Part shown: positions 1 through 64,000 of the stretch, piece after piece | How positions within the stretch are numbered: the first letter of the stretch is position 1 | How the letters are laid out: each line of letters begins with the position of its first letter | NCBI GenBank assembly: GCA_037178625.1 | Contig: CM074129.1 | Coordinates: 1,240,001-1,304,000 of the forward strand | DNA length: 64,000 nucleotides | Direction of reading: 5' to 3' | Source of the DNA: Skeletonema tropicum | Lineage: Eukaryota > Bacillariophyta > Thalassiosirophyceae > Thalassiosirales > Thalassiosiraceae | Notes under the pieces: model-generated | What the model was told of the DNA's origin: nothing | The model's database searches: none | What the model saw: the letters and a program-made list of their open reading frames with translations, nothing else | Made by a program: the position numbers and the translations under genes

Positions 1-373
1 CCTTCGTAACTCTCTCCCTTTGAGTATAGTCTTTCGCACGACAGGATCCCTTCTCGATCCAGATGTTGGAGTGTGAGCTCTTGGGCACAATAGTAGGCCT
101 TGTGCTTGTGCTTTCGTAACAATTGAGTCAGTATTGTCACCCCGGGATGTTCCATCATATAGCGAGCAAGAACCTCTTTGGCATGATTGGATTGAGGACT
201 AGTCGAAGACGATGTAGAAGAGCCTTCAGTAACAGTAGCGCCGAAAGCTGTGAGGTCGCGATAACAGTCTCCACAGTAAAACGGGAAGCTAGAACAGATT
301 GCTGTTCAGGGCGTCTCAAGACAGAAGGAGTATTAGTAGTAGTGAAAGTACGTTGAGCGGTAAAAAGGATTTA
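1..373. other. gene-free left edge
   Basis: I see no supportable gene, RNA or repeat here. The short open frame at 123-356 (plus) has no recognisable features. Confidence 0.4.
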
Positions 374-1650
374 TTAGGGCAATTCGTCAATGAACGAATA
401 GTAATCAGTCCCCGTAAAGTGAACCCATGATAGATGCTTCATTTCATGGTGGGCATCGATTCTCCATTTGTCGTTCACTTTCATGACTTGTGTCATCATC
501 CATTCAATGAGCTTCATAAAGAGCTGAGAGAAGAAGATGGACGGACTACCTTTCTTCACCATCGCATTGAAAGGGATGATGGAAGAGTCGGAAGGGTCTT
601 GGAGCATGAAAGTAGCGGCTCCGGAAGAGTCGGAAGGGTCTCGAGGCATGAAAGTAGCGTCTCCACATCCATTGAATTGCTTCGGGTCATGAATGCCTCC
701 CAATAGCTTGCCTAAGAGCATCATGTTAAAGGCATCGGTGGGAAGGATCTGGAGCGTAATATTAGAGTAAGGGTCCGTAACGCTGCTGTTCTCTTTTGTT
801 TCATGAATGAAACAAGAGACATTATCAGCGAATACATCCTTCCGGCTTCCAGGAGAAATTTTCTTGAGGATATACATCGAAAGCATCTCGACAGCGCGAG
901 ACAGAGTAGTAAGATCAATCGTCCCTGACTGTAAATCGATCTGTCCGCCCAATGCGGCTAGAGTAAATTTGGTAAGCCCGATATCAGAAGCGAACTTCTC
1001 CTGGTTATCCTGGTTGGTCGTGATCTCGTGAACAATAGCCGTTCCATTACCATTACCCGAGCGAGATTGAAAAGGAGACGAAGCCTTGGGAAGAGCTCTT
1101 CAAGCTGGGTTGGGAAGTGCTCGAAGGAATCACTAGTCGCTGCCATCGCAGGCACTTGAAGGCCAATATAATCAGGCTTGTTGAGGACAAAGGTGTCGAC
1201 CGCTGCTTGAATAGTAGGGTGCTCAAAAATCTGCTTGATTGAATCCATAGACCTTACTAAAGCCGTGTACGCTTCGTAGCCTTCTTGTCCATTCCTTTCG
1301 AGTTGGTGTAGGACTTCATCAAGAGGACCCATGGGAAAGTATTGCCTGAGATTTGCGACAAGAAACTTCGGGCAAGATACCAAATAGTAGTTTTGTCCCG
1401 TCATTCCTTGACCTTGAGCCGAAGCGATCTCCTCTGGCATAGCTGATAGCTTGTCAAGACAGAAAACCTCCATATCCGTTTCACCGAGATAGCCGAGAAA
1501 GTGATAAGGAGTGATGCTAATCTTAACGAATGCTAGCATTCCAATCTGATCTTGGGAATTTCCCATAATGGTCTTGGCTGGAGATCCGTCAACGGCTGGG
1601 AGGAGAAGACTCGGAACTAAGATTTGTTGAACCTGATTCGCAGAGTTCAA
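374..1650 (-). pseudogene. unrecognised coding region split by a frame change
   Basis: Two minus-strand open frames, 1650-958 and 952-374, read as one protein if the frame changes near 1085. Beyond that point the second frame reads back without a stop through residues such as LPKASSPFQSRSGNGNGT and AIVHEITTNQDNQEKF into GGQIDLQSG. Neither frame starts with ATG, so the 5' end is missing. More frame fragments on the same strand run upstream to about 1770. An internal tandem duplication (about 585-665) encodes two similar GDATFMPRDPSDSS / GAATFMLQDPSDSS blocks. I recognise no family; a retroelement gag-like origin is possible but unsupported. It may be a decayed gene or an intact gene with sequence errors. 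Confidence 0.4.
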
Positions 1651-1903
1651 GAATGTCGGGTGCGCACGTTATCAATAGGCAAACCAATGGTTTGTTCGAG
1701 AGAACCAGTTACACCTTGGCCTTCAGGGCGGCTTTTTGTATTCGTAACAAGGGTAAATAAGCAGGGTTGGCGACGATGGTTCCCGCCGAAATTTTACCTA
1801 GTAAAAAGCTGAGTACCGTTACCGTCTCGTCAGCAAACTGGAATGCGAAACGCAGTGCCGGTCCGAACAGGATGATCAGCACCAACACGCCGTCATCAGC
1901 CAT

Positions 1904-2248
1904 GCAACCATGGTCGACGTTGCCGCCGCTGAATTAGACCAAGTTAATAGCCGTAATATGGGATGATTGGTGGCTGAACGTTAATATGGATTACTATGTT
2001 GGTGTTGAAGCTCTCGCCGCTGCCAAATCCGCCGAGGGAAGGCAGCATGGAGGCAATATTAGACGTTGACGTCCAGCGAGCGCCGGCCAATGAACAATGC
2101 TCATTGAACATCCCAAGGAGCGTTTCTGGTGGATCCAAGCACGATAACACAGACATAGTAATCAATAGTAACAATCAGCCACCGACCGTCTCATATTACG
2201 GCTATTTTCTAGGTCTATTTCAGCGGCGGCAACGTCGACCATGGTTGC
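1904..2248. repeat. foldback (inverted-repeat) element, about 345 bp
   Basis: The left arm (about 1904-2011) is an imperfect reverse complement of the right arm (about 2138-2248). The outer 28 bp (1904-1931 against 2221-2248) match perfectly. Both strands therefore encode similar peptides ending QPP...YYGY. This looks like a MITE or foldback transposon. I found no clear target-site duplication. Confidence 0.7.
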
Positions 2249-2568
2249 CGTTCCGGAGAGTGATCAATTTGAGCTTTCAATGACGGGAGATCGGGAGAAC
2301 CCGAGACTCAATCAATGATGTCCGAGACTCAATATAGGGGAGACGAGACTCAATCATAGGGCCAAAGAGGTCGTAACGACAAGACAAAGAAAGACATTAT
2401 GTTTTCACATCGGAACTTGTGAAGGATCGCTAAATTCGAATACCGGTTAGAGGACGAGATGGTAAATTGATTTTGAAATTTCACAAAACGACGCCAACCC
2501 TGCTTATAAAGGCCGTGCATCCCGCCAAAATCTTCACTTTTTGCACCCGGAGCCTTTTTTCAATTTTT

Positions 2569-3128
2569 TTTGTTAGTGAAATGCTCTAGCTTTGGGCCAC
2601 AATGGCCAAAATTATATTTCGGAGAGTTGCCCAATATGCTTTTCCAGTATCACCATCCTTTTGTCGACCATAATGGGGGTTCTATACATGTGTTGACTGG
2701 CCGATAATTCCAATGCTCCGCTGAGAAATGCATGTGAGAGTCCACTGCATTTTTGCTAGACAAATTTGGCAGACCATCAGCCATCAAAGCTAGTACCAAG
2801 CTAGAGAGCACCTTCAAATGCATATCTCTACAAAAATATACGGCTTCACCACCTTCCCCTCAGTATATATACTCACATAATAGTCACCTAAAGGATAGTA
2901 TCTCGGGACAAGCATGTAAACCACTTCCCTGAAACTTAATTTTGGCCACCATGGCCCAAAGCTAGAGCATTTCTGATGATGCGGTCTGTCGTGCCTCCAC
3001 AAACAAATGAACCTGTAGCAGCGATGCGGATTGCATGGTGATCAAACAAACACACTGAGTTAGTTTAGGCTACGATATTGTTTGTTTGTGGAGGCACGAC
3101 AGACCGCATCATCAATTTCACTAACAAA
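2569..3128. mobile_element. MITE with about 46-bp inverted termini, interrupted by a second MITE
   Basis: The left end at 2569-2614 starts TTTGTTAGTGAAATGCTC. Its reverse complement is present at the right but in two pieces: 2937-2973 (the inner part, ending ...AGAGCATTTC) and 3115-3128 (ATTTCACTAACAAA). The pieces are separated by the hairpin at 2974-3114. Joined at the shared ATTTC they restore a terminus matching the left one. The element carries no gene. Confidence 0.75.
2974..3114. mobile_element. inner 141-bp hairpin MITE with a 5-bp target duplication
   Basis: 34-bp inverted repeats (2974-3007 and 3081-3114, starting TGATGATGCGGTCTGTCG) flank a short loop. ATTTC occurs on both sides (2969-2973 and 3115-3119), as expected for a 5-bp target-site duplication. 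It sits inside the right terminus of the outer MITE, so it inserted later. Confidence 0.75.
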
Positions 3129-3565
3129 GTAAAAGAGGGAAAGTGTCAGTTTCTGTGTTGACAGTTGAAATTGATCAAGGAACATTCAATCTGCTGATGC
3201 GTTACTCGGTGACGTCGCTATGACACTACGTCAGAGTTTCGTCAATAAATGGGATTCTTTCGGTATCGAGACGAATGTCTTTTGTCATCGCGAAATCAAG
3301 CCGCCACCAAGCGAACGAGTTGCTTGCTATGCTATGATGTTGTTGCGATCAAGGGTTACGATGACTACTTAGCCTGCAGATGATACTTGTGCCCGAATGA
3401 AACTCTCTTCAGGATAATGCTACTCGTGCAGAGTATCCATGCAAAGTAGAAGGTAGATAAAGGTTCGTCCTCTACCACCTTTCCACTCGTCTACAAAAAA
3501 CACTCGTAGTAGTCTACTGAAAGTGATATGATTGAAGATGACAATCGCACATGTCAATTTTTCGT
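3129..3565. other. gene-free
   Basis: I see no supportable gene or repeat in this stretch. Confidence 0.4.
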
Positions 3566-3908
3566 AGGCATAGTGGCATCTGCAGCACTAACCGGGGCCG
3601 GCATAGCAGCAATCGCAATACTAACCAATGGCAGCAGAGCGGCAATCGCAACACTCACTAAGGTCACCTTTTGAGCATAGCGACAATTGCATCACTAACT
3701 TCGGTGGGCAGAGTGGCAGTTGCAGCACTCACCGGTGCCGGCATAGCAGCAATCGCAATACTAACCAATGGCAGCAGAGCGGCAATCGCAACACTCACTA
3801 AGGTCACCTTTTGAGCATAGCGGCAATTGCATCACTAACTTCGGTGGGCAGAGTGGCAGTCGCAGCACTCACCAAAACGGCATAGCGGCAGATCACAACG
3901 CTAACCAA
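3566..3908. repeat. higher-order tandem repeat, 140-bp period
   Basis: A near-exact 140-bp unit (compare 3601 onward with 3741 onward) is built from shorter units of about 35 bp of the type GCATAGCGGCAATCGCA, each ending near ACTCACTAA. Just over two large units are present. Confidence 0.75.
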
Positions 3909-5130
3909 TGCACCATGAAACTGTCCCGTTATTGATCATTCAATCCTAGAGAACATTGTTTCGGCAGCAGGAGGCCTGTAATGTCGTTAATGAGGATGAT
4001 CCGTCCGACACGATACCTCTTAAATTTAACCAACCAAAGGGATCTCAACACCGTTCCAAAAGCGTCTGAAATTTCCCTTATCGAGCAATCAATCCGATAT
4101 CCTTGTAATTCTTACCGAAAAATTTTTCAATGGCTACTGCAATCGTGAATTGCTCGAGAATCTCTGCTATGCAATGTGTTGCTATATATTGAAGGAGCAA
4201 ATGCTGCAGAAATGAGTGACCGTGGGCTGATGGTTTTCGAGCCCTTGCGAGATCAAGCGATTCTTGGCGGGCCAAGATCTCATTAACACGTACTTCATTC
4301 GAACGGTATGTCTCAATGACTATGTCTCAATGACGTGTAGGGGAAAGTCTTTCTCTCACTGAGTGGCTCAATAAGCGAATTAGATCCGGACAGACGTGAA
4401 ATTTGGTGTTTCGAGCACATTTTTTGACCATGGCCGCCGCAGAGCCGACTAGCTTTTGCCAAAATCTCAAATCTGCCACAAGTGCTTTTATGGCGGAACA
4501 AGTGATAGATTTGTATTCTTCTATATCTCAGGAGATGAGCAATGCACGTTTGGGTTCCATATCTCAGATGTGCTCCACAAATTTGGCATCTACATTTGCT
4601 AGTAAAATCGTCTAACTACTGGACAAAATTGTTAGAGAGAATTACTAGCAAAATCTAAATGGGCGTGTCTCTGCGAAAACTCCGTAGTAAAAGTCATTTT
4701 TATCATGGTTGTTTTGTGAGTGAAACACCAAAATTCCTACTTGGGGTCCTACGTAGGAATTATACCAGGAAAAAATCATCTAAATCGCTTATCCTAAGGA
4801 GTCCCGATAGTATTGAAAGTGCGCGACGAGGCGAATAGGGAAGAAAGAGAGGGGAAGTAGCCATTGACAGGCTCGTTTGCTTCCTCCGCTACCTGCGAGA
4901 ATCTATAAACCGAGGACTACAGCGTGGAGCGTCCCGGCGGGACGCTTTCGCGTCCCGGCGAAAAAAAATTTCTTGCTGGCTGTTTTCTGTTTTAGGTTGT
5001 TGGTGAAGTCGATGATCATGACCATTCCGTTTTTCATCAACTAACAGCAACCATTGCACTCATCGTATCATCGTGTGCGGTTAGTCATTAGTAGTTCGAG
5101 ATAGGAGATCATGGACAAGAACAGCACAAA
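3909..5130. other. gene-free, with one short GC-rich palindrome
   Basis: No gene is supportable. The ORF at 4403-4615 (plus, 70 aa) has no features. A perfect GC-rich palindrome, GCGTCCCGGCGGGACGC, lies at 4929-4945 and part of it repeats just downstream. Confidence 0.35.
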
Positions 5131-5833
5131 GGAGGGGTGGCCTCGTAAGTAGAAACATACTAATTCCTCTATGTAACGCAAAATGTCCTGCGTTTCAAAT
5201 TTCAAATTACAAATGTAACTGTCCGCAAAGCTATATAGTGTCCGGCGGATCAACTCGAGCAGTTACATATGTAACAGTTTCACGGACCATCTCCTGGTCG
5301 GGTACCCAAAATCCCCAACAAATTTCCATCTATCTCCAAAAAGATTACTTTATCACCCAACTCTTCAGTCATTTTGTCACCAAAAATCAAAAGGAGTCAA
5401 CAAAAAAGTTTCGGAACGAAGCAAAATCATGCAAAGTATTGGCAAGAATGTTGGAAGTGAATGAGTATGTGAATATGAGTATTCAGATGTTGAAATGAAG
5501 AAAGACACTCGTGAAAAATGTTGAGGACAAGATGATTCTTTCTGTTGTTGTTGTTGGAAAGTTAGTTCGGGTATGAGCGGAAGCTGGCCGCAAACTAGAC
5601 AGTAACGATAGTTCATTGATTTATGTGAAAACACTAAATTCTACTGTCTTCGGAACTCTTGCCAACCTATTCCCATGCATGTTGTGAGAGCCAGTGTGTC
5701 CGTGGATTTGTTACGTAACACAGACATACTAGCTTTAACGTAGGCATTCAATTCCTACGTCCGGCGTGAGAGATCTGGTTGGTACATATGTATGTATATG
5801 AAAGTTTCGCGGACAGGTTGAGGCCACCCCTCC
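5131..5833. mobile_element. non-autonomous DNA transposon, 703 bp, with TIRs
   Basis: Perfect 14-bp inverted termini are present: GGAGGGGTGGCCTC at 5131-5144 and its complement at 5820-5833. The flanks are AGCACAAA (5123-5130) and AGCACAAT (5834-5841), a 7- to 8-bp target duplication as in hAT-like elements. No transposase is encoded. The last 29 bp recur exactly at 60505-60533, so this is a repeated family. Confidence 0.8.
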
Positions 5834-6015
5834 AGCACAATTATTCTTGAAATTATCTAATTACAGACCACTATTTCGAGCTATGACTATGAAACAATCC
5901 TAACATATCCTAAAATAATGCAAACAAAACATGTATGCTCAACATCAGTCGAATTCACCCCAGTAAACCATTCATCTAATTGATGCCAAAATCAGCCTTC
6001 AACTGAGCTGAGTCT

Positions 6016-9000
6016 CTAGCACCCCCCAGAGTTTGAACAGCACACTCTTAAAGTCATCCACCAAAAGTTTGAAGCACAGCATTCTCGAATCGAAGACTCT
6101 GAAAATGCTATCTCGTACGGCTCCATCGCGCTTTCAACTCCTTGGATGCACTTTCCTTCTCGAGGAAAATACAGTATCTCCGACGAAAGTGAACACTCAT
6201 TCGAGCCAGAAGAACTGCAGCAATCGGAGAATGAGGAAGAAAATCTCTCTTTGCAGCACTCCTCCAAGGATCCAAATGAGTCAGCCAGCTCCCAATCGTC
6301 CATCTCTCCCTCCTGCTTTGACTCACAATGGTATTCCGCCCAATTCGGCACGAACAATTCTTTCGTAGAACCTTCAATGGATGGTCCAACACAGCCCTTC
6401 AGATTATACGGAAACCACTGTTCACAGCACTCTCGCTTAGATGCAGAAAAATATGTGCCGTAACTACGATTCATGTAAGCTGGTGCCTTTCCGCTACTCG
6501 AGCACGTCATCTCACCGAAATCCCAATCTGGCCACCAGCCACGAGACGGCACACCTGATGTACTCAGATAGGTACTATCAAATACTGAGAAGGCAACGGG
6601 GGTACAGCAGTCGGGTGAAGAGTTTGCCACGCTTGCGATTTGATCAGTTGTGGAAGATTGAACAATCTGTGAAGCGATGCTGTCAGCTTTACTTTTCACA
6701 TTTGAAGTAGCATCAACATATGAGATGACCTCGTATGTAATCAAACCACCATCGTATCCAGTCACTTCGACTCTGCCCCCTTCCGATAACACTCCCTGAT
6801 CAAGGAGTACTTCATATATTGCCTTCTCTAAGTAACTTTCATCGCTTGAGCCAAAGCTTGTCTGGCTCGTGAGAAACTGCCCTTCTACAATAAGCTTGGC
6901 AACAGGAATTTCAGTTATGGCCGTCTGCGTACTTGCATCAATTGTGAAGCCACTACTGAATGTGGATGCAATAGAAGAACCGCTCGCTTCGGAAACGGCA
7001 TTGGATGCAATAGTAGCCCTTGTAGCATCTTCTGCAAGCTCAGTCTCAATACTTGACGCCGCCGCCGATGCATCTGACGCTGAGTCAGCGGTTATGAATG
7101 TTTCGTACATTATCTTTCCATCCACAATATCGGTGACCTTTACAGGATACGAGAGACCTTCTGATGCGAGCGTTGTCTCAAGTGCAGCTTGAAAGAAAGA
7201 GATGGCCTCAGCTTTTTCCGCAGCGTCGAAAGAAGAGGTGTCAAAGCCACTGACTGACAGCTCTCCTTCAACTGTGAATGAAGTGGCTTCAATCAAAGAA
7301 TCTTCATCGTTCAAGGGATTCGTGTATGAGCCATCAGATGTCATCGTAGCACTAGCTACCAAAATATATTGAAGTTGTGGTACGGCTGGGTTTCTATCAG
7401 CTGAACTGACAATATCTTGCGTCATACTTCCTTGTGCGTAGGCCAACATACTCTGAAGTGTCGTGTCATACAATGACTGGACAGATTGAGCATCGGTACA
7501 GCCAGAGCTGGGACAATCTGTGGATACACGAAACGTAACCGAAGTGGTAGTGCCTGGGGGATCCGAGTAATCTGAAGCTGTGGAGTAATCACCCTGGTAG
7601 CCCCCTGAAATGGTACCTCCGCATTGAGTAGTTCCTAAAGCAACATCATTCTCAATGGTGATGCCCCCAAGGCCTACCACAAGAATGGTTGTTCCGCCTG
7701 GCATTGCGGAAGCCATTGCATCCTGCATTCGTTTTGCAATGGCATCTGCATCTTGGCAGTTCGTAGGTTCGGCAAGCTCTACCAAATCGATAGTGTATTC
7801 GAATTCTATTACTTTGGGACTTGATTGCAAACATCCATACTCATCCCACCATCTGTTCATTTTGATTTTGAGATACAACAGCAACAACAACAACAACAAA
7901 CGAGGACGAGGAATGTGATTATTAGATGACACAATAAACCATGCATCGATGCTACATGCACTGTCACAGAAACAACTGCACTCACACTTGCTCTTTACAG
8001 CATTCCGCCAATGTATCGAATGCAATATCGTAGTCATCTCGGGTATCGCCTTTTTTGCAAGTTGAGGTCCATCCGTCTCGATAGTATACAGGTTCATCAT
8101 TCCCCATGCACTGCCTCACTCTCCAGGAGAAATGTTCCTCTGTACAGATAGGACGAGAGGGTGAATATTAATTAGAGGCGGAGGCGAAGGGAACAAAAAT
8201 AATACAAGACGTTACAGCATATCGAATCGAAACAAAACTTCAAGCTCTTGAACATATTGTCTTACCGCAGCATTCTTGTTTATCCATGTAGAGGTAATTC
8301 GCTCTCTGGAGAATTTTCATATACTCTGGAGTGGCACCGTCGTTGATACACACTTGCTCAGTATTGGTCCAATCCGGATAATACGGAGAGCCAGTTGGAG
8401 GGAAGGAAGGCTGCGTACAAAGAAACAAATGATGGAAAAGTGAGATGTGTCTAATGCAACTGTCTCAAGTTGTGGTAGGGTATGATGCACGGAAAAATAA
8501 ACTCAAGGATAAAACTTACCTGATCAGTTGGTTTTGCTGTTGGGTCTGAGGAAGGCCTAGAGGATATAGTAGGATTCAATGAAGGACTTTGTGATGGCTG
8601 TGAGGAAGTACTTGGTACAGAGGAAGGCTCTTCTGTTGAGGAAGAAGGTCTAGCTGAGAGAGAAGGAGCAACTGATACAGATGGCTCCAATGAGGGTTGC
8701 GATGATGGTTGAGCAGACTTGGAGGGAGCCTCACTTGGATGTGATGATGGTTGAACAGATTCAGAGGGTGACAAGCTGGGCACGTCCGACGGAGCAGCAC
8801 TTTTTGATGGCTGTGAGGAAGTACTTGGTACAGAGGAAGGCTCTTCTGTTGAGGAAGAAGGTCTAGATGAGAGAGAAGGAGCAACTGATACAGAAGGTTC
8901 CAACGACGGCTGCGATGATGGTTGTGAAGAGGGAGCCAAACTAGGCATGGATGACGGAGTACTGCTGGGATCCCCACTCGGAGCTGTTGAAATGGATGGA

Positions 9001-10223
9001 TTGAAGGAAGGCTCAGAGGTTGGATTGGTGGAGAGTGATGGATTCAAAGATGGTTGCGAGGACGGCTCTGAAGAGGGGGCCAAACTGGGCACGTCCGATG
9101 GAACATTGCTTGGCTGTGATGATGGTTGTGAAGAGGGAGCCAAACTAGGCATGGATGACGGATTACTGCTGGGCTCCCCACTCGGAGCTGTTGAAATGGA
9201 TGGATTTAGTGATGGCATGGATGACGGTTCTGTTGACAGGGAGGGAGACAAACTAGGCATGGATGACGGAGTACTGCTGGGCTCCCCACTCGGAGCTGTT
9301 GAAACGGACGGATTGAAGGAAGGTTCTGCTGACAACGAAGGTTGTATTGATGGAGCAAAACTCAAACTCGGTTGCATAGATGGTGTTGTAAAGGGAGGCA
9401 CGTAGATCGGAACGGTAATTCGCTCACTTGGAAACCAACACTTGGAAGGGCTTCCAGGTATGGGAAGAAAGGCGTCATTCCCATCAAAATTGCATTCGGT
9501 GTTAACGTTAATGTCCCAGGAAATGGCAATATCGAAATCCAGCAAGCCATCTGATTCATCCGTGGATGATGAAGATGAAAATACGTCAGCACACTGGAGA
9601 GTTATTGCTTCGAATGCAAAATTTTCGAGGGTTCCGGTGGTTGTGAAATCGGGACATCCATCCCCATCAGCGCCATCTCCGGTAGACGCAACGATCACGT
9701 GACCGTATGTGCCGTCTACCATGGGCAAGATAGCACACTCTGTCCCTGTCCTTGCACTCCCTCCATCGAGATTGATGTACATCGCTACATCATATCTTGC
9801 TGTGCTGACAATCAGATCCACAGTCAAAGCAATATTCACGCGATCATCAGTGCCGAGACAGGCTCCGAACACTACTCCAGTGGGCATGAGAGGCCCACCA
9901 TACGGTGACCAGCATGAGATCGGCGTAGTAACTGAACCGCAGTCCACTGCAGGTTCTGTCTCGGACCAACCTGTGCAAGTGACGCCTGTGTCTCCGCCAC
10001 AATTGCAAGTGCACGGATCTTCGGCAAGTGAGTCAGTGACTTGAAAGCCAGCGATTCTGTGGAATTTCACGTCATTAGCGGTGCCGCCGCATGATATACC
10101 GGACACTGTATCCATGCATTCGTAGGTATCAGCAGTGTTTGCATCAGCGGTGTTTGTCAGGAAAGGCATCAACAGCGTTGCCGGCGCAACGAGCTGCATC
10201 AGTGCTGAAATCCGCCACATCAT
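6016..10223 (-). CDS. large secreted PSS-rich protein with FYPDW/CC modules (four exons)
   Basis: The exons are 10223-8520, 8410-8266, 8139-7986 and 7852-6016, with introns of 109, 126 and 133 bp. All introns have GT-AG ends and keep the frame. Exon 1 starts MMWRISALMQL with a signal peptide, then a Cys-containing extracellular region of about 250 residues, then about 290 residues of Pro-Ser-Ser repeats (PSSMPSL, PSSQPS). Exons 2-3 encode modules of the type YYPDW...C.NDG..P.YM...CC. The intron 3 join restores a conserved CCKEQVWWDEYGC block. Exon 4 holds roughly three repeats of about 110 residues with a VeG.....V.dG...YE pattern, possibly SEA-like, then degenerate WPDW/CC modules up to a Cys-rich C-terminus. 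It is probably exported to the cell wall or surface. The function is unknown, and whether every junction is used needs RNA data. Confidence 0.75.
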
Positions 10224-10899
10224 CTGGATTATCTTTCTCCCTTTTACGTTTTATTTATTTTATTATTGATTTGTTGTTATGGCAGCAAGAGAGCATGCTC
10301 GGGCGGGAGGTAGGAGTCGTTTATCCTTGGATGGTACAATACAAGAGGCATGGCCGGCAGGAGTCGGTCGTCTTCGTCATTCAGCATTCATCAGCCTGCC
10401 CTTTTCATCCGCATCGTCGTCAGTCATCTATCACATCGAACAAGTCTTTTTCCGGGGCCAGTCTGTCAATCACGAAGTATTTACAACTTTACGAGACATA
10501 TATAAGTACCTAGTAACAGAGACATAGATCGAAGGATTCACGACGGGTCACGGCGACTGTTAGCGTCTCTTGGATTATTTCATAAAAGTCAAAGAAAGTG
10601 ACACAAACTAATTGCTGTTTGCGTGTCGTTCTAAATGTCGGAGTACTATAATGTGACAAAAAAGAAGAAAAAGGAAGACAGACGTTACCGGTCAAATCAC
10701 TCGAGGCGTGAACCGTTGTAGATCTTCAACAAATTCCTTGGGCCTTTAAGCGAGCGAGGGCCGATCTGAGGGCCAAAAAGTATTCAGCCCGTTCAGCATC
10801 AAAAGTCAGAAGGGACAAGCTGGGAAATCAAAAAAAATTAACGGAAATCTTAAAGTACGTCATGGCAATACACAATACAATGTATCGTATCCTTTGTAA
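10224..10899. other. upstream region of the PSS gene, no gene seen
   Basis: AT-rich DNA precedes the ATG of the minus-strand PSS/FYPDW gene and probably holds its promoter. The ORF at 10091-10513 is antisense and has no features. Confidence 0.35.
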
Positions 10900-10996
10900 T
10901 GGCTGTGGTGCAGAAGAAGGCTCTTCTGTTGAGGAAGAAGGTCTGAGGAAGGTCTCTCAACATGAGAAAGAAGGGGCAACTGTTGGCTGAACAGAT
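10900..10996 (-). pseudogene. stray PSS-repeat fragment
   Basis: Read on the minus strand it gives a broken SVQPTVAPSFS...RPSSSTEEPSSAP, closely matching PSVSVAPSLSARPSSSTEEP in exon 1 of the neighbouring PSS gene. It has an internal stop. It directly follows the end of the ferric reductase-like frame, so it looks like a local duplication or translocation that replaced that gene's 3' end. Confidence 0.65.
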
Positions 10997-12470
10997 TTAA
11001 ACAGAGTGAATCGCAGTAATAACGCCAGTGATAGTTTCTTCAAGATTTGGTCTGGTCCTGATGATGAACACATTGGCAGGGAGGTCTTCAGGCAGCGCTA
11101 GCTCACGCTTATATACCTATATAGAAGATGAATACAAATGAATTCTTCGTAATTGATTCGATGTCAACTTTGTGGAGGATGAACTCGATAAGACCTGGGT
11201 CACGGCACTGAATGCGCAAGTAAGAAAAAGAAAGCAAAGCGGATTGGAATGCACCAAGTGGCAAGAAACAAAGTGAAAATCATCTGCAACGACGATGTAC
11301 TTACCCCCCAGATCATGTTGATCCGTTTCCTGCCTGCATAGTTCATGATAAGGGAAATGGTTGGGGTAATACCAATACCTGAAGCTACTGCAATAGCATT
11401 CGACGTCTTCACAGCTGTATCGGAGAACTCGGTCATGAAAGGCCCTTGTACATACAACTGTCTCATACACGGCGCTTTGATCTTGTCAAACAATTGCTTG
11501 GTCCAATCGCCACCAGCGTTGATGCAGAGCATAGAATGATTATCTGTTGATGGCTCTGGAAACATCGTAAACGCATGCCATTGATATTTTGAGATCCATG
11601 GACACATGATTAGTACGAACGATGTTGGTGACCTGTTCTCCCATGACTTTGGATTCTTGAAGTGCACAGCAACGCCATTCTCTCCGTATCGTTCAAAGTA
11701 GGCAGTCTCGATCAAATTATTCTTCTTGCAATACCCAAATAAATGATCGACAACGTAGATAGCAGCTGGAAGGCCTATGAGCCATGGAATCCTTGATGGC
11801 GCATGAAACAGGAGAGCAATTGCCCACACGATGGAAAGGTAATGAAGTCCTTTGCGCACTTCGAACTTGATCCTCTTCTTCATCAATGGGACTGCCATTG
11901 GCCAGCATATCAGAGGCGTAACAGCTGCGGCGATGAATCCGGTGATGCCAGTGGCAGTCTGCCACAAGAGGCTCATCTCATTGTTCAATACCCATCGCAG
12001 CAAGTGGAAGAAGGAATGAGACATAGTCTCGATGCCTACCACAATACCAAAGATCTTGTGAACCGTGTGCATATCACCGAAGTCGACCCATTCGCGCAAC
12101 AACGTACGGCGTAAGTGGTTGTTGAGATTATGCGCTTTGGCTAAGAACAGCATCATGTAGAGAGGGTAGTCGAAGAATGCGGAGCACCTGGCAAGTGCAA
12201 GTAGGATAATGGAGAGTTTATCCGTGGCGCAAATCGTCTCTCTGTGGCAGATGCAATGCTCTAGATCATCCTCGCATCCAGGGGCAACGCCTACTGCTGC
12301 TACCTCAGTCGATGTCATCATTACTCCATGAGGAGGTGGTAGCAGTAGCTGGAATAGGCAGGCGATGACACTGATGGCACCAAAGTAGAGGTGTCGGAAA
12401 ATGGCATGTTGACATCGGTGTGATGATGCACTTCCGTCATGGTCTTCAGGTGAATAGTAGGAGGTGTGCC
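10997..12470 (-). pseudogene. ferric reductase / NADPH oxidase family gene, 3' end broken
   Basis: The main exon (12321-11305, ATG at 12321) encodes a multi-pass membrane domain with haem ligands spaced as in gp91phox/FRE proteins: H88-x13-H102 and H160-x12-H173. An FAD-site-like HAFTMFPEPS and the NADPH-site VASGIGITP follow. An intron (11208-11304) joins NMIWG to CRDPGLIEF. Then YIG is followed by a 4-base insertion (ATAT, near 11113) that breaks the frame, and the expected KRELALPEDLPANVF...RPNLEE continues in another frame to a stop at 10997. Upstream of the ATG the frame stays open with another hydrophobic segment (HLYFGAISVIACLF), so a 5' exon is probably missing. The family moves electrons from NADPH across a membrane to ferric iron or oxygen. 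Loss of function is inferred. Confidence 0.7.
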
Positions 12471-13342
12471 GCCACTGAACTGGTTTGCAGACGCCAACTT
12501 TATACTATTAGGCGGTTATCTATCCCTTTGACAGCGTGCCTGGGTGCTGTATGAAGCATGCAGTGGCATGGTGAATATAGGTGGTGGAAATGGATATTTT
12601 CCACAAAATACATCAAAAAGGAGAATGCATATATCTGACAGAGAATGAAATGAAATGGTGCCAAAAGTCGGTGAGGTGATGACCTTAATATAACAATCAA
12701 TGTGGTTGGTGTAGATATCTCTATTTCATTGCGGCTACAACAATTTTAGACTAGTGGTGGTATAGCATTTTTTTGGGGGAAATGAGGAGCCCAATGCCGT
12801 CACATACACGAGTATTTGAAGTGATATTCAGCGTATTCACCCTGCAAGTTGGGGACCCTTTCACCACACAACACCAATAGCTATCTGTTGTGAGCGATAT
12901 AGAGTGGATTCAGGTTATTATATGACTGCTAACAACACCATTCCTGCCGGATGGCATCAAAACAACAGCGGATGATTCAGTCTACTACTTCATTATCAAG
13001 TGCAATTGGCATGAAATTCATAAAACTGGTAATAAATATGAATTATCATAATATATAGATGGAGCTTGTAATGCGGCATGGCTATTATATTACCGAATTC
13101 TATTAAATAGAGTAAATTATGATGTTGCCCGGCATGTGCAGATTTTATGCCTGCGTAGGTTAGAGCCGCATACCATCACAGCAGCTTCGAATCGGATGCC
13201 GCCGCTTACATAATCGAAATCAGCATAAAAATTTGGGCTAGAGAGCATGCTGTATATTTTGATCTTGTGGTTGCTGGTCCGATAGTACCATGGTTTGCCG
13301 TCGGATTCGTCATGGTGGAGATGTTTTTTTGTGGTGTGTGAT
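12471..13342. other. gene-free
   Basis: AT-rich sequence with no supportable gene or element. It includes the 5' flank of the ferric reductase-like gene. Confidence 0.4.
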
Positions 13343-13563
13343 TAGGCGTATCGGGATAGTGGGCGCTTTTCATACCCTCTTGTGGGCGGTGCCCACGTGG
13401 GGCCCACAACTGCAAAAAATCAGGTGAAAATGAGCTAAATTGCGGGCAAAATCCCCGAATATCGACACAAAATCACCCAAAATCTCCCGTCAAGCCTCAA
13501 GCCTCCTGTCAAACCAGTCCCTCTTGTGGGCACGCCCACGCGCCCGCTATCCCGATACGCCTA
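13343..13563. mobile_element. hAT-like MITE, 221 bp
   Basis: 24-bp inverted termini with one mismatch (13343-13366 and 13540-13563, starting TAGGCGTATCGGGATAG). The 8-bp sequence TGTGTGAT lies directly on both sides (13335-13342 and 13564-13571). The 8-bp duplication and TAGG-type terminus fit the hAT superfamily. There is no coding capacity. Confidence 0.8.
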
Positions 13564-14578
13564 TGTGTGATGCGTGATGGCCGAGCACCGCCGCCGGCCG
13601 ATGTCGATACTAATGAAATGGCACCCCCAATATCTCAGGGAATGGTCGGAATATCACCATGGCACGTTGCAGAGGCGTTCTAAACTCACTGAATGGAAAC
13701 TTATTGGTCTTTGAACCATAAGAATCGGCCTATTATTGACGAAGTTACGGCCGGAAGTCAAAATGAGGTATGAATGAGGTATGCGGCAGGGATGGGTTAA
13801 GAGGTAGTAACGTAGGTAGAGTGTGTAACGTTGTACGTGGTGGCGTGGGTAGAGTGTGTCACGTTGTACGTGGGCAGACCGGCAGACCCGTCCATCCCAC
13901 GCAAGAGACGTTGAACGGTATTTGCAAAATCTCATTTCACGACTTTCACTTCAGAAAGCGTTCATTTTATCACGCGTTTCCATGACACTGTCATCACACA
14001 GCTGGGAGATGACGACATTAAGTCAAACGAGTTTGCAGCAAATGGAGCTAAAATCGAGCCTGCCCTACGTATCTGCCCCGGATCAAACCATATGTATGTG
14101 TATAACAAATGAGGATCTTGACCAAGGGCGAGGCAACGGACTCTTTGCAAGTGCTTGAAATTGAAAGTCAAACTCAGAAAGGATGGGCGGGAGAGGAGGT
14201 GGAAAAAATGGGACGGAAAGAAGGTATTTTCCTCGTGCCTGCGGAAAAACTCCTGGCGCCTCGAGTCCGTATCCACTGTGGCTAGAGAAATGAGGTAAAC
14301 GAGATCACTAAAAAACGACAATTGTACAAAAAACTAGGGGTAGTTGGGACTCCACAAATTTGCACGACAAATTGGTGTATGTCCTAGTACTACTTATGCT
14401 ACGGGTGATTAGGTACAAACTATGTGAACACTTGTTTGTGCCTGGTCTCGAGAGCTCAAAGTCCGAAGTGGACTTCGGCAGTGTCAACCGGGCGGGTGGG
14501 CGGAAAAAGAAAAACAAAAGGAAGAGTAGTTGCTTGAAGGTTGTTTGATGTCGATATGATGAGATCATAAAACAATGA
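13564..14578. other. gene-free, with a short tandem repeat
   Basis: A 33-bp unit containing GTAGAGTGTGT and GTTGTACGTGG is repeated about twice near 13817-13872. No gene is supportable. Confidence 0.4.
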
Positions 14579-14817
14579 GGCCGATCCTTACGGTGAGTCA
14601 AAAATATTTTTGTACTCTAGAGCTGCAAGTACAAAATTACTAGGTGCCAATTTTTGAGCCTTACGGTGTTGTGTAGATTTTTTTCTGGATTTGTTCCACG
14701 TCGCACGCGCCAAGACCTCCGACGCCTTCTTCTTCTATTTAATATTTACCTCGCCTCGCTCGGCTGCAGCCACTTCCATCTTGTGCAACTACAATAGTAC
14801 ACCCTCCGCCACCACCA

Positions 14818-15782
14818 TGTCTTACGCAGCTGCAGCCGATCTGCTTGGTCAGATGAGGGACGATGCAATGTCCATTAATGACTGTTTTGATGCCAGTGGA
14901 TATATCAGCACAGATAGATTTTTGCACATGGTGATGGATGAAGACGAAGACGATCTGCTCAACATGGTTGATGACAGCAACGACGAACGTTGCAATGACG
15001 ATGACGTAAATCCTCGTGAAAAGAAACGCCGGAAAAAGAGAATTATTTTAGCAAGGAGGAATGAGGATGGAATTCTTGAGGCTATTCCACCACAACAGTC
15101 TTTATGGTGGCACATGTATGTCGACTGCCCCCAGCGGCATGACAGTAGATTCCTCAAAAAGTTTCGCCGCCGGTTCCGCCTCCCCTACCAAGAATTCGAG
15201 TGGTTCGTAGAAGAAGCAAAGCGGGAGAATTGGTTTCCAAGGTGGATGGGGAAAGATGCAACCGGGAAAGAGTCTTCTCCTCTTGAATTATTAATTCTTG
15301 GAGCATTCCGCTATCTTGGCCGAGGCCTTACATTTGATGACTTAGAGGAGTCAACTGCTATTTCAGAAGAGGTCCATCGTAACTTTTTACACAAATTCAT
15401 TGAGGTCGGGAGCACTATTCTTTATGAGAAGTGGGTGAAGGCTCCACAGAGTGAGGAAGAGGTAAAAGAACATATGTATGAGTTTCTGCTGGCTGGATTG
15501 CCTGGTGCGTTTGGCTCCACGGATGCAACTCACATTGTTCACGAATTGTGCAGATGGAATAAAAAACGAGCTCACATTGGATTTAAGTCCAAGCACGCTA
15601 CACGAACATACAATTTGACCGCAAATCACCGCAGACGAATCCTCGCTAGCACCCCTGGTAATCCCGGCTCATTCAATGATAAGACGTTGATTCTTTCCTT
15701 TTCCTACCTCAGAGTGCACTTTTGGAATATTAAAGGGACGGTGGAGAATTTTGAAATCCGGTGTCCTCCTTCACTCCACTGA
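14818..15782 (+). CDS. PIF/Harbinger DDE transposase, C-terminally shortened
   Basis: I place the start at the ATG in ACCACCATG (14818), giving about 320 residues; the frame is open further upstream to 14691. An acidic N-terminal region and a basic patch (KKRRKKR) are followed by a core typical of HARBI1/DDE_Tnp_4 proteins: LELLILGAFRYLGRGLTFDD, then GAFGSTDATHIV with the first catalytic Asp, RTYNLTANHRRRIL, and GSFNDKTL with the expected aromatic/Asp motif. The part that should carry the last acidic catalytic residue is missing, and the frame ends about 50 bases into the convergent second ORF. The copy is therefore probably inactive by itself, through internal deletion or an unrecognised splice. 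Confidence 0.8.
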
Positions 15783-16812
15783 GTCCGTCGATAGAGTTTG
15801 GTTTTGACTTGAGAAGTGTACTGAGAAGCGCAATTCGTCCCGCAACTTTCTGCTGGTCCAATTTTCTCATGTTCTGTTCAACCACAGCAAGATCTTTGTA
15901 GCTCGCAGCACCATAAGCAAGACCTCTTCCTTCATTGGAATTTCCAACCCCATAGTCACGATCAGAATCCTTATCCTTTTTGTCATTACTACGCTGCTCT
16001 TTTCGTCCACCGCCCTTTTTCTCGTTTTGTCCCTCCGGATGATCCATACCTGATAAGTCAATCTGATATTCAGGGGCGTTGCTTGGGTGATTTCCCACTA
16101 GCCAGAATAAGAACCAACCGTTCGGGAACCAGGATGTAGCGTATGGCGTTCCATTAGCCTCGTCCAATTCATCGCCTCCACCACTGGGACCATAGTATAG
16201 GTCAAAGTTCTTCATTCGAAAGAATAAGAAATGAATTAGGTCAGAGTCGTTCTTACCTGAAGCAAACTGATAACGACCATCAGTGTGACCAGCCACAATA
16301 CCAGCCTGTACAGCATCAGACATGCAGGTCTGTATTTTTAATGCTTCAGCAATCTCAAACCTGGCAAACTTGAACAACGACGCTCCCCCGATAGTGGAAT
16401 TTGGATTTGTTTTGGCAGATCGTGCGAGGACATCCATTGTGAGGTTGTCACCATAAATAAGAGGAGAGTTGCCACGGCGGAAATTTTCATGTAGCACAGT
16501 TTCCCAACCTGATTCAGATGACAGGCCGGTGTTATGTACATCTGCCTTCTTCTGTAATACCTTGTAATGATTTTTTCCCTTGATGAAGTCTTCAATTTGT
16601 GATGACACGTTAGCATCACCATGGAAACGTTTCTTCAATTCTTTTTCTAGAGTACTTCTGTTGTAGGTTGTTCCTCGGCAGGAATGCAAAGCAAAGGCAG
16701 CACATAACCGCTGTATTTCCTTATGACTGCGACTGTCGATTTCAGCTGATGTGCTCTTCTTTGGTGGTGGCGGTGGTGCCGGTGCCGGGTGCAGGCCCGG
16801 CTGATACTGCAC
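15730..16812 (-). CDS. second ORF of the PIF/Harbinger element, unknown protein
   Basis: A frame of 360 residues convergent to the transposase and overlapping its 3' end. PIF/Harbinger elements normally carry a second gene, often Myb/SANT-like, needed for transposition. I cannot see a clear Myb motif here. Visible features are a Pro-rich start, a basic-acidic region (IDSRSHKEIQRL), a motif ATSWFPNGWFLFWLVGNHPS, and a Lys/Asp-rich low-complexity linker. The frame starts at GTG; an ATG at 16822 lies in another frame (MASSAVSAGPAPG), so the true start may need a frame change in the Pro-codon run. Role inferred from position only. Confidence 0.55.
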   Translation of the reverse strand: MQYQPGLHPAPAPPPPPKKSTSAEIDSRSHKEIQRLCAAFALHSCRGTTYNRSTLEKELKKRFHGDANVSSQIEDFIKGKNHYKVLQKKADVHNTGLSSESGWETVLHENFRRGNSPLIYGDNLTMDVLARSAKTNPNSTIGGASLFKFARFEIAEALKIQTCMSDAVQAGIVAGHTDGRYQFASGKNDSDLIHFLFFRMKNFDLYYGPSGGGDELDEANGTPYATSWFPNGWFLFWLVGNHPSNAPEYQIDLSGMDHPEGQNEKKGGGRKEQRSNDKKDKDSDRDYGVGNSNEGRGLAYGAASYKDLAVVEQNMRKLDQQKVAGRIALLSTLLKSKPNSIDGLSGVKEDTGFQNSPPSL

Positions 16813-17152
16813 TTGATGCCATACTCAATAGCAGCAATAAAAACTAGTTGAAGGAAATGTGGTGATGATGGCGAGGCAACTCAATTGATTGTGCAGCCGT
16901 AATTTAAATTGATGTCATTGGCAGTAAAGAAATGGAATGAGAAGACGTCGGTTCATCTCGATCAACTGTATTATCATCTGTACAATTTATGTACTTGGAA
17001 TCCAACTAGACAGTTTTCTGGCCTCTTTTTCCCTTTTGTGTAGTTGGGTTGAGGACTAGACAAAAAAAAGGGGCCCGTAAGGGTCAAAATTTTCTGATTT
17101 TATTTTCTACTTCAAGTAAATTGTCATGTGTGACAGACCGTAAGGATCGGCC

Positions 17153-18088
17153 TGAGGAGCAAAACTCGACATCGTCTGAGGAGCAATCTTTGCAAAAGAT
17201 TGGATTAGCGTTGGGAAGGCAGCAGCAGATGGCGGAAGATTATCGGCAGATGGCAGATAACGCGCTTCAATCTTTTGCAATTGCGAGCAGGTGAAAAGTG
17301 AGCAAGAAAGTGGAGCGAGGAAAGTGGACCAAGAGAGTGTTCGAGAAAGTAGGCTAACCTACTAGAGCGATACGCGAGAGGCAAAGGCGAGAATAGACCC
17401 CAAGCTGCGGGTCTACGTCTCCCTATGAAACGCCGGCAGTGTAGAGTATTGCTGTGACACACCTTTGAGCCGACGTGGTGCCTGACGGACTCTATGGTAG
17501 GTAGCAGCTCGGGACTGGGTTTTATCTTGAGTTCTCCTTTCTCTACTGGCACTAGCTACTTACTTTAAAAACGTGCACTGCTTTCTGCAAGAGGGCCGCA
17601 CGGCCCGAGTGCAGAAAAAGCAGGGCGCGTTTTTTTGTATGCAATCCCCTGTGCAAAATCGCTAATTTTAGGCGAGAATCCATGCATGGATGATATTGTA
17701 CATGTGAAGGAACTCCATATGTAAGCCCTTGTGGATGACCTCAATTACCGGTTAAAAATTGCAAAAAGTGGATTTAGATTTAGTTCCCACGTTGCATCAG
17801 CCCTCAAAATAACGTAGGAATCGTCCATACGTACGTTCTAGATGTGAATTTTCTCATCTATAGCAGTACCGCTCAGAAGTTAACAGTTTTATTTTTTCAC
17901 GAAGACAAAATATCAGCACCGTTCAGACTCGACAGACAATTCACCAGAACCGTGGGACACTTTCAAATTTTTTGACACGTAATCTTGTAAACGCTCTCAA
18001 TGGTTGGAATCAATATGATCAAATGTGTTAGAAACGTTGGAATTAATATGCTAATCATGCAAAATTTCTGAGATTTGCTTTAGAAACT
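17153..18088. other. gene-free, with an imperfect palindrome
   Basis: About 17567-17636 holds an imperfect inverted repeat (CTTTCTGCA ... TGCAGAAAAAG around GGGCCGCACGGCCC) flanked by AAAAACGTGC and GCGCGTTTTT. It could form a strong hairpin and looks like a small foldback element. The ORF at 17049-17294 has no features. Confidence 0.45.
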
Positions 18089-18280
18089 TCAGACGATCCC
18101 ACTAATTCCAACATGGAATCATACTGAGGTGCTTTCATCCATTGAACAATCTTTTTCTCCAACGAATGATCCACGTCTGACGTACATAGTTTGGAATTCA
18201 ATATACGTATCGCAGAATCCATCATCAGACGATCCAACTAATTCCAACAGTGAAGCATACTGAGGTGTTTTCGTCCGTCT
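18089..18280. repeat. direct repeat of about 57 bp
   Basis: 18089-18145 and about 18225-18281 share TCAGACGATCC.ACTAATTCCAACA and CATACTGAGGTG, offset by about 136 bp. The second copy runs into the tyrosine-recombinase frame. Confidence 0.6.
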
Positions 18281-18726
18281 TACGAGCATTGCTCACATGC
18301 TATGAAGCAACCAGAGAGGAGAAGGCTAGGTGGATTCATATGTATCCCAAGGCTTGCTTCTCGCCTAATCGACCTCTCGGCGAAAACGCTATTGCGACGA
18401 AGTTGAAGGTTGTTACAAAGAAGCTTGGGCTTGGTGATGTGAGTGGCCACGCTCTTCGCCGCTTGTGTGGTACCACGTTGCATAACGCCGAAGGGGTGAG
18501 TGTCGAGGAAGCTCTTGCTACGATGCGCAATGGATCTACTGCCTCAGCTCGCACATACATGGTGCGTGGTCAAGCCTCGGAGGAGAATAAATTGAGTGCG
18601 TTCAAAATCTTAAGCCGAGTGCAAAGAAGGAGGAATAACATTTTTGATACGAACGATTATGATCCACCTCCAGACGAAGAAAAATGGGTTCGAAATCCCT
18701 GCGGAAACTATACTTTTGCAGTGTAA
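18250..18726 (+). pseudogene. C-terminal fragment of a tyrosine recombinase (Crypton-like)
   Basis: An open frame of about 158 residues without an ATG at its start. It contains PLGENAIATKLKVVTKKLGL and then SGHALRRLCGTTLHNAEGVS, the H-x-x-R region of tyrosine recombinases, followed by ASARTYM, whose Tyr is a plausible nucleophile. The spacing fits the C-terminal half of the catalytic domain. The N-terminal half with the first Arg is absent, so it is a fragment. Crypton elements are the best guess; DIRS-type elements are the alternative. Confidence 0.6.
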
Positions 18727-19089
18727 AATAAAAGTTCTTGTTGCCGCAAAAGCTTAATCAATGTACAATTACTATCCTATCCTGCTGTCATCAATGCTAT
18801 GTGAAAGATCGAAGCCAAGCAGATTATTTAAAACGGTACCAAAAATGTCAATGGGAGATTTTGTAAATACCGGATAACCGACAACAAGAAACAATGAAAA
18901 ACGTTGATGCCGCTCTACCTTCATCCACCACTCAAATGCATTATTCTATCATCCATGATTTTGCACTGGGTTGCATAAGGTTGCATACTCTATGGAGTAT
19001 ATAAACTATACATGCATTGAGTACCAAGAAAAGCGGGTTCTTTAGTGATTAGGGAGACAAACTTTGTTGATGTGATGGATTCAATGAAT
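18727..19089. other. gene-free
   Basis: I see no gene or element. Confidence 0.4.
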
Positions 19090-19470
19090 TGAGGGACCTA
19101 TGCTCGGGTCAGACGACGGCTTGGCAGACTTGGCGGGAGTCTCACTTGGATATAAGCGATGGCTGAAGAGATTCTGACTTGGGTCTGATTTTGGTTGTAA
19201 CGAAAATTTGAAGGTTTCACACTAGGTTTTGATGATGGCTCATTAATGAAGTCAATGTAGGCAAAATCGATGCACTGCTGCGTGGATCTTCACTAGGAGC
19301 TGCTGGATAGGGATGGATTCTGGGAATGTTTTGTTGATGCAGATGACAAAGATGGTTCGTTTGATAATGATGGAGCAATCGTCACTGAAGCTGAAGGAGC
19401 GCTCGATATCGTGGGTTGGCTTGGATGGAGGGTGGCTTGATGGATTCACGTCATTAGCGGTGCAGCCGGT
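19090..19470 (-). pseudogene. decayed PSS-gene fragment
   Basis: The minus strand preserves broken PSS-type codons. GATTCACGTCATTAGCGGTG near 19443 nearly repeats the sequence at about 10066-10086 in exon 1 of the intact PSS gene. Stops and frame breaks are frequent. Confidence 0.5.
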
Positions 19471-19743
19471 TGAATATTTTGGAAGTATTCAGCGTTCATC
19501 GTCAGTTGTTGAGGAGTGGGTGTGCACTCAATCCAAGGATAAAAAATAATACCTTGGCAGAGGAGAAATCAACCACACGCAGCTGCAAGCCAACATTGTA
19601 TGAAGTCAAAGAAATAGAAAATCTCCACAATTTCAATTGTGATTATTTAAACATAGAGCTTTCGCTACTTAAACTACTGTGCGATACTCTTTCTCTATGG
19701 TTAGTCTCTTCAAAATTTGCCAAACTGAAACTATGTTTCATGA

Positions 19744-22087
19744 TCATGACACCAAATCAATCACCTCAACAACTTCATCATCGCTATCATGAATTTCCAA
19801 AGCAGTTTCTCTCGATGTACCAGCCGCTGCTGCAGCGGCGACACCAGGAGGAGAACGATTATTGCTGCTGCTGCTGCTTCGACTGCTGGGCCGTGAAGAT
19901 CGATAACTCATACTACTTCGACTACTACTACCTGGGCCACCTTCGCTCGCTCTTCCACGTACTTCTTCCAAATTTCTCATTCTCATCCTTACATTGTAAG
20001 GATGAGCTTCTCTATCAAAGTTTCGATCAAAGTCAAAGTCAAATTCTCGACTTCGACTTGTGGCACCACCACTTCGTCGTCGTTGTTGTGATGCTTGTTG
20101 ACTGGACGGGGGTACGGGCGACGACATTGATGAACGAAACATGAAATCTTCAAAGCTGGGCCCTGAATAAGAATTGAGTGGCGATGAGGCAGCTGCGGCC
20201 GCCGCAGCTCCTTGCGAGCGAGCAGCACGAGAAGAAGTGGCAGTTGTAGTCGTCCGGTACGAGAATGGAGAGGCGGATGATGATGGGGGCGATGAATTCC
20301 ATGGCGTTGGAGCTCCAGCACTACCAAATGTGTCGAATGGAGATCCGAAGGAAGGTACTGAACTTAGACCAAAGGGATCGAGTGCTGGCATATCCATGAA
20401 ATTTGGCATGGTGATTGATGTCGTGGTCATGTGCATTGGACCTCGTTGGGAAAATCGAGATTGAGGCGATGGACGGGATGCAGATGCAGCAGCCGATGCA
20501 GTGGCTGACGATGCAGCAGCAGCTGTAGACGCAGTCGATCGGGAGGAGGCGCGAGAAGCACCTGCTAACCCTGCATTAGGAAGTCTAGTACGTCCAAGGT
20601 CACCTCTACGGAGGGTAGGTCCTCCCAAACCCGAAAATAAGAGTTGGGCAATTTGTGCTGGGAGTGCTCCACTGGCTTCAATACTTGCTGTGATATATTG
20701 CAGCAAGAGATAATTAGTTAGTTATGGAAATCATGAAAATGAGAGAACAAACAATATTATTAACCCCCCCCCCCCTCTCTCCCTCCACTCTTTAACGACA
20801 CTTACCAAATAACCCCTGCAAAGGATTCGTCATATTAATATCCGCTCGTTGATTCCTAGTCCGAACCTTCTTACTCTTCCTCCCCTCCGACGCTGAATTC
20901 TTTTCACCCCCACGCTTCCTCTTCTTTTTGACAAAATTCACCTTTTCAATCTTGGTAAATCTTGCCTTACAGAGGGGACAGGTATTCTCACGATTTGCCC
21001 ATGTTTCAATACACGTAAAGCAATAGGGGTGATTGCATCCGTTAATGGTGGATAATTCTTCTTCGGTGGGTATTTCGAGACAGATGCAGCATGTGGCAGT
21101 TTTGTAAAGTGTGGATGGTTTTTTGGCTGCTGCTGCTGCTGCTTCTTGGGGTGTTGTTGTTTTGGATTTTTTGTGGTTGGTAGTGGAGGGTTGTTTCTTG
21201 TTGGAATCATCACTACTACTAGTGTAATCGGTACCCATTCCCCCGGTGGCAATTGCCGCGGAGATACGTTCCATACCTCGAACTGCGGCTTGTCTTCGTG
21301 ATCGACGTGTTGGTAGTGCAGCAGTGGATGATGTGGTGGTGGTAGTGGTGGACGAGGGGACAGCAGCAGTGGATGTACTTGAAGCACCAGAAGAAGAAGA
21401 AGAAGCAGAAGCAGCAGTGGTGGCGGTGGTAGCCGTAGAGGGACTCCCCCCATCACTCCCCTTTTGATCCACTGGTTCCAATTCTGGCATTCTAGAGGAA
21501 TCATCAATTGTACTACTTGAAGGTCTTGCAGCAGCAGCAGCAGCAGCAGTGGAGGATAGAGAGAACACTCCCTCCACCTCCCCCCCACCACCACCAACAC
21601 CACCACTCTCACCAGAAGACAAGGAAAATAACTCCCCCACCTGACGGAAAACTCTCTCACCATCCATCATCTCCTCCTCCTCCTCCTCCTCATCCCCATT
21701 ATCATTATTTCCTCCCGCCACAGCTGCTGCAACCGCAGCAACTTCCGCAGCAGAATCCAAAGCAGTACTCCGATCATTCAATTCCTCCCTTACACTCTGA
21801 TAGGCATTCCAATCACTTGTTGAAAATTCTTCTTCTTCCTCCTCCTCCTCCGCAGTAGTAGCACCACCACCCCTATTACTACTACGACGATGTTGTTGTT
21901 GTTGTTGTTGTTGTAACTCCCGTTGGAAACGACGTTGACGTATCCCCTGCAACGATCTAGCACGTTGTATTGATTGGAGGGAGGATCGTGATGTTCTTGG
22001 TAAATACGGATGCATGTGTCGACGATGTTGTGGTGGTTGTGGTTGACGTTGTGACGTACGTTGCATAGTACGTGATGATTGTCCAAG

Positions 22088-22119
<32 letters not shown>

Positions 22120-23362
22120 GACCTGTGGTTGTAAAATTACCACCACCACCACCTACATTATTACTACTACCCCCAAGACCACCCCTGCTAGCAATACCAA
22201 CAACACCCTGATGATGTAACTCTTGTTCTAAATCCATCAACTCCCTCCGTTGCACGACCTGCACCGACGGCACCACCACCTGCTGCTGTTGTTGCTGCTG
22301 TCGTGCAATCGAAGAAGTCATTGAGGCAGTAATTAAATTAGACCGTAAACGTTGTTGGTATTGACGTTCATAATTACGTAATTGTTGTTGTTGTTGCTGA
22401 CGTTGGTAGTCGCGAAGACGTTGTTGTTGTCGACGTTGATGTGGGGGTGTTGTTGCTGTTGTGGATGTGGTGGAGGTGATGGGTGTGAAGGAGGAACGTG
22501 TGGATGAGGATGTAATGTCGACACCACTACTGCCACCACCACCGTTAATATTATTTGTAACGTTGCTTGATGCAGCAGCAGTAGCAGCGGTAGCAGTAGT
22601 CGAACCAGCTAAATCAAGTGTATACCGTGCAGCAGCAAACTCTGGACTTCTTCCCGCAGCCGCAGAAGCAGCTGCTGCTGATGTAAAAGATGTGCCCCCC
22701 GCCATCATTGTAACACCATCCACAACACCACTCCTCCCATCCTCCTCCTCCACATCATTAACACTTCCTCCACTAATATGTTCAATTAATCGAGCATTCA
22801 ACAACTCAGTAGTTGCTAGAGCATTCGCTGTGGCAAGATGAGCCACTGCTTCCAAATTAGGAGTATTCGTCGAATTAGTGAAATTTATATTATTATTAGT
22901 AATGCCGCCACTCGAGGAGGAGGTGTGGATTGTCAGGGTCCTGGCCCAATCATCTCCATCTTCGTCACTATTGGTAATAGTTGGACTGGTGGAGGAGGAG
23001 ATATTATTATTATTGGAAGTTACCATGGTGGTGGTGATTTCTCTTGTGCTAAGAGGATCACTGCGGATAATTGAACCACGACCACCAGGAGTAGTTGTTG
23101 AGGAATTATTGTTTGTAGTTGTAGTAGTGTTGCCGGCTACAGCAGAAGAAGCGGCTGTGAAGTAAGTGTCACCTATCCATCGCTCTAATGCAGATTGTGC
23201 AGTTGTTGTAGTAGTAGTTGGAGAGGTGGATATATTGGTAGCATTATTGGGAGAGGCAGTCGTAGCAAAAGAAGAGGGTGATGGAGTTCGCAAGCTACGT
23301 GGTGGTGGATGACCGGTGCTGCTGCTGCTGGTGGTAGTGGCAAATCCGCCCCACCAGTCCAT
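19744..23362 (-). CDS. RING-finger protein (probable E3 ligase) with C-terminal SUMO-interaction-like motif
   Basis: Exon 1 is 23362-20806 and exon 2 is 20687-19744, joined across a 118-bp intron (donor GTAAGTG; junction ...NPLQGLF|ASIEASG). About 1170 residues. The first 750 residues are low complexity (poly-Gln, poly-Thr, poly-Asn, poly-Ala). A C3HC4 RING lies at about residues 757-803: CCICLEI...GCNHPYCFTCIETW...CPLCKARF. A basic stretch (KKKRKRGGEK, RKSKKVR) suggests a nuclear signal. The protein ends DSDDEVVEVIDLVS, with acidic and hydrophobic runs like SUMO-interaction motifs. RING proteins of this type transfer ubiquitin from an E2. A SUMO-targeted or TOPORS-like role is inference. Confidence 0.8.
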
Positions 23363-25406
23363 TATTATTTAGTACTTGAACTGATAGAGATACTAACTTC
23401 TATTTGACTGATCACTCTAGAGAGGGATCCGTCAGAGCGTTGGAACCAAAATATCTGTATGTAAGTGCTGGAGTCGATCTAAAGAGTTCGACAGATCGAG
23501 TGATGTACCTACGACCTACTGCCTGCACATACTTAGAAAGTGATGATGGATGATGAAATGCAATTGCGATGGATGTGATTGAGTAAAAGGTGAATGAACA
23601 AGAAAAGGTATGTAAAAGTGTCGACGGCCGAAAAGACAAATCGGTTAGTCGGAAGCTAGAAAAAGGGTTCCCATTTCACATTGAAGAAGGAAGGTTTGTA
23701 AGTAGACCGGTGCTCGAGGACGAAAGTACACATCAAGTACCACTACGCTTGTACTCGGAGTATTTGCAACTATTTTTGCAACCGTGTAATCACATACATG
23801 GTCACATAGTAGTCACACATGTCAAATCACGCGAAAATATTTGCATGATGTGATTTTTCTTTATGACAAACACAAAGACTACACAAGGCATGAGAAGGCA
23901 TGCCTACTTCTTTTGCCCTTGGGTCGTCGTTCAGCCATCGCAATTGGCCATGAAATGAATAATGGTATTGCATATTGTGAGCTTCCGTCAGAGCCGTCGA
24001 TCATCGTCATTAGCGTTATAGAATCACTGAGAGCATCATTGAAAAAGGGGCACGCGCGTGCTTGCAGCATTATGTAAGTTTCGCACAGCAAATCAATCCA
24101 AACCGGAGGGAAGATCACATCTAGGACAACAGCAGCGGCAGTTTTCAACATTTGAGTGAACGTGAGATGTTGTTTGAAATGTTATCGTGGCTATCTCTGA
24201 GTGTGCTCAGACGAGTGGTCGTCAATGTTGTCATCTAAGAGGGTGATGTGCGTTGCGCTTGGCCCTGACATCCTACCATCTGGCAAAATGCTTTTCTGTG
24301 ATAAGTCGTACACACTTTCCATCAATAATTAGTTGTTATTTAATGTTATGTTATTTGCAGTGTCTCGGAAAGATCTAATATATCCTATTACCCAATGCCA
24401 TGAACATGTTTGCATTATGTGTGTTGGATTAGCTTTTCAAGACAATTTTCATCTTCTGTTGCCAACTGACTCATCGATCAGTACGCTATACCCATGTAGT
24501 GAGTGGCCATCATTGTACCCCGTACAGGAGTATATTTTTATTGTATAATCACGCTACGAATTCCTCTGTAGCTTTTGCTACTTGGGTTGCAAATCCAGGT
24601 TAATACAGGGACCTACCGCGAACTATCCCACCTACTCGGCTTATACCCACCCTCCAAATCACAGCCTAGCCAAAATGATAATGGCCAGTGAGTCCCATGG
24701 CCATTACATGGGACTGGGCTTTGGGAACTTTCAAATCTAAGAAAGAATGAAAGGTTTCTCCGGTCACATTTCTACATACGGAGAGGTTGTGACAAGTGTC
24801 ATTGAAGGTCTCTCCGTGAGGTTTAGTATAACGACCCCTTTGAGCCTACAGCTAATGACACGTAGGAGTGCCTACTTTTCAGAAAGGCGACACTCAAATT
24901 AAACATAAGTATTGAGTTCCTACGTGAAAATTTGTGTAGTGATTCTACCATCCCGTTTCATTATCAATACGTTTGTAAACTTGTCAATCAGTGACAGCTG
25001 ACAGATCATTCCAAAGTAATCTAACAGTAAGTAACAAGTGTCTTTTGTTGAAAATAATGACGATACTAATTTGTCACAAAGATAGAAACCATCTAATGAA
25101 ACGGAATGGTAACGCACATCATACGACTGATTCCCCAACTTACAACGTTGTTCTTTTTGTTCCATTTTTTATTACTTCTTTTCAACGAGGTTCTCCACCA
25201 ACACATCAATTTTTCTTACATCTCGTCATGGGCTACCTAAAACTAACGCAGAAGAAATGTATAAGGCTTTATTTTACTCAACATCAAGATCGCACCAAGC
25301 AAAGAGCAGAAGCTAGAGACAACCGTCAGCTGAAATGGTTTCAGTCTCATAATTCAGCCGCAGATAGAAAGCGAACCTACGCGAGGCTGCGAGTGATCAA
25401 TCTACG
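23363..25406. other. gene-poor interval
   Basis: No supportable gene. The first 150 bases are the likely promoter of the RING gene. Several short ORFs, including 24991-25488 (plus), have no family features. Motifs around TTCCTACGTG (24920) and ACGTAGGAG (24861) resemble the palindromic core of the 5131-5833 transposon family, possibly old fragments. Confidence 0.35.
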
Positions 25407-25787
25407 ATGCCAAAGCGCAGCAGCGATCAAACTGGCCAAGCAGATGCATCAGAGAAAGACCAAGTCGGCGGCAACAAGATCAAGATGACGAAGTCAACCA
25501 AAAATCAGAAGAAGCAGCTCGATGATGGCACCGCCACAGCCGCAACTATCAAGAAAGAATGCTCTCCGCGACGCCGCAAGCGCTCTGATAGCAAACACAA
25601 CAAGATTCTGGAACGATTACGACAAGAGAGATTGATTCAAGAGAGTATACTGCGGCACACTAGGGTATTTACAGTTAGTCGTAACCCAGAATTTTTCGTT
25701 CGTGTGCAGCACAAGAACATTGGAGAAGATGAATGGCCCGAGGCAGCGCACACCGTGTCAGAAGAAGAGGCTGATGCGGAGGAGTAA
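25407..25787 (+). CDS. small basic hypothetical protein
   Basis: 126 residues from an ATG at 25407. The N-terminal two thirds is Lys/Arg-rich (NQKKQL, SPRRRKRSDSKHNK). A charged helix-like segment (ILERLRQERLIQESILRHTR) and an acidic tail (EEEADAEE) follow. No family is recognised. The charge pattern suggests a nuclear or nucleic-acid-binding protein, but that is a guess. It could be a chance ORF. Confidence 0.35.
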   Translation: MPKRSSDQTGQADASEKDQVGGNKIKMTKSTKNQKKQLDDGTATAATIKKECSPRRRKRSDSKHNKILERLRQERLIQESILRHTRVFTVSRNPEFFVRVQHKNIGEDEWPEAAHTVSEEEADAEE

Positions 25788-27155
25788 GGAAGAGAACAAC
25801 TCTTCAGAAGGGAACACATACCAGGGCATTCATCATGCTGTTGCTTAGAGGCTTGATGATAGTCGTTAGAGGTTGCTACTACTCATATGTCTGAATGACG
25901 CTCCATCTCATGAAGTTTGAGCCGAATTGACACGAACACAGACTTACGTGTGTCTGAATGACGCTCCATCTCATATGAAGGTTGAGCCGAAGAGACATGA
26001 ACACAGACTAAACCACAATAGGATTAAATAAGTGGTTAAACTAGGCTTAGGTCACTATGAGATCTAGAGTAAGCACTTGTGTATGAAAAATGATGTTCTC
26101 TATTCATTACAGTCAAAGCAGAGGTTTGTAAATCACCAGTATCTACAGAAGGTTTGAAGCATGAAAGGACGGTACATTCATTCAAAATCTGACACTTTCT
26201 ACACAGCTGACGATAACGACGATTCAGAACTCTCTACAATAAAAGAGGTCTCTTAGAAATGCTTGTAGCTGTGTACCAACTTAGAGTAAATAGTAGTCTT
26301 ACGACGTGCGGTCATCATTCCAACATTGTGTGTTTCATTGCCTTCGGATCATACAAGATTGTGATTGAATTCGATGTACCTACCTACATACATACCTGAG
26401 ATAGCTGATTCCATCCTGATTGAGGCTTGGCCTCTAGACATCTCTTACCTACTTACTGCTTACTTCCAGTCAGACCGAGTAGCTAAGGACAACGTTACTG
26501 GTTCATTCGGAAGATGAGGACAGTTTTCAATCAGCTCTACTTCACATTATTCGGCAGAATGAAGAGGACAGTTTCAATCGGCGAAGCTAAGCGGAGTTTT
26601 TGTGCGCAGCGAGGAGAACACAGGCTTTTCTTGGTCATTCAGTACTCCTATGTAGGAGTACCGGATTACCGGGACATCGATAATAGTGACGAGGAGTATC
26701 ATCATGAGCAGTGACTTTATCATTCTCGGAACGCTGCCTGAGAACTGAGAATTGATCGCGTGTCATTTTGAGACTGCTTCTCACAGGACGTACTTGTTCG
26801 AGTACCGTACAAAACGAAATTAGACAGCTACAGTCTCCCGTTCAAATCAAGGGATTGACCATCTTTCTCATGTTCAAATCGAAACTTGCCACCGACAAGT
26901 CTCGCTGAAAGTTTGTGGAGAAAAGTTGTTGATGACAATGGCCCTTCTTTGCATGTGCCATGCTCGAACGCAAGCAAAGGAAATGGCCCATGAACAAACT
27001 ACGGACACCATCTCAATAGGTTTAGTTGCATTCATCCACATAACCAACTACATGCCGCTGGCCAATTCATTTGAGAAAGACGGAATAAATTCGACATACA
27101 ACAACAACCAAAAACTCATCCTCGCTCGCTGAATTCAAAGAGGAGGTGGATAAAA
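25788..27155. other. gene-free, with a 63-bp tandem duplication
   Basis: 25888-25947 and 25951-26010 are near-copies, each starting TGTCTGAATGACGCTCCATC and ending CACAGACT. The rest shows no gene. The segment just before 27156 is the likely kinesin promoter. Confidence 0.45.
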
Positions 27156-29804
27156 ATGAACATTATTGAGCGACGAACCCACACAACAACAACAATATCA
27201 TCAAAAATACCAACACCACGTACCTATTCCATCACCATGCCATCCTCCTCTACCAAACGTAAATCGGGCCTCCTGAAATTCGCCAGTCGGAACAAGGGTG
27301 GATCAAATACTACTAACAATCATGGTACCAATGGGACGACACGTCCATTGGCATCACGTCTATTGGACACACAAAGGGGGGGATATTCGGCCATTTACAC
27401 TCCTGTGAAGAAACTCAATAACAAATTCCATGGTGGAGAGGATAACGACAACAACAATGATAGACAGGTTCAATTTTCTGCTCCCGTGGTGACTCCCGCT
27501 ACTACGGGTGGTGGTATATGCACACCTCCTCCACAATTTGGAAGGAGACTGTCGTCAGATTTACCACCACCACCATCCTGTCAACAGCAGCAATCTTCAT
27601 CGTCATCATCGTTAGTGAATGAAGAGGAGGCTGTCAAGGTTTGCGTACGCATTCGGCCTCTACTCCTTCCCAACCGAAATAATACCAACAACGCCAACAA
27701 TAGTATTGGGGAAGATGAAGCACCACGTGCATGGACCATCAGTCCAACAGATCACAACACCATCATCAAACCACAACACTCCACCAATACCAATACCAAT
27801 ACTACCAAATACAAATTCGATCAAGTTTACGGAGAATCCTCCACAACACAACAAATCTACAATGAGGTCATTTCCGATATTGTCCACTCGGTATGCAATC
27901 AGGGGAGGAATGGGACAGTCTTCACCTACGGGCAGACTAGTACGGGGAAGACTTTTACGATGCATGGGATTATGATGGCTGCGGGGAGGGATTTGTTTCG
28001 GTATTGTCAAAGAGGAGGGGATGAGAAGAATAATGATGAGGAGGGATTGTTTGCGTTTGAGAATGATTTGGGTGGGGAGGAGGGGGTTACTACCACGTCT
28101 TCATCATCATCATCATCATCATCATTGACTACAATTCACGTGTCATGTATGGAACTCTACAATGAAGAATTGTACGATCTCTTATCCAACACTACCACCA
28201 CTACTGCAGTTTCGTCACTACCCATTAATGAAGATCGACGTGGCAATGTCAATATTCCAGGCTTGACCGAATGGAAGGTTAGCACAATCAATGAATTATT
28301 GAATGTGATTGAAATTGCCGAGGAGAAGAAAACTACGGGATCGACTGCGATGAATGAACGTAGTTCACGAAGTCATACTATTTTTAGGATTCGATATGAG
28401 GTAAAGAAGGAGGAGGGGGGTGGTGGTGCTGGTGGTGGTGGAGATGTGGATGATGATAAGGAGAATTTTGTTGGTAGGAGAAAGGTTGTTACAACAACTA
28501 GTACACTTAATCTTGTCGACTTGGCTGGATCAGAGTCAGTAAGGCTCACTGGAGCCAAGGGGGTACGACAAAAGGAGGGTGGTAGAATCAATCAAAGCCT
28601 CTTGACACTTTCACGGGTGTTGGAAAAGCTTGGGAATAAGGAATATTCCTCGGGTGGTGGACACATTAACTACCGTGATAGCAAATTGACGAGGATCTTG
28701 AAGCCGTCACTCTCTGGCAATGCGAGGATGGGTGCAATTTGTTGCATCAGTCCTGCCGTGCAATACAGTGAGGAGACCAAGTCGACATTGGACTTTGCGA
28801 CGCGTACCATGCTGGTTACCACCAATGCCAAGTCGAATAAGGTTGTGGAACATGGGGATGCATTGGTGGCCGAGTTTGAGAAGGAGATGGAACGTGTCAA
28901 ATTGGAAACTGCCCAGGCTGAGGAGCGTCGGTTGCAGATGGAACAGTCGTTGCTTAAGGCACAAGAAGAAATCAAGTCACTAAAGTTACAACTCCTGCGT
29001 GAGAGGCAGGCAGCGGAGGAAGAGAAGGATGATACCATGTGGGAGTTGATGAGTACGAGTCGTCGCAATAAGGAATTGGAGGATAATATGCAGACTACGT
29101 TGAGAGCCACAGAGTTGAATAAGCAGGCGATGGAGTTGGTAAGACGCCAAGCCAAGGAACTCGAGAAGGAGAATCAAGAGTTTGAGACTCAGCTGAAGGA
29201 GATGACTCGACGAAACAAGGAGTTAGAGGAAAGTAATCGCGACTTGAAGCAAAATATGCAGGTTACGACTACTGCGACTGTCTTGAACAAGCAGGGGATG
29301 GAGGTGCTAACCAAGCAAGTGAAGGACTTGCAGAAGAAAAATGACGAGTATCGTGTGCAAGTAGAAGAACTCACAATACGCAATGAAGGTTTGAAGGGAA
29401 TGAACAAGGAGCTGAAGCAAAATATGCACAACAGCACAAACGCTGCAACTCTGCATAGGCAAACTACAGAGGCAATCAGGGCGCAAGTGAAGGAGTTGGA
29501 GAAGAAGAATGGAGCATATGTCGTGCAAGTAGGCGCACTTAACCAACGAAACAAGGAATTGGAACAAAATGCTCAAATTGCAGCCGAAACCATATCCAAA
29601 CTTAAATGTACAGTCAGTGAACTCAACAGTCAAAACCAGCAGCTCGGTCGAAGTCTAGAAATGCACACGAACAATTCCTTGCAAACTCAGGAGAATGCAA
29701 GTGAGCAGAAGAGGAGCTTTGAGGGGAAAGTACATCAAATGATGGGAAGGATTAGAGAGGAAGTTGAAGAGTTGAGCCTCAGTCCGAAAGTGAGTTTTGA
29801 TTAG
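27156..29804 (+). CDS. N-terminal motor kinesin, CENP-E (kinesin-7)-like
   Basis: 882 residues from the ATG at 27156; a second good start is at 27237 (MPSSSTKRK). Residues 1-155 are a low-complexity head. The motor spans about 158-557: VKVCVRIRPLL (about 160), P-loop GQTSTGKT (259-266), switch I NERSSRSH (400-407), switch II LVDLAGSE (453-460), then INQSLLTLSRVLEKL and INYRDSKLTRIL. The motor has low-complexity insertions (Ser and Gly runs). Residues about 565-870 are coiled coil with four related heptad blocks of the NKELE..NR.LKQNMQ type. The motor sequence resembles kinesin-7, which links kinetochores to microtubules. The tail is shorter than animal CENP-E, as in many protists. It hydrolyses ATP to walk on microtubules. 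Intronless here. Confidence 0.88.
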   Translation: MNIIERRTHTTTTISSKIPTPRTYSITMPSSSTKRKSGLLKFASRNKGGSNTTNNHGTNGTTRPLASRLLDTQRGGYSAIYTPVKKLNNKFHGGEDNDNNNDRQVQFSAPVVTPATTGGGICTPPPQFGRRLSSDLPPPPSCQQQQSSSSSSLVNEEEAVKVCVRIRPLLLPNRNNTNNANNSIGEDEAPRAWTISPTDHNTIIKPQHSTNTNTNTTKYKFDQVYGESSTTQQIYNEVISDIVHSVCNQGRNGTVFTYGQTSTGKTFTMHGIMMAAGRDLFRYCQRGGDEKNNDEEGLFAFENDLGGEEGVTTTSSSSSSSSSLTTIHVSCMELYNEELYDLLSNTTTTTAVSSLPINEDRRGNVNIPGLTEWKVSTINELLNVIEIAEEKKTTGSTAMNERSSRSHTIFRIRYEVKKEEGGGGAGGGGDVDDDKENFVGRRKVVTTTSTLNLVDLAGSESVRLTGAKGVRQKEGGRINQSLLTLSRVLEKLGNKEYSSGGGHINYRDSKLTRILKPSLSGNARMGAICCISPAVQYSEETKSTLDFATRTMLVTTNAKSNKVVEHGDALVAEFEKEMERVKLETAQAEERRLQMEQSLLKAQEEIKSLKLQLLRERQAAEEEKDDTMWELMSTSRRNKELEDNMQTTLRATELNKQAMELVRRQAKELEKENQEFETQLKEMTRRNKELEESNRDLKQNMQVTTTATVLNKQGMEVLTKQVKDLQKKNDEYRVQVEELTIRNEGLKGMNKELKQNMHNSTNAATLHRQTTEAIRAQVKELEKKNGAYVVQVGALNQRNKELEQNAQIAAETISKLKCTVSELNSQNQQLGRSLEMHTNNSLQTQENASEQKRSFEGKVHQMMGRIREEVEELSLSPKVSFD

Positions 29805-29866
29805 GGCAAAGAAGGTTGGAAGTATTCATAGTTTACGTCATTAATAATTATCTACTTAGATAAGTC

Positions 29867-30479
29867 ATTTTCAGTAAGAATAGAGGTCTCAGGATTATTA
29901 CTCAAACGATAAAGCCCAGCCATTCGGAATACTTAGATGCAGGCATACCAGAAGGATGGTATCGTATCCTGATCAGGGATTCTGAAACGATAACCTGTGA
30001 CCGGGAGCGAGCGAAGCGAGCGACCTTACTTCTCTCTATAATCAATATATGAACCAATATCAGATAAAGTGGTATTACTATATTACCGGGAGCGAGCGAA
30101 GCGAGCGACCTTACTTCTCTCTATAATCAATATATGAACCAATATCAGATAAAGTGGTATTACTATATTACCGGGAGCGAGCGAAGCGAGCGACCTTACT
30201 TCTCTCTATAATCAATATATGAACCAATATCAGATAAAGTGGTATTACTATATTACCGGGAGCGAGCGAAGCGAGCGAGTTGTACCGAAGCAGGTCCCTT
30301 TTAGTATCATAGATATCTAATCTGATTAACTTTGTATTCATTTTCAGTAAGAATAGAGGTCTCAGGATTATTACTCAAACGATAAAGCCCAGCCATTCGG
30401 AATACTTAGATGCAGGCATACCAGAAGGATGGTATCGTACATATCCTGATCAGGGATTCTGAAACGATAACCTGTGACC
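29867..30479. repeat. 85-bp tandem array inside a pair of about 136-bp direct repeats
   Basis: Block A (29867-30001) and block A' (about 30341-30479) are nearly identical; A' has a 4-base ACAT insertion. Between them, three exact 85-bp units start at 30003, 30088 and 30173, with a partial unit at 30258. Each starts GGGAGCGAGCGAAGCGAGCG and ends ...TACTATATTACC. About 60 bp of other sequence precedes A'. The block lies just after the kinesin stop. Confidence 0.85.
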
Positions 30480-30822
30480 AACGTGATAAACCTCTATCGC
30501 GGGTAATGAAGAACATTGTGAGTGACATGAGTTTGTCCAGGTGGTACTAAATTCTGTCCAATCAAGTAACGTTTTCGCTTCATCTCTGCTCTTTTAGGTT
30601 CTTCAATCAAAATGTCAGGTTTCATTCACGAAGAAAGAAACTCCGGTCTTTTTGCATAGTCTCACTCGCGCACATTCACACGAGACACAATCATGCAGAA
30701 CGCCACCACAGAGTCATACACCACCTCACTTTTCATCTTGTGCCTTACTTTCAGCAGTACAAAAACATAAAAACCTGGTAGCGTAGGGCACACAGACATC
30801 AAGCAATGCAAACGAACCAATA
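30480..30822. promoter_or_regulatory. 5' flank of the two-domain cyclase gene
   Basis: 343 bp without a gene between the repeat block and the ATG at 30823. It presumably holds the promoter; no specific site is recognised. Confidence 0.3.
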
Positions 30823-33666
30823 ATGTTAGCACTAGATCTAACCAACGACAGAGGCGGCGCAACCCAACGAAGAAACGAGCAGCAAAAAATGCTCCCTCCC
30901 ATCGCCCTCAACAGCAGCCAGCCTCTCTACGCCATCGACCATCAAGCCATATCTTGCGGTAAGCGCCTCATCTCAGGGACAAAGCGGCAAATACAGTTCC
31001 GTTTCGGATTCGCCACTGCAGATAAAATCACGGGGGCCCCATGTCGCAATGCGGTGGAGGAACATGATGTGGTGCTACTGTGGAGTCCGATGATTAGTGG
31101 TCGGGCGGTTGTCAACTGTGATGGACAGGAGGTTTATAATAGCGTCATGTGGGGTGTGAATATGATTGTGGATGTTACTTGGAATATGAGAGGGAGTCAT
31201 GTGCTGAGGATAGTCGCTCATGCAGCTTCGGCTAGTAGCAAGATCAGTGGTGGTCGTCAGTATGAATTATTTGTGAATGGAGTGAGCTACTTTGATTTTC
31301 TCTCGGTGGATCAATTGAAAGTGAAAGCGGATCGGAGTAGTAACAGTCTTGGACTGAGCAAGCGACCGGTAAGAAGACAGAGTAGTATGTTTGAGAAGGG
31401 GGAACCGCATTATTATGACCATTCAGGAATTGATAAGAGGCATAGCAGTCGAGAACTTGGACGTCAACACTCCGAGTACACTCTGTCTCTGGATGAAAGT
31501 GACCGGTCCAGGTCACGAAGAATGAGCTCATTGGCAAACATTGATGAAAGTGAGACATCAAGGCTTTCTTATGAATCAGATATGGCATTACCTCTGGACC
31601 TAAGTGAACGATCTCTTGGGCGTCAATTGATTAACTCCTCCCAATCGAACCTAGATGGTTGTGCCAGATCTTTAGGCATCGGAAAGCAGAGGAAGGTTTA
31701 CAATAATGACGAGAGTGATAAAAGTGGTAGATCAAGGGATTCCTCTCGTAAACACACATCAAAGGCACAGAATCCTACACCTCTGGATCGAAGTGATCGA
31801 TCCCGGCGACAAAAGTTGACTAAATCACAGTCAACTCTAGACAGGAGCGATCGATCATCGAAGTCGGATAGACGTAACGTGCGAAAGCCAAGATCACTAT
31901 CCAATACTTGCGACGAGAATGCACCTCTAGATCCAAGTGATCGATCCCGGCGACAAATGTTGACCAAATCACAGTCAACTGTAGACAGGAGCGATCAATC
32001 ATCCAAGTCGGATGGACGTGACGTGCGAAAGCCAAGATCACTATCCAATACTTGCGACGAGAATGATAGAAGTGATAGGATTTCCAGAGATATCAATCTT
32101 CGTCCGCCACAACCATCAGCCAACACCTATAATCCTGCGGACGAAGATCGCCGGTACAGGAAATCTGTTATGAGTACTTCCTCGGAACAAACCCAAAAGG
32201 TGGCCAACACCTATGACATTACTTCCAAATCGAAAGTGTTTCAATCGTGCACAATCGCAGAAAAGCAACAGCAAGTAAGCTGTGATGATGACGATGACGA
32301 CAATTCCGTTGTCACAATGAAAAGGGCGTTGCGAACTAGCTTTGTCAACGTGGCCAGATCATTATCACCTCCAAAAGGCAATGTAACAATTGTCTACACC
32401 GACGTACAGGGATCTACCCTGCTTTGGGAGTCTTGCCCCAGCGCAATGAAGAAAGCACAAGATATTCACGATACCATCATGCGTCAGTGTTATTCCAATC
32501 ACAAGGGATATGAAATTTCCACGGAAGGAGATTCGTTCAATATTGCATTCCAGCACCCCGTGGATGCTTTAGCTTTTGCACTACAGGCACAGATCAAACT
32601 GTACAAGGCTGATTGGCCACAAGAGATACTGAATCATCCAGACGGAAAGAAGGATCCCTATCTGAAATTCAATGGTTTGAGGGTTCGCTTTGGTATCAAT
32701 CACGGTCCTACTACTAACCAGTTGCATCGAGTCACTGGACGAATGATCTACGCAGGAGAAGGAGTAAAGATTGCAAAGGCCATGGAAGGTCTATGCCACG
32801 GTGGGCAAATCTTGTGCACCATAGAAACTTGGAAGGCAGTAGGTGGTTTGGCGGAGAGGTATCTTGGTCGTCCTCAGGTTATGGATTGTGGAGAGCATGT
32901 CCTATTTGAAGCCAATAGAACCAGATATTCGAGGCGGATTATGCAAATAGTCCCAAACGAATTGGCGTTTGACTTCTTCAAAGCTCGAGGGCAGGTAGAA
33001 GACGGTGCAGTCAAAGATGCGGCGATGGTGAAAGGTCGTTTGTTTCCTCCGTTGCCCTCGAAGAAACAGTTGTCGACATGTTTTCTGAACGCACCGTATA
33101 GAAATGGACGTGTGGTGATATGCTTTGTCCATACTGTGGGTTTGGGCGACGACGATGGATCTGAAAGTCGAGGCCACAACCTTTTGAAGCTGTCTAAGAA
33201 TCTCCGGAAGCAGTTGTTGCGGTTGGATCCTCCGGGCTACGAGTGTCAGGAGGATAACGGATGCTGGATGCTCGCTTTTGAAAACGTTGATAAAGCTGTG
33301 ATGTTTGGTGTAAATTTGATGGCAAGTATTCGAGAAGGAGGAGCAAAGGAACAGCTTCTGGGAGGTGTAGACTGCGATAGAATGTACAAGATTGGCATTG
33401 TGAGCGGCCCTTTTACATCCATGGGTCCTCACAAAACAACTGGGAGGGCTGATTTTTTTGGCCCTATTGTTAACAGAGCAGCAAGAGTTACATCCGACTG
33501 CGAACCAGGTCAGCTTTGTGTTGGAATACCCCTGGTTAGCGGAGCCAGAATTACACCCCCAAACTTTGGGCCTTCAATACAGGTTCGTCTCCTGGGAATT
33601 AAGCAATTGAAAGGAGTGTCAGTTGACGTTGCGGTTTATCGCTGTAGCAAGTATGTAGGAGTATAG
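30823..33666 (+). CDS. class III nucleotide cyclase with two catalytic-homology domains in one chain
   Basis: 947 residues, one exon, ATG at 30823. Residues about 45-165 (RQIQFRFGFA ... YELFVNG) resemble the beta-rich FAIM1 fold (tentative). Residues about 170-500 are Ser/Arg-rich, with 48-residue repeats of the LDRSDRSRRQ type. Domain 1 (about 519-690) has both metal-binding Asp, D527 (YTDVQGST) and D570 (EGDSFNIAF), 43 apart, but lacks the transition-state Asn-Arg. Domain 2 (about 760-940) lacks the first Asp (VHTVGLG) but has D877, N884 and R888 with the exact spacing of animal cyclase C2 domains (D-x6-N-x3-R). The two halves probably form one composite active site making cAMP or cGMP. There is no transmembrane segment, so it is probably soluble. 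Substrate choice is unclear. Confidence 0.82.
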   Translation: MLALDLTNDRGGATQRRNEQQKMLPPIALNSSQPLYAIDHQAISCGKRLISGTKRQIQFRFGFATADKITGAPCRNAVEEHDVVLLWSPMISGRAVVNCDGQEVYNSVMWGVNMIVDVTWNMRGSHVLRIVAHAASASSKISGGRQYELFVNGVSYFDFLSVDQLKVKADRSSNSLGLSKRPVRRQSSMFEKGEPHYYDHSGIDKRHSSRELGRQHSEYTLSLDESDRSRSRRMSSLANIDESETSRLSYESDMALPLDLSERSLGRQLINSSQSNLDGCARSLGIGKQRKVYNNDESDKSGRSRDSSRKHTSKAQNPTPLDRSDRSRRQKLTKSQSTLDRSDRSSKSDRRNVRKPRSLSNTCDENAPLDPSDRSRRQMLTKSQSTVDRSDQSSKSDGRDVRKPRSLSNTCDENDRSDRISRDINLRPPQPSANTYNPADEDRRYRKSVMSTSSEQTQKVANTYDITSKSKVFQSCTIAEKQQQVSCDDDDDDNSVVTMKRALRTSFVNVARSLSPPKGNVTIVYTDVQGSTLLWESCPSAMKKAQDIHDTIMRQCYSNHKGYEISTEGDSFNIAFQHPVDALAFALQAQIKLYKADWPQEILNHPDGKKDPYLKFNGLRVRFGINHGPTTNQLHRVTGRMIYAGEGVKIAKAMEGLCHGGQILCTIETWKAVGGLAERYLGRPQVMDCGEHVLFEANRTRYSRRIMQIVPNELAFDFFKARGQVEDGAVKDAAMVKGRLFPPLPSKKQLSTCFLNAPYRNGRVVICFVHTVGLGDDDGSESRGHNLLKLSKNLRKQLLRLDPPGYECQEDNGCWMLAFENVDKAVMFGVNLMASIREGGAKEQLLGGVDCDRMYKIGIVSGPFTSMGPHKTTGRADFFGPIVNRAARVTSDCEPGQLCVGIPLVSGARITPPNFGPSIQVRLLGIKQLKGVSVDVAVYRCSKYVGV

Positions 33667-34529
33667 ATTAGTGATATGTTATTACTTTTACTTCTCTAGA
33701 GCACTGAGATTTTTTGTTGGTGTTGATTTGATAGATTATTACAAGCTTATCTACAATACTTATCTTTAGAGAGCTAAGATCAGTTCATTCGTAAACCATG
33801 AAACCATCGCTTGTGTGATACTCCTTTAAACTCAAACCGACACTGACTCGCTCACACAGCAATGTCAAAGAGGAGTGAGTTTACAGGACGCAGTACTATC
33901 TCTCTCTAGAGACTAGAGAAGTACTATCTCTCTCTAGAGAGCTATCCAAGCTTCGGTCGAGCTAGCTTGAGCTTGTGAAGTTGGTTACTCGAGCGGAGCA
34001 GAGCTTATTCTGAGAGCGGGAACCTCCTGACCGATGACCGACTGATTGAGCTGGACTGAGAGGAAGAGAGGTGAAAGTAGCCAACTGACACTCCTGTCCT
34101 GTCATACATGCCAGCTGTCATTTCGGTGACACAGCCGCTGGCTAGCCAGGAAAAATACACGTACAAAGTACACATTAAACATACGCAGGTACGGTACTCG
34201 CAAAGACCCGTCCCACAGACACAATCGAGAGAGGCTGTGCCAGCAATACATACATTACATTAAGAGAGTTAGTGACAGTTTCCAGTCACACATTCATATG
34301 ATATGTCCTATCGCGTTACTTTCAGCGGTCACATCCAACTTCACGATTAGAATACGACTCCTCCGCACTTGCGTACTCAAAACTCATCATTCACAACTCA
34401 CATCTGCGCTCACGGCTGTCCCGGAGAGGAATTAGTGAATTTTAGCGATTTTTCTTCGTCATTTCAGATGCCCATCTGCTTCAATAAGTTTCACTCCTGT
34501 CCGCCCCCACTTAGAGAAGCCCTCGCGCA
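33667..34529. other. gene-free
   Basis: Contains short CT/GA-rich palindromic repeats (ACTATCTCTCTCTAGAGA, twice near 33894-33945). No gene is supportable. Confidence 0.4.
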
Positions 34530-36329
34530 ATGGCCAAAAATTCCAAAAAGTTGCACAACTACGCCCTACCTTGCTCAGAAGAACCATTGCCATTGCTTCC
34601 ACATACTGCTTTTGCGTGCCCTTTTTTCATAGTAGCTTCATCAAGTGCAGCCGAACATTCCATACGAAAAGGGCACGCAGACTCGGTAATGCAGCCCAAC
34701 GAATCCATGATGCGTGCGCGAAACTTATTATTGGAACTTTTGTTGTTCCTGTCGGTCGGGGAGTCATGTTGGTACACCATCAGCGGAGGCGCAGAAGAGT
34801 ACAGCCTTGCTCGTCGACTTGGATTCTTCAGGAAGGATGAGTACTATGCTTTCCTGGTCGGCACTGGGCTGGCATCATACACTTATGCTGTCGATCCGGT
34901 TACTAAAGAGAGCGAGAAGACGGAGGAGATACAAATCGAAAGAGATCGATGGGAAGCTTTGTTGGTTGAACATAAAAGTGAATTTGAGGTGCAGCAATTT
35001 AATGTTGATTGGAAGAATGCTATGAAAGGTCTAACGCAGAAAGACAAGGAGAAGTCCAGGTTAAATGTCATTCGTATTGGAGAGAGAAGAACAACTGAAA
35101 TAGGTGAAGATGAGGAGGATCAGATCGGATGGAGCTTTAAGAATTATGGTACACAACTAAGAAAACGGAGCGACGGCGTACATAAACCACCGCCTCTGGC
35201 GAAACTATCATCACGTCAACGCACTTTTATTTACAGCATTCGCAATTTGTGTACTGACACTATCTCCGCCGACATTGACTTCTGGGCCAACAAATTTGCG
35301 AGACCAAGTGATGACGCTGACGACGATGTCGAAGATGATGACACTGACGACGATGTCGAAGATGATGACGCTGACGACGATGTCAAAGATGATGACGATG
35401 CCATGGAGCGATTGCAGCGAGCCGCCTGCAAAGAAAGCCAAACCAACTACATTTGTAGAGCATTCATTGAAGTGTCGCGAGAATGGGACCATCAGCGAAG
35501 ACGAAGCAGCACAGTTTGTCTCTAACTTAGATCCAAAGGTATTCAACACTTTGTTTGCACAAATGATGAAGAAGCAACATGAAGAATCGAATGACAGTTA
35601 CGCATTCTCGTATCAAAATGTGAAGAACCTCAAGAGGATGCAATATGTACGAGTGCCAAAGAACAAACTGGATGATACTGATGAATCGTTTACCAAAAGC
35701 AGCAATTGGATCGAAAAGGCCATCGATATGAATTGCGGCGCCAAAGACGACGACTCCAGGATCAAAAGTGCAAAGCGGATCATCAAGACAAAAAAGAAGA
35801 GGTACAACAAGTATGCAAGAATTATGCAACCCTATGCATCTTGTGGGATGGTGCCTTTTCTTATGCAAGCAAGATCAACCCGACTGCAAAGGATGCCAGA
35901 ATGTACGAGCGTTTTATCACAGCTGCAGTCCACGAACATGTTAAAATGGGATTGAACGTCACACCTAAAGTGCACTTGATGTGGGCTCATGTACTAGAAC
36001 AGATGAAATCTGAAGGAGGCTTGGGTAACAAACGTGAAGACTGGGGTGAGAAACAGCACCAAGAGTCTTCGAAGTTGCGAGAGCAATTCCAGTTCACAAA
36101 GGATAGGCAGATCCGTGCCGAAGCCATGGCGGGACTGCGCCAAGAAGAATCGCATCCAGATGTTGTTGCACACGGCGCAACTGTTGATGCAGATTCATGC
36201 CGTGGACCACGTAAGGATTACACATCCAAAGAAGAAGAGCGCAAGAAGAAGCGAGACAAAGTGAGGATGTCAACGCTGGAGAGTGTGGAGGTGGAGTTGT
36301 TTGTTATTGAATTGATTGCATTGAGTTAG
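34530..36329 (+). pseudogene. transposase-like gene broken by two frame changes
   Basis: Coding-like sequence passes through three open frames: 34530-35525, then about 35430-35820 in a second frame (inside 35275-35955), then about 35820-36329 back in the first. The first change lies in or just after an acidic 30-bp repeat (about 35308-35405, DDADDDVEDD). The C-terminal part contains PKVHLMWAHVLEQM then GGLGNKREDWGEKQHQES, a K-x-H-L...H...G-x-L-G...E-x-x-H pattern also seen at 57500-57620 in the inserted transposon. I therefore infer a mobile-element protein of that unnamed group. It is decayed, or intact with sequence errors. No termini found. Confidence 0.45.
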
Positions 36330-36715
36330 AGTAACTCTTACAAAGATATTATATGTAGATTGTTATAGATTGAAGATGCATCAGATTTTAATCACGGATT
36401 AATCCGTGACTGACTCACTACTTCTGGCGGGAAAGAGTTTGATGCAGCCGTGCGCTTCGTTGCATGCAGCAATGTCACTATTTTTGTTTTTCACGGTTCA
36501 CGGTGCACTGTTCAGATACTGCATAGTATTTTTCATACAAATCGCAAAGGAAATTAGGAAGTTACCACTCTCCAGAGACACAACATAAACAACAACACCA
36601 GTTGTTGAGAATTCAAAAGCGACGTTTCATCGTCATAAGTCTATTGCGATCCCTGATCGTTCGTAGAACAACACAATTTAACAACATAATCTGCGACACG
36701 AGATTCCAATTCCCA
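36330..36715. promoter_or_regulatory. 5' flank of the ethylene-receptor-like cyclase gene
   Basis: The open frame extends upstream to 36602 but starts only at TTG there. The first ATG in frame is 36716, so this stretch is probably 5' UTR and promoter. ATTAATCCGTGAC-type short inverted motifs are near 36390-36410. Confidence 0.35.
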
Positions 36716-37933
36716 ATGAAGATCATCGACCTCGTAATCGCATTGGCATACTTTTCTATCCCAGTCCAGATCCTGGTTGCCTTGTGCAAATTCCCCAGAC
36801 TGACAAGAAGAGCGACTACAAAGGTTGTTGTACTGCTGGTTCTATTTGCTTTTTTCATTTTTCTATGCGGAGCGGGACATCTTCTTCGCTGCATAGATAT
36901 GGGCGACACAACATTGTTTCGGGTCGTTAACATCCTTACTGCGGTAATTTCCTTCACAACAAGTATCTATCTTATGCCTTTTGTTCCGAATCTACTGGAA
37001 GGGACGGATAAACTCTATCTGGAGGCAACTACTTCGAAAGAGCTCATCAACAAAATGTATCCTCCTCAGATTAGAGAGCGTCTGTTGAATCGCGAACAAT
37101 CTAGATTGGAATTGGATGGGAGTGGAAGAACAACATCACGAGTGAAGGATGTCAGCACTAAGGAAGTTGAATTGATCGGAGACAGTTCTAAGGAAAGACG
37201 GAAAAGTGATATCAGGCAGCGGATTCAGGAGTTTATTCGGCGCAGAAAAATTGACACATTGGAGGTTGATATCACTCAAGAGGACACAGAGAACGATCTT
37301 CTTGATTCTATTCCGATCGCAGATGATTTCAATGATACATCAATCATGTTTGCTGATATTTCGAGCTTCACCTATTGGTCAAGTCAACACTCACCAATCG
37401 AGGTGTTCACACTTCTTGAATCACTCTTCTTTGAGTTTGATACCATTGCCAATAAAATGGGTATTTACAAGTTGTCAACAGTGGGAGACTGCTACATTGC
37501 TGCTGCTGGAGTACCTTATCCACGGGAGGATCATGCAATAGTACTTACCGAATTTGCTGAATGCTGTCGACAAAGGGCAAATGATCTCTTCGTTAGACTC
37601 AGTCCTAAACTCGACACTGATGATCTTGGCATAAGAATTGGCATACACTCTGGTCCAGTAACAGCTGGAGTGTTGCGCGGCGACAAGGCTCGGTTTGACT
37701 TCTTCGGTGACACAATCAACACAGCACAAAGGATAGAGTCAACGGGTAAGCCAAACGCTGTCCATCTTAGTTCTGAAACAGCACAATTGATTGAAGTAGC
37801 CGGGAAGGGAAATTGGTTACTCCCACGGAAGGATGCAGTCAAGGCGAAAGGGAAGGGAGAATTGAAGACCTATTGGCTCCGAATGAGAGACGAGGAGGAG
37901 TCAAGTGAGGAAGATCCTTCCTGCATGGTGTAA
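36716..37933 (+). CDS. ethylene-receptor-type membrane domain fused to a class III adenylyl/guanylyl cyclase
   Basis: 405 residues from the first ATG. Residues 1-100 form three hydrophobic helices very like the ethylene-binding domain of plant ETR1: IDLVIALAYFSIP, then FIFLCGAGHLL, then NILTAVISFTTSIYLMPFVP. Residues matching ETR1 Asp25, Tyr32, Ile35, Pro36, Ile62, Cys65 and His69 are all present (D5, Y12, I15, P16, I48, C51, H55); Cys and His are the copper ligands in ETR1. After a linker, a single cyclase domain (about 200-375) has metal Asp D214 (FADISSFT) and D258 (GDCY), 44 apart, and D328, N335, R339 (FDFFGDTINTAQR). All needed catalytic residues are there, so it should work as a homodimer. 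The purine site has Asp (adenylyl-like) with Ser254 at the usual Lys/Glu place, so the product is uncertain. Ethylene binding is inferred. Confidence 0.85.
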   Translation: MKIIDLVIALAYFSIPVQILVALCKFPRLTRRATTKVVVLLVLFAFFIFLCGAGHLLRCIDMGDTTLFRVVNILTAVISFTTSIYLMPFVPNLLEGTDKLYLEATTSKELINKMYPPQIRERLLNREQSRLELDGSGRTTSRVKDVSTKEVELIGDSSKERRKSDIRQRIQEFIRRRKIDTLEVDITQEDTENDLLDSIPIADDFNDTSIMFADISSFTYWSSQHSPIEVFTLLESLFFEFDTIANKMGIYKLSTVGDCYIAAAGVPYPREDHAIVLTEFAECCRQRANDLFVRLSPKLDTDDLGIRIGIHSGPVTAGVLRGDKARFDFFGDTINTAQRIESTGKPNAVHLSSETAQLIEVAGKGNWLLPRKDAVKAKGKGELKTYWLRMRDEEESSEEDPSCMV

Positions 37934-38029
37934 TAATTTTAACTTTACGTATTTACACTTGGGGTGCGATCTGGGGAATATAGGCGCCTACCAGACGAAC
38001 TATAAAATCCTGTTGATATTACAACAACA

Positions 38030-38902
38030 TTACACTAATGTTGCTTCTTCCAAGTCCAACTTGAAAATAGGGTACCACTCATCCAAAGTGCCCTCTGTCC
38101 TCCAAAGTGAAAGGTATTTGGCATTCCAACCAACTGATGATGCTTTCTTACCATCATCTAATGTTTGATGATCTATTTGTTGCCTTCTTCCTGGAATCCA
38201 TGTTTCATATCGTTTCTCCTCTTCATTTTGTTCTGTATACTTCTTCAAAAATCCATTGGTAACATTCTCTTGATCTTCGGGTGCATAGACTAATGCCATG
38301 TGCGGTCTAAATTTTGGCTCCTCTGCTCCTTCATCATTATTATTACTTTTACCATCATCATCAGTATTGTCATCATCCTCCCCATGCCTCTCATCAGGTG
38401 GAAATCGATTACGAACAATATCATGCAATAATTTTAATTGCGGTGTTGTTTCGAGAATCAAGAGTGAGATGCAGCATCCAAATCCCTTTCCATTGTCGGC
38501 TGTTTTGGGATAGGGGAAGTAGTATTGAGATGTCGGTATTAGTTGTAGCTGCTTGCTACTACTATTAGTTGGTGTTTGTTGACCGTCGTTAAATATGTTG
38601 GCTGCTTGTGTTTGATACTCTTCGAGACATTGACGCAACATTGATTCTGCCTGCTGTCGTTGTTGTGTGGTGGCTGGTTCATCGCAGCTGCTGCCATCAA
38701 CACCATCATCTTGAGGATGATGCAGAGAAGTATTATAAAGCAGCGTACAATGAGGTACAAATGTATACTGCCCCGACGCACTCCCTCCACACTTCTCCCG
38801 GAGGTATTCCATCTCTTTTATCATATGGGATGAGTCATCGGGGGCAGGTTCGAGCCAGAGGGAGATTCCTGAGAATCTGTGAGAGAACTTTGAAGTCGTC
38901 AT
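38030..38902 (-). CDS. 2H phosphoesterase, cyclic phosphodiesterase (CPDase)-like
   Basis: 290 residues, ATG at 38902. The start SGISLWLEPAP and FVPHCTLLY (H51-x-T53) match the first catalytic motif of plant/yeast CPDases. The second motif is FRPHMALVY (H201-x-A203), where the usual Ser/Thr is Ala. The C-terminus SLWRTEGTLDEWYPI also fits the family. Low-complexity inserts (Asp/Asn at about 170-195) make it longer than the roughly 180-residue plant enzymes. The family opens 2',3'-cyclic phosphates of RNA ends or ADP-ribose cyclic phosphate; it is not a cAMP phosphodiesterase, so its closeness to two cyclase genes may be chance. Divergent to PRMT5 with a shared 590-bp upstream region. Confidence 0.75.
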   Translation of the reverse strand: MTTSKFSHRFSGISLWLEPAPDDSSHMIKEMEYLREKCGGSASGQYTFVPHCTLLYNTSLHHPQDDGVDGSSCDEPATTQQRQQAESMLRQCLEEYQTQAANIFNDGQQTPTNSSSKQLQLIPTSQYYFPYPKTADNGKGFGCCISLLILETTPQLKLLHDIVRNRFPPDERHGEDDDNTDDDGKSNNNDEGAEEPKFRPHMALVYAPEDQENVTNGFLKKYTEQNEEEKRYETWIPGRRQQIDHQTLDDGKKASSVGWNAKYLSLWRTEGTLDEWYPIFKLDLEEATLV

Positions 38903-39491
38903 TTTGCTGCACTTCTTTTGATATATTGCTCGCCGATCCTTGGTTGACTGTGTACTGGAGAGTGAACTCTGGCTAGACTTCTGGCTGGCTAATTACTTAT
39001 TGTACTGCCTGGATGGAGCTGGCTGCTGGCTGGCATGGTGCGGTGGTGAGTGGTGCGAGCGAGCGAGGAGCGAGGTGCGAGGTGGAAGTCTGCGGAAAAT
39101 TCCACCTTCTCTTCTTTCTTGTACGCGCGTTAACTCTAAATTGTGTACTTATTCCCTTGGTTGGGCAGTTACGTGCGGTGGTGAGAGCGAATGAACGGAA
39201 GATTCGACAACCAACCTTCTCCCGCCCGTTGTGCTTGGTTGGGCAGATATGTAGGTAGGTACACCCTACATAGGATCTTCAGACACCTGTCTGAGTCACT
39301 TGGAGGACTCAGCTCTCTGCACATGTGCAGAGTCCCTCTGAAGAGGACTCCCACATGTGACAGAAGATCCTATGTAGGGTGAGGTAGGTACGTATCTAAG
39401 ACTGCTGTCTCAATTTTTCCGCCATCCATTCTACTTCTTTACTTTCTATCGTACCGCATCCATCAAAAAAACCCACGCCCACAACCTAACC
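38903..39491. promoter_or_regulatory. shared divergent promoter region, CPDase / PRMT5
   Basis: The region separates two divergent start codons (38902 minus, 39492 plus) and so must hold both promoters. GC-rich GAGCGAGCGAGGAGCGAGG lies near 39057. A 118-bp hairpin element sits at 39263-39380. Confidence 0.5.
39263..39380. repeat. 118-bp hairpin (MITE-like) upstream of PRMT5
   Basis: 18-bp perfect inverted ends, ACCCTACATAGGATCTTC at 39263-39280 and its complement at 39363-39380, with further pairing inside (GAGTC...GACTC; CTCTGCACATGTGCAGAG). AGGTAGGTAC stands just left and, one base away, right of it: a possible imperfect target duplication. It ends about 112 bp before the PRMT5 ATG. Confidence 0.7.
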
Positions 39492-40137
39492 ATGGATTCC
39501 ATCTCCGTATCAACAACAGCCCAAAGCACCACCGCCACCCCTTCCCAACAACAACAAGGGGGGACGAGCAGCAACAACCTAATCTGCGGAGTGTTCCATC
39601 CCGAAAATTCTCAAAATGCCTTTCTCTCACTTCAAGATGGGAAGCGTGATGGGTTTGATTATGTTGTGACTGAATTGCCCGTTCCAATTGGCATCAATGC
39701 TGCAGCCGCTGCTGCAACTAATGGAGGAGGGAGAAAGAGTTCTTCTTCGACTAGTAGTGTAGTACGAACTGATGTGAAGAAGATGGATAGTCGATGGTGG
39801 AGTACTTCTGTGGTTGGTATTGTTGGAGATCCTCCTCATTGGAACACGGCAGCATCATCATCGACTACAAGATCTGTTGTACATAATAATTCTTCTTCTT
39901 CTACCGCTACTACTACGGGCAGTGAATTAATCAAGGTGTTGACATCATCCAAAATTGGTTCGTCGTCAAAGAAGAAACAAGAGGCAGAGAAAATATTTTG
40001 GGGAATGATGGAATGGGCATCGCACATGTGTATTCCTGCAGTTATCTTGCCGACTATACCCCTTGGTGATGATGATGTTGATTCCAATACAATTGGTAGC
40101 AGTGATGAAGAGGATATGTTTGATGACTCTTCCAATG

Positions 40138-40168
<31 letters not shown>

Positions 40169-42405
40169 ACAACAACCTCAAGATCAAACAATGAAGAAAA
40201 AGAAGAAGAACGCCTCAATCAACAATACATCCGCCAAAGAATACGCTCGTCTCATCAGTCAACTATCCACATCATCCATCTGCACCACATCACGTGTCCA
40301 ACTATGGATTCGTGTTCCACTAACACTCCAACACCTCCAGGCATATCAATTACTCCTATCACGATGTGATCACTCCCCCAGTATCGGATGCATGCTATCC
40401 ATTACATCACCACTCAACAGTAGTAATGCTACTACTACCGAATTACCATCAATGACACGAGCATTGCACACCATCATGGGAGGGGGACATGTCAAGGGTA
40501 TCAGTTGGGATGTAGCGGTATTTCTCAAGAATAAACGGGGATATCCGACATTATCGAAGGGTCATCAATATTTGTTTCGATTGGTGTATGGTCGACTTGG
40601 TAGGACGTTGCGTACATTGGTAGAGGGACGGTTTGTTGTTGTTGCCGGGTGGTGGTAGTGGTGGTGCAGTATTGAATCATCAGGAAGATGGTGGTGGTGA
40701 AAGTAGTCCAACGAGGAGGTATTATTTACAATACTTGGCACATTTACGGTCAAGAGCACCTCTTCCATCATTATTGGATAGTGAAGAGGCGTTATTGGAG
40801 ACTCCGTATCTTGATAATCTGCAGTCACCGTTACAACCATTGGGGGATCATTTGGAGTATCAAACATATGAAACGTTTGAGAAGGATCCAGTGAAATATA
40901 AGAGGTATGGAGAGGCAGTGCATTTGGCATTGGAGGATGGGATGAAGGAGGGGAAGTTTCCATTTGTAAAGAGGGTTAAAAGCAATGTGTCATATTTGAG
41001 ACAGATTATTGCCTCTGGAGAAGGTGGTGAATTGGGATTATTAGAGGACTTGTTACTGGACAGTATGAACAAACGAGATGGAGTCGTTCTTGATGTAGAT
41101 CTGTATGAAGCAACCATTTTTGTAGTGGGTGCCGGCCGAGGTCCATTGGTGCGCGAGTCCATTGCCGCTGTTGCACGGGTAGCTTCTTCAATGTTGGTTG
41201 AAAACAAGGCTCTTATTGCAAAAGTTGTTGCCATTGAGAAAAACCCAAGCGCAGTGTTGTATCTTCAGAGTTTGAAGAGTACTCAGCGATCGTGGAATGG
41301 TGGAGAGGAGTATGCGGAACAGTTGGATTTGCATTATCCTCACAATTGTGGTAATGATATTGAGGTATTGACTCGAAGAGGTGGCATTACGTCTCCACTT
41401 CCTGGACTATCGAACGTGACGGTTATTGGTTGTGATATGCGTGAGGCGACATCTCATCCGCTGCTAAAGTTTATGATACAAAATGAAGAATTTAGGGCGG
41501 ACATTGTTGTCAGTGAACTGCTTGGGAGTTTTGGTGACAATGAACTGTCCCCAGAATGTTTGGATGGAGTACAACGATGTGGAATTCTGAAGGATGATTG
41601 CGTGAGCATTCCACAGAATTACACTGCATTTATTGCTCCTGTGTCATCCTCTCGCCTTTTTTCCGAAGCTAGATGTCAATCCAGCTTCCCTGCTCATCCG
41701 GAGGAGGGACCAGCAGCTCCAGCAAGTGGAATGCAAAGAGCCTTGGAGACACCGTATGTTGTGAGGAGTCACGCAGCTAGTCAAACTCATCCAGAGATTG
41801 CTTGCTGGACCTTTTCTCATCCACGACCTTCAAAAAGTGACACAAGAATGGACACAGAGGAGAACAGCTCCAACAAATTCAACGCTAGTGCCGAGGCTGC
41901 GAAAAATATCAATAATGATCGGCATGCTCACGTTTCTTTTCGCAGTGATCCAATGCTTGGTGCAAGTGCTGGCTGCGGATATGGTGCTCTGAATACAGAA
42001 ATGCCCTCCGTGGATGTCAATGAGGGAGGTGATGGGACCAATGTGACTATCCATGGCTTCTTGGGATCATTTCACTCAGTATTGTACGAGTCACCTTCTG
42101 ACAGGTCAAAAGTGGGGAAAATGAAACGGAAATCATCAACCGAAGAAGAACGGCTTTCTGTTATCAGCATCGCCCCAAATTCTTTCTCAGTTGGAATGTT
42201 CAGCTGGTTTCCACTGTATTTTCCACTGAAGCAGCCCCTCTGTGTACCAGAAGGAAGTACAGTGAACTGCAGCGTGTGGAGACGATCTGACGATGCGAGG
42301 GTGTGGTACGAATGGTGCGCAGAAGTTATTGACGATGACGGCAATGTGTGGTCGACGAGCTCGATACATAACCCTGGAGGAAGATCGTATCACGTTCGTC
42401 TTTGA
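39492..42405 (+). CDS. PRMT5: protein arginine methyltransferase 5 (PRMT5), with an apparent frameshift
   Basis: The 5' frame (39492-40658) encodes the N-terminal TIM-barrel part, with low-complexity inserts, ending in a conserved block (KNKRGYPTLSKGHQYLFRL ... RFVVVAG). At the GGGTGGTGGTAG run near 40645-40656 that frame stops, and the protein continues in another frame to 42405: YYLQYLAHL, then NLQSPLQPLGDHLEYQTYE, the SAM site VVGAGRGPLV, and the active-site loop SELLGSFGDNELSPECLDG with both conserved Glu. It ends with GMFSWFPLYFP...KQPL and IHNPGGRSYHVRL. PRMT5 makes symmetric dimethylarginine on histones and Sm proteins. Because PRMT5 is a conserved housekeeping gene, the single frame change in a G-rich simple repeat is more likely a sequence error than real loss. 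Confidence 0.88.
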
Positions 42406-42466
42406 TGCGATAGACAACCAATCTCGAGAAAGTTATAGCGTTTCTTGAAGTACATCGAATGGAATC

Positions 42467-42507
<41 letters not shown>

Positions 42508-42851
42508 AATAAAATACACAACTACATTAGCATATCTACTCGTTCGCTGCGCTATCGATCGAATCAAGATTACTGCCGAGGTGACTATTTCCAAAATCTT
42601 CCCTGCAGGGTTTGGGGGTTGAAGAATATTTCGGCTACTCTGCCGACTCCATGGATGGCCTTCGCTCTTACCACCGACGTCGGTGATACCATTGGAGTCA
42701 TGGCCGGAAGCTGTGCCTGCTTCGTTGCGAAGAAGTCCATCACAGGTGACAACTCGATCAATATGACACTTGAGTCGCAAAAAGACCTTCTGCTTGTCGT
42801 GGAACAGCATGACAACCTCTTCGCTGTAGATGGACTCGCTTCGATTGCTTA
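42406..42851. other. PRMT5 / transporter intergenic, GA microsatellite and unassigned coding-like stretch
   Basis: A (GA)n run lies at about 42469-42504. From 42655 (ATGGCCTTCGCTC) to 42850 the plus strand stays open with C-rich third positions (MAFALTTDVGDTIGVMAGS...), resembling coding DNA, and the frame runs on into the antisense of the transporter 3' end. I cannot assign it; it may be a gene fragment or chance. Confidence 0.35.
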
Positions 42852-44652
42852 TTACAAGTGGGATCTAACTTGGGAATGCAAACGTGATCCTGTTCTCTTG
42901 TCAACGTACATTAGTAACATGCCAAGCAACACACCGAGAGCTGCAAGACCAATTATCAGCAGTTCAACTTCTGGAAGATAATGTCCAGAATATGAATAAG
43001 TTGACGCCACAACAAGAGGAAGTATTACGAAGCCAACATTCTGGATTGCTGTGTATAGCCCAAAAGCAAGGCCAGAAACAGATTGATCCACCACTATGGC
43101 CACCGATGGAAGTAAAGCAGACACTCCAATTGAGAATCCAAGACCTTCTAAAACGAGGGCTGGTATCAAAGAGCCTCTCTGGAGGAGTAACAGTAAATGC
43201 GCAATACCCAACAGTGCTGGCGCAAGACATAACAATTCGACAGGCCGACCATATTAATCGACGCAAAAGTGCCCAAAGAGGAAAGTAGTGCATATCATAA
43301 CGATATATGGAATAGTCATGAGAAAACCAGCAATTTCAGTCGATTGATCCTTTTGCCAGCAAAAGGCTTTTGCGCAAGCCTCCGAGAAGAAATGATCTGA
43401 ACAATTGATGTCGGATTGCTGCATTGGATCAAAGACATAAGATGACTTCTCCCAACTCAGTTGCTCTACTTCTGATTCGCTTTTTGTGACATTGAGGGAA
43501 TCAGGCCAAACAGGTGCATATGATATGAATGGCGAGCTTTCTGGGCAACTCATATTGTTACCGTCTATTTGAGCATTCCCCGCTACAGGTGAAAGGTATC
43601 CAGATGAGCATTGTTCGGGATGTTTTAGTCTACAGTCGTTCGGTGGCTCGACGAATAGATTTCGTTCCAACATCAATCCCGAAGCGTTGTCAATGAATGT
43701 GCTCTCCACCCCATATATTGTCAGACACAAGCAGCAAATAAGCCAAAATGTTGAAGGGAAATTTGGCATGTGACAGTGGCTTCCATCATCATCCTGCGGT
43801 ACAGGAGAGGAAGAGTAGCCCTTGCCCTTAGCTTCTCCATCGAAAGATGGCTCTATGTTATTTGTTGAATGGGGCTGACTTCGTAGAAGCTGCGTCTCAG
43901 CCCAGCTATCCATTAGATGAGCAGCAACAGAAGCAAGAACAGACACGCTCATCAATATGGCACCAACCCAAAAGCTGAATGCAGTTGACAAATGGTTAGC
44001 ACTAGCTGGGCCGATGACAAAGCTCAAGAGGTATCCTACATAGCTCATAGCTGAGGAGATCCCAAGTGCGAATCCAATCTCTTTCGTTGGAAACCATGAT
44101 ACAAGGAAAGCTTGGTCTGTTGCAAATAACGCTTCAAACCCAAGTCCAAACACAAACCGTCCAGTGATTGTGATCCACCAGCTTTTGTGTCGAACTCCAA
44201 ACGATGAAATGATTTGGCCCATCAAACAAGTAGATGATAGAACCAACAGACAAATGCTTGCTCCAAATTTATCTACTGCGGAACCGGAGAATATGGGCAT
44301 AAATACTCCTGGTGCTTGAGCAACTGAAAACAAAAGCTGATATTTCTTTTCAAAGTCAGCACCAGGAATGGTCTCTTTCAGCTGTTCGTGTATAGATGCT
44401 GGCAGCTTGATTCTGAATCGTGAGAGAAGAAGTTTAGTAAGCAATGTGGAAATGCTGCGCAGTGATGAATCTGGATAGAACTTACAGATAATATAGACCG
44501 AACATTATCATACATGAAAGGATGAGTATTATCCATCTCTGCTTCAGGGACTGTTTCTCTGAGTTTTGTGAATCTAAACCACAACTTCGCTCAATGGAGG
44601 GTGCTACTCCTACTCTGGCTCTGGATACGTTGAAACTCGGTTGCCGTCCCAT
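42852..44652 (-). CDS. MFS transporter, MFSD1-like, with an in-frame stop
   Basis: Exon 1 is 44652-44486 (MGRQPSFNVS...; first membrane helix WIILILSCMIMFGLYYL), intron 44413-44485 (73 bp), exon 2 from 44412. Exon 2 continues LIKLPASIHEQLKETIPG and LLFSVAQAPGVFMPIFSG, then helices typical of the family and a large luminal loop (about 43700-43400) between the halves. A TAA at 43254-43256 interrupts GHFCVD|YGRPVELLCLAP. The same frame then carries the remaining helices to a stop at 42852. The position of the stop fits the common D-[KR]-[YF]-G-R motif with one codon changed to TAA. MFSD1 relatives are lysosomal peptide carriers. Either a nonsense allele or a base error. Confidence 0.75.
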
Positions 44653-45072
44653 CTTGACCTTAACAGAGGATATACATCACAGACCTGCAAATTTACCGTG
44701 GTATTGAGTTTTGATTATGAAGTTTTTGCTCATCTATTTTCCGATGAAGCATTTTCATTTGGCAAGCAGAGAGCTCAATTTTTGGGTAGGAGCAGACGAG
44801 AGCCCCACTGTACGAAGTCTATCAGCGATCAAAATGATCACCTCTCTTCCTCCCTTCTTCTTGGGTTCTCATTCGCCTTCATCTGTCATTGTTGACACAA
44901 CAACATCAGATCATGATCATATCGATGTTGACACTTCCAATTCGCTTCTCATACGGAAGAACACCTACCTATCGTTCATATTAATCCTCTCCCTGCATTT
45001 AAACAACATTCCAATGCATCTTGCCATTAACAAATACTTAATGATAATCTACAACTACAATTCCATTCCAAA
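44653..45072. promoter_or_regulatory. shared upstream region, transporter / carbamate kinase
   Basis: The region lies between divergent starts at 44652 (minus) and 45073 (plus) and probably holds both promoters. No defined site seen. Confidence 0.35.
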
Positions 45073-46179
45073 ATGTTTCTACTCAATTCATCGCTTCCAA
45101 GAGTTTGCAGCTCCCTCATGAGCAATCCTCAACTTCAGCAGCAAATCTTGCATCCGTTCAGCATTGCAGGCTGTAGAATGCTCTCGACATCGGCGTCTAC
45201 ACTGAAGGGAAATGACAAGCAGCACATCGTCGTCGCTTTAGGTGGAAACGCGTTGCTGAAAAGAGGTGAACCGCTCACTATTGACAACCAAAGGAAGAAC
45301 ATAAGAGAAGGTATATCAAGTCTAACTAGTGTCCTCAGAAACAATACAGTCACGTTCGTCCACGGGAATGGACCTCAAGTAGGTCTGCTGGCGTTGGAAG
45401 GCGCTGAATATCAAAAGCAAACAGGTGCCACTCCTATGCAGCTAGATGTTCTTGATGCAGAGACTGAAGGAAGCATTGGATATATGCTCGAGCAGGAGAT
45501 TGATTTTGCTTTGGGGAACGAAAGCCGCCAACGAGGCGTCATCACGATGCTATCACAAATTATCGTGTCTCAAGATGATGAAGCCTTTAATAATCCGACC
45601 AAGTTCATCGGGCCAGTGTACTCCTTGGAGGAAGCAAATAAACTTGGTAAGACTGTGAAGCAAGATGGACAGTTCTACAGACAGGTAGTACCGTCTCCAA
45701 AGCCAATTCAGCTGATTGAACAACAGCTCACCGCATTAAAGCTGCTAACCAAGAATGATGCCATCGTAATATGCGGTGGAGGTGGAGGTATTCCAGTTAT
45801 ATTTGACCCTGTCAGTGGAAGACTGAATGGTATCGAGGCTGTTATTGATAAAGATCGTGCAGCTTCCATGTTGGGCAAGACACTGGGCGCTGATGGATTC
45901 ATGATATTGACTGATGTGGAAGGAGTTGCTGTGAACAAGGACAAACCTGATCAGAAGTGGATAAAATCAGCTTCACCGGCTGCCCTACAGACACTAGCAG
46001 ATAACTTCCCAGCTGGCTCAATGGGACCAAAAGTCGACTCTGCCATAGACTTTGTTCAAAGTCAAAGGGGTAAGTGGTGTAGGATAGGTTCATTGACAGA
46101 TGCTACTGCGATGATCGAGGGAAGGGCTGGAACAAACATTACAAATGAGCATGGTCCAGATCATTTAGAGTACTATTAA
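45073..46179 (+). CDS. carbamate kinase, organelle-targeted
   Basis: 368 residues from the ATG at 45073. The first 45 or so form an extension rich in Ser, Leu and Arg with few acids ([15 protein letters not shown]..., a second Met at ...CRMLSTSAS), as in mitochondrial presequences. The enzyme body starts [18 protein letters not shown] and has [23 protein letters not shown] and [12 protein letters not shown], ending with ...[14 protein letters not shown] and the C-terminal GTNI. This is the full length of bacterial ArcC (about 310). It interconverts carbamoyl phosphate + ADP and carbamate + ATP, and may work next to the mitochondrial urea cycle of diatoms. The gene is rare in eukaryotes and bacterial in sequence style, so transfer is likely. 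Intronless. Confidence 0.9.
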
Positions 46180-46409
46180 AGCTTATTAAAGACAGAGTAA
46201 TTAGCTATGAGAGCCGCAAAAAGGTACCATGCTACATAGTTGCCTTCTTACAAAATTGCTGTCTGAAAAGACGCGTCTTTCAATCCCTTCAATAATCCAT
46301 TTGCGCTTCATCTAGGCGCTACAACTATCGGTGGAAACAAAATCATTATATGCAAGTGTTTGCCTTCACCTCAAACGTTTGCACTTTGATTACATATACT
46401 CGTGATGTG

Positions 46410-48616
46410 TCAACAAACGAAACGCACTACCAAAGGTAGAATCATTGCTAGAGTGATCCCCCTGCTGAGTGCTCCATTGTCAGCTAATCTAGGTGGTGTA
46501 CTACTGAATGATTCGAAGCAGCCTGGTGTTCTATCGGTCCTATCGAAGCATCTGCACGTAGGGTTTGTTAAGGAGTAGTCACAAACGCCATGTCCAGCGC
46601 AATTGGCGGGGCAAATCATGCTGCAAGCATAGAAAAAGCATATGATTAGAAAAGAGCACAACGAGGCATACTTGTCAAAAGAAATAAGAATACTTACTCG
46701 GGACACATAATCGCAAGCTTTGGACATTCAAATGTTACATCCGTATCTGGGATCAAATGAGTCTGCCCATCATACGAACAAAGTAGCTCACGTCCAGCAA
46801 CCTTGACATTCAAAACGTGGTTCACTTCGTCACATTCTGCCTCTAAGCATACAGGGCGTTGCTGATCAGTGTTAAAGCATCGGCTATTATCCGAATCTGA
46901 TTCCGCAGCAGTAGCGAAGTAGTCAAGTATTGGGAGTTTCATTTGCTCTAATTTCCCCGGCACTTGTTTGCACGTTACTGCGTTCACAGTGTATGTTGGA
47001 CAATAGTCTGCTCTCGTTGTTAGCGCCCCGAGGCTCGGTGAGCCCGGGAAGTACCGAAATTCAGGCGGTGGGGGCGTGTACGCCATACTGAGCTGAGAAA
47101 AGTCTACTAGATCACAGACTCCCATCCCTGTATGTGTCGGATCACAACCAAAGGACCCCATGAACTTGTTGCCTTCGACTTTGTATTCCGTATTGCAAAA
47201 TGATCCTTCCGAATAAGATGGTACTTGCCCGTCCACAATGCAATCCTCTTCCACAAATTCACATCCTGCACCATGACCAAAGACTGAGACTTTGGCAACA
47301 CTATAATCTGGCTTGTACCATCCCGAATCGTGAAGTAATCCCAGCGTTAAGGATGAAAGGATTTCTGGAACACCGCCCTGAACTGCGCTTAAGTTTTCTG
47401 TGAAGAAGTATCGCTCTTCAAAGTGAGATCCAAAGCAATCTGCTTCGCCGCTGGGCTGATTCTCAAGCGGTGCACCAGTCAGTGTTTGACAATTGAATTG
47501 ATTCCTAGCAACTTGGCGAACGGTTGGTAGGGTGACCTCAAAGAATCTTACCCCTTGCCTTGAAAACTTTTCTTGCAGTACCGACTTGTCAGGGACATAC
47601 AGTTCCCTCATTTGTCCAATCAATACATATCACTTCCGTCATTTGTGGATTTTGAGTTCGTCGTAATCCAGTTTTGGAATCATAAAAGAATATCATATCA
47701 GCACTCGCCACACCAAGCACATGTGCTAATTCATGTACCGCACTCCCCACAGCCAGCTGTAACGCTTTATCCGCCTCCGGACTTAGTTCATTTCCATCAC
47801 CCCCACCACTACTATCAGTCGAAGATAATTGATCAATACTGGTCAAATCAATTGCATCCAAACAAAAATCAATCGATCCAGCAATCGGTCTAGCAAATTG
47901 ATCCCAAAAACAACTAAATGCACTAGCCAATGTCTTTGAACTTCCCCGATAACAAACATCACTATTGGCAGTGACATAAATGACCAAATCCGCATTGGGA
48001 ACACCCTGCGCTGAGAACGATGGACTCCGTTGTGGATCACCGAATGGACATGAGTCGTAGTCAATCTTTAAATTCTCCATGACTCGGTACCACGGAAAGG
48101 GCGGAGGACCATGCCTTGGCCATTTGGGGTAATACCTGCTTCGTGAGATAGTCTACCCGCTGGGCTGTGTAGGTGGATTGGCATCGACCATAGATCTAAT
48201 TCGGTCGTGTCAAAGTGTATTCGCAATGGTTGGAATAATGATTGTGCCTCTTGCAGTATCCGACCCGTTTCAGTAATAATTTCATCGTTGCTACTACTAT
48301 TTTTGGTATTGGAATCGGTGTTTTCAGTGGACAGCAGCCGCCGCTGTTGATAATATCGCTGCACTTGTTCATATGGATGCCCAGCGTTTCCATAGTTGAC
48401 ATGCTTCAAAAACGGCGAATCTGCACCACTTTTGGGATCAATGTCCTCCCTTCTCCTTGGATGCGTGCGAGGCCTGTCATGTATTGGAAGAACATTATCT
48501 ATGTCATCATTTTGGTGAGTGGCCGTCGAGAAGAATGTTGGCTCTTCTGGCGTTAGGCATAACGCTACTGGGAGAAGAAGCAAAGATACGAATGGGAGCA
48601 GTGAGGTCATTAGCAT
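46410..48616 (-). CDS. leishmanolysin-like (M8) metalloprotease, several frame breaks
   Basis: Starts MLMTSLLPFVSLLLLPVAL (signal peptide) at 48616. The family sequence can be followed only by changing frame: near 48185 into STYTAQRVDYLTKQVLPQMA, near 48082 into ENLKIDYDSCPFGDP, and near 47610 from TEVICID into GQMRELYVPDKSVL. Zinc site HELAH (47721-47735), with a third His in CFGSHFEERYF (about 47424). Downstream are PTVRQVARNQFNCQTLTGA and the family's Cys pattern. A 77-bp intron (46621-46697) leads to an EGF-like CPANCAGHGVCDY...CRCF module. The C-terminus is hydrophobic (ITLAMILPLVVRFVC), probably a GPI or membrane anchor. Such enzymes are surface or secreted proteases. Pseudogene or sequence errors: I cannot decide. 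Confidence 0.8.
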
Positions 48617-48685
48617 CTACCCGCCCTATTAATGAAGAAAAAGATGAACTCTTCTGCCCTCGGCGTGTGAAGGGGTGGGGGGGGG

Positions 48686-48717
<32 letters not shown>

Positions 48718-49069
48718 TTTACTCCAATTTTTGATTTACTGATATCTCTCTCTCTCTCCCTCCCTCCGCTCCCTCTCTCTATCTCTACAGAGTGCGATGT
48801 GGCGATAACAACGAATCAACAACAGCAACGAAACAACAGACATATCTACAACAACGAACAACGCAACATCAACCGAAGCGGTCATTTTATCTCCTTCGAT
48901 CCTTCCTTTGATTGCCGGTCTCTATGCAGTTTCTCACAACAATGTCTCACTTTCTCGCATTCATCACACCACTCTCATGTCTCATGCCCGCCCTTGCTGC
49001 CGCCATCCGATCCCTGCTCCTTGCGCTATCGTACCGCTCATGTCGATAATTAAAGAGCTGCTCGACACT
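48617..49069. repeat. extreme G/T homopolymer block and CT microsatellite
   Basis: About 48676-48720 reads as a run of G, a run of T, then a run of G, a very unusual tract just upstream of the protease start. A (CT)n run follows at about 48746-48785. No gene is supportable in the rest. Confidence 0.6.
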
Positions 49070-49267
49070 AATGATGTAATAACGCTACATACAAAATGAT
49101 GTGCTGCTTCTCTCTCGAGCCCTCGCCCCTAGCTATGTACGCATAATATTATTATTGATATACACTATGTGCTTCTACTACTCCTACTAATAATGATAAC
49201 TTAGAAAATTATACTTGCACATTCATTTACGTAGGTAGTTGCGGTAGCACACAAGAAGGGGAATAGA

Positions 49268-49985
49268 TTACTTGTGGATGCACTGCAGAAGCAGAACAAG
49301 ACGGAACAAACCTTGGCATCTCAGGGAAGACCGGCACAACAACAGAAGATGAAAGGGATATTGTAGCTGATGGATGACGGAGATGCTGGTGATGGAGGTG
49401 GCTGGGCTACATTGATGACGTCTTCCTTCAAGTCTTCGGCCAGTGTGGCCGCTTCTCCCCCCCCCCCGCTGCTTTGGCATCCTCCCTCGGCAATTTTCCG
49501 TGAGTGCACCATCGCCTCCTTTGTTTTTTCTCTGTACATACATTCCAGCTTGCTTCTATTATTTGTCTTGTGTAGATGATTCTGGCGCTCTTCTACTAAA
49601 CTGGTGGCATTAGATCGAAACCACTCAAGCCTACGAGCTTTGGAGATATCAGTGTAATTTTCCATGCCTCGTAACGACTCTCCAACGATCTCATAATGGG
49701 CGGGATGACAGTTGTAGACAATTCCGCTGCGCTTAGAAGGCGTGGGTTTTCCTGGACGAGTCTTGATATGATGGAGTATGGATTAGGTTTTTTGGCTCGC
49801 TTCTTCATTGCGCAGAATTCCTCATCTGTGATTCCAAGAGGACGGCTCATTATGACTTTTGGCAAAGCTGCGCAGTGTAACTTTTGATGAAACATCACCG
49901 TCTTCTTCTTTACGATGCACCGACTCTTGCAAGACCGCTCGGATGAATCTCTGAGCGCACATGGATAGCTTCGTGTCGACTTCAT
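49268..49985 (-). pseudogene. duplicated unknown gene, copy 1 (frame broken)
   Basis: Starts MKSTRSYPCALRDSSERSCK at 49985 and reads to RLVQENP, where a shorter A-run (near 49753) shifts the frame compared with copy 2. The expected continuation is in another frame: SGIVYNCHPAHYEIVGESLR, then GMENYTDISKARRLEWFRSN and an Ala/Glu/Pro-rich tail (AEDLKEDVINVA). A C-rich homopolymer at about 49457 adds another break. I do not recognise the family; the GESLRGME motif strikes me as a recurrent diatom pattern. Charged and helical, with no signal peptide. Confidence 0.5.
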
Positions 49986-50617
49986 GATGAACTCTAATAA
50001 TGGAGAAAGGAATATCAGCTACAGCGGCTCGTCTATAATTCGCTCTGCTTGATCGGCTTCACGACTAGCAAGGGTGGCTAAGGCTACGGATGTAGCATAA
50101 AATTTATCAAGTAGCCTGACCTCGACAAACAATACAATTCAAGTACAATAAGTTGTGACTTCCAAATTGTGGGCGAACGCAAGGCCTATCTACTCCTTTC
50201 AATGTTGCTCAGCACTCTTTGACGTGCGCGAGAAGAGGAGTACATAGACGGGGTAAGACGATTGGGCGGAGTGCCTAGCCGCTTGTTGTGACTTGTGACT
50301 TGTGACTTGTTAGCGCATGCCTTTCCTCGCCGGCCATCATTGCTGAGCATTAATTGTTTGGATCGTAAGAATTCTTGTGCGCCAGAAACAGGCAGCCAAT
50401 GTGGCTACTACTTATTATTCGAGAAGTGTGTGAGCAATACTACTTATCTATGTTGATAACAAGGATTCGATAAATAATTAGTGGTGTGATGTAATGACGC
50501 TACATCCAAAAATGTTGTGCTACATCTCTCTCCCGAGAGAGAGCCCTCTAGGCTATGCACGCATAATATTTGATACACTATGTTGTCTACTCATAATAAT
50601 AACACCAACTTAGAAAA

Positions 50618-51417
50618 TTATACTTGCACATTCATTGCGTAGGTAGTTTGTGGTAGCACACAAGAAAGGAAATATACTACTTGTGGATGCACTGCAGAAG
50701 CAGAACAAGACGGAACAAACCTTGACAGCTCAGGGAAGATCGGCACAACAACAGAAGATGAATGGGATATTATAGCTGATGATGACGGAGATGCTGGTGA
50801 TGGAGGTGGCGGAGCTACATTGATGATGTCTTCCTTCAAGTCTTCTGCCAGTATGGCCGCTGCTGCTTTCGCATCCTCCTCGGCAATTTTCCGTGAGTGC
50901 ACCATCGCTTTCCTTGTTATTTTCTCTGTACATACATGCCAGCTTGCTTCTATTTGTCTTGTGTAGATGATTCTGGCGCTCTTCTACTAAACTGGTGGCA
51001 TTAGATCGAAACCACTCAAGCCTACGAGCTTTGGAGATATCAGTGTAATTTTCCATGCCTCGTAACGACTCTCCAACGATCTCATAATGGGCGGGATGAC
51101 AGTTGTAGACAATTCCGCTGCGCTTAGAAGGCGTGGGTTTTTCCTGGACGAGTCTTGATATGATGGAGTATGGATAGGTTTTTGGCTCGCTTCTTCATTG
51201 CGCAGAATTCCTCATCTGTGATCCAAGAGGACTGAGCCTGCAGATTATGACTTTTGGCAAAGCTGCGCAGTGTAACTTTTGATGAAAACATCACCGTCTT
51301 CTTCTTTACGATGCACCGACTCTTGCAAGACCGCTCGGATGAATCTCTGAGCGCACATGGATAGCTTCGTGTCGACTTCATGATGAACTCTAATAATGGA
51401 GAAAGGAATACCAGCAA
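50618..51417 (-). pseudogene. duplicated unknown gene, copy 2 (frame broken elsewhere)
   Basis: Same gene as copy 1; the MKSTRSYPC start is at about 51381. Here the frame is lost at KKRAKNLSILHH because two bases in a T-rich run (near 51175) are missing compared with copy 1. Yet the place where copy 1 breaks is intact (VQEKPTPSKRSG). A later frame carries MENYTDISKARRLEWFRSN and then AEEDAKAAAAILAEDLKEDI. The two copies thus lose frame at different sites. Confidence 0.5.
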
Positions 51418-51762
51418 CAGTTAAGTAGTGGCTCGTCTATATATATTATTCGCTCTGCTTGATCGGCTTCACGACTAGAAAGGATGGCTAAGGCTGAAGT
51501 AACGTAAGTTGTGACTTCCAAATTGTGGGCGAACGCAAGGCCTACTCCTTTTAATCAATGTTGCTGAGCACTTTTCGACGTGAGAAGAAGGGTACTTAGA
51601 TGGGGTATATATGTACGATGGGAGTGCCGTGGCGGTTGTTGGGACTTGTGACTTGTGAGCGAATGTTTTTCCTCATCGCATCATTGCACACATTATGTAT
51701 TGCCGAGCATTGTTTGATCGTGAGAATTCTTCGCAACCAGAACAAGTAGCCAATGAGGCAAC

Positions 51763-52251
51763 CGTACCTACCAAAGAGTTAAGCCTTTCACGACCAAGCC
51801 AACCCTGGTGGGGACTAAAACATGTCTCTTACTTTTGCCCATAGAGAGCGGGGTGACTATTTCGACAGCTGATGAGTCAAAAATATTTTTTTTTAAAGGG
51901 AAAACATAATATCATCCTTTTTAGTGCAGATTTGGATAGATCTCATTAAGTAGAGGATTTAGGAATTTTCGATCATGAAAAAATTCCAAATATTGACCAA
52001 GTTATATACAATTCAATGAAAAATATTTGGTCAGCCTCCTGCCGCCATGGGGGACAATTTCGACACTAGGTAAACTACTAGTAAACAAGTTCCTGCCACA
52101 AAAAAAAAACCATTACTACGCTTGTAGTGGACCGTTTTGCCTCGGAAAAAGGTTGTTATAGTGCTCTATATGATCCCAGCAAAAAAAAAACCATGCAGAT
52201 GAATGTGGAATGGTAGAATTGAGCTAATTTTACAAAATGATAGAATATTTA
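51763..52251. other. gene-free
   Basis: AT-rich with several poly-A/T runs (51887, 52101, 52181). No gene seen. Confidence 0.4.
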
Positions 52252-52872
52252 TCAAGACTTGCAGTTTTGCTGCTGCTGAGTTTCGGCCCTCTCAGTCATC
52301 TCACGCTTACAACTTGTGCGTCGTACCTCCACTTCCTCTTTCTCATCCTCTGCATTGTTGATACTTTCTATCACCTCTTCAAATGTTGCACTGCTACGTC
52401 TGTATCGGCAGAATATTCCTCTGTATCGACCTACACCGCGTCTCCAGGACTGTTCCTTATCATCAGCTTCATCTCCAGTCAACTCGCCATCCACTCCTCG
52501 ATTGATTCGTAAGCATCATACTCATCGGTTTTCAACAATGATTTGTCGTCTTCGACGTTGTTTTTGTGGCTTCCCTACTTTTCGTCTCAAATTTCAACCA
52601 AAGATGATTGCACTTTACCACGAATTTCAACATCGTCCTTGCATCCAGGGAGAGGACGTCTCTCTCCTGTTCGTCATAAACACTTATATATTATCCTTGA
52701 TTGTCAGCGCACGTTCCCTCGGCTGTTTCGTATCAAACAATGCTACTCATTTGATGTGCATGCTCGCTGCACTCCGTTTCTTGGATGCAAGAGTGATCAA
52801 TTCAGTCCGAGTAGTTACATAATTTGGAATGATCTTGTGGGCAGCAGCCTTGGCAGCATCGTAGGGATTACA
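52252..52872 (-). pseudogene. decayed minus-strand coding region
   Basis: Coding-like segments occur on the minus strand in changing frames: AGICNPYDAAKAAAHKIIPN and TRTELITLASKKRSAASM near 52870-52770, VEDDKSLLKTDEYDAYESIE near 52555-52500, and VDGELTGDEADDKEQSWRRG...QQQQNCKS to a stop at 52252. The pieces have protein-like composition and no family match. Probably a decayed gene. The plus-strand frame 52316-52822 looks like its antisense. Confidence 0.35.
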
Positions 52873-53462
52873 AATGCCAGCTTCTAAGCCCCTACCACCG
52901 CCTGCACTGATGTTTTAGTACCTTTATTCTTCTGTATTTCCCTCGGGGAGCTGGCTTCTGTTCCCAGTGATATGATCTCTTCGGGGTTGGATTGGGAGAC
53001 TCTTACCTACTGCTTTCTGCTCTCTGTTGTTTTGCTTGGAGGGCCACGTTGTAGCAAGGAATGCCACCACCGCTAGACATCACGTTTGGCGCTTGCCATG
53101 TTTGATCTTTGGCTGATCATCTTCAGTTCGGCTTGGGCGGTAATTCTCCTGCATATCATGAGCATCGGCATAGATCGGCATGCCGACGGACAAGACGACG
53201 ATGATTTATCTAATTTTCGACGATTTTTTTGTTGGGTTTTGTAAAGTTGGGTGTTTTTTATTGCATTTTTGGACAGCTCTCGATGAGTAGATGCTCCTGG
53301 GGTATCAAACTTTTGAAAATATCAAATTTTTGACTGAGAAAAAAAACTATTTACCTCTACGCACAAATTAGTTAGCGACTCCTGGACCCCCCTGTCGAAG
53401 TTGAATTCCCCTGTCGAAACAATTCACCCCGCCTCTACTTTTGGTAGCTTGACGCTCGAAGA
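52873..53462. other. gene-free
   Basis: Pyrimidine-rich and AT-rich sequence with no supportable gene. Confidence 0.4.
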
Positions 53463-53522
53463 TATCCCTAGTGAGTTTTTGGGGGGCTATTTTTGTGGAT
53501 AAGATTGAATATTCAATCTCAC
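53463..53522. repeat. short repeated element with a GATTGAATATTCAATC palindrome
   Basis: ATATCCCTAGTGAGTTTTG followed by GATTGAATATTCAATCTC. The same pieces occur in inverted orientation at about 55789-55858, where the palindrome is doubled. Probably a small MITE or solo terminus. Confidence 0.5.
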
Positions 53523-53782
53523 CACGGCCGCGGGCGGCACCGTCAAGAATGGAATTGTCACTTTCTACACCCTCGAACATAATGGCGTTGTCCTACAGAG
53601 ATATTTGTTTCTTTCTGAAGAGGATGGACTTACATTACAGCAGTGAGCTCTATTATAATCCATGATTTCCACATATAATGATATTGATTTGTCGATTGCA
53701 GTGCAAGCATGCCTGGTTTTCTTCCATCGTGGTAATGCACTTCAATAACAAACTAAGCAATAAGGTACGTTTATTCTACTAA

Positions 53783-54724
53783 TTATGCAGCTGCATTTGT
53801 CTTCATCATCATCTTCTGAGACTCCGTGGATGACTTCCTTATTTTCCACTTGGGATTTGTCGGGATCAACTTATCTATAAACGCCACAAAAGCGTCAATT
53901 TCCTCCTGCGAGCATTGGCTAAAGCACCCAAAGCCCATGTGTCCTCCACGACCATACAAGGATTCATCACGAGCATAGTACGCACTTGCTTGAGGTGGTA
54001 TCCCTATAGCATTGAGATTGAGGCACGGTTTCGTGCCCTCGACTTGATCGAAGACTCTCTTTCGAGAGTTGGGATTCTGAGGCTCCTTGGCTTCTGACTT
54101 GTCACCTGTGGAATTGGATCTAGAAGATGAAGCACCGTCACCACTGTCAGCAGCAGCAGCAGCAGCAGCATCAGATGCATTACTTGAAGGGAAGGGGTCA
54201 AACGTAGGCTTAGCCCAGACTAGCGGTATCATCCGCTCTTTTCTCTTCTTTTCCTCCGTTATCTTTTTTGATAATGCCATGAGTTCTTGCTCAACCTTAC
54301 GTCTTCGGATCAGTTCTTCTTCAGGGATAGGTTTTGGTGCCGTCTTTACTGGTGCTGGATAAGAGTACTTGCTTTTATAAGGTGATCCAGGGGCTGAGTC
54401 TTCCTCCTTGTCGGACAGGGCCTCCTCATCAGCCAGGCTACTGCTCCCACCCGCAACTGCTTGGAGCTCCTCATCTAATAACTCAGACGATGAAGCATCC
54501 GCAGATGCCCAGGTCGGAAACAAAGGCCCCTTCTCAACAGCATCCTTCATCTTCCTGCATCTCTGCTTCCATCGCTTCTCTTCCAAAGCCTCGCGACGAC
54601 GCTTTTTCGCCGCCTCTCTTCGATCCATCTTTTCGAGGCTTTCACGGACGCGGTCGAAGAGTTCGTCCATGGGTAGCTTGGGGAGGGGCATGGTGAACGT
54701 TGATTTTGGTGGCGATGAATCCAT
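53783..54724 (-). CDS. unknown charged protein, intact copy of an inverted gene pair
   Basis: 313 residues from the ATG at 54724 (MDSSPPKSTFTMPLPKLPMD); the frame is open to 54757, but the partner gene shares only this start. A strongly basic helical region at about 25-60 (REAAKKRRREALEEKRWKQR) is followed by an acidic Ser-rich part, a second charged helix (ELIRRRKVEQELMALSKKIT), an Ala-rich tract, and a conserved C-terminus GRGGHMGFGCFSQCSQEEID...NPKWKIRK. No domain is recognised. Basic/acidic alternation without signal or membrane segments suggests a nuclear protein, as a guess. It pairs with a broken inverted copy at 55933-58804. Confidence 0.65.
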   Translation of the reverse strand: MDSSPPKSTFTMPLPKLPMDELFDRVRESLEKMDRREAAKKRRREALEEKRWKQRCRKMKDAVEKGPLFPTWASADASSSELLDEELQAVAGGSSSLADEEALSDKEEDSAPGSPYKSKYSYPAPVKTAPKPIPEEELIRRRKVEQELMALSKKITEEKKRKERMIPLVWAKPTFDPFPSSNASDAAAAAAADSGDGASSSRSNSTGDKSEAKEPQNPNSRKRVFDQVEGTKPCLNLNAIGIPPQASAYYARDESLYGRGGHMGFGCFSQCSQEEIDAFVAFIDKLIPTNPKWKIRKSSTESQKMMMKTNAAA

Positions 54725-54757
54725 TTTTGTCGTATTTATTATGTTATTATGAAACAT

Positions 54758-55788
54758 CAACAGAGCCTTCCACTATCTTTAGCGTCAAGTGTGTTATTTA
54801 TTCGCCGCCAGGCAGGATTGGTAGTGTAGTGATTGAAAGGCTTAACTCGTAGGCTTCAGGAAAGGCTTAACTCACGGGTTAATTTATTTACCCTTACCTT
54901 GAATATCCCTACGGGAGGTTAACCAGGGTCTAGACCTGGTTTTTAGGATTTAGTAGTCTTAACCAGATAGACCTGGATTAGCGCTGTGCCGCTAATGGAT
55001 GCCATAGACGCCGCCAAACGTCTAACCCCTGCATCAGGATCATCAACTGGACCAATATGATCAATTTTTGACCGTTGGTTTGGGCCGCGGTAGTGTGTGT
55101 GGGGTTGTGGTGTGGCCTCATCACATGGCACCGGCCATCATCTTTTTCAGTCGCGTCAAGCAGTTGTGGTGATGGTTACGTCAACCATAAACGCCCGTCT
55201 CGCCTCCTCATCATAACGCGTTGATACTAAATAAACATGGGAATGTTTCGGCGCCGGTATTCCTTCGAGTGGGGCTTGTATTCATGCTATATTCGATAAT
55301 CGCCACTCGGTATTATGTATTTTCCGGCCACAATATTTATCGTCGATGATCGACAAATCAAATGATTGGGATAGCCAACACACGGTACAGCAGGCAGCAG
55401 AAGTGAACACAATAAAGTATTGTGGATAATTAGGGCTTGTGGAATGGGCACAACTATCGATGTTATGATGCGTCAACACGTCGTCTTCAGAATGGCAACT
55501 CACAACTTCACTCATTATTTCTGCAAATACGGAGAAGATTAGTGTTGTTTCATGTTTAAATATTTGATAGTGGCGGAAATAGTGCGAAGTGAGGGGCAGT
55601 GGGAAGTACTGAGTGGGAAGTACCCCATAATCATGCAGAGGATCATCTGCCTGAAAATTAGTATTTGTAGCTCACGTGCATGCACATAAAAGAGCTACCG
55701 CAGCAATCTGAGAGTCGGCCGGCCCAGTCCAACCCTCCCGCCAATTTCTTACCGCGACAAAAACACGCGATAACGGCTTCTGGCGATG
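54758..55788. other. spacer between the inverted gene copies
   Basis: No gene is supportable. AAGGCTTAACTC-type short direct repeats are at about 54838-54880, and GGTTAACCAGGGTCTAGACC at about 54916 is partly palindromic. Homology between the copies seems to end about 45-60 bp upstream of each ATG. Confidence 0.4.
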
Positions 55789-55858
55789 GATGAGATTGAA
55801 TATTCAATCTCATCCTGGATGAGATTGAATACTCAATCTCAAAACTCACTAGGGATAT
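55789..55858. repeat. inverted copy of the short GATTGAATATTCAATC element
   Basis: Two GAGATTGAATA.TCAATCTC palindromes in tandem, followed by CAAAACTCACTAGGGATAT, the complement of the sequence at 53463. Confidence 0.5.
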
Positions 55859-56511
55859 GGTACTGGTACTTGAAGGCTCTGTTGATGTTGCATTATGACA
55901 ATTAATAGGAATAGATAATAAATATGACAAAAATGGATTCATCGCCACCAAAATCAACGTTCACCATGCCCCTCCCCAAGCTACCCATGGACGAACTCTT
56001 CGACCGCGTCCGTGAAAGCCTCGAAAAGATGGATCGAAGAGAGGCGGCGAAAAAGCGTCGTCGCGAGGCTTTTGAGGAGAAGCGATGGAAGGAGAGATGT
56101 AAGAAGATGAGTAATGGCGATGATAAAGGGCCTTTGTTTTCCGACCTGGGCATCTGCATCTGCGGGTGCTTCGTCATCTGAGTCATTAGATGAGGAGCTC
56201 GAAGCAGATGCGGTTGGGAGCAGTAGCCTGGCTGATGAGGAGGCCTTGTCCGACAAGGAAGACTCAGCTCCTGGATCACCTCCTTATAAAAGCAAGTACT
56301 CTTACCCAGTGCCAGCAAAGCCAGCAAAGACAGCACCAAAACCTATCCCCGAAGAAGAGCTGATCCGAAGACGTAAGGTTGAGCAAGAACTCATGGCATT
56401 ATCAAAACACGGTGGATTCGAGACCGCGGCAGACGACATTTGTGTGACTCCGACTTTGAACTAATTCCTACGTAGAGGGTAGTTAGTGAGTTCGACCAAT
56501 ATAACACCCCT

Positions 56512-56584
56512 GAGACGGCAACACCCAACATATTCGTGTTCCCCAGACTCTTGCGAGTTAGAATATGCTGGGTGTTGCCGTCTC
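56512..56584. repeat. 24-bp hairpin inside the transposon
   Basis: Arms 56512-56535 and 56561-56584 (starting GAGACGGCAACACCC) pair with one mismatch across a 25-base loop, upstream of the transposon's gene. It could be a small foldback insertion, a transcript hairpin or a protein-binding site. Confidence 0.65.
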
Positions 56585-56761
56585 ACTAGTTGGTTGTCAA
56601 AAGCATTCACCCCTAAAATATCTAGTGTATACAAACGGTATTAACGTTTTTGTGCGTGAGATCATTATGAGAGAACTATTATTGGATTTTTGGGGAATCT
56701 AGTTTTTTTTTTGCGCCAAGCGTCATTTCCACATCATCTTGTGCACTCATTCTTGCTAACC

Positions 56762-58099
56762 ATGGCAACAACCCCCAATTCTAGCCACAACAGAGATAGC
56801 GGTAGCCGCCGAAATGCGCCGGCTGGGGTGTATACTCCAGTGTCAGGTTCATCCGGGCAATTTGTTACTCCATCATCTTCAAAAAACATCAAAACGTGGC
56901 AGAGAATCTGCAAGAGCTGCGTGAGAAACAGCAGCAGCTCGAGGATGAGTTAAAGCATCTCGAGAAGCAATTGGAGACTGAAGCTACGGAACTGGTCAAA
57001 AGCACGAAAGAAAATTCCAACCTTGCTGATTACATTGTCGTGCTCATGGAGCAGATCAGCATTACCGACAATACAATTTTGGAATGTGAGGAGTATCTGA
57101 AAAATCATGGTGGTCATTCGAAGAGAAAGTTTGAGGAAGTATTGAAGAAGAACGGTTGTGACAGGCAAACTTACTTTGAAGCACAAATGGTCGGTAACCA
57201 TTGCATGAATTATGCGGAGCATAGTGAAGTCATATACAGTGACATTTTCGATGAGTTTGATCCTATCATCGAACAACAAGATCTGAAGGAAGAGTTTGAA
57301 TAATTTCACATTGCGAATGAAGAAGTTGTGTCTCTATGGTTCAAAATCCAACGAGTAATGAAATCCGTCAATAAGCAGTCCGACAAGGCAATTAAAGACT
57401 TTGAAGCGAACATTAAGAAGCTCAAAGATCTCATTGTCAAGCTATTAGTAACTGACGTACCGATTGCCGAGTGGAAGTCAAAACTTCCTGCATTCCCCAA
57501 AAGTCATCTCCTCTTCATTGGCCATCTTCTTGACCAGCTGACTATGTGGGGAACTCTTGGTGGTTTTTTGACGAGCAAAACATCGAAAGCGCCCATGCAA
57601 TCTGGAACCAATTGATGCGTCAGATGGGCGCTACTCGCGGGAAGGAACTCAAGAAGAAGGTGTTCATTCAGTATTACTTGAAGAGTGCTGAATTCATACA
57701 ATCTAATATTTTGCGTTTGAAAGAGGAGCAAAGCGTCCTAATAAATATGCTCCCCGACGTCCCAGAGCAGAAGATGTCGAAATCAATAATAGCGCTGTTG
57801 CAGAGAGACAAATTGATACTGTCGAGGTCGATGAAGGATCTTTAGTCGCAGACATCAATGGGGAGGTTGCTCTCCATCAACCTCTGATGGTATTCGATTC
57901 ATCTACATCTGCAGAAGATAATGGCGATGGCGCAGTCGGAAATGATGCTGATGAAACGGCGCAGGTGAAAGTATCGAAAGAGGATACGATGGTCAGCACT
58001 TGTCCTCATTGCAGTAAGCGCTTACTTAATGTGGCTCTCCGTGTTCACATGTTTGAGGCACATGGTGTTACTCTTTGTGCTGAAGCCGAACCTAGGTAA
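56762..58099 (+). pseudogene. transposon-encoded protein with coiled coil and C2H2-like zinc finger, frames broken
   Basis: From the ATG at 56762 (MATTPNSSHNRDSGSRRN) the frame is lost at an A6 run (56880). The coiled coil ENLQELREKQQQLEDELK follows in the next frame. An in-frame TAA (57301-57303) precedes FHIANEEVVSLWFKIQR. PKSHLLFIGHLLDQL and GTLGGF then shift at a T6 run (57565) into DEQNIESAHAIWNQLMRQMG. A last shift near 57770 leads to VDEGSLVADINGEV and CPHCSKRLLNVALRVHMFEAH, a C-x2-C...H-x4-H finger. The H-L...H...G...E-x-x-H block also occurs at 35800-36100. It is probably the transposase or a partner, but no named family is clear. Confidence 0.5.
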
Positions 58100-58804
58100 T
58101 CGATAATTATTAGTACCAAATCATATGAGGCGAAGAATGATGCAGCCAAATATGTCTTCATTTTTGCATTGAAACGGCATAATGGCATAGATAGAGTAGA
58201 CAGTAGTAACGAGTTGACGGAAGATATCGACATTGTGATGGGCTTCTCATCAGATTTTTGGATGTCACAGTTAGCGATAGTTAGCGATCACAAATGCTGA
58301 GGCGAATCCACCGTGAAAAAAGATAACGGAGGAAAATAAGAGAAAAGAGCGGATGATACCGCTAGTCTGGGATAAGCCTACGTTTTGACCCCTTCCCTTC
58401 AAGTAATGCATCTGATGCTGCTGCTGCTGCTGCTGACAGTGGTGACGGTGCTTCATCCTCTAGATCCAATTCTTCAGGTGACAAGTCAGAAGCCAAGGAG
58501 CCTCAGAATCCCAACCCTCGAAAGAGAGACTTCGATCAAGTCGCGGGCAAGAAACCGTACCGTAATCTCAACGCTATGGGGATACCATCTCAAGCAAGTG
58601 CGTACTATTCTCGTGATGAATCAATCCTTGTATGGTCGTGGAGGACACATGGGCTTTGGGTGCTTTAGCCAATGCTCGCAGGAGGAAATTGACGATTTTG
58701 TGGCGGTTGTAGATAAGTTGATCCCGACAAATCCGAAATGGAAAATAAGGAAGTCATCCACGGAGTCTCAAAAGATGATGAAGACAAATTCAGTGCGTAA
58801 TTAG

Positions 58805-59601
58805 TATAATAAAGTACCTAACAGCTAAGTTTCAAGTAGTACTTCAGATTGGCAATAGATCCAGATCCTTGTGAAATAGACTGTGCTTGAGCTTCTGGAG
58901 GCTTTCTTCTTTAATGAAAATCGCAAGAAGCTCTTTGACGCTTGATGCAAGGGTACTTCTATTTGGCTGGTTGAGAGTTGAGAACGCACTCAGGCGCACT
59001 TGTCAAATTTTTAACGAGGTGCAAGCTGATGACAGAGTGGCATGATCTCGAGATATGGACTAGGAACTGGTGGTCTCTCTCCTTCTATCGCGAATTATTC
59101 CAAATAAAGATAAGCCAAGCTTATCGATCCTCATCTTTACTTTCATATACAGCACAGCAAGTATCAGCAAGGAGGTGAGCAAGCTGACGTCTCTCTTTCT
59201 CTTCTTGCTGTATGTCATATGTCGATGCGGCGATATTACATGACACTGACATCACATCACCGTTAAATTTTGTACAATATTGTACTTCCTCCTTCTTCAT
59301 CTCCAGGGCAGAATGAGTAATGCCAATTCGTTGTGGAGAGATTGTGCAATCTTACGAAGGCATGATACAGGGCCCCACAGGTTTTCTTAGAGAGTGAAAA
59401 GAACGTGGATAACAATACACATGTTGTCATGTAGATAAAATGTGATGGAACAAGTGTGTCAGAACATTATGCTGTCTAGAGAGTAATGAGAATGAAGTTC
59501 AACATAATGATATTATCGTACTATATCATGTAATGTTATACTTTTGTTACTCTATTTGTACAATATTAAAAGAGATGATTGCCCAACGAATAAAGATTCA
59601 T
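58805..59601. other. gene-free up to the assembly gap
   Basis: AT-rich with no supportable gene. The ORF at 58978-59178 has no features. Part of this may belong to the gene whose tail follows the gap. Confidence 0.35.
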
Positions 59602-60101
59602 NNNNNNNNNNNNNNNNNNNNNNNNNNNNNNNNNNNNNNNNNNNNNNNNNNNNNNNNNNNNNNNNNNNNNNNNNNNNNNNNNNNNNNNNNNNNNNNNNNN
59701 NNNNNNNNNNNNNNNNNNNNNNNNNNNNNNNNNNNNNNNNNNNNNNNNNNNNNNNNNNNNNNNNNNNNNNNNNNNNNNNNNNNNNNNNNNNNNNNNNNNN
59801 NNNNNNNNNNNNNNNNNNNNNNNNNNNNNNNNNNNNNNNNNNNNNNNNNNNNNNNNNNNNNNNNNNNNNNNNNNNNNNNNNNNNNNNNNNNNNNNNNNNN
59901 NNNNNNNNNNNNNNNNNNNNNNNNNNNNNNNNNNNNNNNNNNNNNNNNNNNNNNNNNNNNNNNNNNNNNNNNNNNNNNNNNNNNNNNNNNNNNNNNNNNN
60001 NNNNNNNNNNNNNNNNNNNNNNNNNNNNNNNNNNNNNNNNNNNNNNNNNNNNNNNNNNNNNNNNNNNNNNNNNNNNNNNNNNNNNNNNNNNNNNNNNNNN
60101 N
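59602..60101. other. assembly gap, exactly 500 N
   Basis: Run of unknown bases; the round size suggests a placeholder of undefined true length. ORFs drawn across it are meaningless. Confidence 0.98.
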
Positions 60102-60349
60102 CATTTCGTGTCATGGTGATTCATGATAAACATTACAACAAGTGGATGATAAGTCAATCGTCTAGTAAGAAGTGGGGGAAAGAAGCAAAGCCATACAAGG
60201 TAGACATTCGAATGCTCCGGAAGAATGAAGTTGGTGAGTATGAAGATGTCGAATTATATGATGCAGATTACAACAAGGAAGAGGTTGCAAAGCGTATTGG
60301 AGAGAATTTGATTCTCGATGTAGTTGGAAAGTTGCATGTAATTGGTTGA
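60102..60349 (+). CDS. C-terminal end of an unknown protein, 5' part lost in the gap
   Basis: The frame enters from the gap and ends at 60349. About 80 residues, mixed charged, with FRVMVIHDKHYNKWMISQSS, KKWGKEAKPYKVDIRMLRKN and a final GENLILDVVGKLHVIG. Protein-like codon use, but no family recognised. Confidence 0.5.
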
Positions 60350-60439
60350 GTTCATTAATAATGGGGTTATTTCATGTTAGACTTTTCGTAGAGGTTCAGC
60401 CTCCCTACCCATGTAACCCGATGTTACAGATCCTAGTAC

Positions 60440-60533
60440 AAGTTTACGTAGGAATTAAATTCCTACGTCATCAGCGAGGAAGCCAGCAGTTACACATGTA
60501 ACGATTTCGCGGACAGGTTGAGGCCACCCCTCC
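60440..60533. mobile_element. truncated relative of the 5131-5833 transposon
   Basis: 60505-60533 is identical to the last 29 bp of the 703-bp element (GCGGACAGGTTGAGGCCACC...). It is preceded by TACGTAGGAATTAAATTCC, the same kind of palindrome as at 5740-5765. No matching left end was found. Confidence 0.65.
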
Positions 60534-60956
60534 TGTTGGTGGCTGTCATGAAGAAAAATCTCGAATGGCTGCGGACTTGCCTATTATGTAATTCCAGCGT
60601 ACAGCATTCTACAGCGCCCGCGCCGCTTTTTTGGAGAGAAATGCTTTTGACACAAAAGGTAGCACTCACGTAGCGTATACCACAAAGCTACTGTAGGAAT
60701 TCGCGCCCAAAATCAAGCCCCTCTGCAGCTATTATTTGTATCAGATTTGTACGACGATAAAGCGGATGACTTCTTTACTTTGAGGGCCAAAATACAACCT
60801 TTCGTCGCAAAGTAGTGAACACGGGGAAACACAGAAACCAGACCAGTTTTTGCCACCAAATCTTCCGCCGGTGCTCTCATAAGACAACCAAGTCGACGTT
60901 GTCAACAGCTCCGTCCGCTATCTGCACTAAGTAACCCACCTCCTCTTATTTCCACC
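60534..60956. promoter_or_regulatory. 5' flank of histone H2B
   Basis: No gene. Includes the H2B promoter and 5' UTR, with GTCGACGTTGTCAAC near 60892. No TATA box is certain. Confidence 0.35.
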
Positions 60957-61316
60957 ATGGCCAAAACACCCTCCAAGAAGGCTCCCTCCAAGGCAGCCAA
61001 GAAAGCCTCCACCGACGGCAAGAAGCGCTCCAAAAAGCGTGTCGAATCGTACTCCACCTACATCTACAAGGTGCTCAAGCAAGTCCACCCCGACACCGGC
61101 ATCTCCAAGAAGGGCATGTCCATCATGAACTCGTTCATCAATGATATCTTTGAGAGGATTGCGAGCGAGGCGGGAAAGCTGGCGACGTACAATAAGAAGG
61201 CGACTTTGAGTAGCCGTGAGATCCAGACTGCAGTGAGGTTGATGCTGCCGGGAGAATTGGCGAAGCACGCTGTGTCGGAGGGAACCAAGGCTGTTACCAA
61301 GTTCTCTTCTGCGTAA
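60957..61316 (+). CDS. H2B: histone H2B
   Basis: 119 residues, intronless, ATG in TTTCCACCATGGCC. Lys-rich tail ([14 protein letters not shown]) and then the canonical histone fold: [60 protein letters not shown] and the end [20 protein letters not shown]. The Lys near the C-terminus (EGTKAVTKF) is the site ubiquitinated in other eukaryotes. It packages DNA with H2A as part of the nucleosome. Codons are GC-biased at the 5' end, as in highly expressed genes. No H2A partner is visible next to it. Confidence 0.98.
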
Positions 61317-62320
61317 GGAGAGGCGGATACTTCGGTATATTATTTTAAGGATGAATGTGTGGGATAGATTTAGATTGATGAAGGATGAAGGAGGTCTGAA
61401 TAGAAGATGGTTGCACCAATCTTTCATCGTTGTTGGGTAGAGGAGCAATTTCGTTGTCTCGCCTATGGTGACATCATAAGTAGTACTTGCGTGCTGTTGG
61501 TCGTCTTGCAAGTGCTGCTGTGTGACACTTCTGCTACAGTAATGCATAATTTATAATGATATAATTTGTACCGTTAATGCCAACACAGATAATCTTGTGA
61601 CACATGTCTTCATTGCTATCGTAGCAGTAACGTAACAATATAACACTTGGCTCTATTCTCTCTATTCCAATTGTGTGTGTACCTCGTCTTCTTTTAGTCT
61701 GCTACAGTTTGATGTTACAAATAGCAGATAGGAGTAAAAAGTATCGTCAGCCAGCATAGCCCTTTATTTTGGTCGAGAGTTGAATTGCTGAAAACAATCT
61801 CAGAGTGGAAGTGCGGAAAAAAGAAAAGATCAAGGATGCCCCTTGGTTCTTGATTTGCATTTTTATTCAAACTTATTACATATTAGTTAACGCTATATGT
61901 ACCAGAGACCAAAATTTGCCGAAATTTTGAAAAAGTGTCAAGTACCCAGCAGAACTTCGCTTGTAGTAGCCCGATTTTAATGATTCCAAGAGCAGTATTA
62001 TTCTCAGCAAGGTAGCAGTGAATAGTATGCCTAATATTTTGCCGTAATTCCATTGCCAACAGCCGATAGGAAGGGTATTGCTGTTTCACGGTGTGTCGTA
62101 GAGAGGCAGGGAGCAGGTAGGGAGTGAACTAAAGTAATCTATCTATCTATCTATCTTTACCAATAAATGTTTATTAGTATGTTACGTCAAGATATGTACA
62201 TTGAAAACTTTATGGGCCTTTTTACCTGAGCCCTCCCCAAAAATTTTTTTCACGACCTCGGAACGGGTCATCAACAAAAACCTGCAACTGGCTCGCGCAA
62301 GAGAGAGTTGTTGTCGTTAG
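61317..62320. other. gene-free, ATCT microsatellite
   Basis: Downstream of H2B I see no gene. The ORF at 60927-61547 is antisense to H2B. A (ATCT)n run is at about 62138-62155. Confidence 0.4.
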
Positions 62321-62550
62321 GCAGGCCTTTGGAAACAGGCGGGCGAGGGGGAAGTCCCCCGATATTGAGGGCTCTGATCGGTGGCAAGTCGTCTAAATGG
62401 GGGTGAAAGGGTCCATATTAGCCAATATTTGGCTAACTTTAGACGAAAATCACGGGAGTTTAGCTAATATGGCATCCCCCCTCCTTGTGGGGGGGTTTAA
62501 CGGGGGAATCCCCCCGATATCGGATAGGCTAGCCCTCCAAAGGCCTGTGT
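62321..62550. repeat. imperfect inverted-repeat structure
   Basis: CAGGCCTTTGGA at about 62323 and its complement near 62535-62547 face each other. Inside are CCATATTAGCC / AGCTAATATGG, GTCTAAA / TTTAGAC and CCCCCGATAT blocks in inverted arrangement. A decayed foldback element is likely; no target duplication seen. Confidence 0.4.
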
Positions 62551-62956
62551 CTGTCGGCCCATCGATTCGTTCGCAGAGATATAGAGATACACACATCGTT
62601 GCAATTTGCAGACATAAGACGAAGGAATGAACTACTCCTACAATACTCCAATCAAGCTATCAAGCTAGAGCATCTCTTTACACATCCGCAGACCCGCCCA
62701 TTGAGACTATTCTCTCACAATTCGCCTCGTAAGTGAAGGCCCGTTCGTCAACTCTGTGTGTAAAAAAATAGGAGAAATAGTTCTTCGTCGGCCATGACAC
62801 TTTTGTCCTGACATTACATTATCATCCATTCGCTCCAAATTCCAAACCCAACTAACATTGCTCTGTCATTCATAATTATCAATTGAAAAATCTTGAGATA
62901 GGGAGATAGGGAACATTCTTTCATAGCAACTGCTGAAATAAAAACAAAAAATCATC
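62551..62956. promoter_or_regulatory. 5' flank of the second PSS/FYPDW gene
   Basis: No gene; presumably promoter and 5' UTR of the gene starting at 62957. Confidence 0.35.
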
Positions 62957-64000
62957 ATGAGGTTCGCAGTTGCTACACGAGCACTTCTTATTGTAACTGC
63001 AGTTGGTCGCGTTGGCGTTGCTGCCACTGACGCTCCAACAGGTTCTCCAACAGATGATCCCTCTTTGGAGCCTTCTTCGCAACCTTCTTCGGAGCCTTCT
63101 TCGGAACCATCTGAATCTCCCTCCTCGGAGCCATCTGAATCTCCCTCCTCGGAGCCATCTGAATCTCCCTCCTCGGAGCCATCTTCGGAACCATCTGAAT
63201 CTCCCTCCTCGGAGCCATCTGAATCTCCCTCCTCGGAGCCATCTTCGGAACCATCTGAGGAGCCCTCTTCGGAACCCTCTTCCGAGCCTTCTTCCACGCC
63301 ATCTTGTACTCCCTCCTCACCACCGACCCAATCACCCTCTACGAAATATGGTGTTAACATGTTCTATCCCATTTGGGAACTGAACTATAACGGGTGCAGG
63401 TAAGATCATTACTCTCTCTCCTTTGTGCTGTGTGTGTGTGTGTGTCCGCGATTGCGCACGCGTTGTTGGATGAATATTCGATGTTCTAACCTCAAATAAT
63501 CTTCCTTCTGTTGTCTCAAATAGGAATGACGGCATGGAACCTGACTACATGGCTGTGAACCCTGCAGACTGGCTAACCAGTTCGATTAAAGCCTGCTGTG
63601 AGAAATACTTTGCCGGGTACTTGTTTGAAGATTGCATGGGATTCTATCCTCCAGATCATGATGATTGTAATAAGGCGCTGTTTTACCCTGATTGGAGTGG
63701 TTCCAATGAGGGTTGCCTTGGTGATGGTAAGTCAGCATGCTCACTGGCCAATCTACTTAACAATTTGAACACTTTTGCATGCGCAGCATCGACTAATATT
63801 ACTTCCTCGTTCAATCCTTTCTATCTTTTTCTCAGGTAAAGAACCGTACTACATGACTGCCAATGCCGATTTTTTCTTGGTAGATTCATTAGAAAAATGC
63901 TGCAAGAAGTATTATAACTGGAATTATTATGCGTGTACTGGGACCAGACCAGTGTTGACGAACGGTGAATACTATCCCGATTGGACTGGAGGTAGCTCTT
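62957..64000 (+). CDS. second secreted PSS/FYPDW-module protein, 3' part beyond the window
   Basis: Exons 62957-63399, 63524-63726 and 63836 onward, with GT-AG introns of 124 and 109 bp; frames join as NGC-RNDG and [29 protein letters not shown] is a signal peptide. A PSS tract (about residues 35-125) of [15 protein letters not shown] units follows. Then come modules FYPIW...GC.NDG..P.YM...CCEKYF, FYPDWSG...C.GDG..PYYM...[13 protein letters not shown], and the start of a third (YYPDWTGG). It is the same architecture as 6016-10223, but here each intron cuts the module just before or within the DG. The first intron contains a (TG)n run. Probably a wall or surface protein; exact role unknown. 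Confidence 0.8.

Follow-up and report, generated by a model that had tools for sequence, protein, structure and literature searches.

A single gene in the 64,000-nucleotide stretch of Skeletonema tropicum DNA analysed here (the window) joins an ethylene-binding-type sensor to a class III nucleotide cyclase, and we think it rather probable that its product is a one-protein, Cu(I)-dependent membrane receptor for ethylene or another alkene that gates the cyclase. This reading is based on one open reading frame, on homology, on conserved binding and catalytic residues and on the recurrence of the fusion in relatives. The frame is intronless and runs from ATG 36716 to TAA 37933, encoding a 405-aa product (Table 1). 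Upstream of this ATG it stays open as far as TTG 36602; the start Met is common to the close relatives P0001, P0002 and P0004.

Table 1. Positions in the window of the sensor-cyclase gene and of the parts of its predicted product.
Feature	Positions	Strand	Basis
Whole gene: ethylene-binding-type sensor and class III nucleotide cyclase, single exon	36716..37933	+	ORF, Pfam
Ethylene-binding-type membrane domain, three helices, aa 3-95	36722..37000	+	ETR1_N 3.1e-17, AlphaFold model
Helix 3, aa 66-114, predicted to run from membrane to cytosol; proposed signal helix, N72 at the ETR1 K91 site	36911..37057	+	AlphaFold model
Juxtamembrane motif K-M-Y-P-P-x-x-R-E-R-L-L, aa 113-125; proposed cyclase-transducing element	37052..37090	+	Conservation; role inferred
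Linker, aa 126-203, variable, mostly disordered	37091..37324	+	pLDDT; length differs widely between relatives
Class III nucleotide cyclase domain, aa 204-389	37325..37882	+	Guanylate_cyc profile; residue roles by homology

Two Pfam profiles lie above cut-off in the predicted protein, ETR1_N (PF25487; 63.1 bits vs. a cut-off of 27, E 3.1e-17) and Guanylate_cyc (153.8 bits vs. 21.9, E 4.8e-45). They are the only two; no GAF, histidine-kinase or receiver domain was found by Pfam, unlike in ETR1, and the 35 family rows likewise gave ETR1_N and Guanylate_cyc alone. The uninterrupted frame with both profiles bears out the preliminary description, which had placed sensor and cyclase in one open frame. 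A profile check of the membrane domain, named there beforehand as the refuting test, was run and put ETR1_N far above the cut-off, so that this claim also stands. The NCBIfam scan of the protein returned nothing relevant, and a search by sequence for solved relatives of the sensor domain gave, at E up to 1, one match, a ribosomal protein at 0.65.

In the AlphaFold model, helices cover aa 3-25, 35-59 and 66-114 and correspond to three predicted transmembrane helices. The pLDDT per 10-residue block is 69-89 over aa 1-100 and 50-58 beyond about aa 100, and falls below 50 at aa 129-163 and 175-202 of the linker; the whole model has a mean pLDDT of 69.8 and a pTM of 0.49. In the juxtamembrane motif, P116 and R122 are invariant among the 35 rows, and Y115 and R120 are nearly so.

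As in Arabidopsis ETR1, the membrane domain has three helices and carries the seven binding residues, one of which we take to be ETR1 Y32. D5, Y12, I15, P16, I48, C51 and H55 are identical (7/7) to ETR1 D25, Y32, I35, P36, I62, C65 and H69 in an alignment with the ETR1 sequence. The preliminary description held that the domain keeps every residue; this is right for the seven, at the positions it gave, and fails at ETR1 K91, which is N72 here. It had also reported a loop between helices 1 and 2 six residues longer than in ETR1, and the spacing from P16 to I48 is indeed 32 residues vs. 26 from P36 to I62. The stretch between helices 2 and 3, absent from that account, is five residues shorter (20 vs. 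25). The N-terminus is very short compared with that of ETR1, whose luminal cysteines we take to be absent from it. Passages of PMC6944256 describe seven residues as required for ethylene binding; those of PMC6586836 name six of the seven, all but Y32, and present I35, P36 and I62 as essential to ethylene binding beside the copper residues.

A wider comparison was restricted to sensor stretches longer than 75 residues, which removed ten (L050, L077, P0008, P0013, P0018, P0021, P0136, P0138, P0139 and P0042, of which P0042 has a decayed site). The clade set comprised 42 sensors, window protein included: 26 from cyclases, 14 from kinases and two without a called output. According to passages of PMC11819568, ETR1 K91 in helix 3 is linked to D25 and involved in receptor output. 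Asn occupies this site in 40 of the 42 clade sensors, counting N72 of the window protein; among 65 bacterial sensors the site holds K, Q or R in 62, with K in 41 of them. Because 24 of the 65 are also without Lys, we did not treat the lysine as defining. The PxGxC N-terminal segment, present in 58/65 bacterial proteins, is missing from the short N-terminus of the window protein. N72, the missing PxGxC and the non-standard S254/D328 pair of the cyclase were each counted against reading the protein as a receptor, as were the modest confidence of the structural model and the relatives P0036 and P0042, in which the copper His is lost and the cyclase residues are kept.

In the cyclase domain, for which the class III catalytic-domain profile and fold were both matched, homology assigns putative metal-binding roles to D214 and D258, transition-state roles to N335 and R339 and base selection to S254 and D328. 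The 'complete catalytic set' of the preliminary description (D214, D258, D328, N335 and R339) is present as listed, with one reservation: the Lys/Glu base-selecting position is Ser254. Base-selecting pairs are Lys/Asp in adenylate-type and Glu/Cys in guanylate-type enzymes. For the Ser254/Asp328 pair, alignment to AC5 makes the Asp adenylate-type, and Ser belongs to neither type. A choice between cAMP and cGMP cannot be read from such residues; since Asp328 is adenylate-type, we weakly favour cAMP as the product. The S/D pair recurs in 23 of 31 sensor-cyclases; among the other cyclases listed, thinned to 61 at 80% identity, an E/Q pair is found in 51. NO-sensing soluble guanylate cyclase and light-gated RhoGC similarly carry a small-signal sensor directly on a class III cyclase of the same catalytic fold, but differ from the window cyclase in their base-selecting residues. 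Their sensors, haem and rhodopsin, respectively, are unrelated to the membrane Cu(I)-type site.

Both domains occur together in at least 29 homologues among the 120 listed of 1048 matches. Four of these 29 carry an organism name and all are diatoms: Cyclotella cryptica (two), Cyclotella cf. meneghiniana and Cyclostephanos tholiformis. The C. cryptica relative is 64% identical to the window protein; the Skeletonema marinoi relative, whose model is without the first helices, shares 79% identity with it across 85% of its length. The named relatives alone would place the host among diatoms, probably in Thalassiosirales, and so bear out the diatom origin supposed in the preliminary description. It is extremely improbable that two adjacent genes, or an assembly join, were taken for one. 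The protein models of P0003, P0007, P0009, P0010, P0028 and P0043 begin within the sensor and their transcripts may differ, but what remains of the truncated models opens with residues of helix 3 and the juxtamembrane motif, as would be expected if first exons had been missed. We reject an artefact or two separate genes because the frame in the window is unbroken and the fusion recurs in relatives of no fewer than two named genera (Cyclotella, Cyclostephanos). Insertions or late starts within the sensor are seen in P0018, P0021, P0121, P0007, P0003, P0009 and P0010, suggesting introns or missed first exons; unlike these suggested intron-bearing relatives, the window gene is intronless.

With the sensor alone as query, 47 proteins were matched at E up to 10. 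Of these, 22 join the sensor to a cyclase and 17 to a histidine kinase, two have the sensor alone and six are cyclase models without a called sensor. The nearest sensors outside cyclases are those on histidine kinases (17 of the 47 matches). One sensor-only protein, P0122, has the taxid of Minutocellus polymorphus (order Cymatosirales) and groups with two sensor-cyclases in the sensor tree (support 99), and its branching there therefore suggests that the fusion extends beyond Thalassiosirales. As a check on viral origin or spread, a collection of viral contigs was scanned with two patterns; of the 349 stretches that fitted one of them, none could be confirmed. Among the best-ranked matches from the open literature, for which not all queries were targeted, titles, abstract openings and passages held no sensor-cyclase fusion, one relevant figure aside. 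Sensors joined to class III cyclases are known as a kind; an ethylene-type sensor with cyclase output, conserved in diatoms, is new as far as shown by that best-ranked open literature.

A pattern-based scan of a collection of bacterial and archaeal genomes, which requires one of two conserved peptides and is far from complete, gave at least 68 loci. Domains were scanned in 62 of these (L016, L024, L032, L058 (contig end), L050 (103 aa) and L077 (65 aa) were left out), with HATPase_c in 51, HisKA in 49, GGDEF in three, EAL in three and a class III cyclase in one, L027 of Okeania. All seven binding residues are present in 56 of 65 scored bacterial sensors. SynEtr1/AzoEtr1-type bacterial proteins have the same ethylene-binding domain as the window protein, and differ from it in outputs that are mostly histidine kinases and in the K, Q or R at the K91 site. 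The Okeania fusion (L027, listed also as P0141), with one further case (P0142) among 120 listed homologues of L027, resembles the window protein in its two-domain order and is 420 aa long. Unlike the window protein, it has a sensor that nests among cyanobacterial ones and a cyclase to which the profile of the diatom cyclases gives only 42 bits. Okeania sp. SIO3I5, also the source of L027, has a second, short EBD frame, L050; its contig has the same length (53,586) as that given for another cyclase, P0168, of 254 aa, and L050 may be a fragment of a broken or split copy of the fusion.

The sensor tree, built by a quick method from 110 rows and only 93 columns, sets the cyclase and kinase proteins of the diatom clade apart on one side of a single branch (SH-aLRT 100) and nests the Okeania pair inside the cyanobacteria. 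From these separate placements, the sensor-cyclase fusion most likely arose at least twice, once independently in Okeania. Inheritance of the whole fusion from cyanobacteria is disfavoured because the diatom sensors group apart from those of Okeania and the Okeania cyclase reaches the diatom profile with its 42 bits only. The 14 kinase sensors make up one group (84) that adjoins two cyclase sensors (87) within the diatom clade, a label that we infer for most of the kinase proteins. These EBD-histidine kinases (P0123 to P0139) have sensors 43-63% identical to that of the window protein over the aligned part, and 13 of the 14 that were scored have Asn at site 72; they differ in their histidine-kinase output, many with a receiver.

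The 31 sensor-cyclase rows are scattered in the unconstrained cyclase tree, with six changes, four of them forced by starred branches; when they were held as one clade the likelihood was better and one clade was not rejected (p-AU 0.819). The N-terminally truncated P0026, P0028, P0039 and P0040 stood outside both named sets of this test. The tree was built without P0141, with three other cyanobacterial cyclases in its place, and includes rows from two of five cyclase loci of the S. tropicum genome (L002, L004). The trees are compatible with a single fusion in diatoms and do not prove it.

Six-frame searches of the genome assembly (78.4 Mb, 125 contigs) found one ETR1_N-type sensor domain, that of the window gene, and a six-frame profile search found no EBD-histidine kinase. 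One sensor search at E up to 1 gave weak matches in 3 of 14 control genomes, none above the cut-off. The genome has at least 12 PDEase_I matches, at least 68 cNMP-binding matches (65 above cut-off, several per gene) and at least four HisKA matches, all lower bounds, as six-frame searches are blind to introns and a limited number of candidates was scored. None of the 17 cyclase matches in the genome corresponds to the second cyclase of the window, which supports reading the counts in this way. A search for EIN3 gave no match and is uninformative, its control being silent too. Two of the cyclase matches, at positions 569000 and 72078 of two contigs (G000 C1:569000 and C95:72078), have equal scores and are perhaps haplotype duplicates.

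The second class III cyclase (30823-33666, 947 aa), also on the + strand, is distantly related to the sensor-cyclase and begins its coding frame upstream of it, with about 3 kb between the two. It has two tandem cyclase-like stretches, the first keeping the metal Asps and the second Asn/Arg, like a split C1/C2 active site, and its closest solved relative is the receptor-type adenylate cyclase GRESAG 4.3. The convergent neighbour at 38030-38902 (- strand) encodes a cyclic-phosphodiesterase-like domain (CPDase, 2.3e-08), for which we claim no functional link; substrates of the CPDase family are cyclic phosphates other than cAMP. A 27-base tandem repeat of 3.3 copies, Asp-rich in coding, lies at 35309-35400 in a hypothetical ORF upstream. 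A PRMT5 arginine methyltransferase spans two ORFs at 39492-42405 (+ strand), perhaps with an intron between, and the TIM-barrel match of its first ORF (29 bits) is just below the cut-off of 30.2.

In the mechanism that we propose, of which we infer the dimer, the copper, the ligand, the direction of control (activation or inhibition) and the product, the three N-terminal helices would dimerise and Cu(I) would be held by C51 and H55, with D5 positioning H55. The Cu(I) would take up ethylene or another small alkene, and this binding would shift helix 3, predicted to be helical on to about residue 114. The shift may then be transmitted via the YPPxxRERLL element and the flexible linker to the cyclase domains, which as a homodimer would form two active sites across the interface and make cyclic nucleotide, cAMP being likelier than cGMP.

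The conserved sensor site could be explained in other ways. Copper, its redox state or its supply might be the signal, so that Cu(I) loading sets cyclase activity and ethylene binding is incidental. Among the 35 family rows, those reaching the site keep C51 in 30/30 and H55 in 28/30, the Cu(I) dissociation constant of the purified ETR1 sensor is near 1e-15 M in passages of PMC6586836, and the helix-3 output lysine is replaced. Yet the equivalents of the ethylene-specific I35, P36 and I62 are equally conserved (27/27, 26/27 and 29/30; Y 27/27 and D 26/27), and we regard a copper signal as rather unlikely. Loss of sensing, with the membrane domain left as anchor and dimeriser of a constitutive cyclase, appears unlikely, too. 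The degenerate sites of P0036 and P0042 would agree with it (R replaces H in both, A replaces P in P0036 and V replaces I in P0042, with the cyclase residues kept), but in the clade set the seven sites have a mean conservation of 0.98 vs. 0.695 over all 92 sites, matched by 31 of 200,000 random seven-column draws, which a mere anchor would not need. All seven residues are kept in 37 of the 42 clade sensors; of the five others, P0130 and P0133 carry N instead of D, P0019 and P0030 are blank at the D site in that alignment, and in P0036 the P is replaced by A and the H by R. A caveat to the match with ETR1 is that the window sensor and ETR1 are identical at 32 of 86 aligned positions; the probability that all seven fall among these by chance alone is 6e-4. 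P0036 and P0042, the latter named Stephanodiscus triporus, are predicted natural non-binders.

A site adapted in the diatom clade to another small molecule, e.g. isoprene, acetylene or CO, seems distinctly unlikely: N72, the longer helix 1-2 loop, the shorter helix 2-3 loop and the position of the clade on one long branch (SH-aLRT 100) would suit it, but the seven ethylene-binding residues are unchanged and there is no positive sign of another ligand.

Returning to the reading of the protein as an ethylene or alkene receptor, passages of PMC7700396 state that, as of 2020, there were no functional studies of these homologues in the SAR supergroup. We see about an even chance that diatoms possess here a one-step gas-to-second-messenger receptor, in which a plant-type ethylene/alkene sensor sits on a cyclase as the alkene counterpart of NO-sensing guanylate cyclase, with the output swapped on a diatom-clade sensor, Asn in place of the output lysine and parallel evolution in a cyanobacterium. 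A possible use of the sensor-cyclase is as a genetically encoded ethylene reporter. If the receptor reading is true, adding the ligand to purified components would alter their output of cyclic nucleotide without any phosphorelay having to be rebuilt, and the sensor domain would be re-pluggable between kinase and cyclase outputs.
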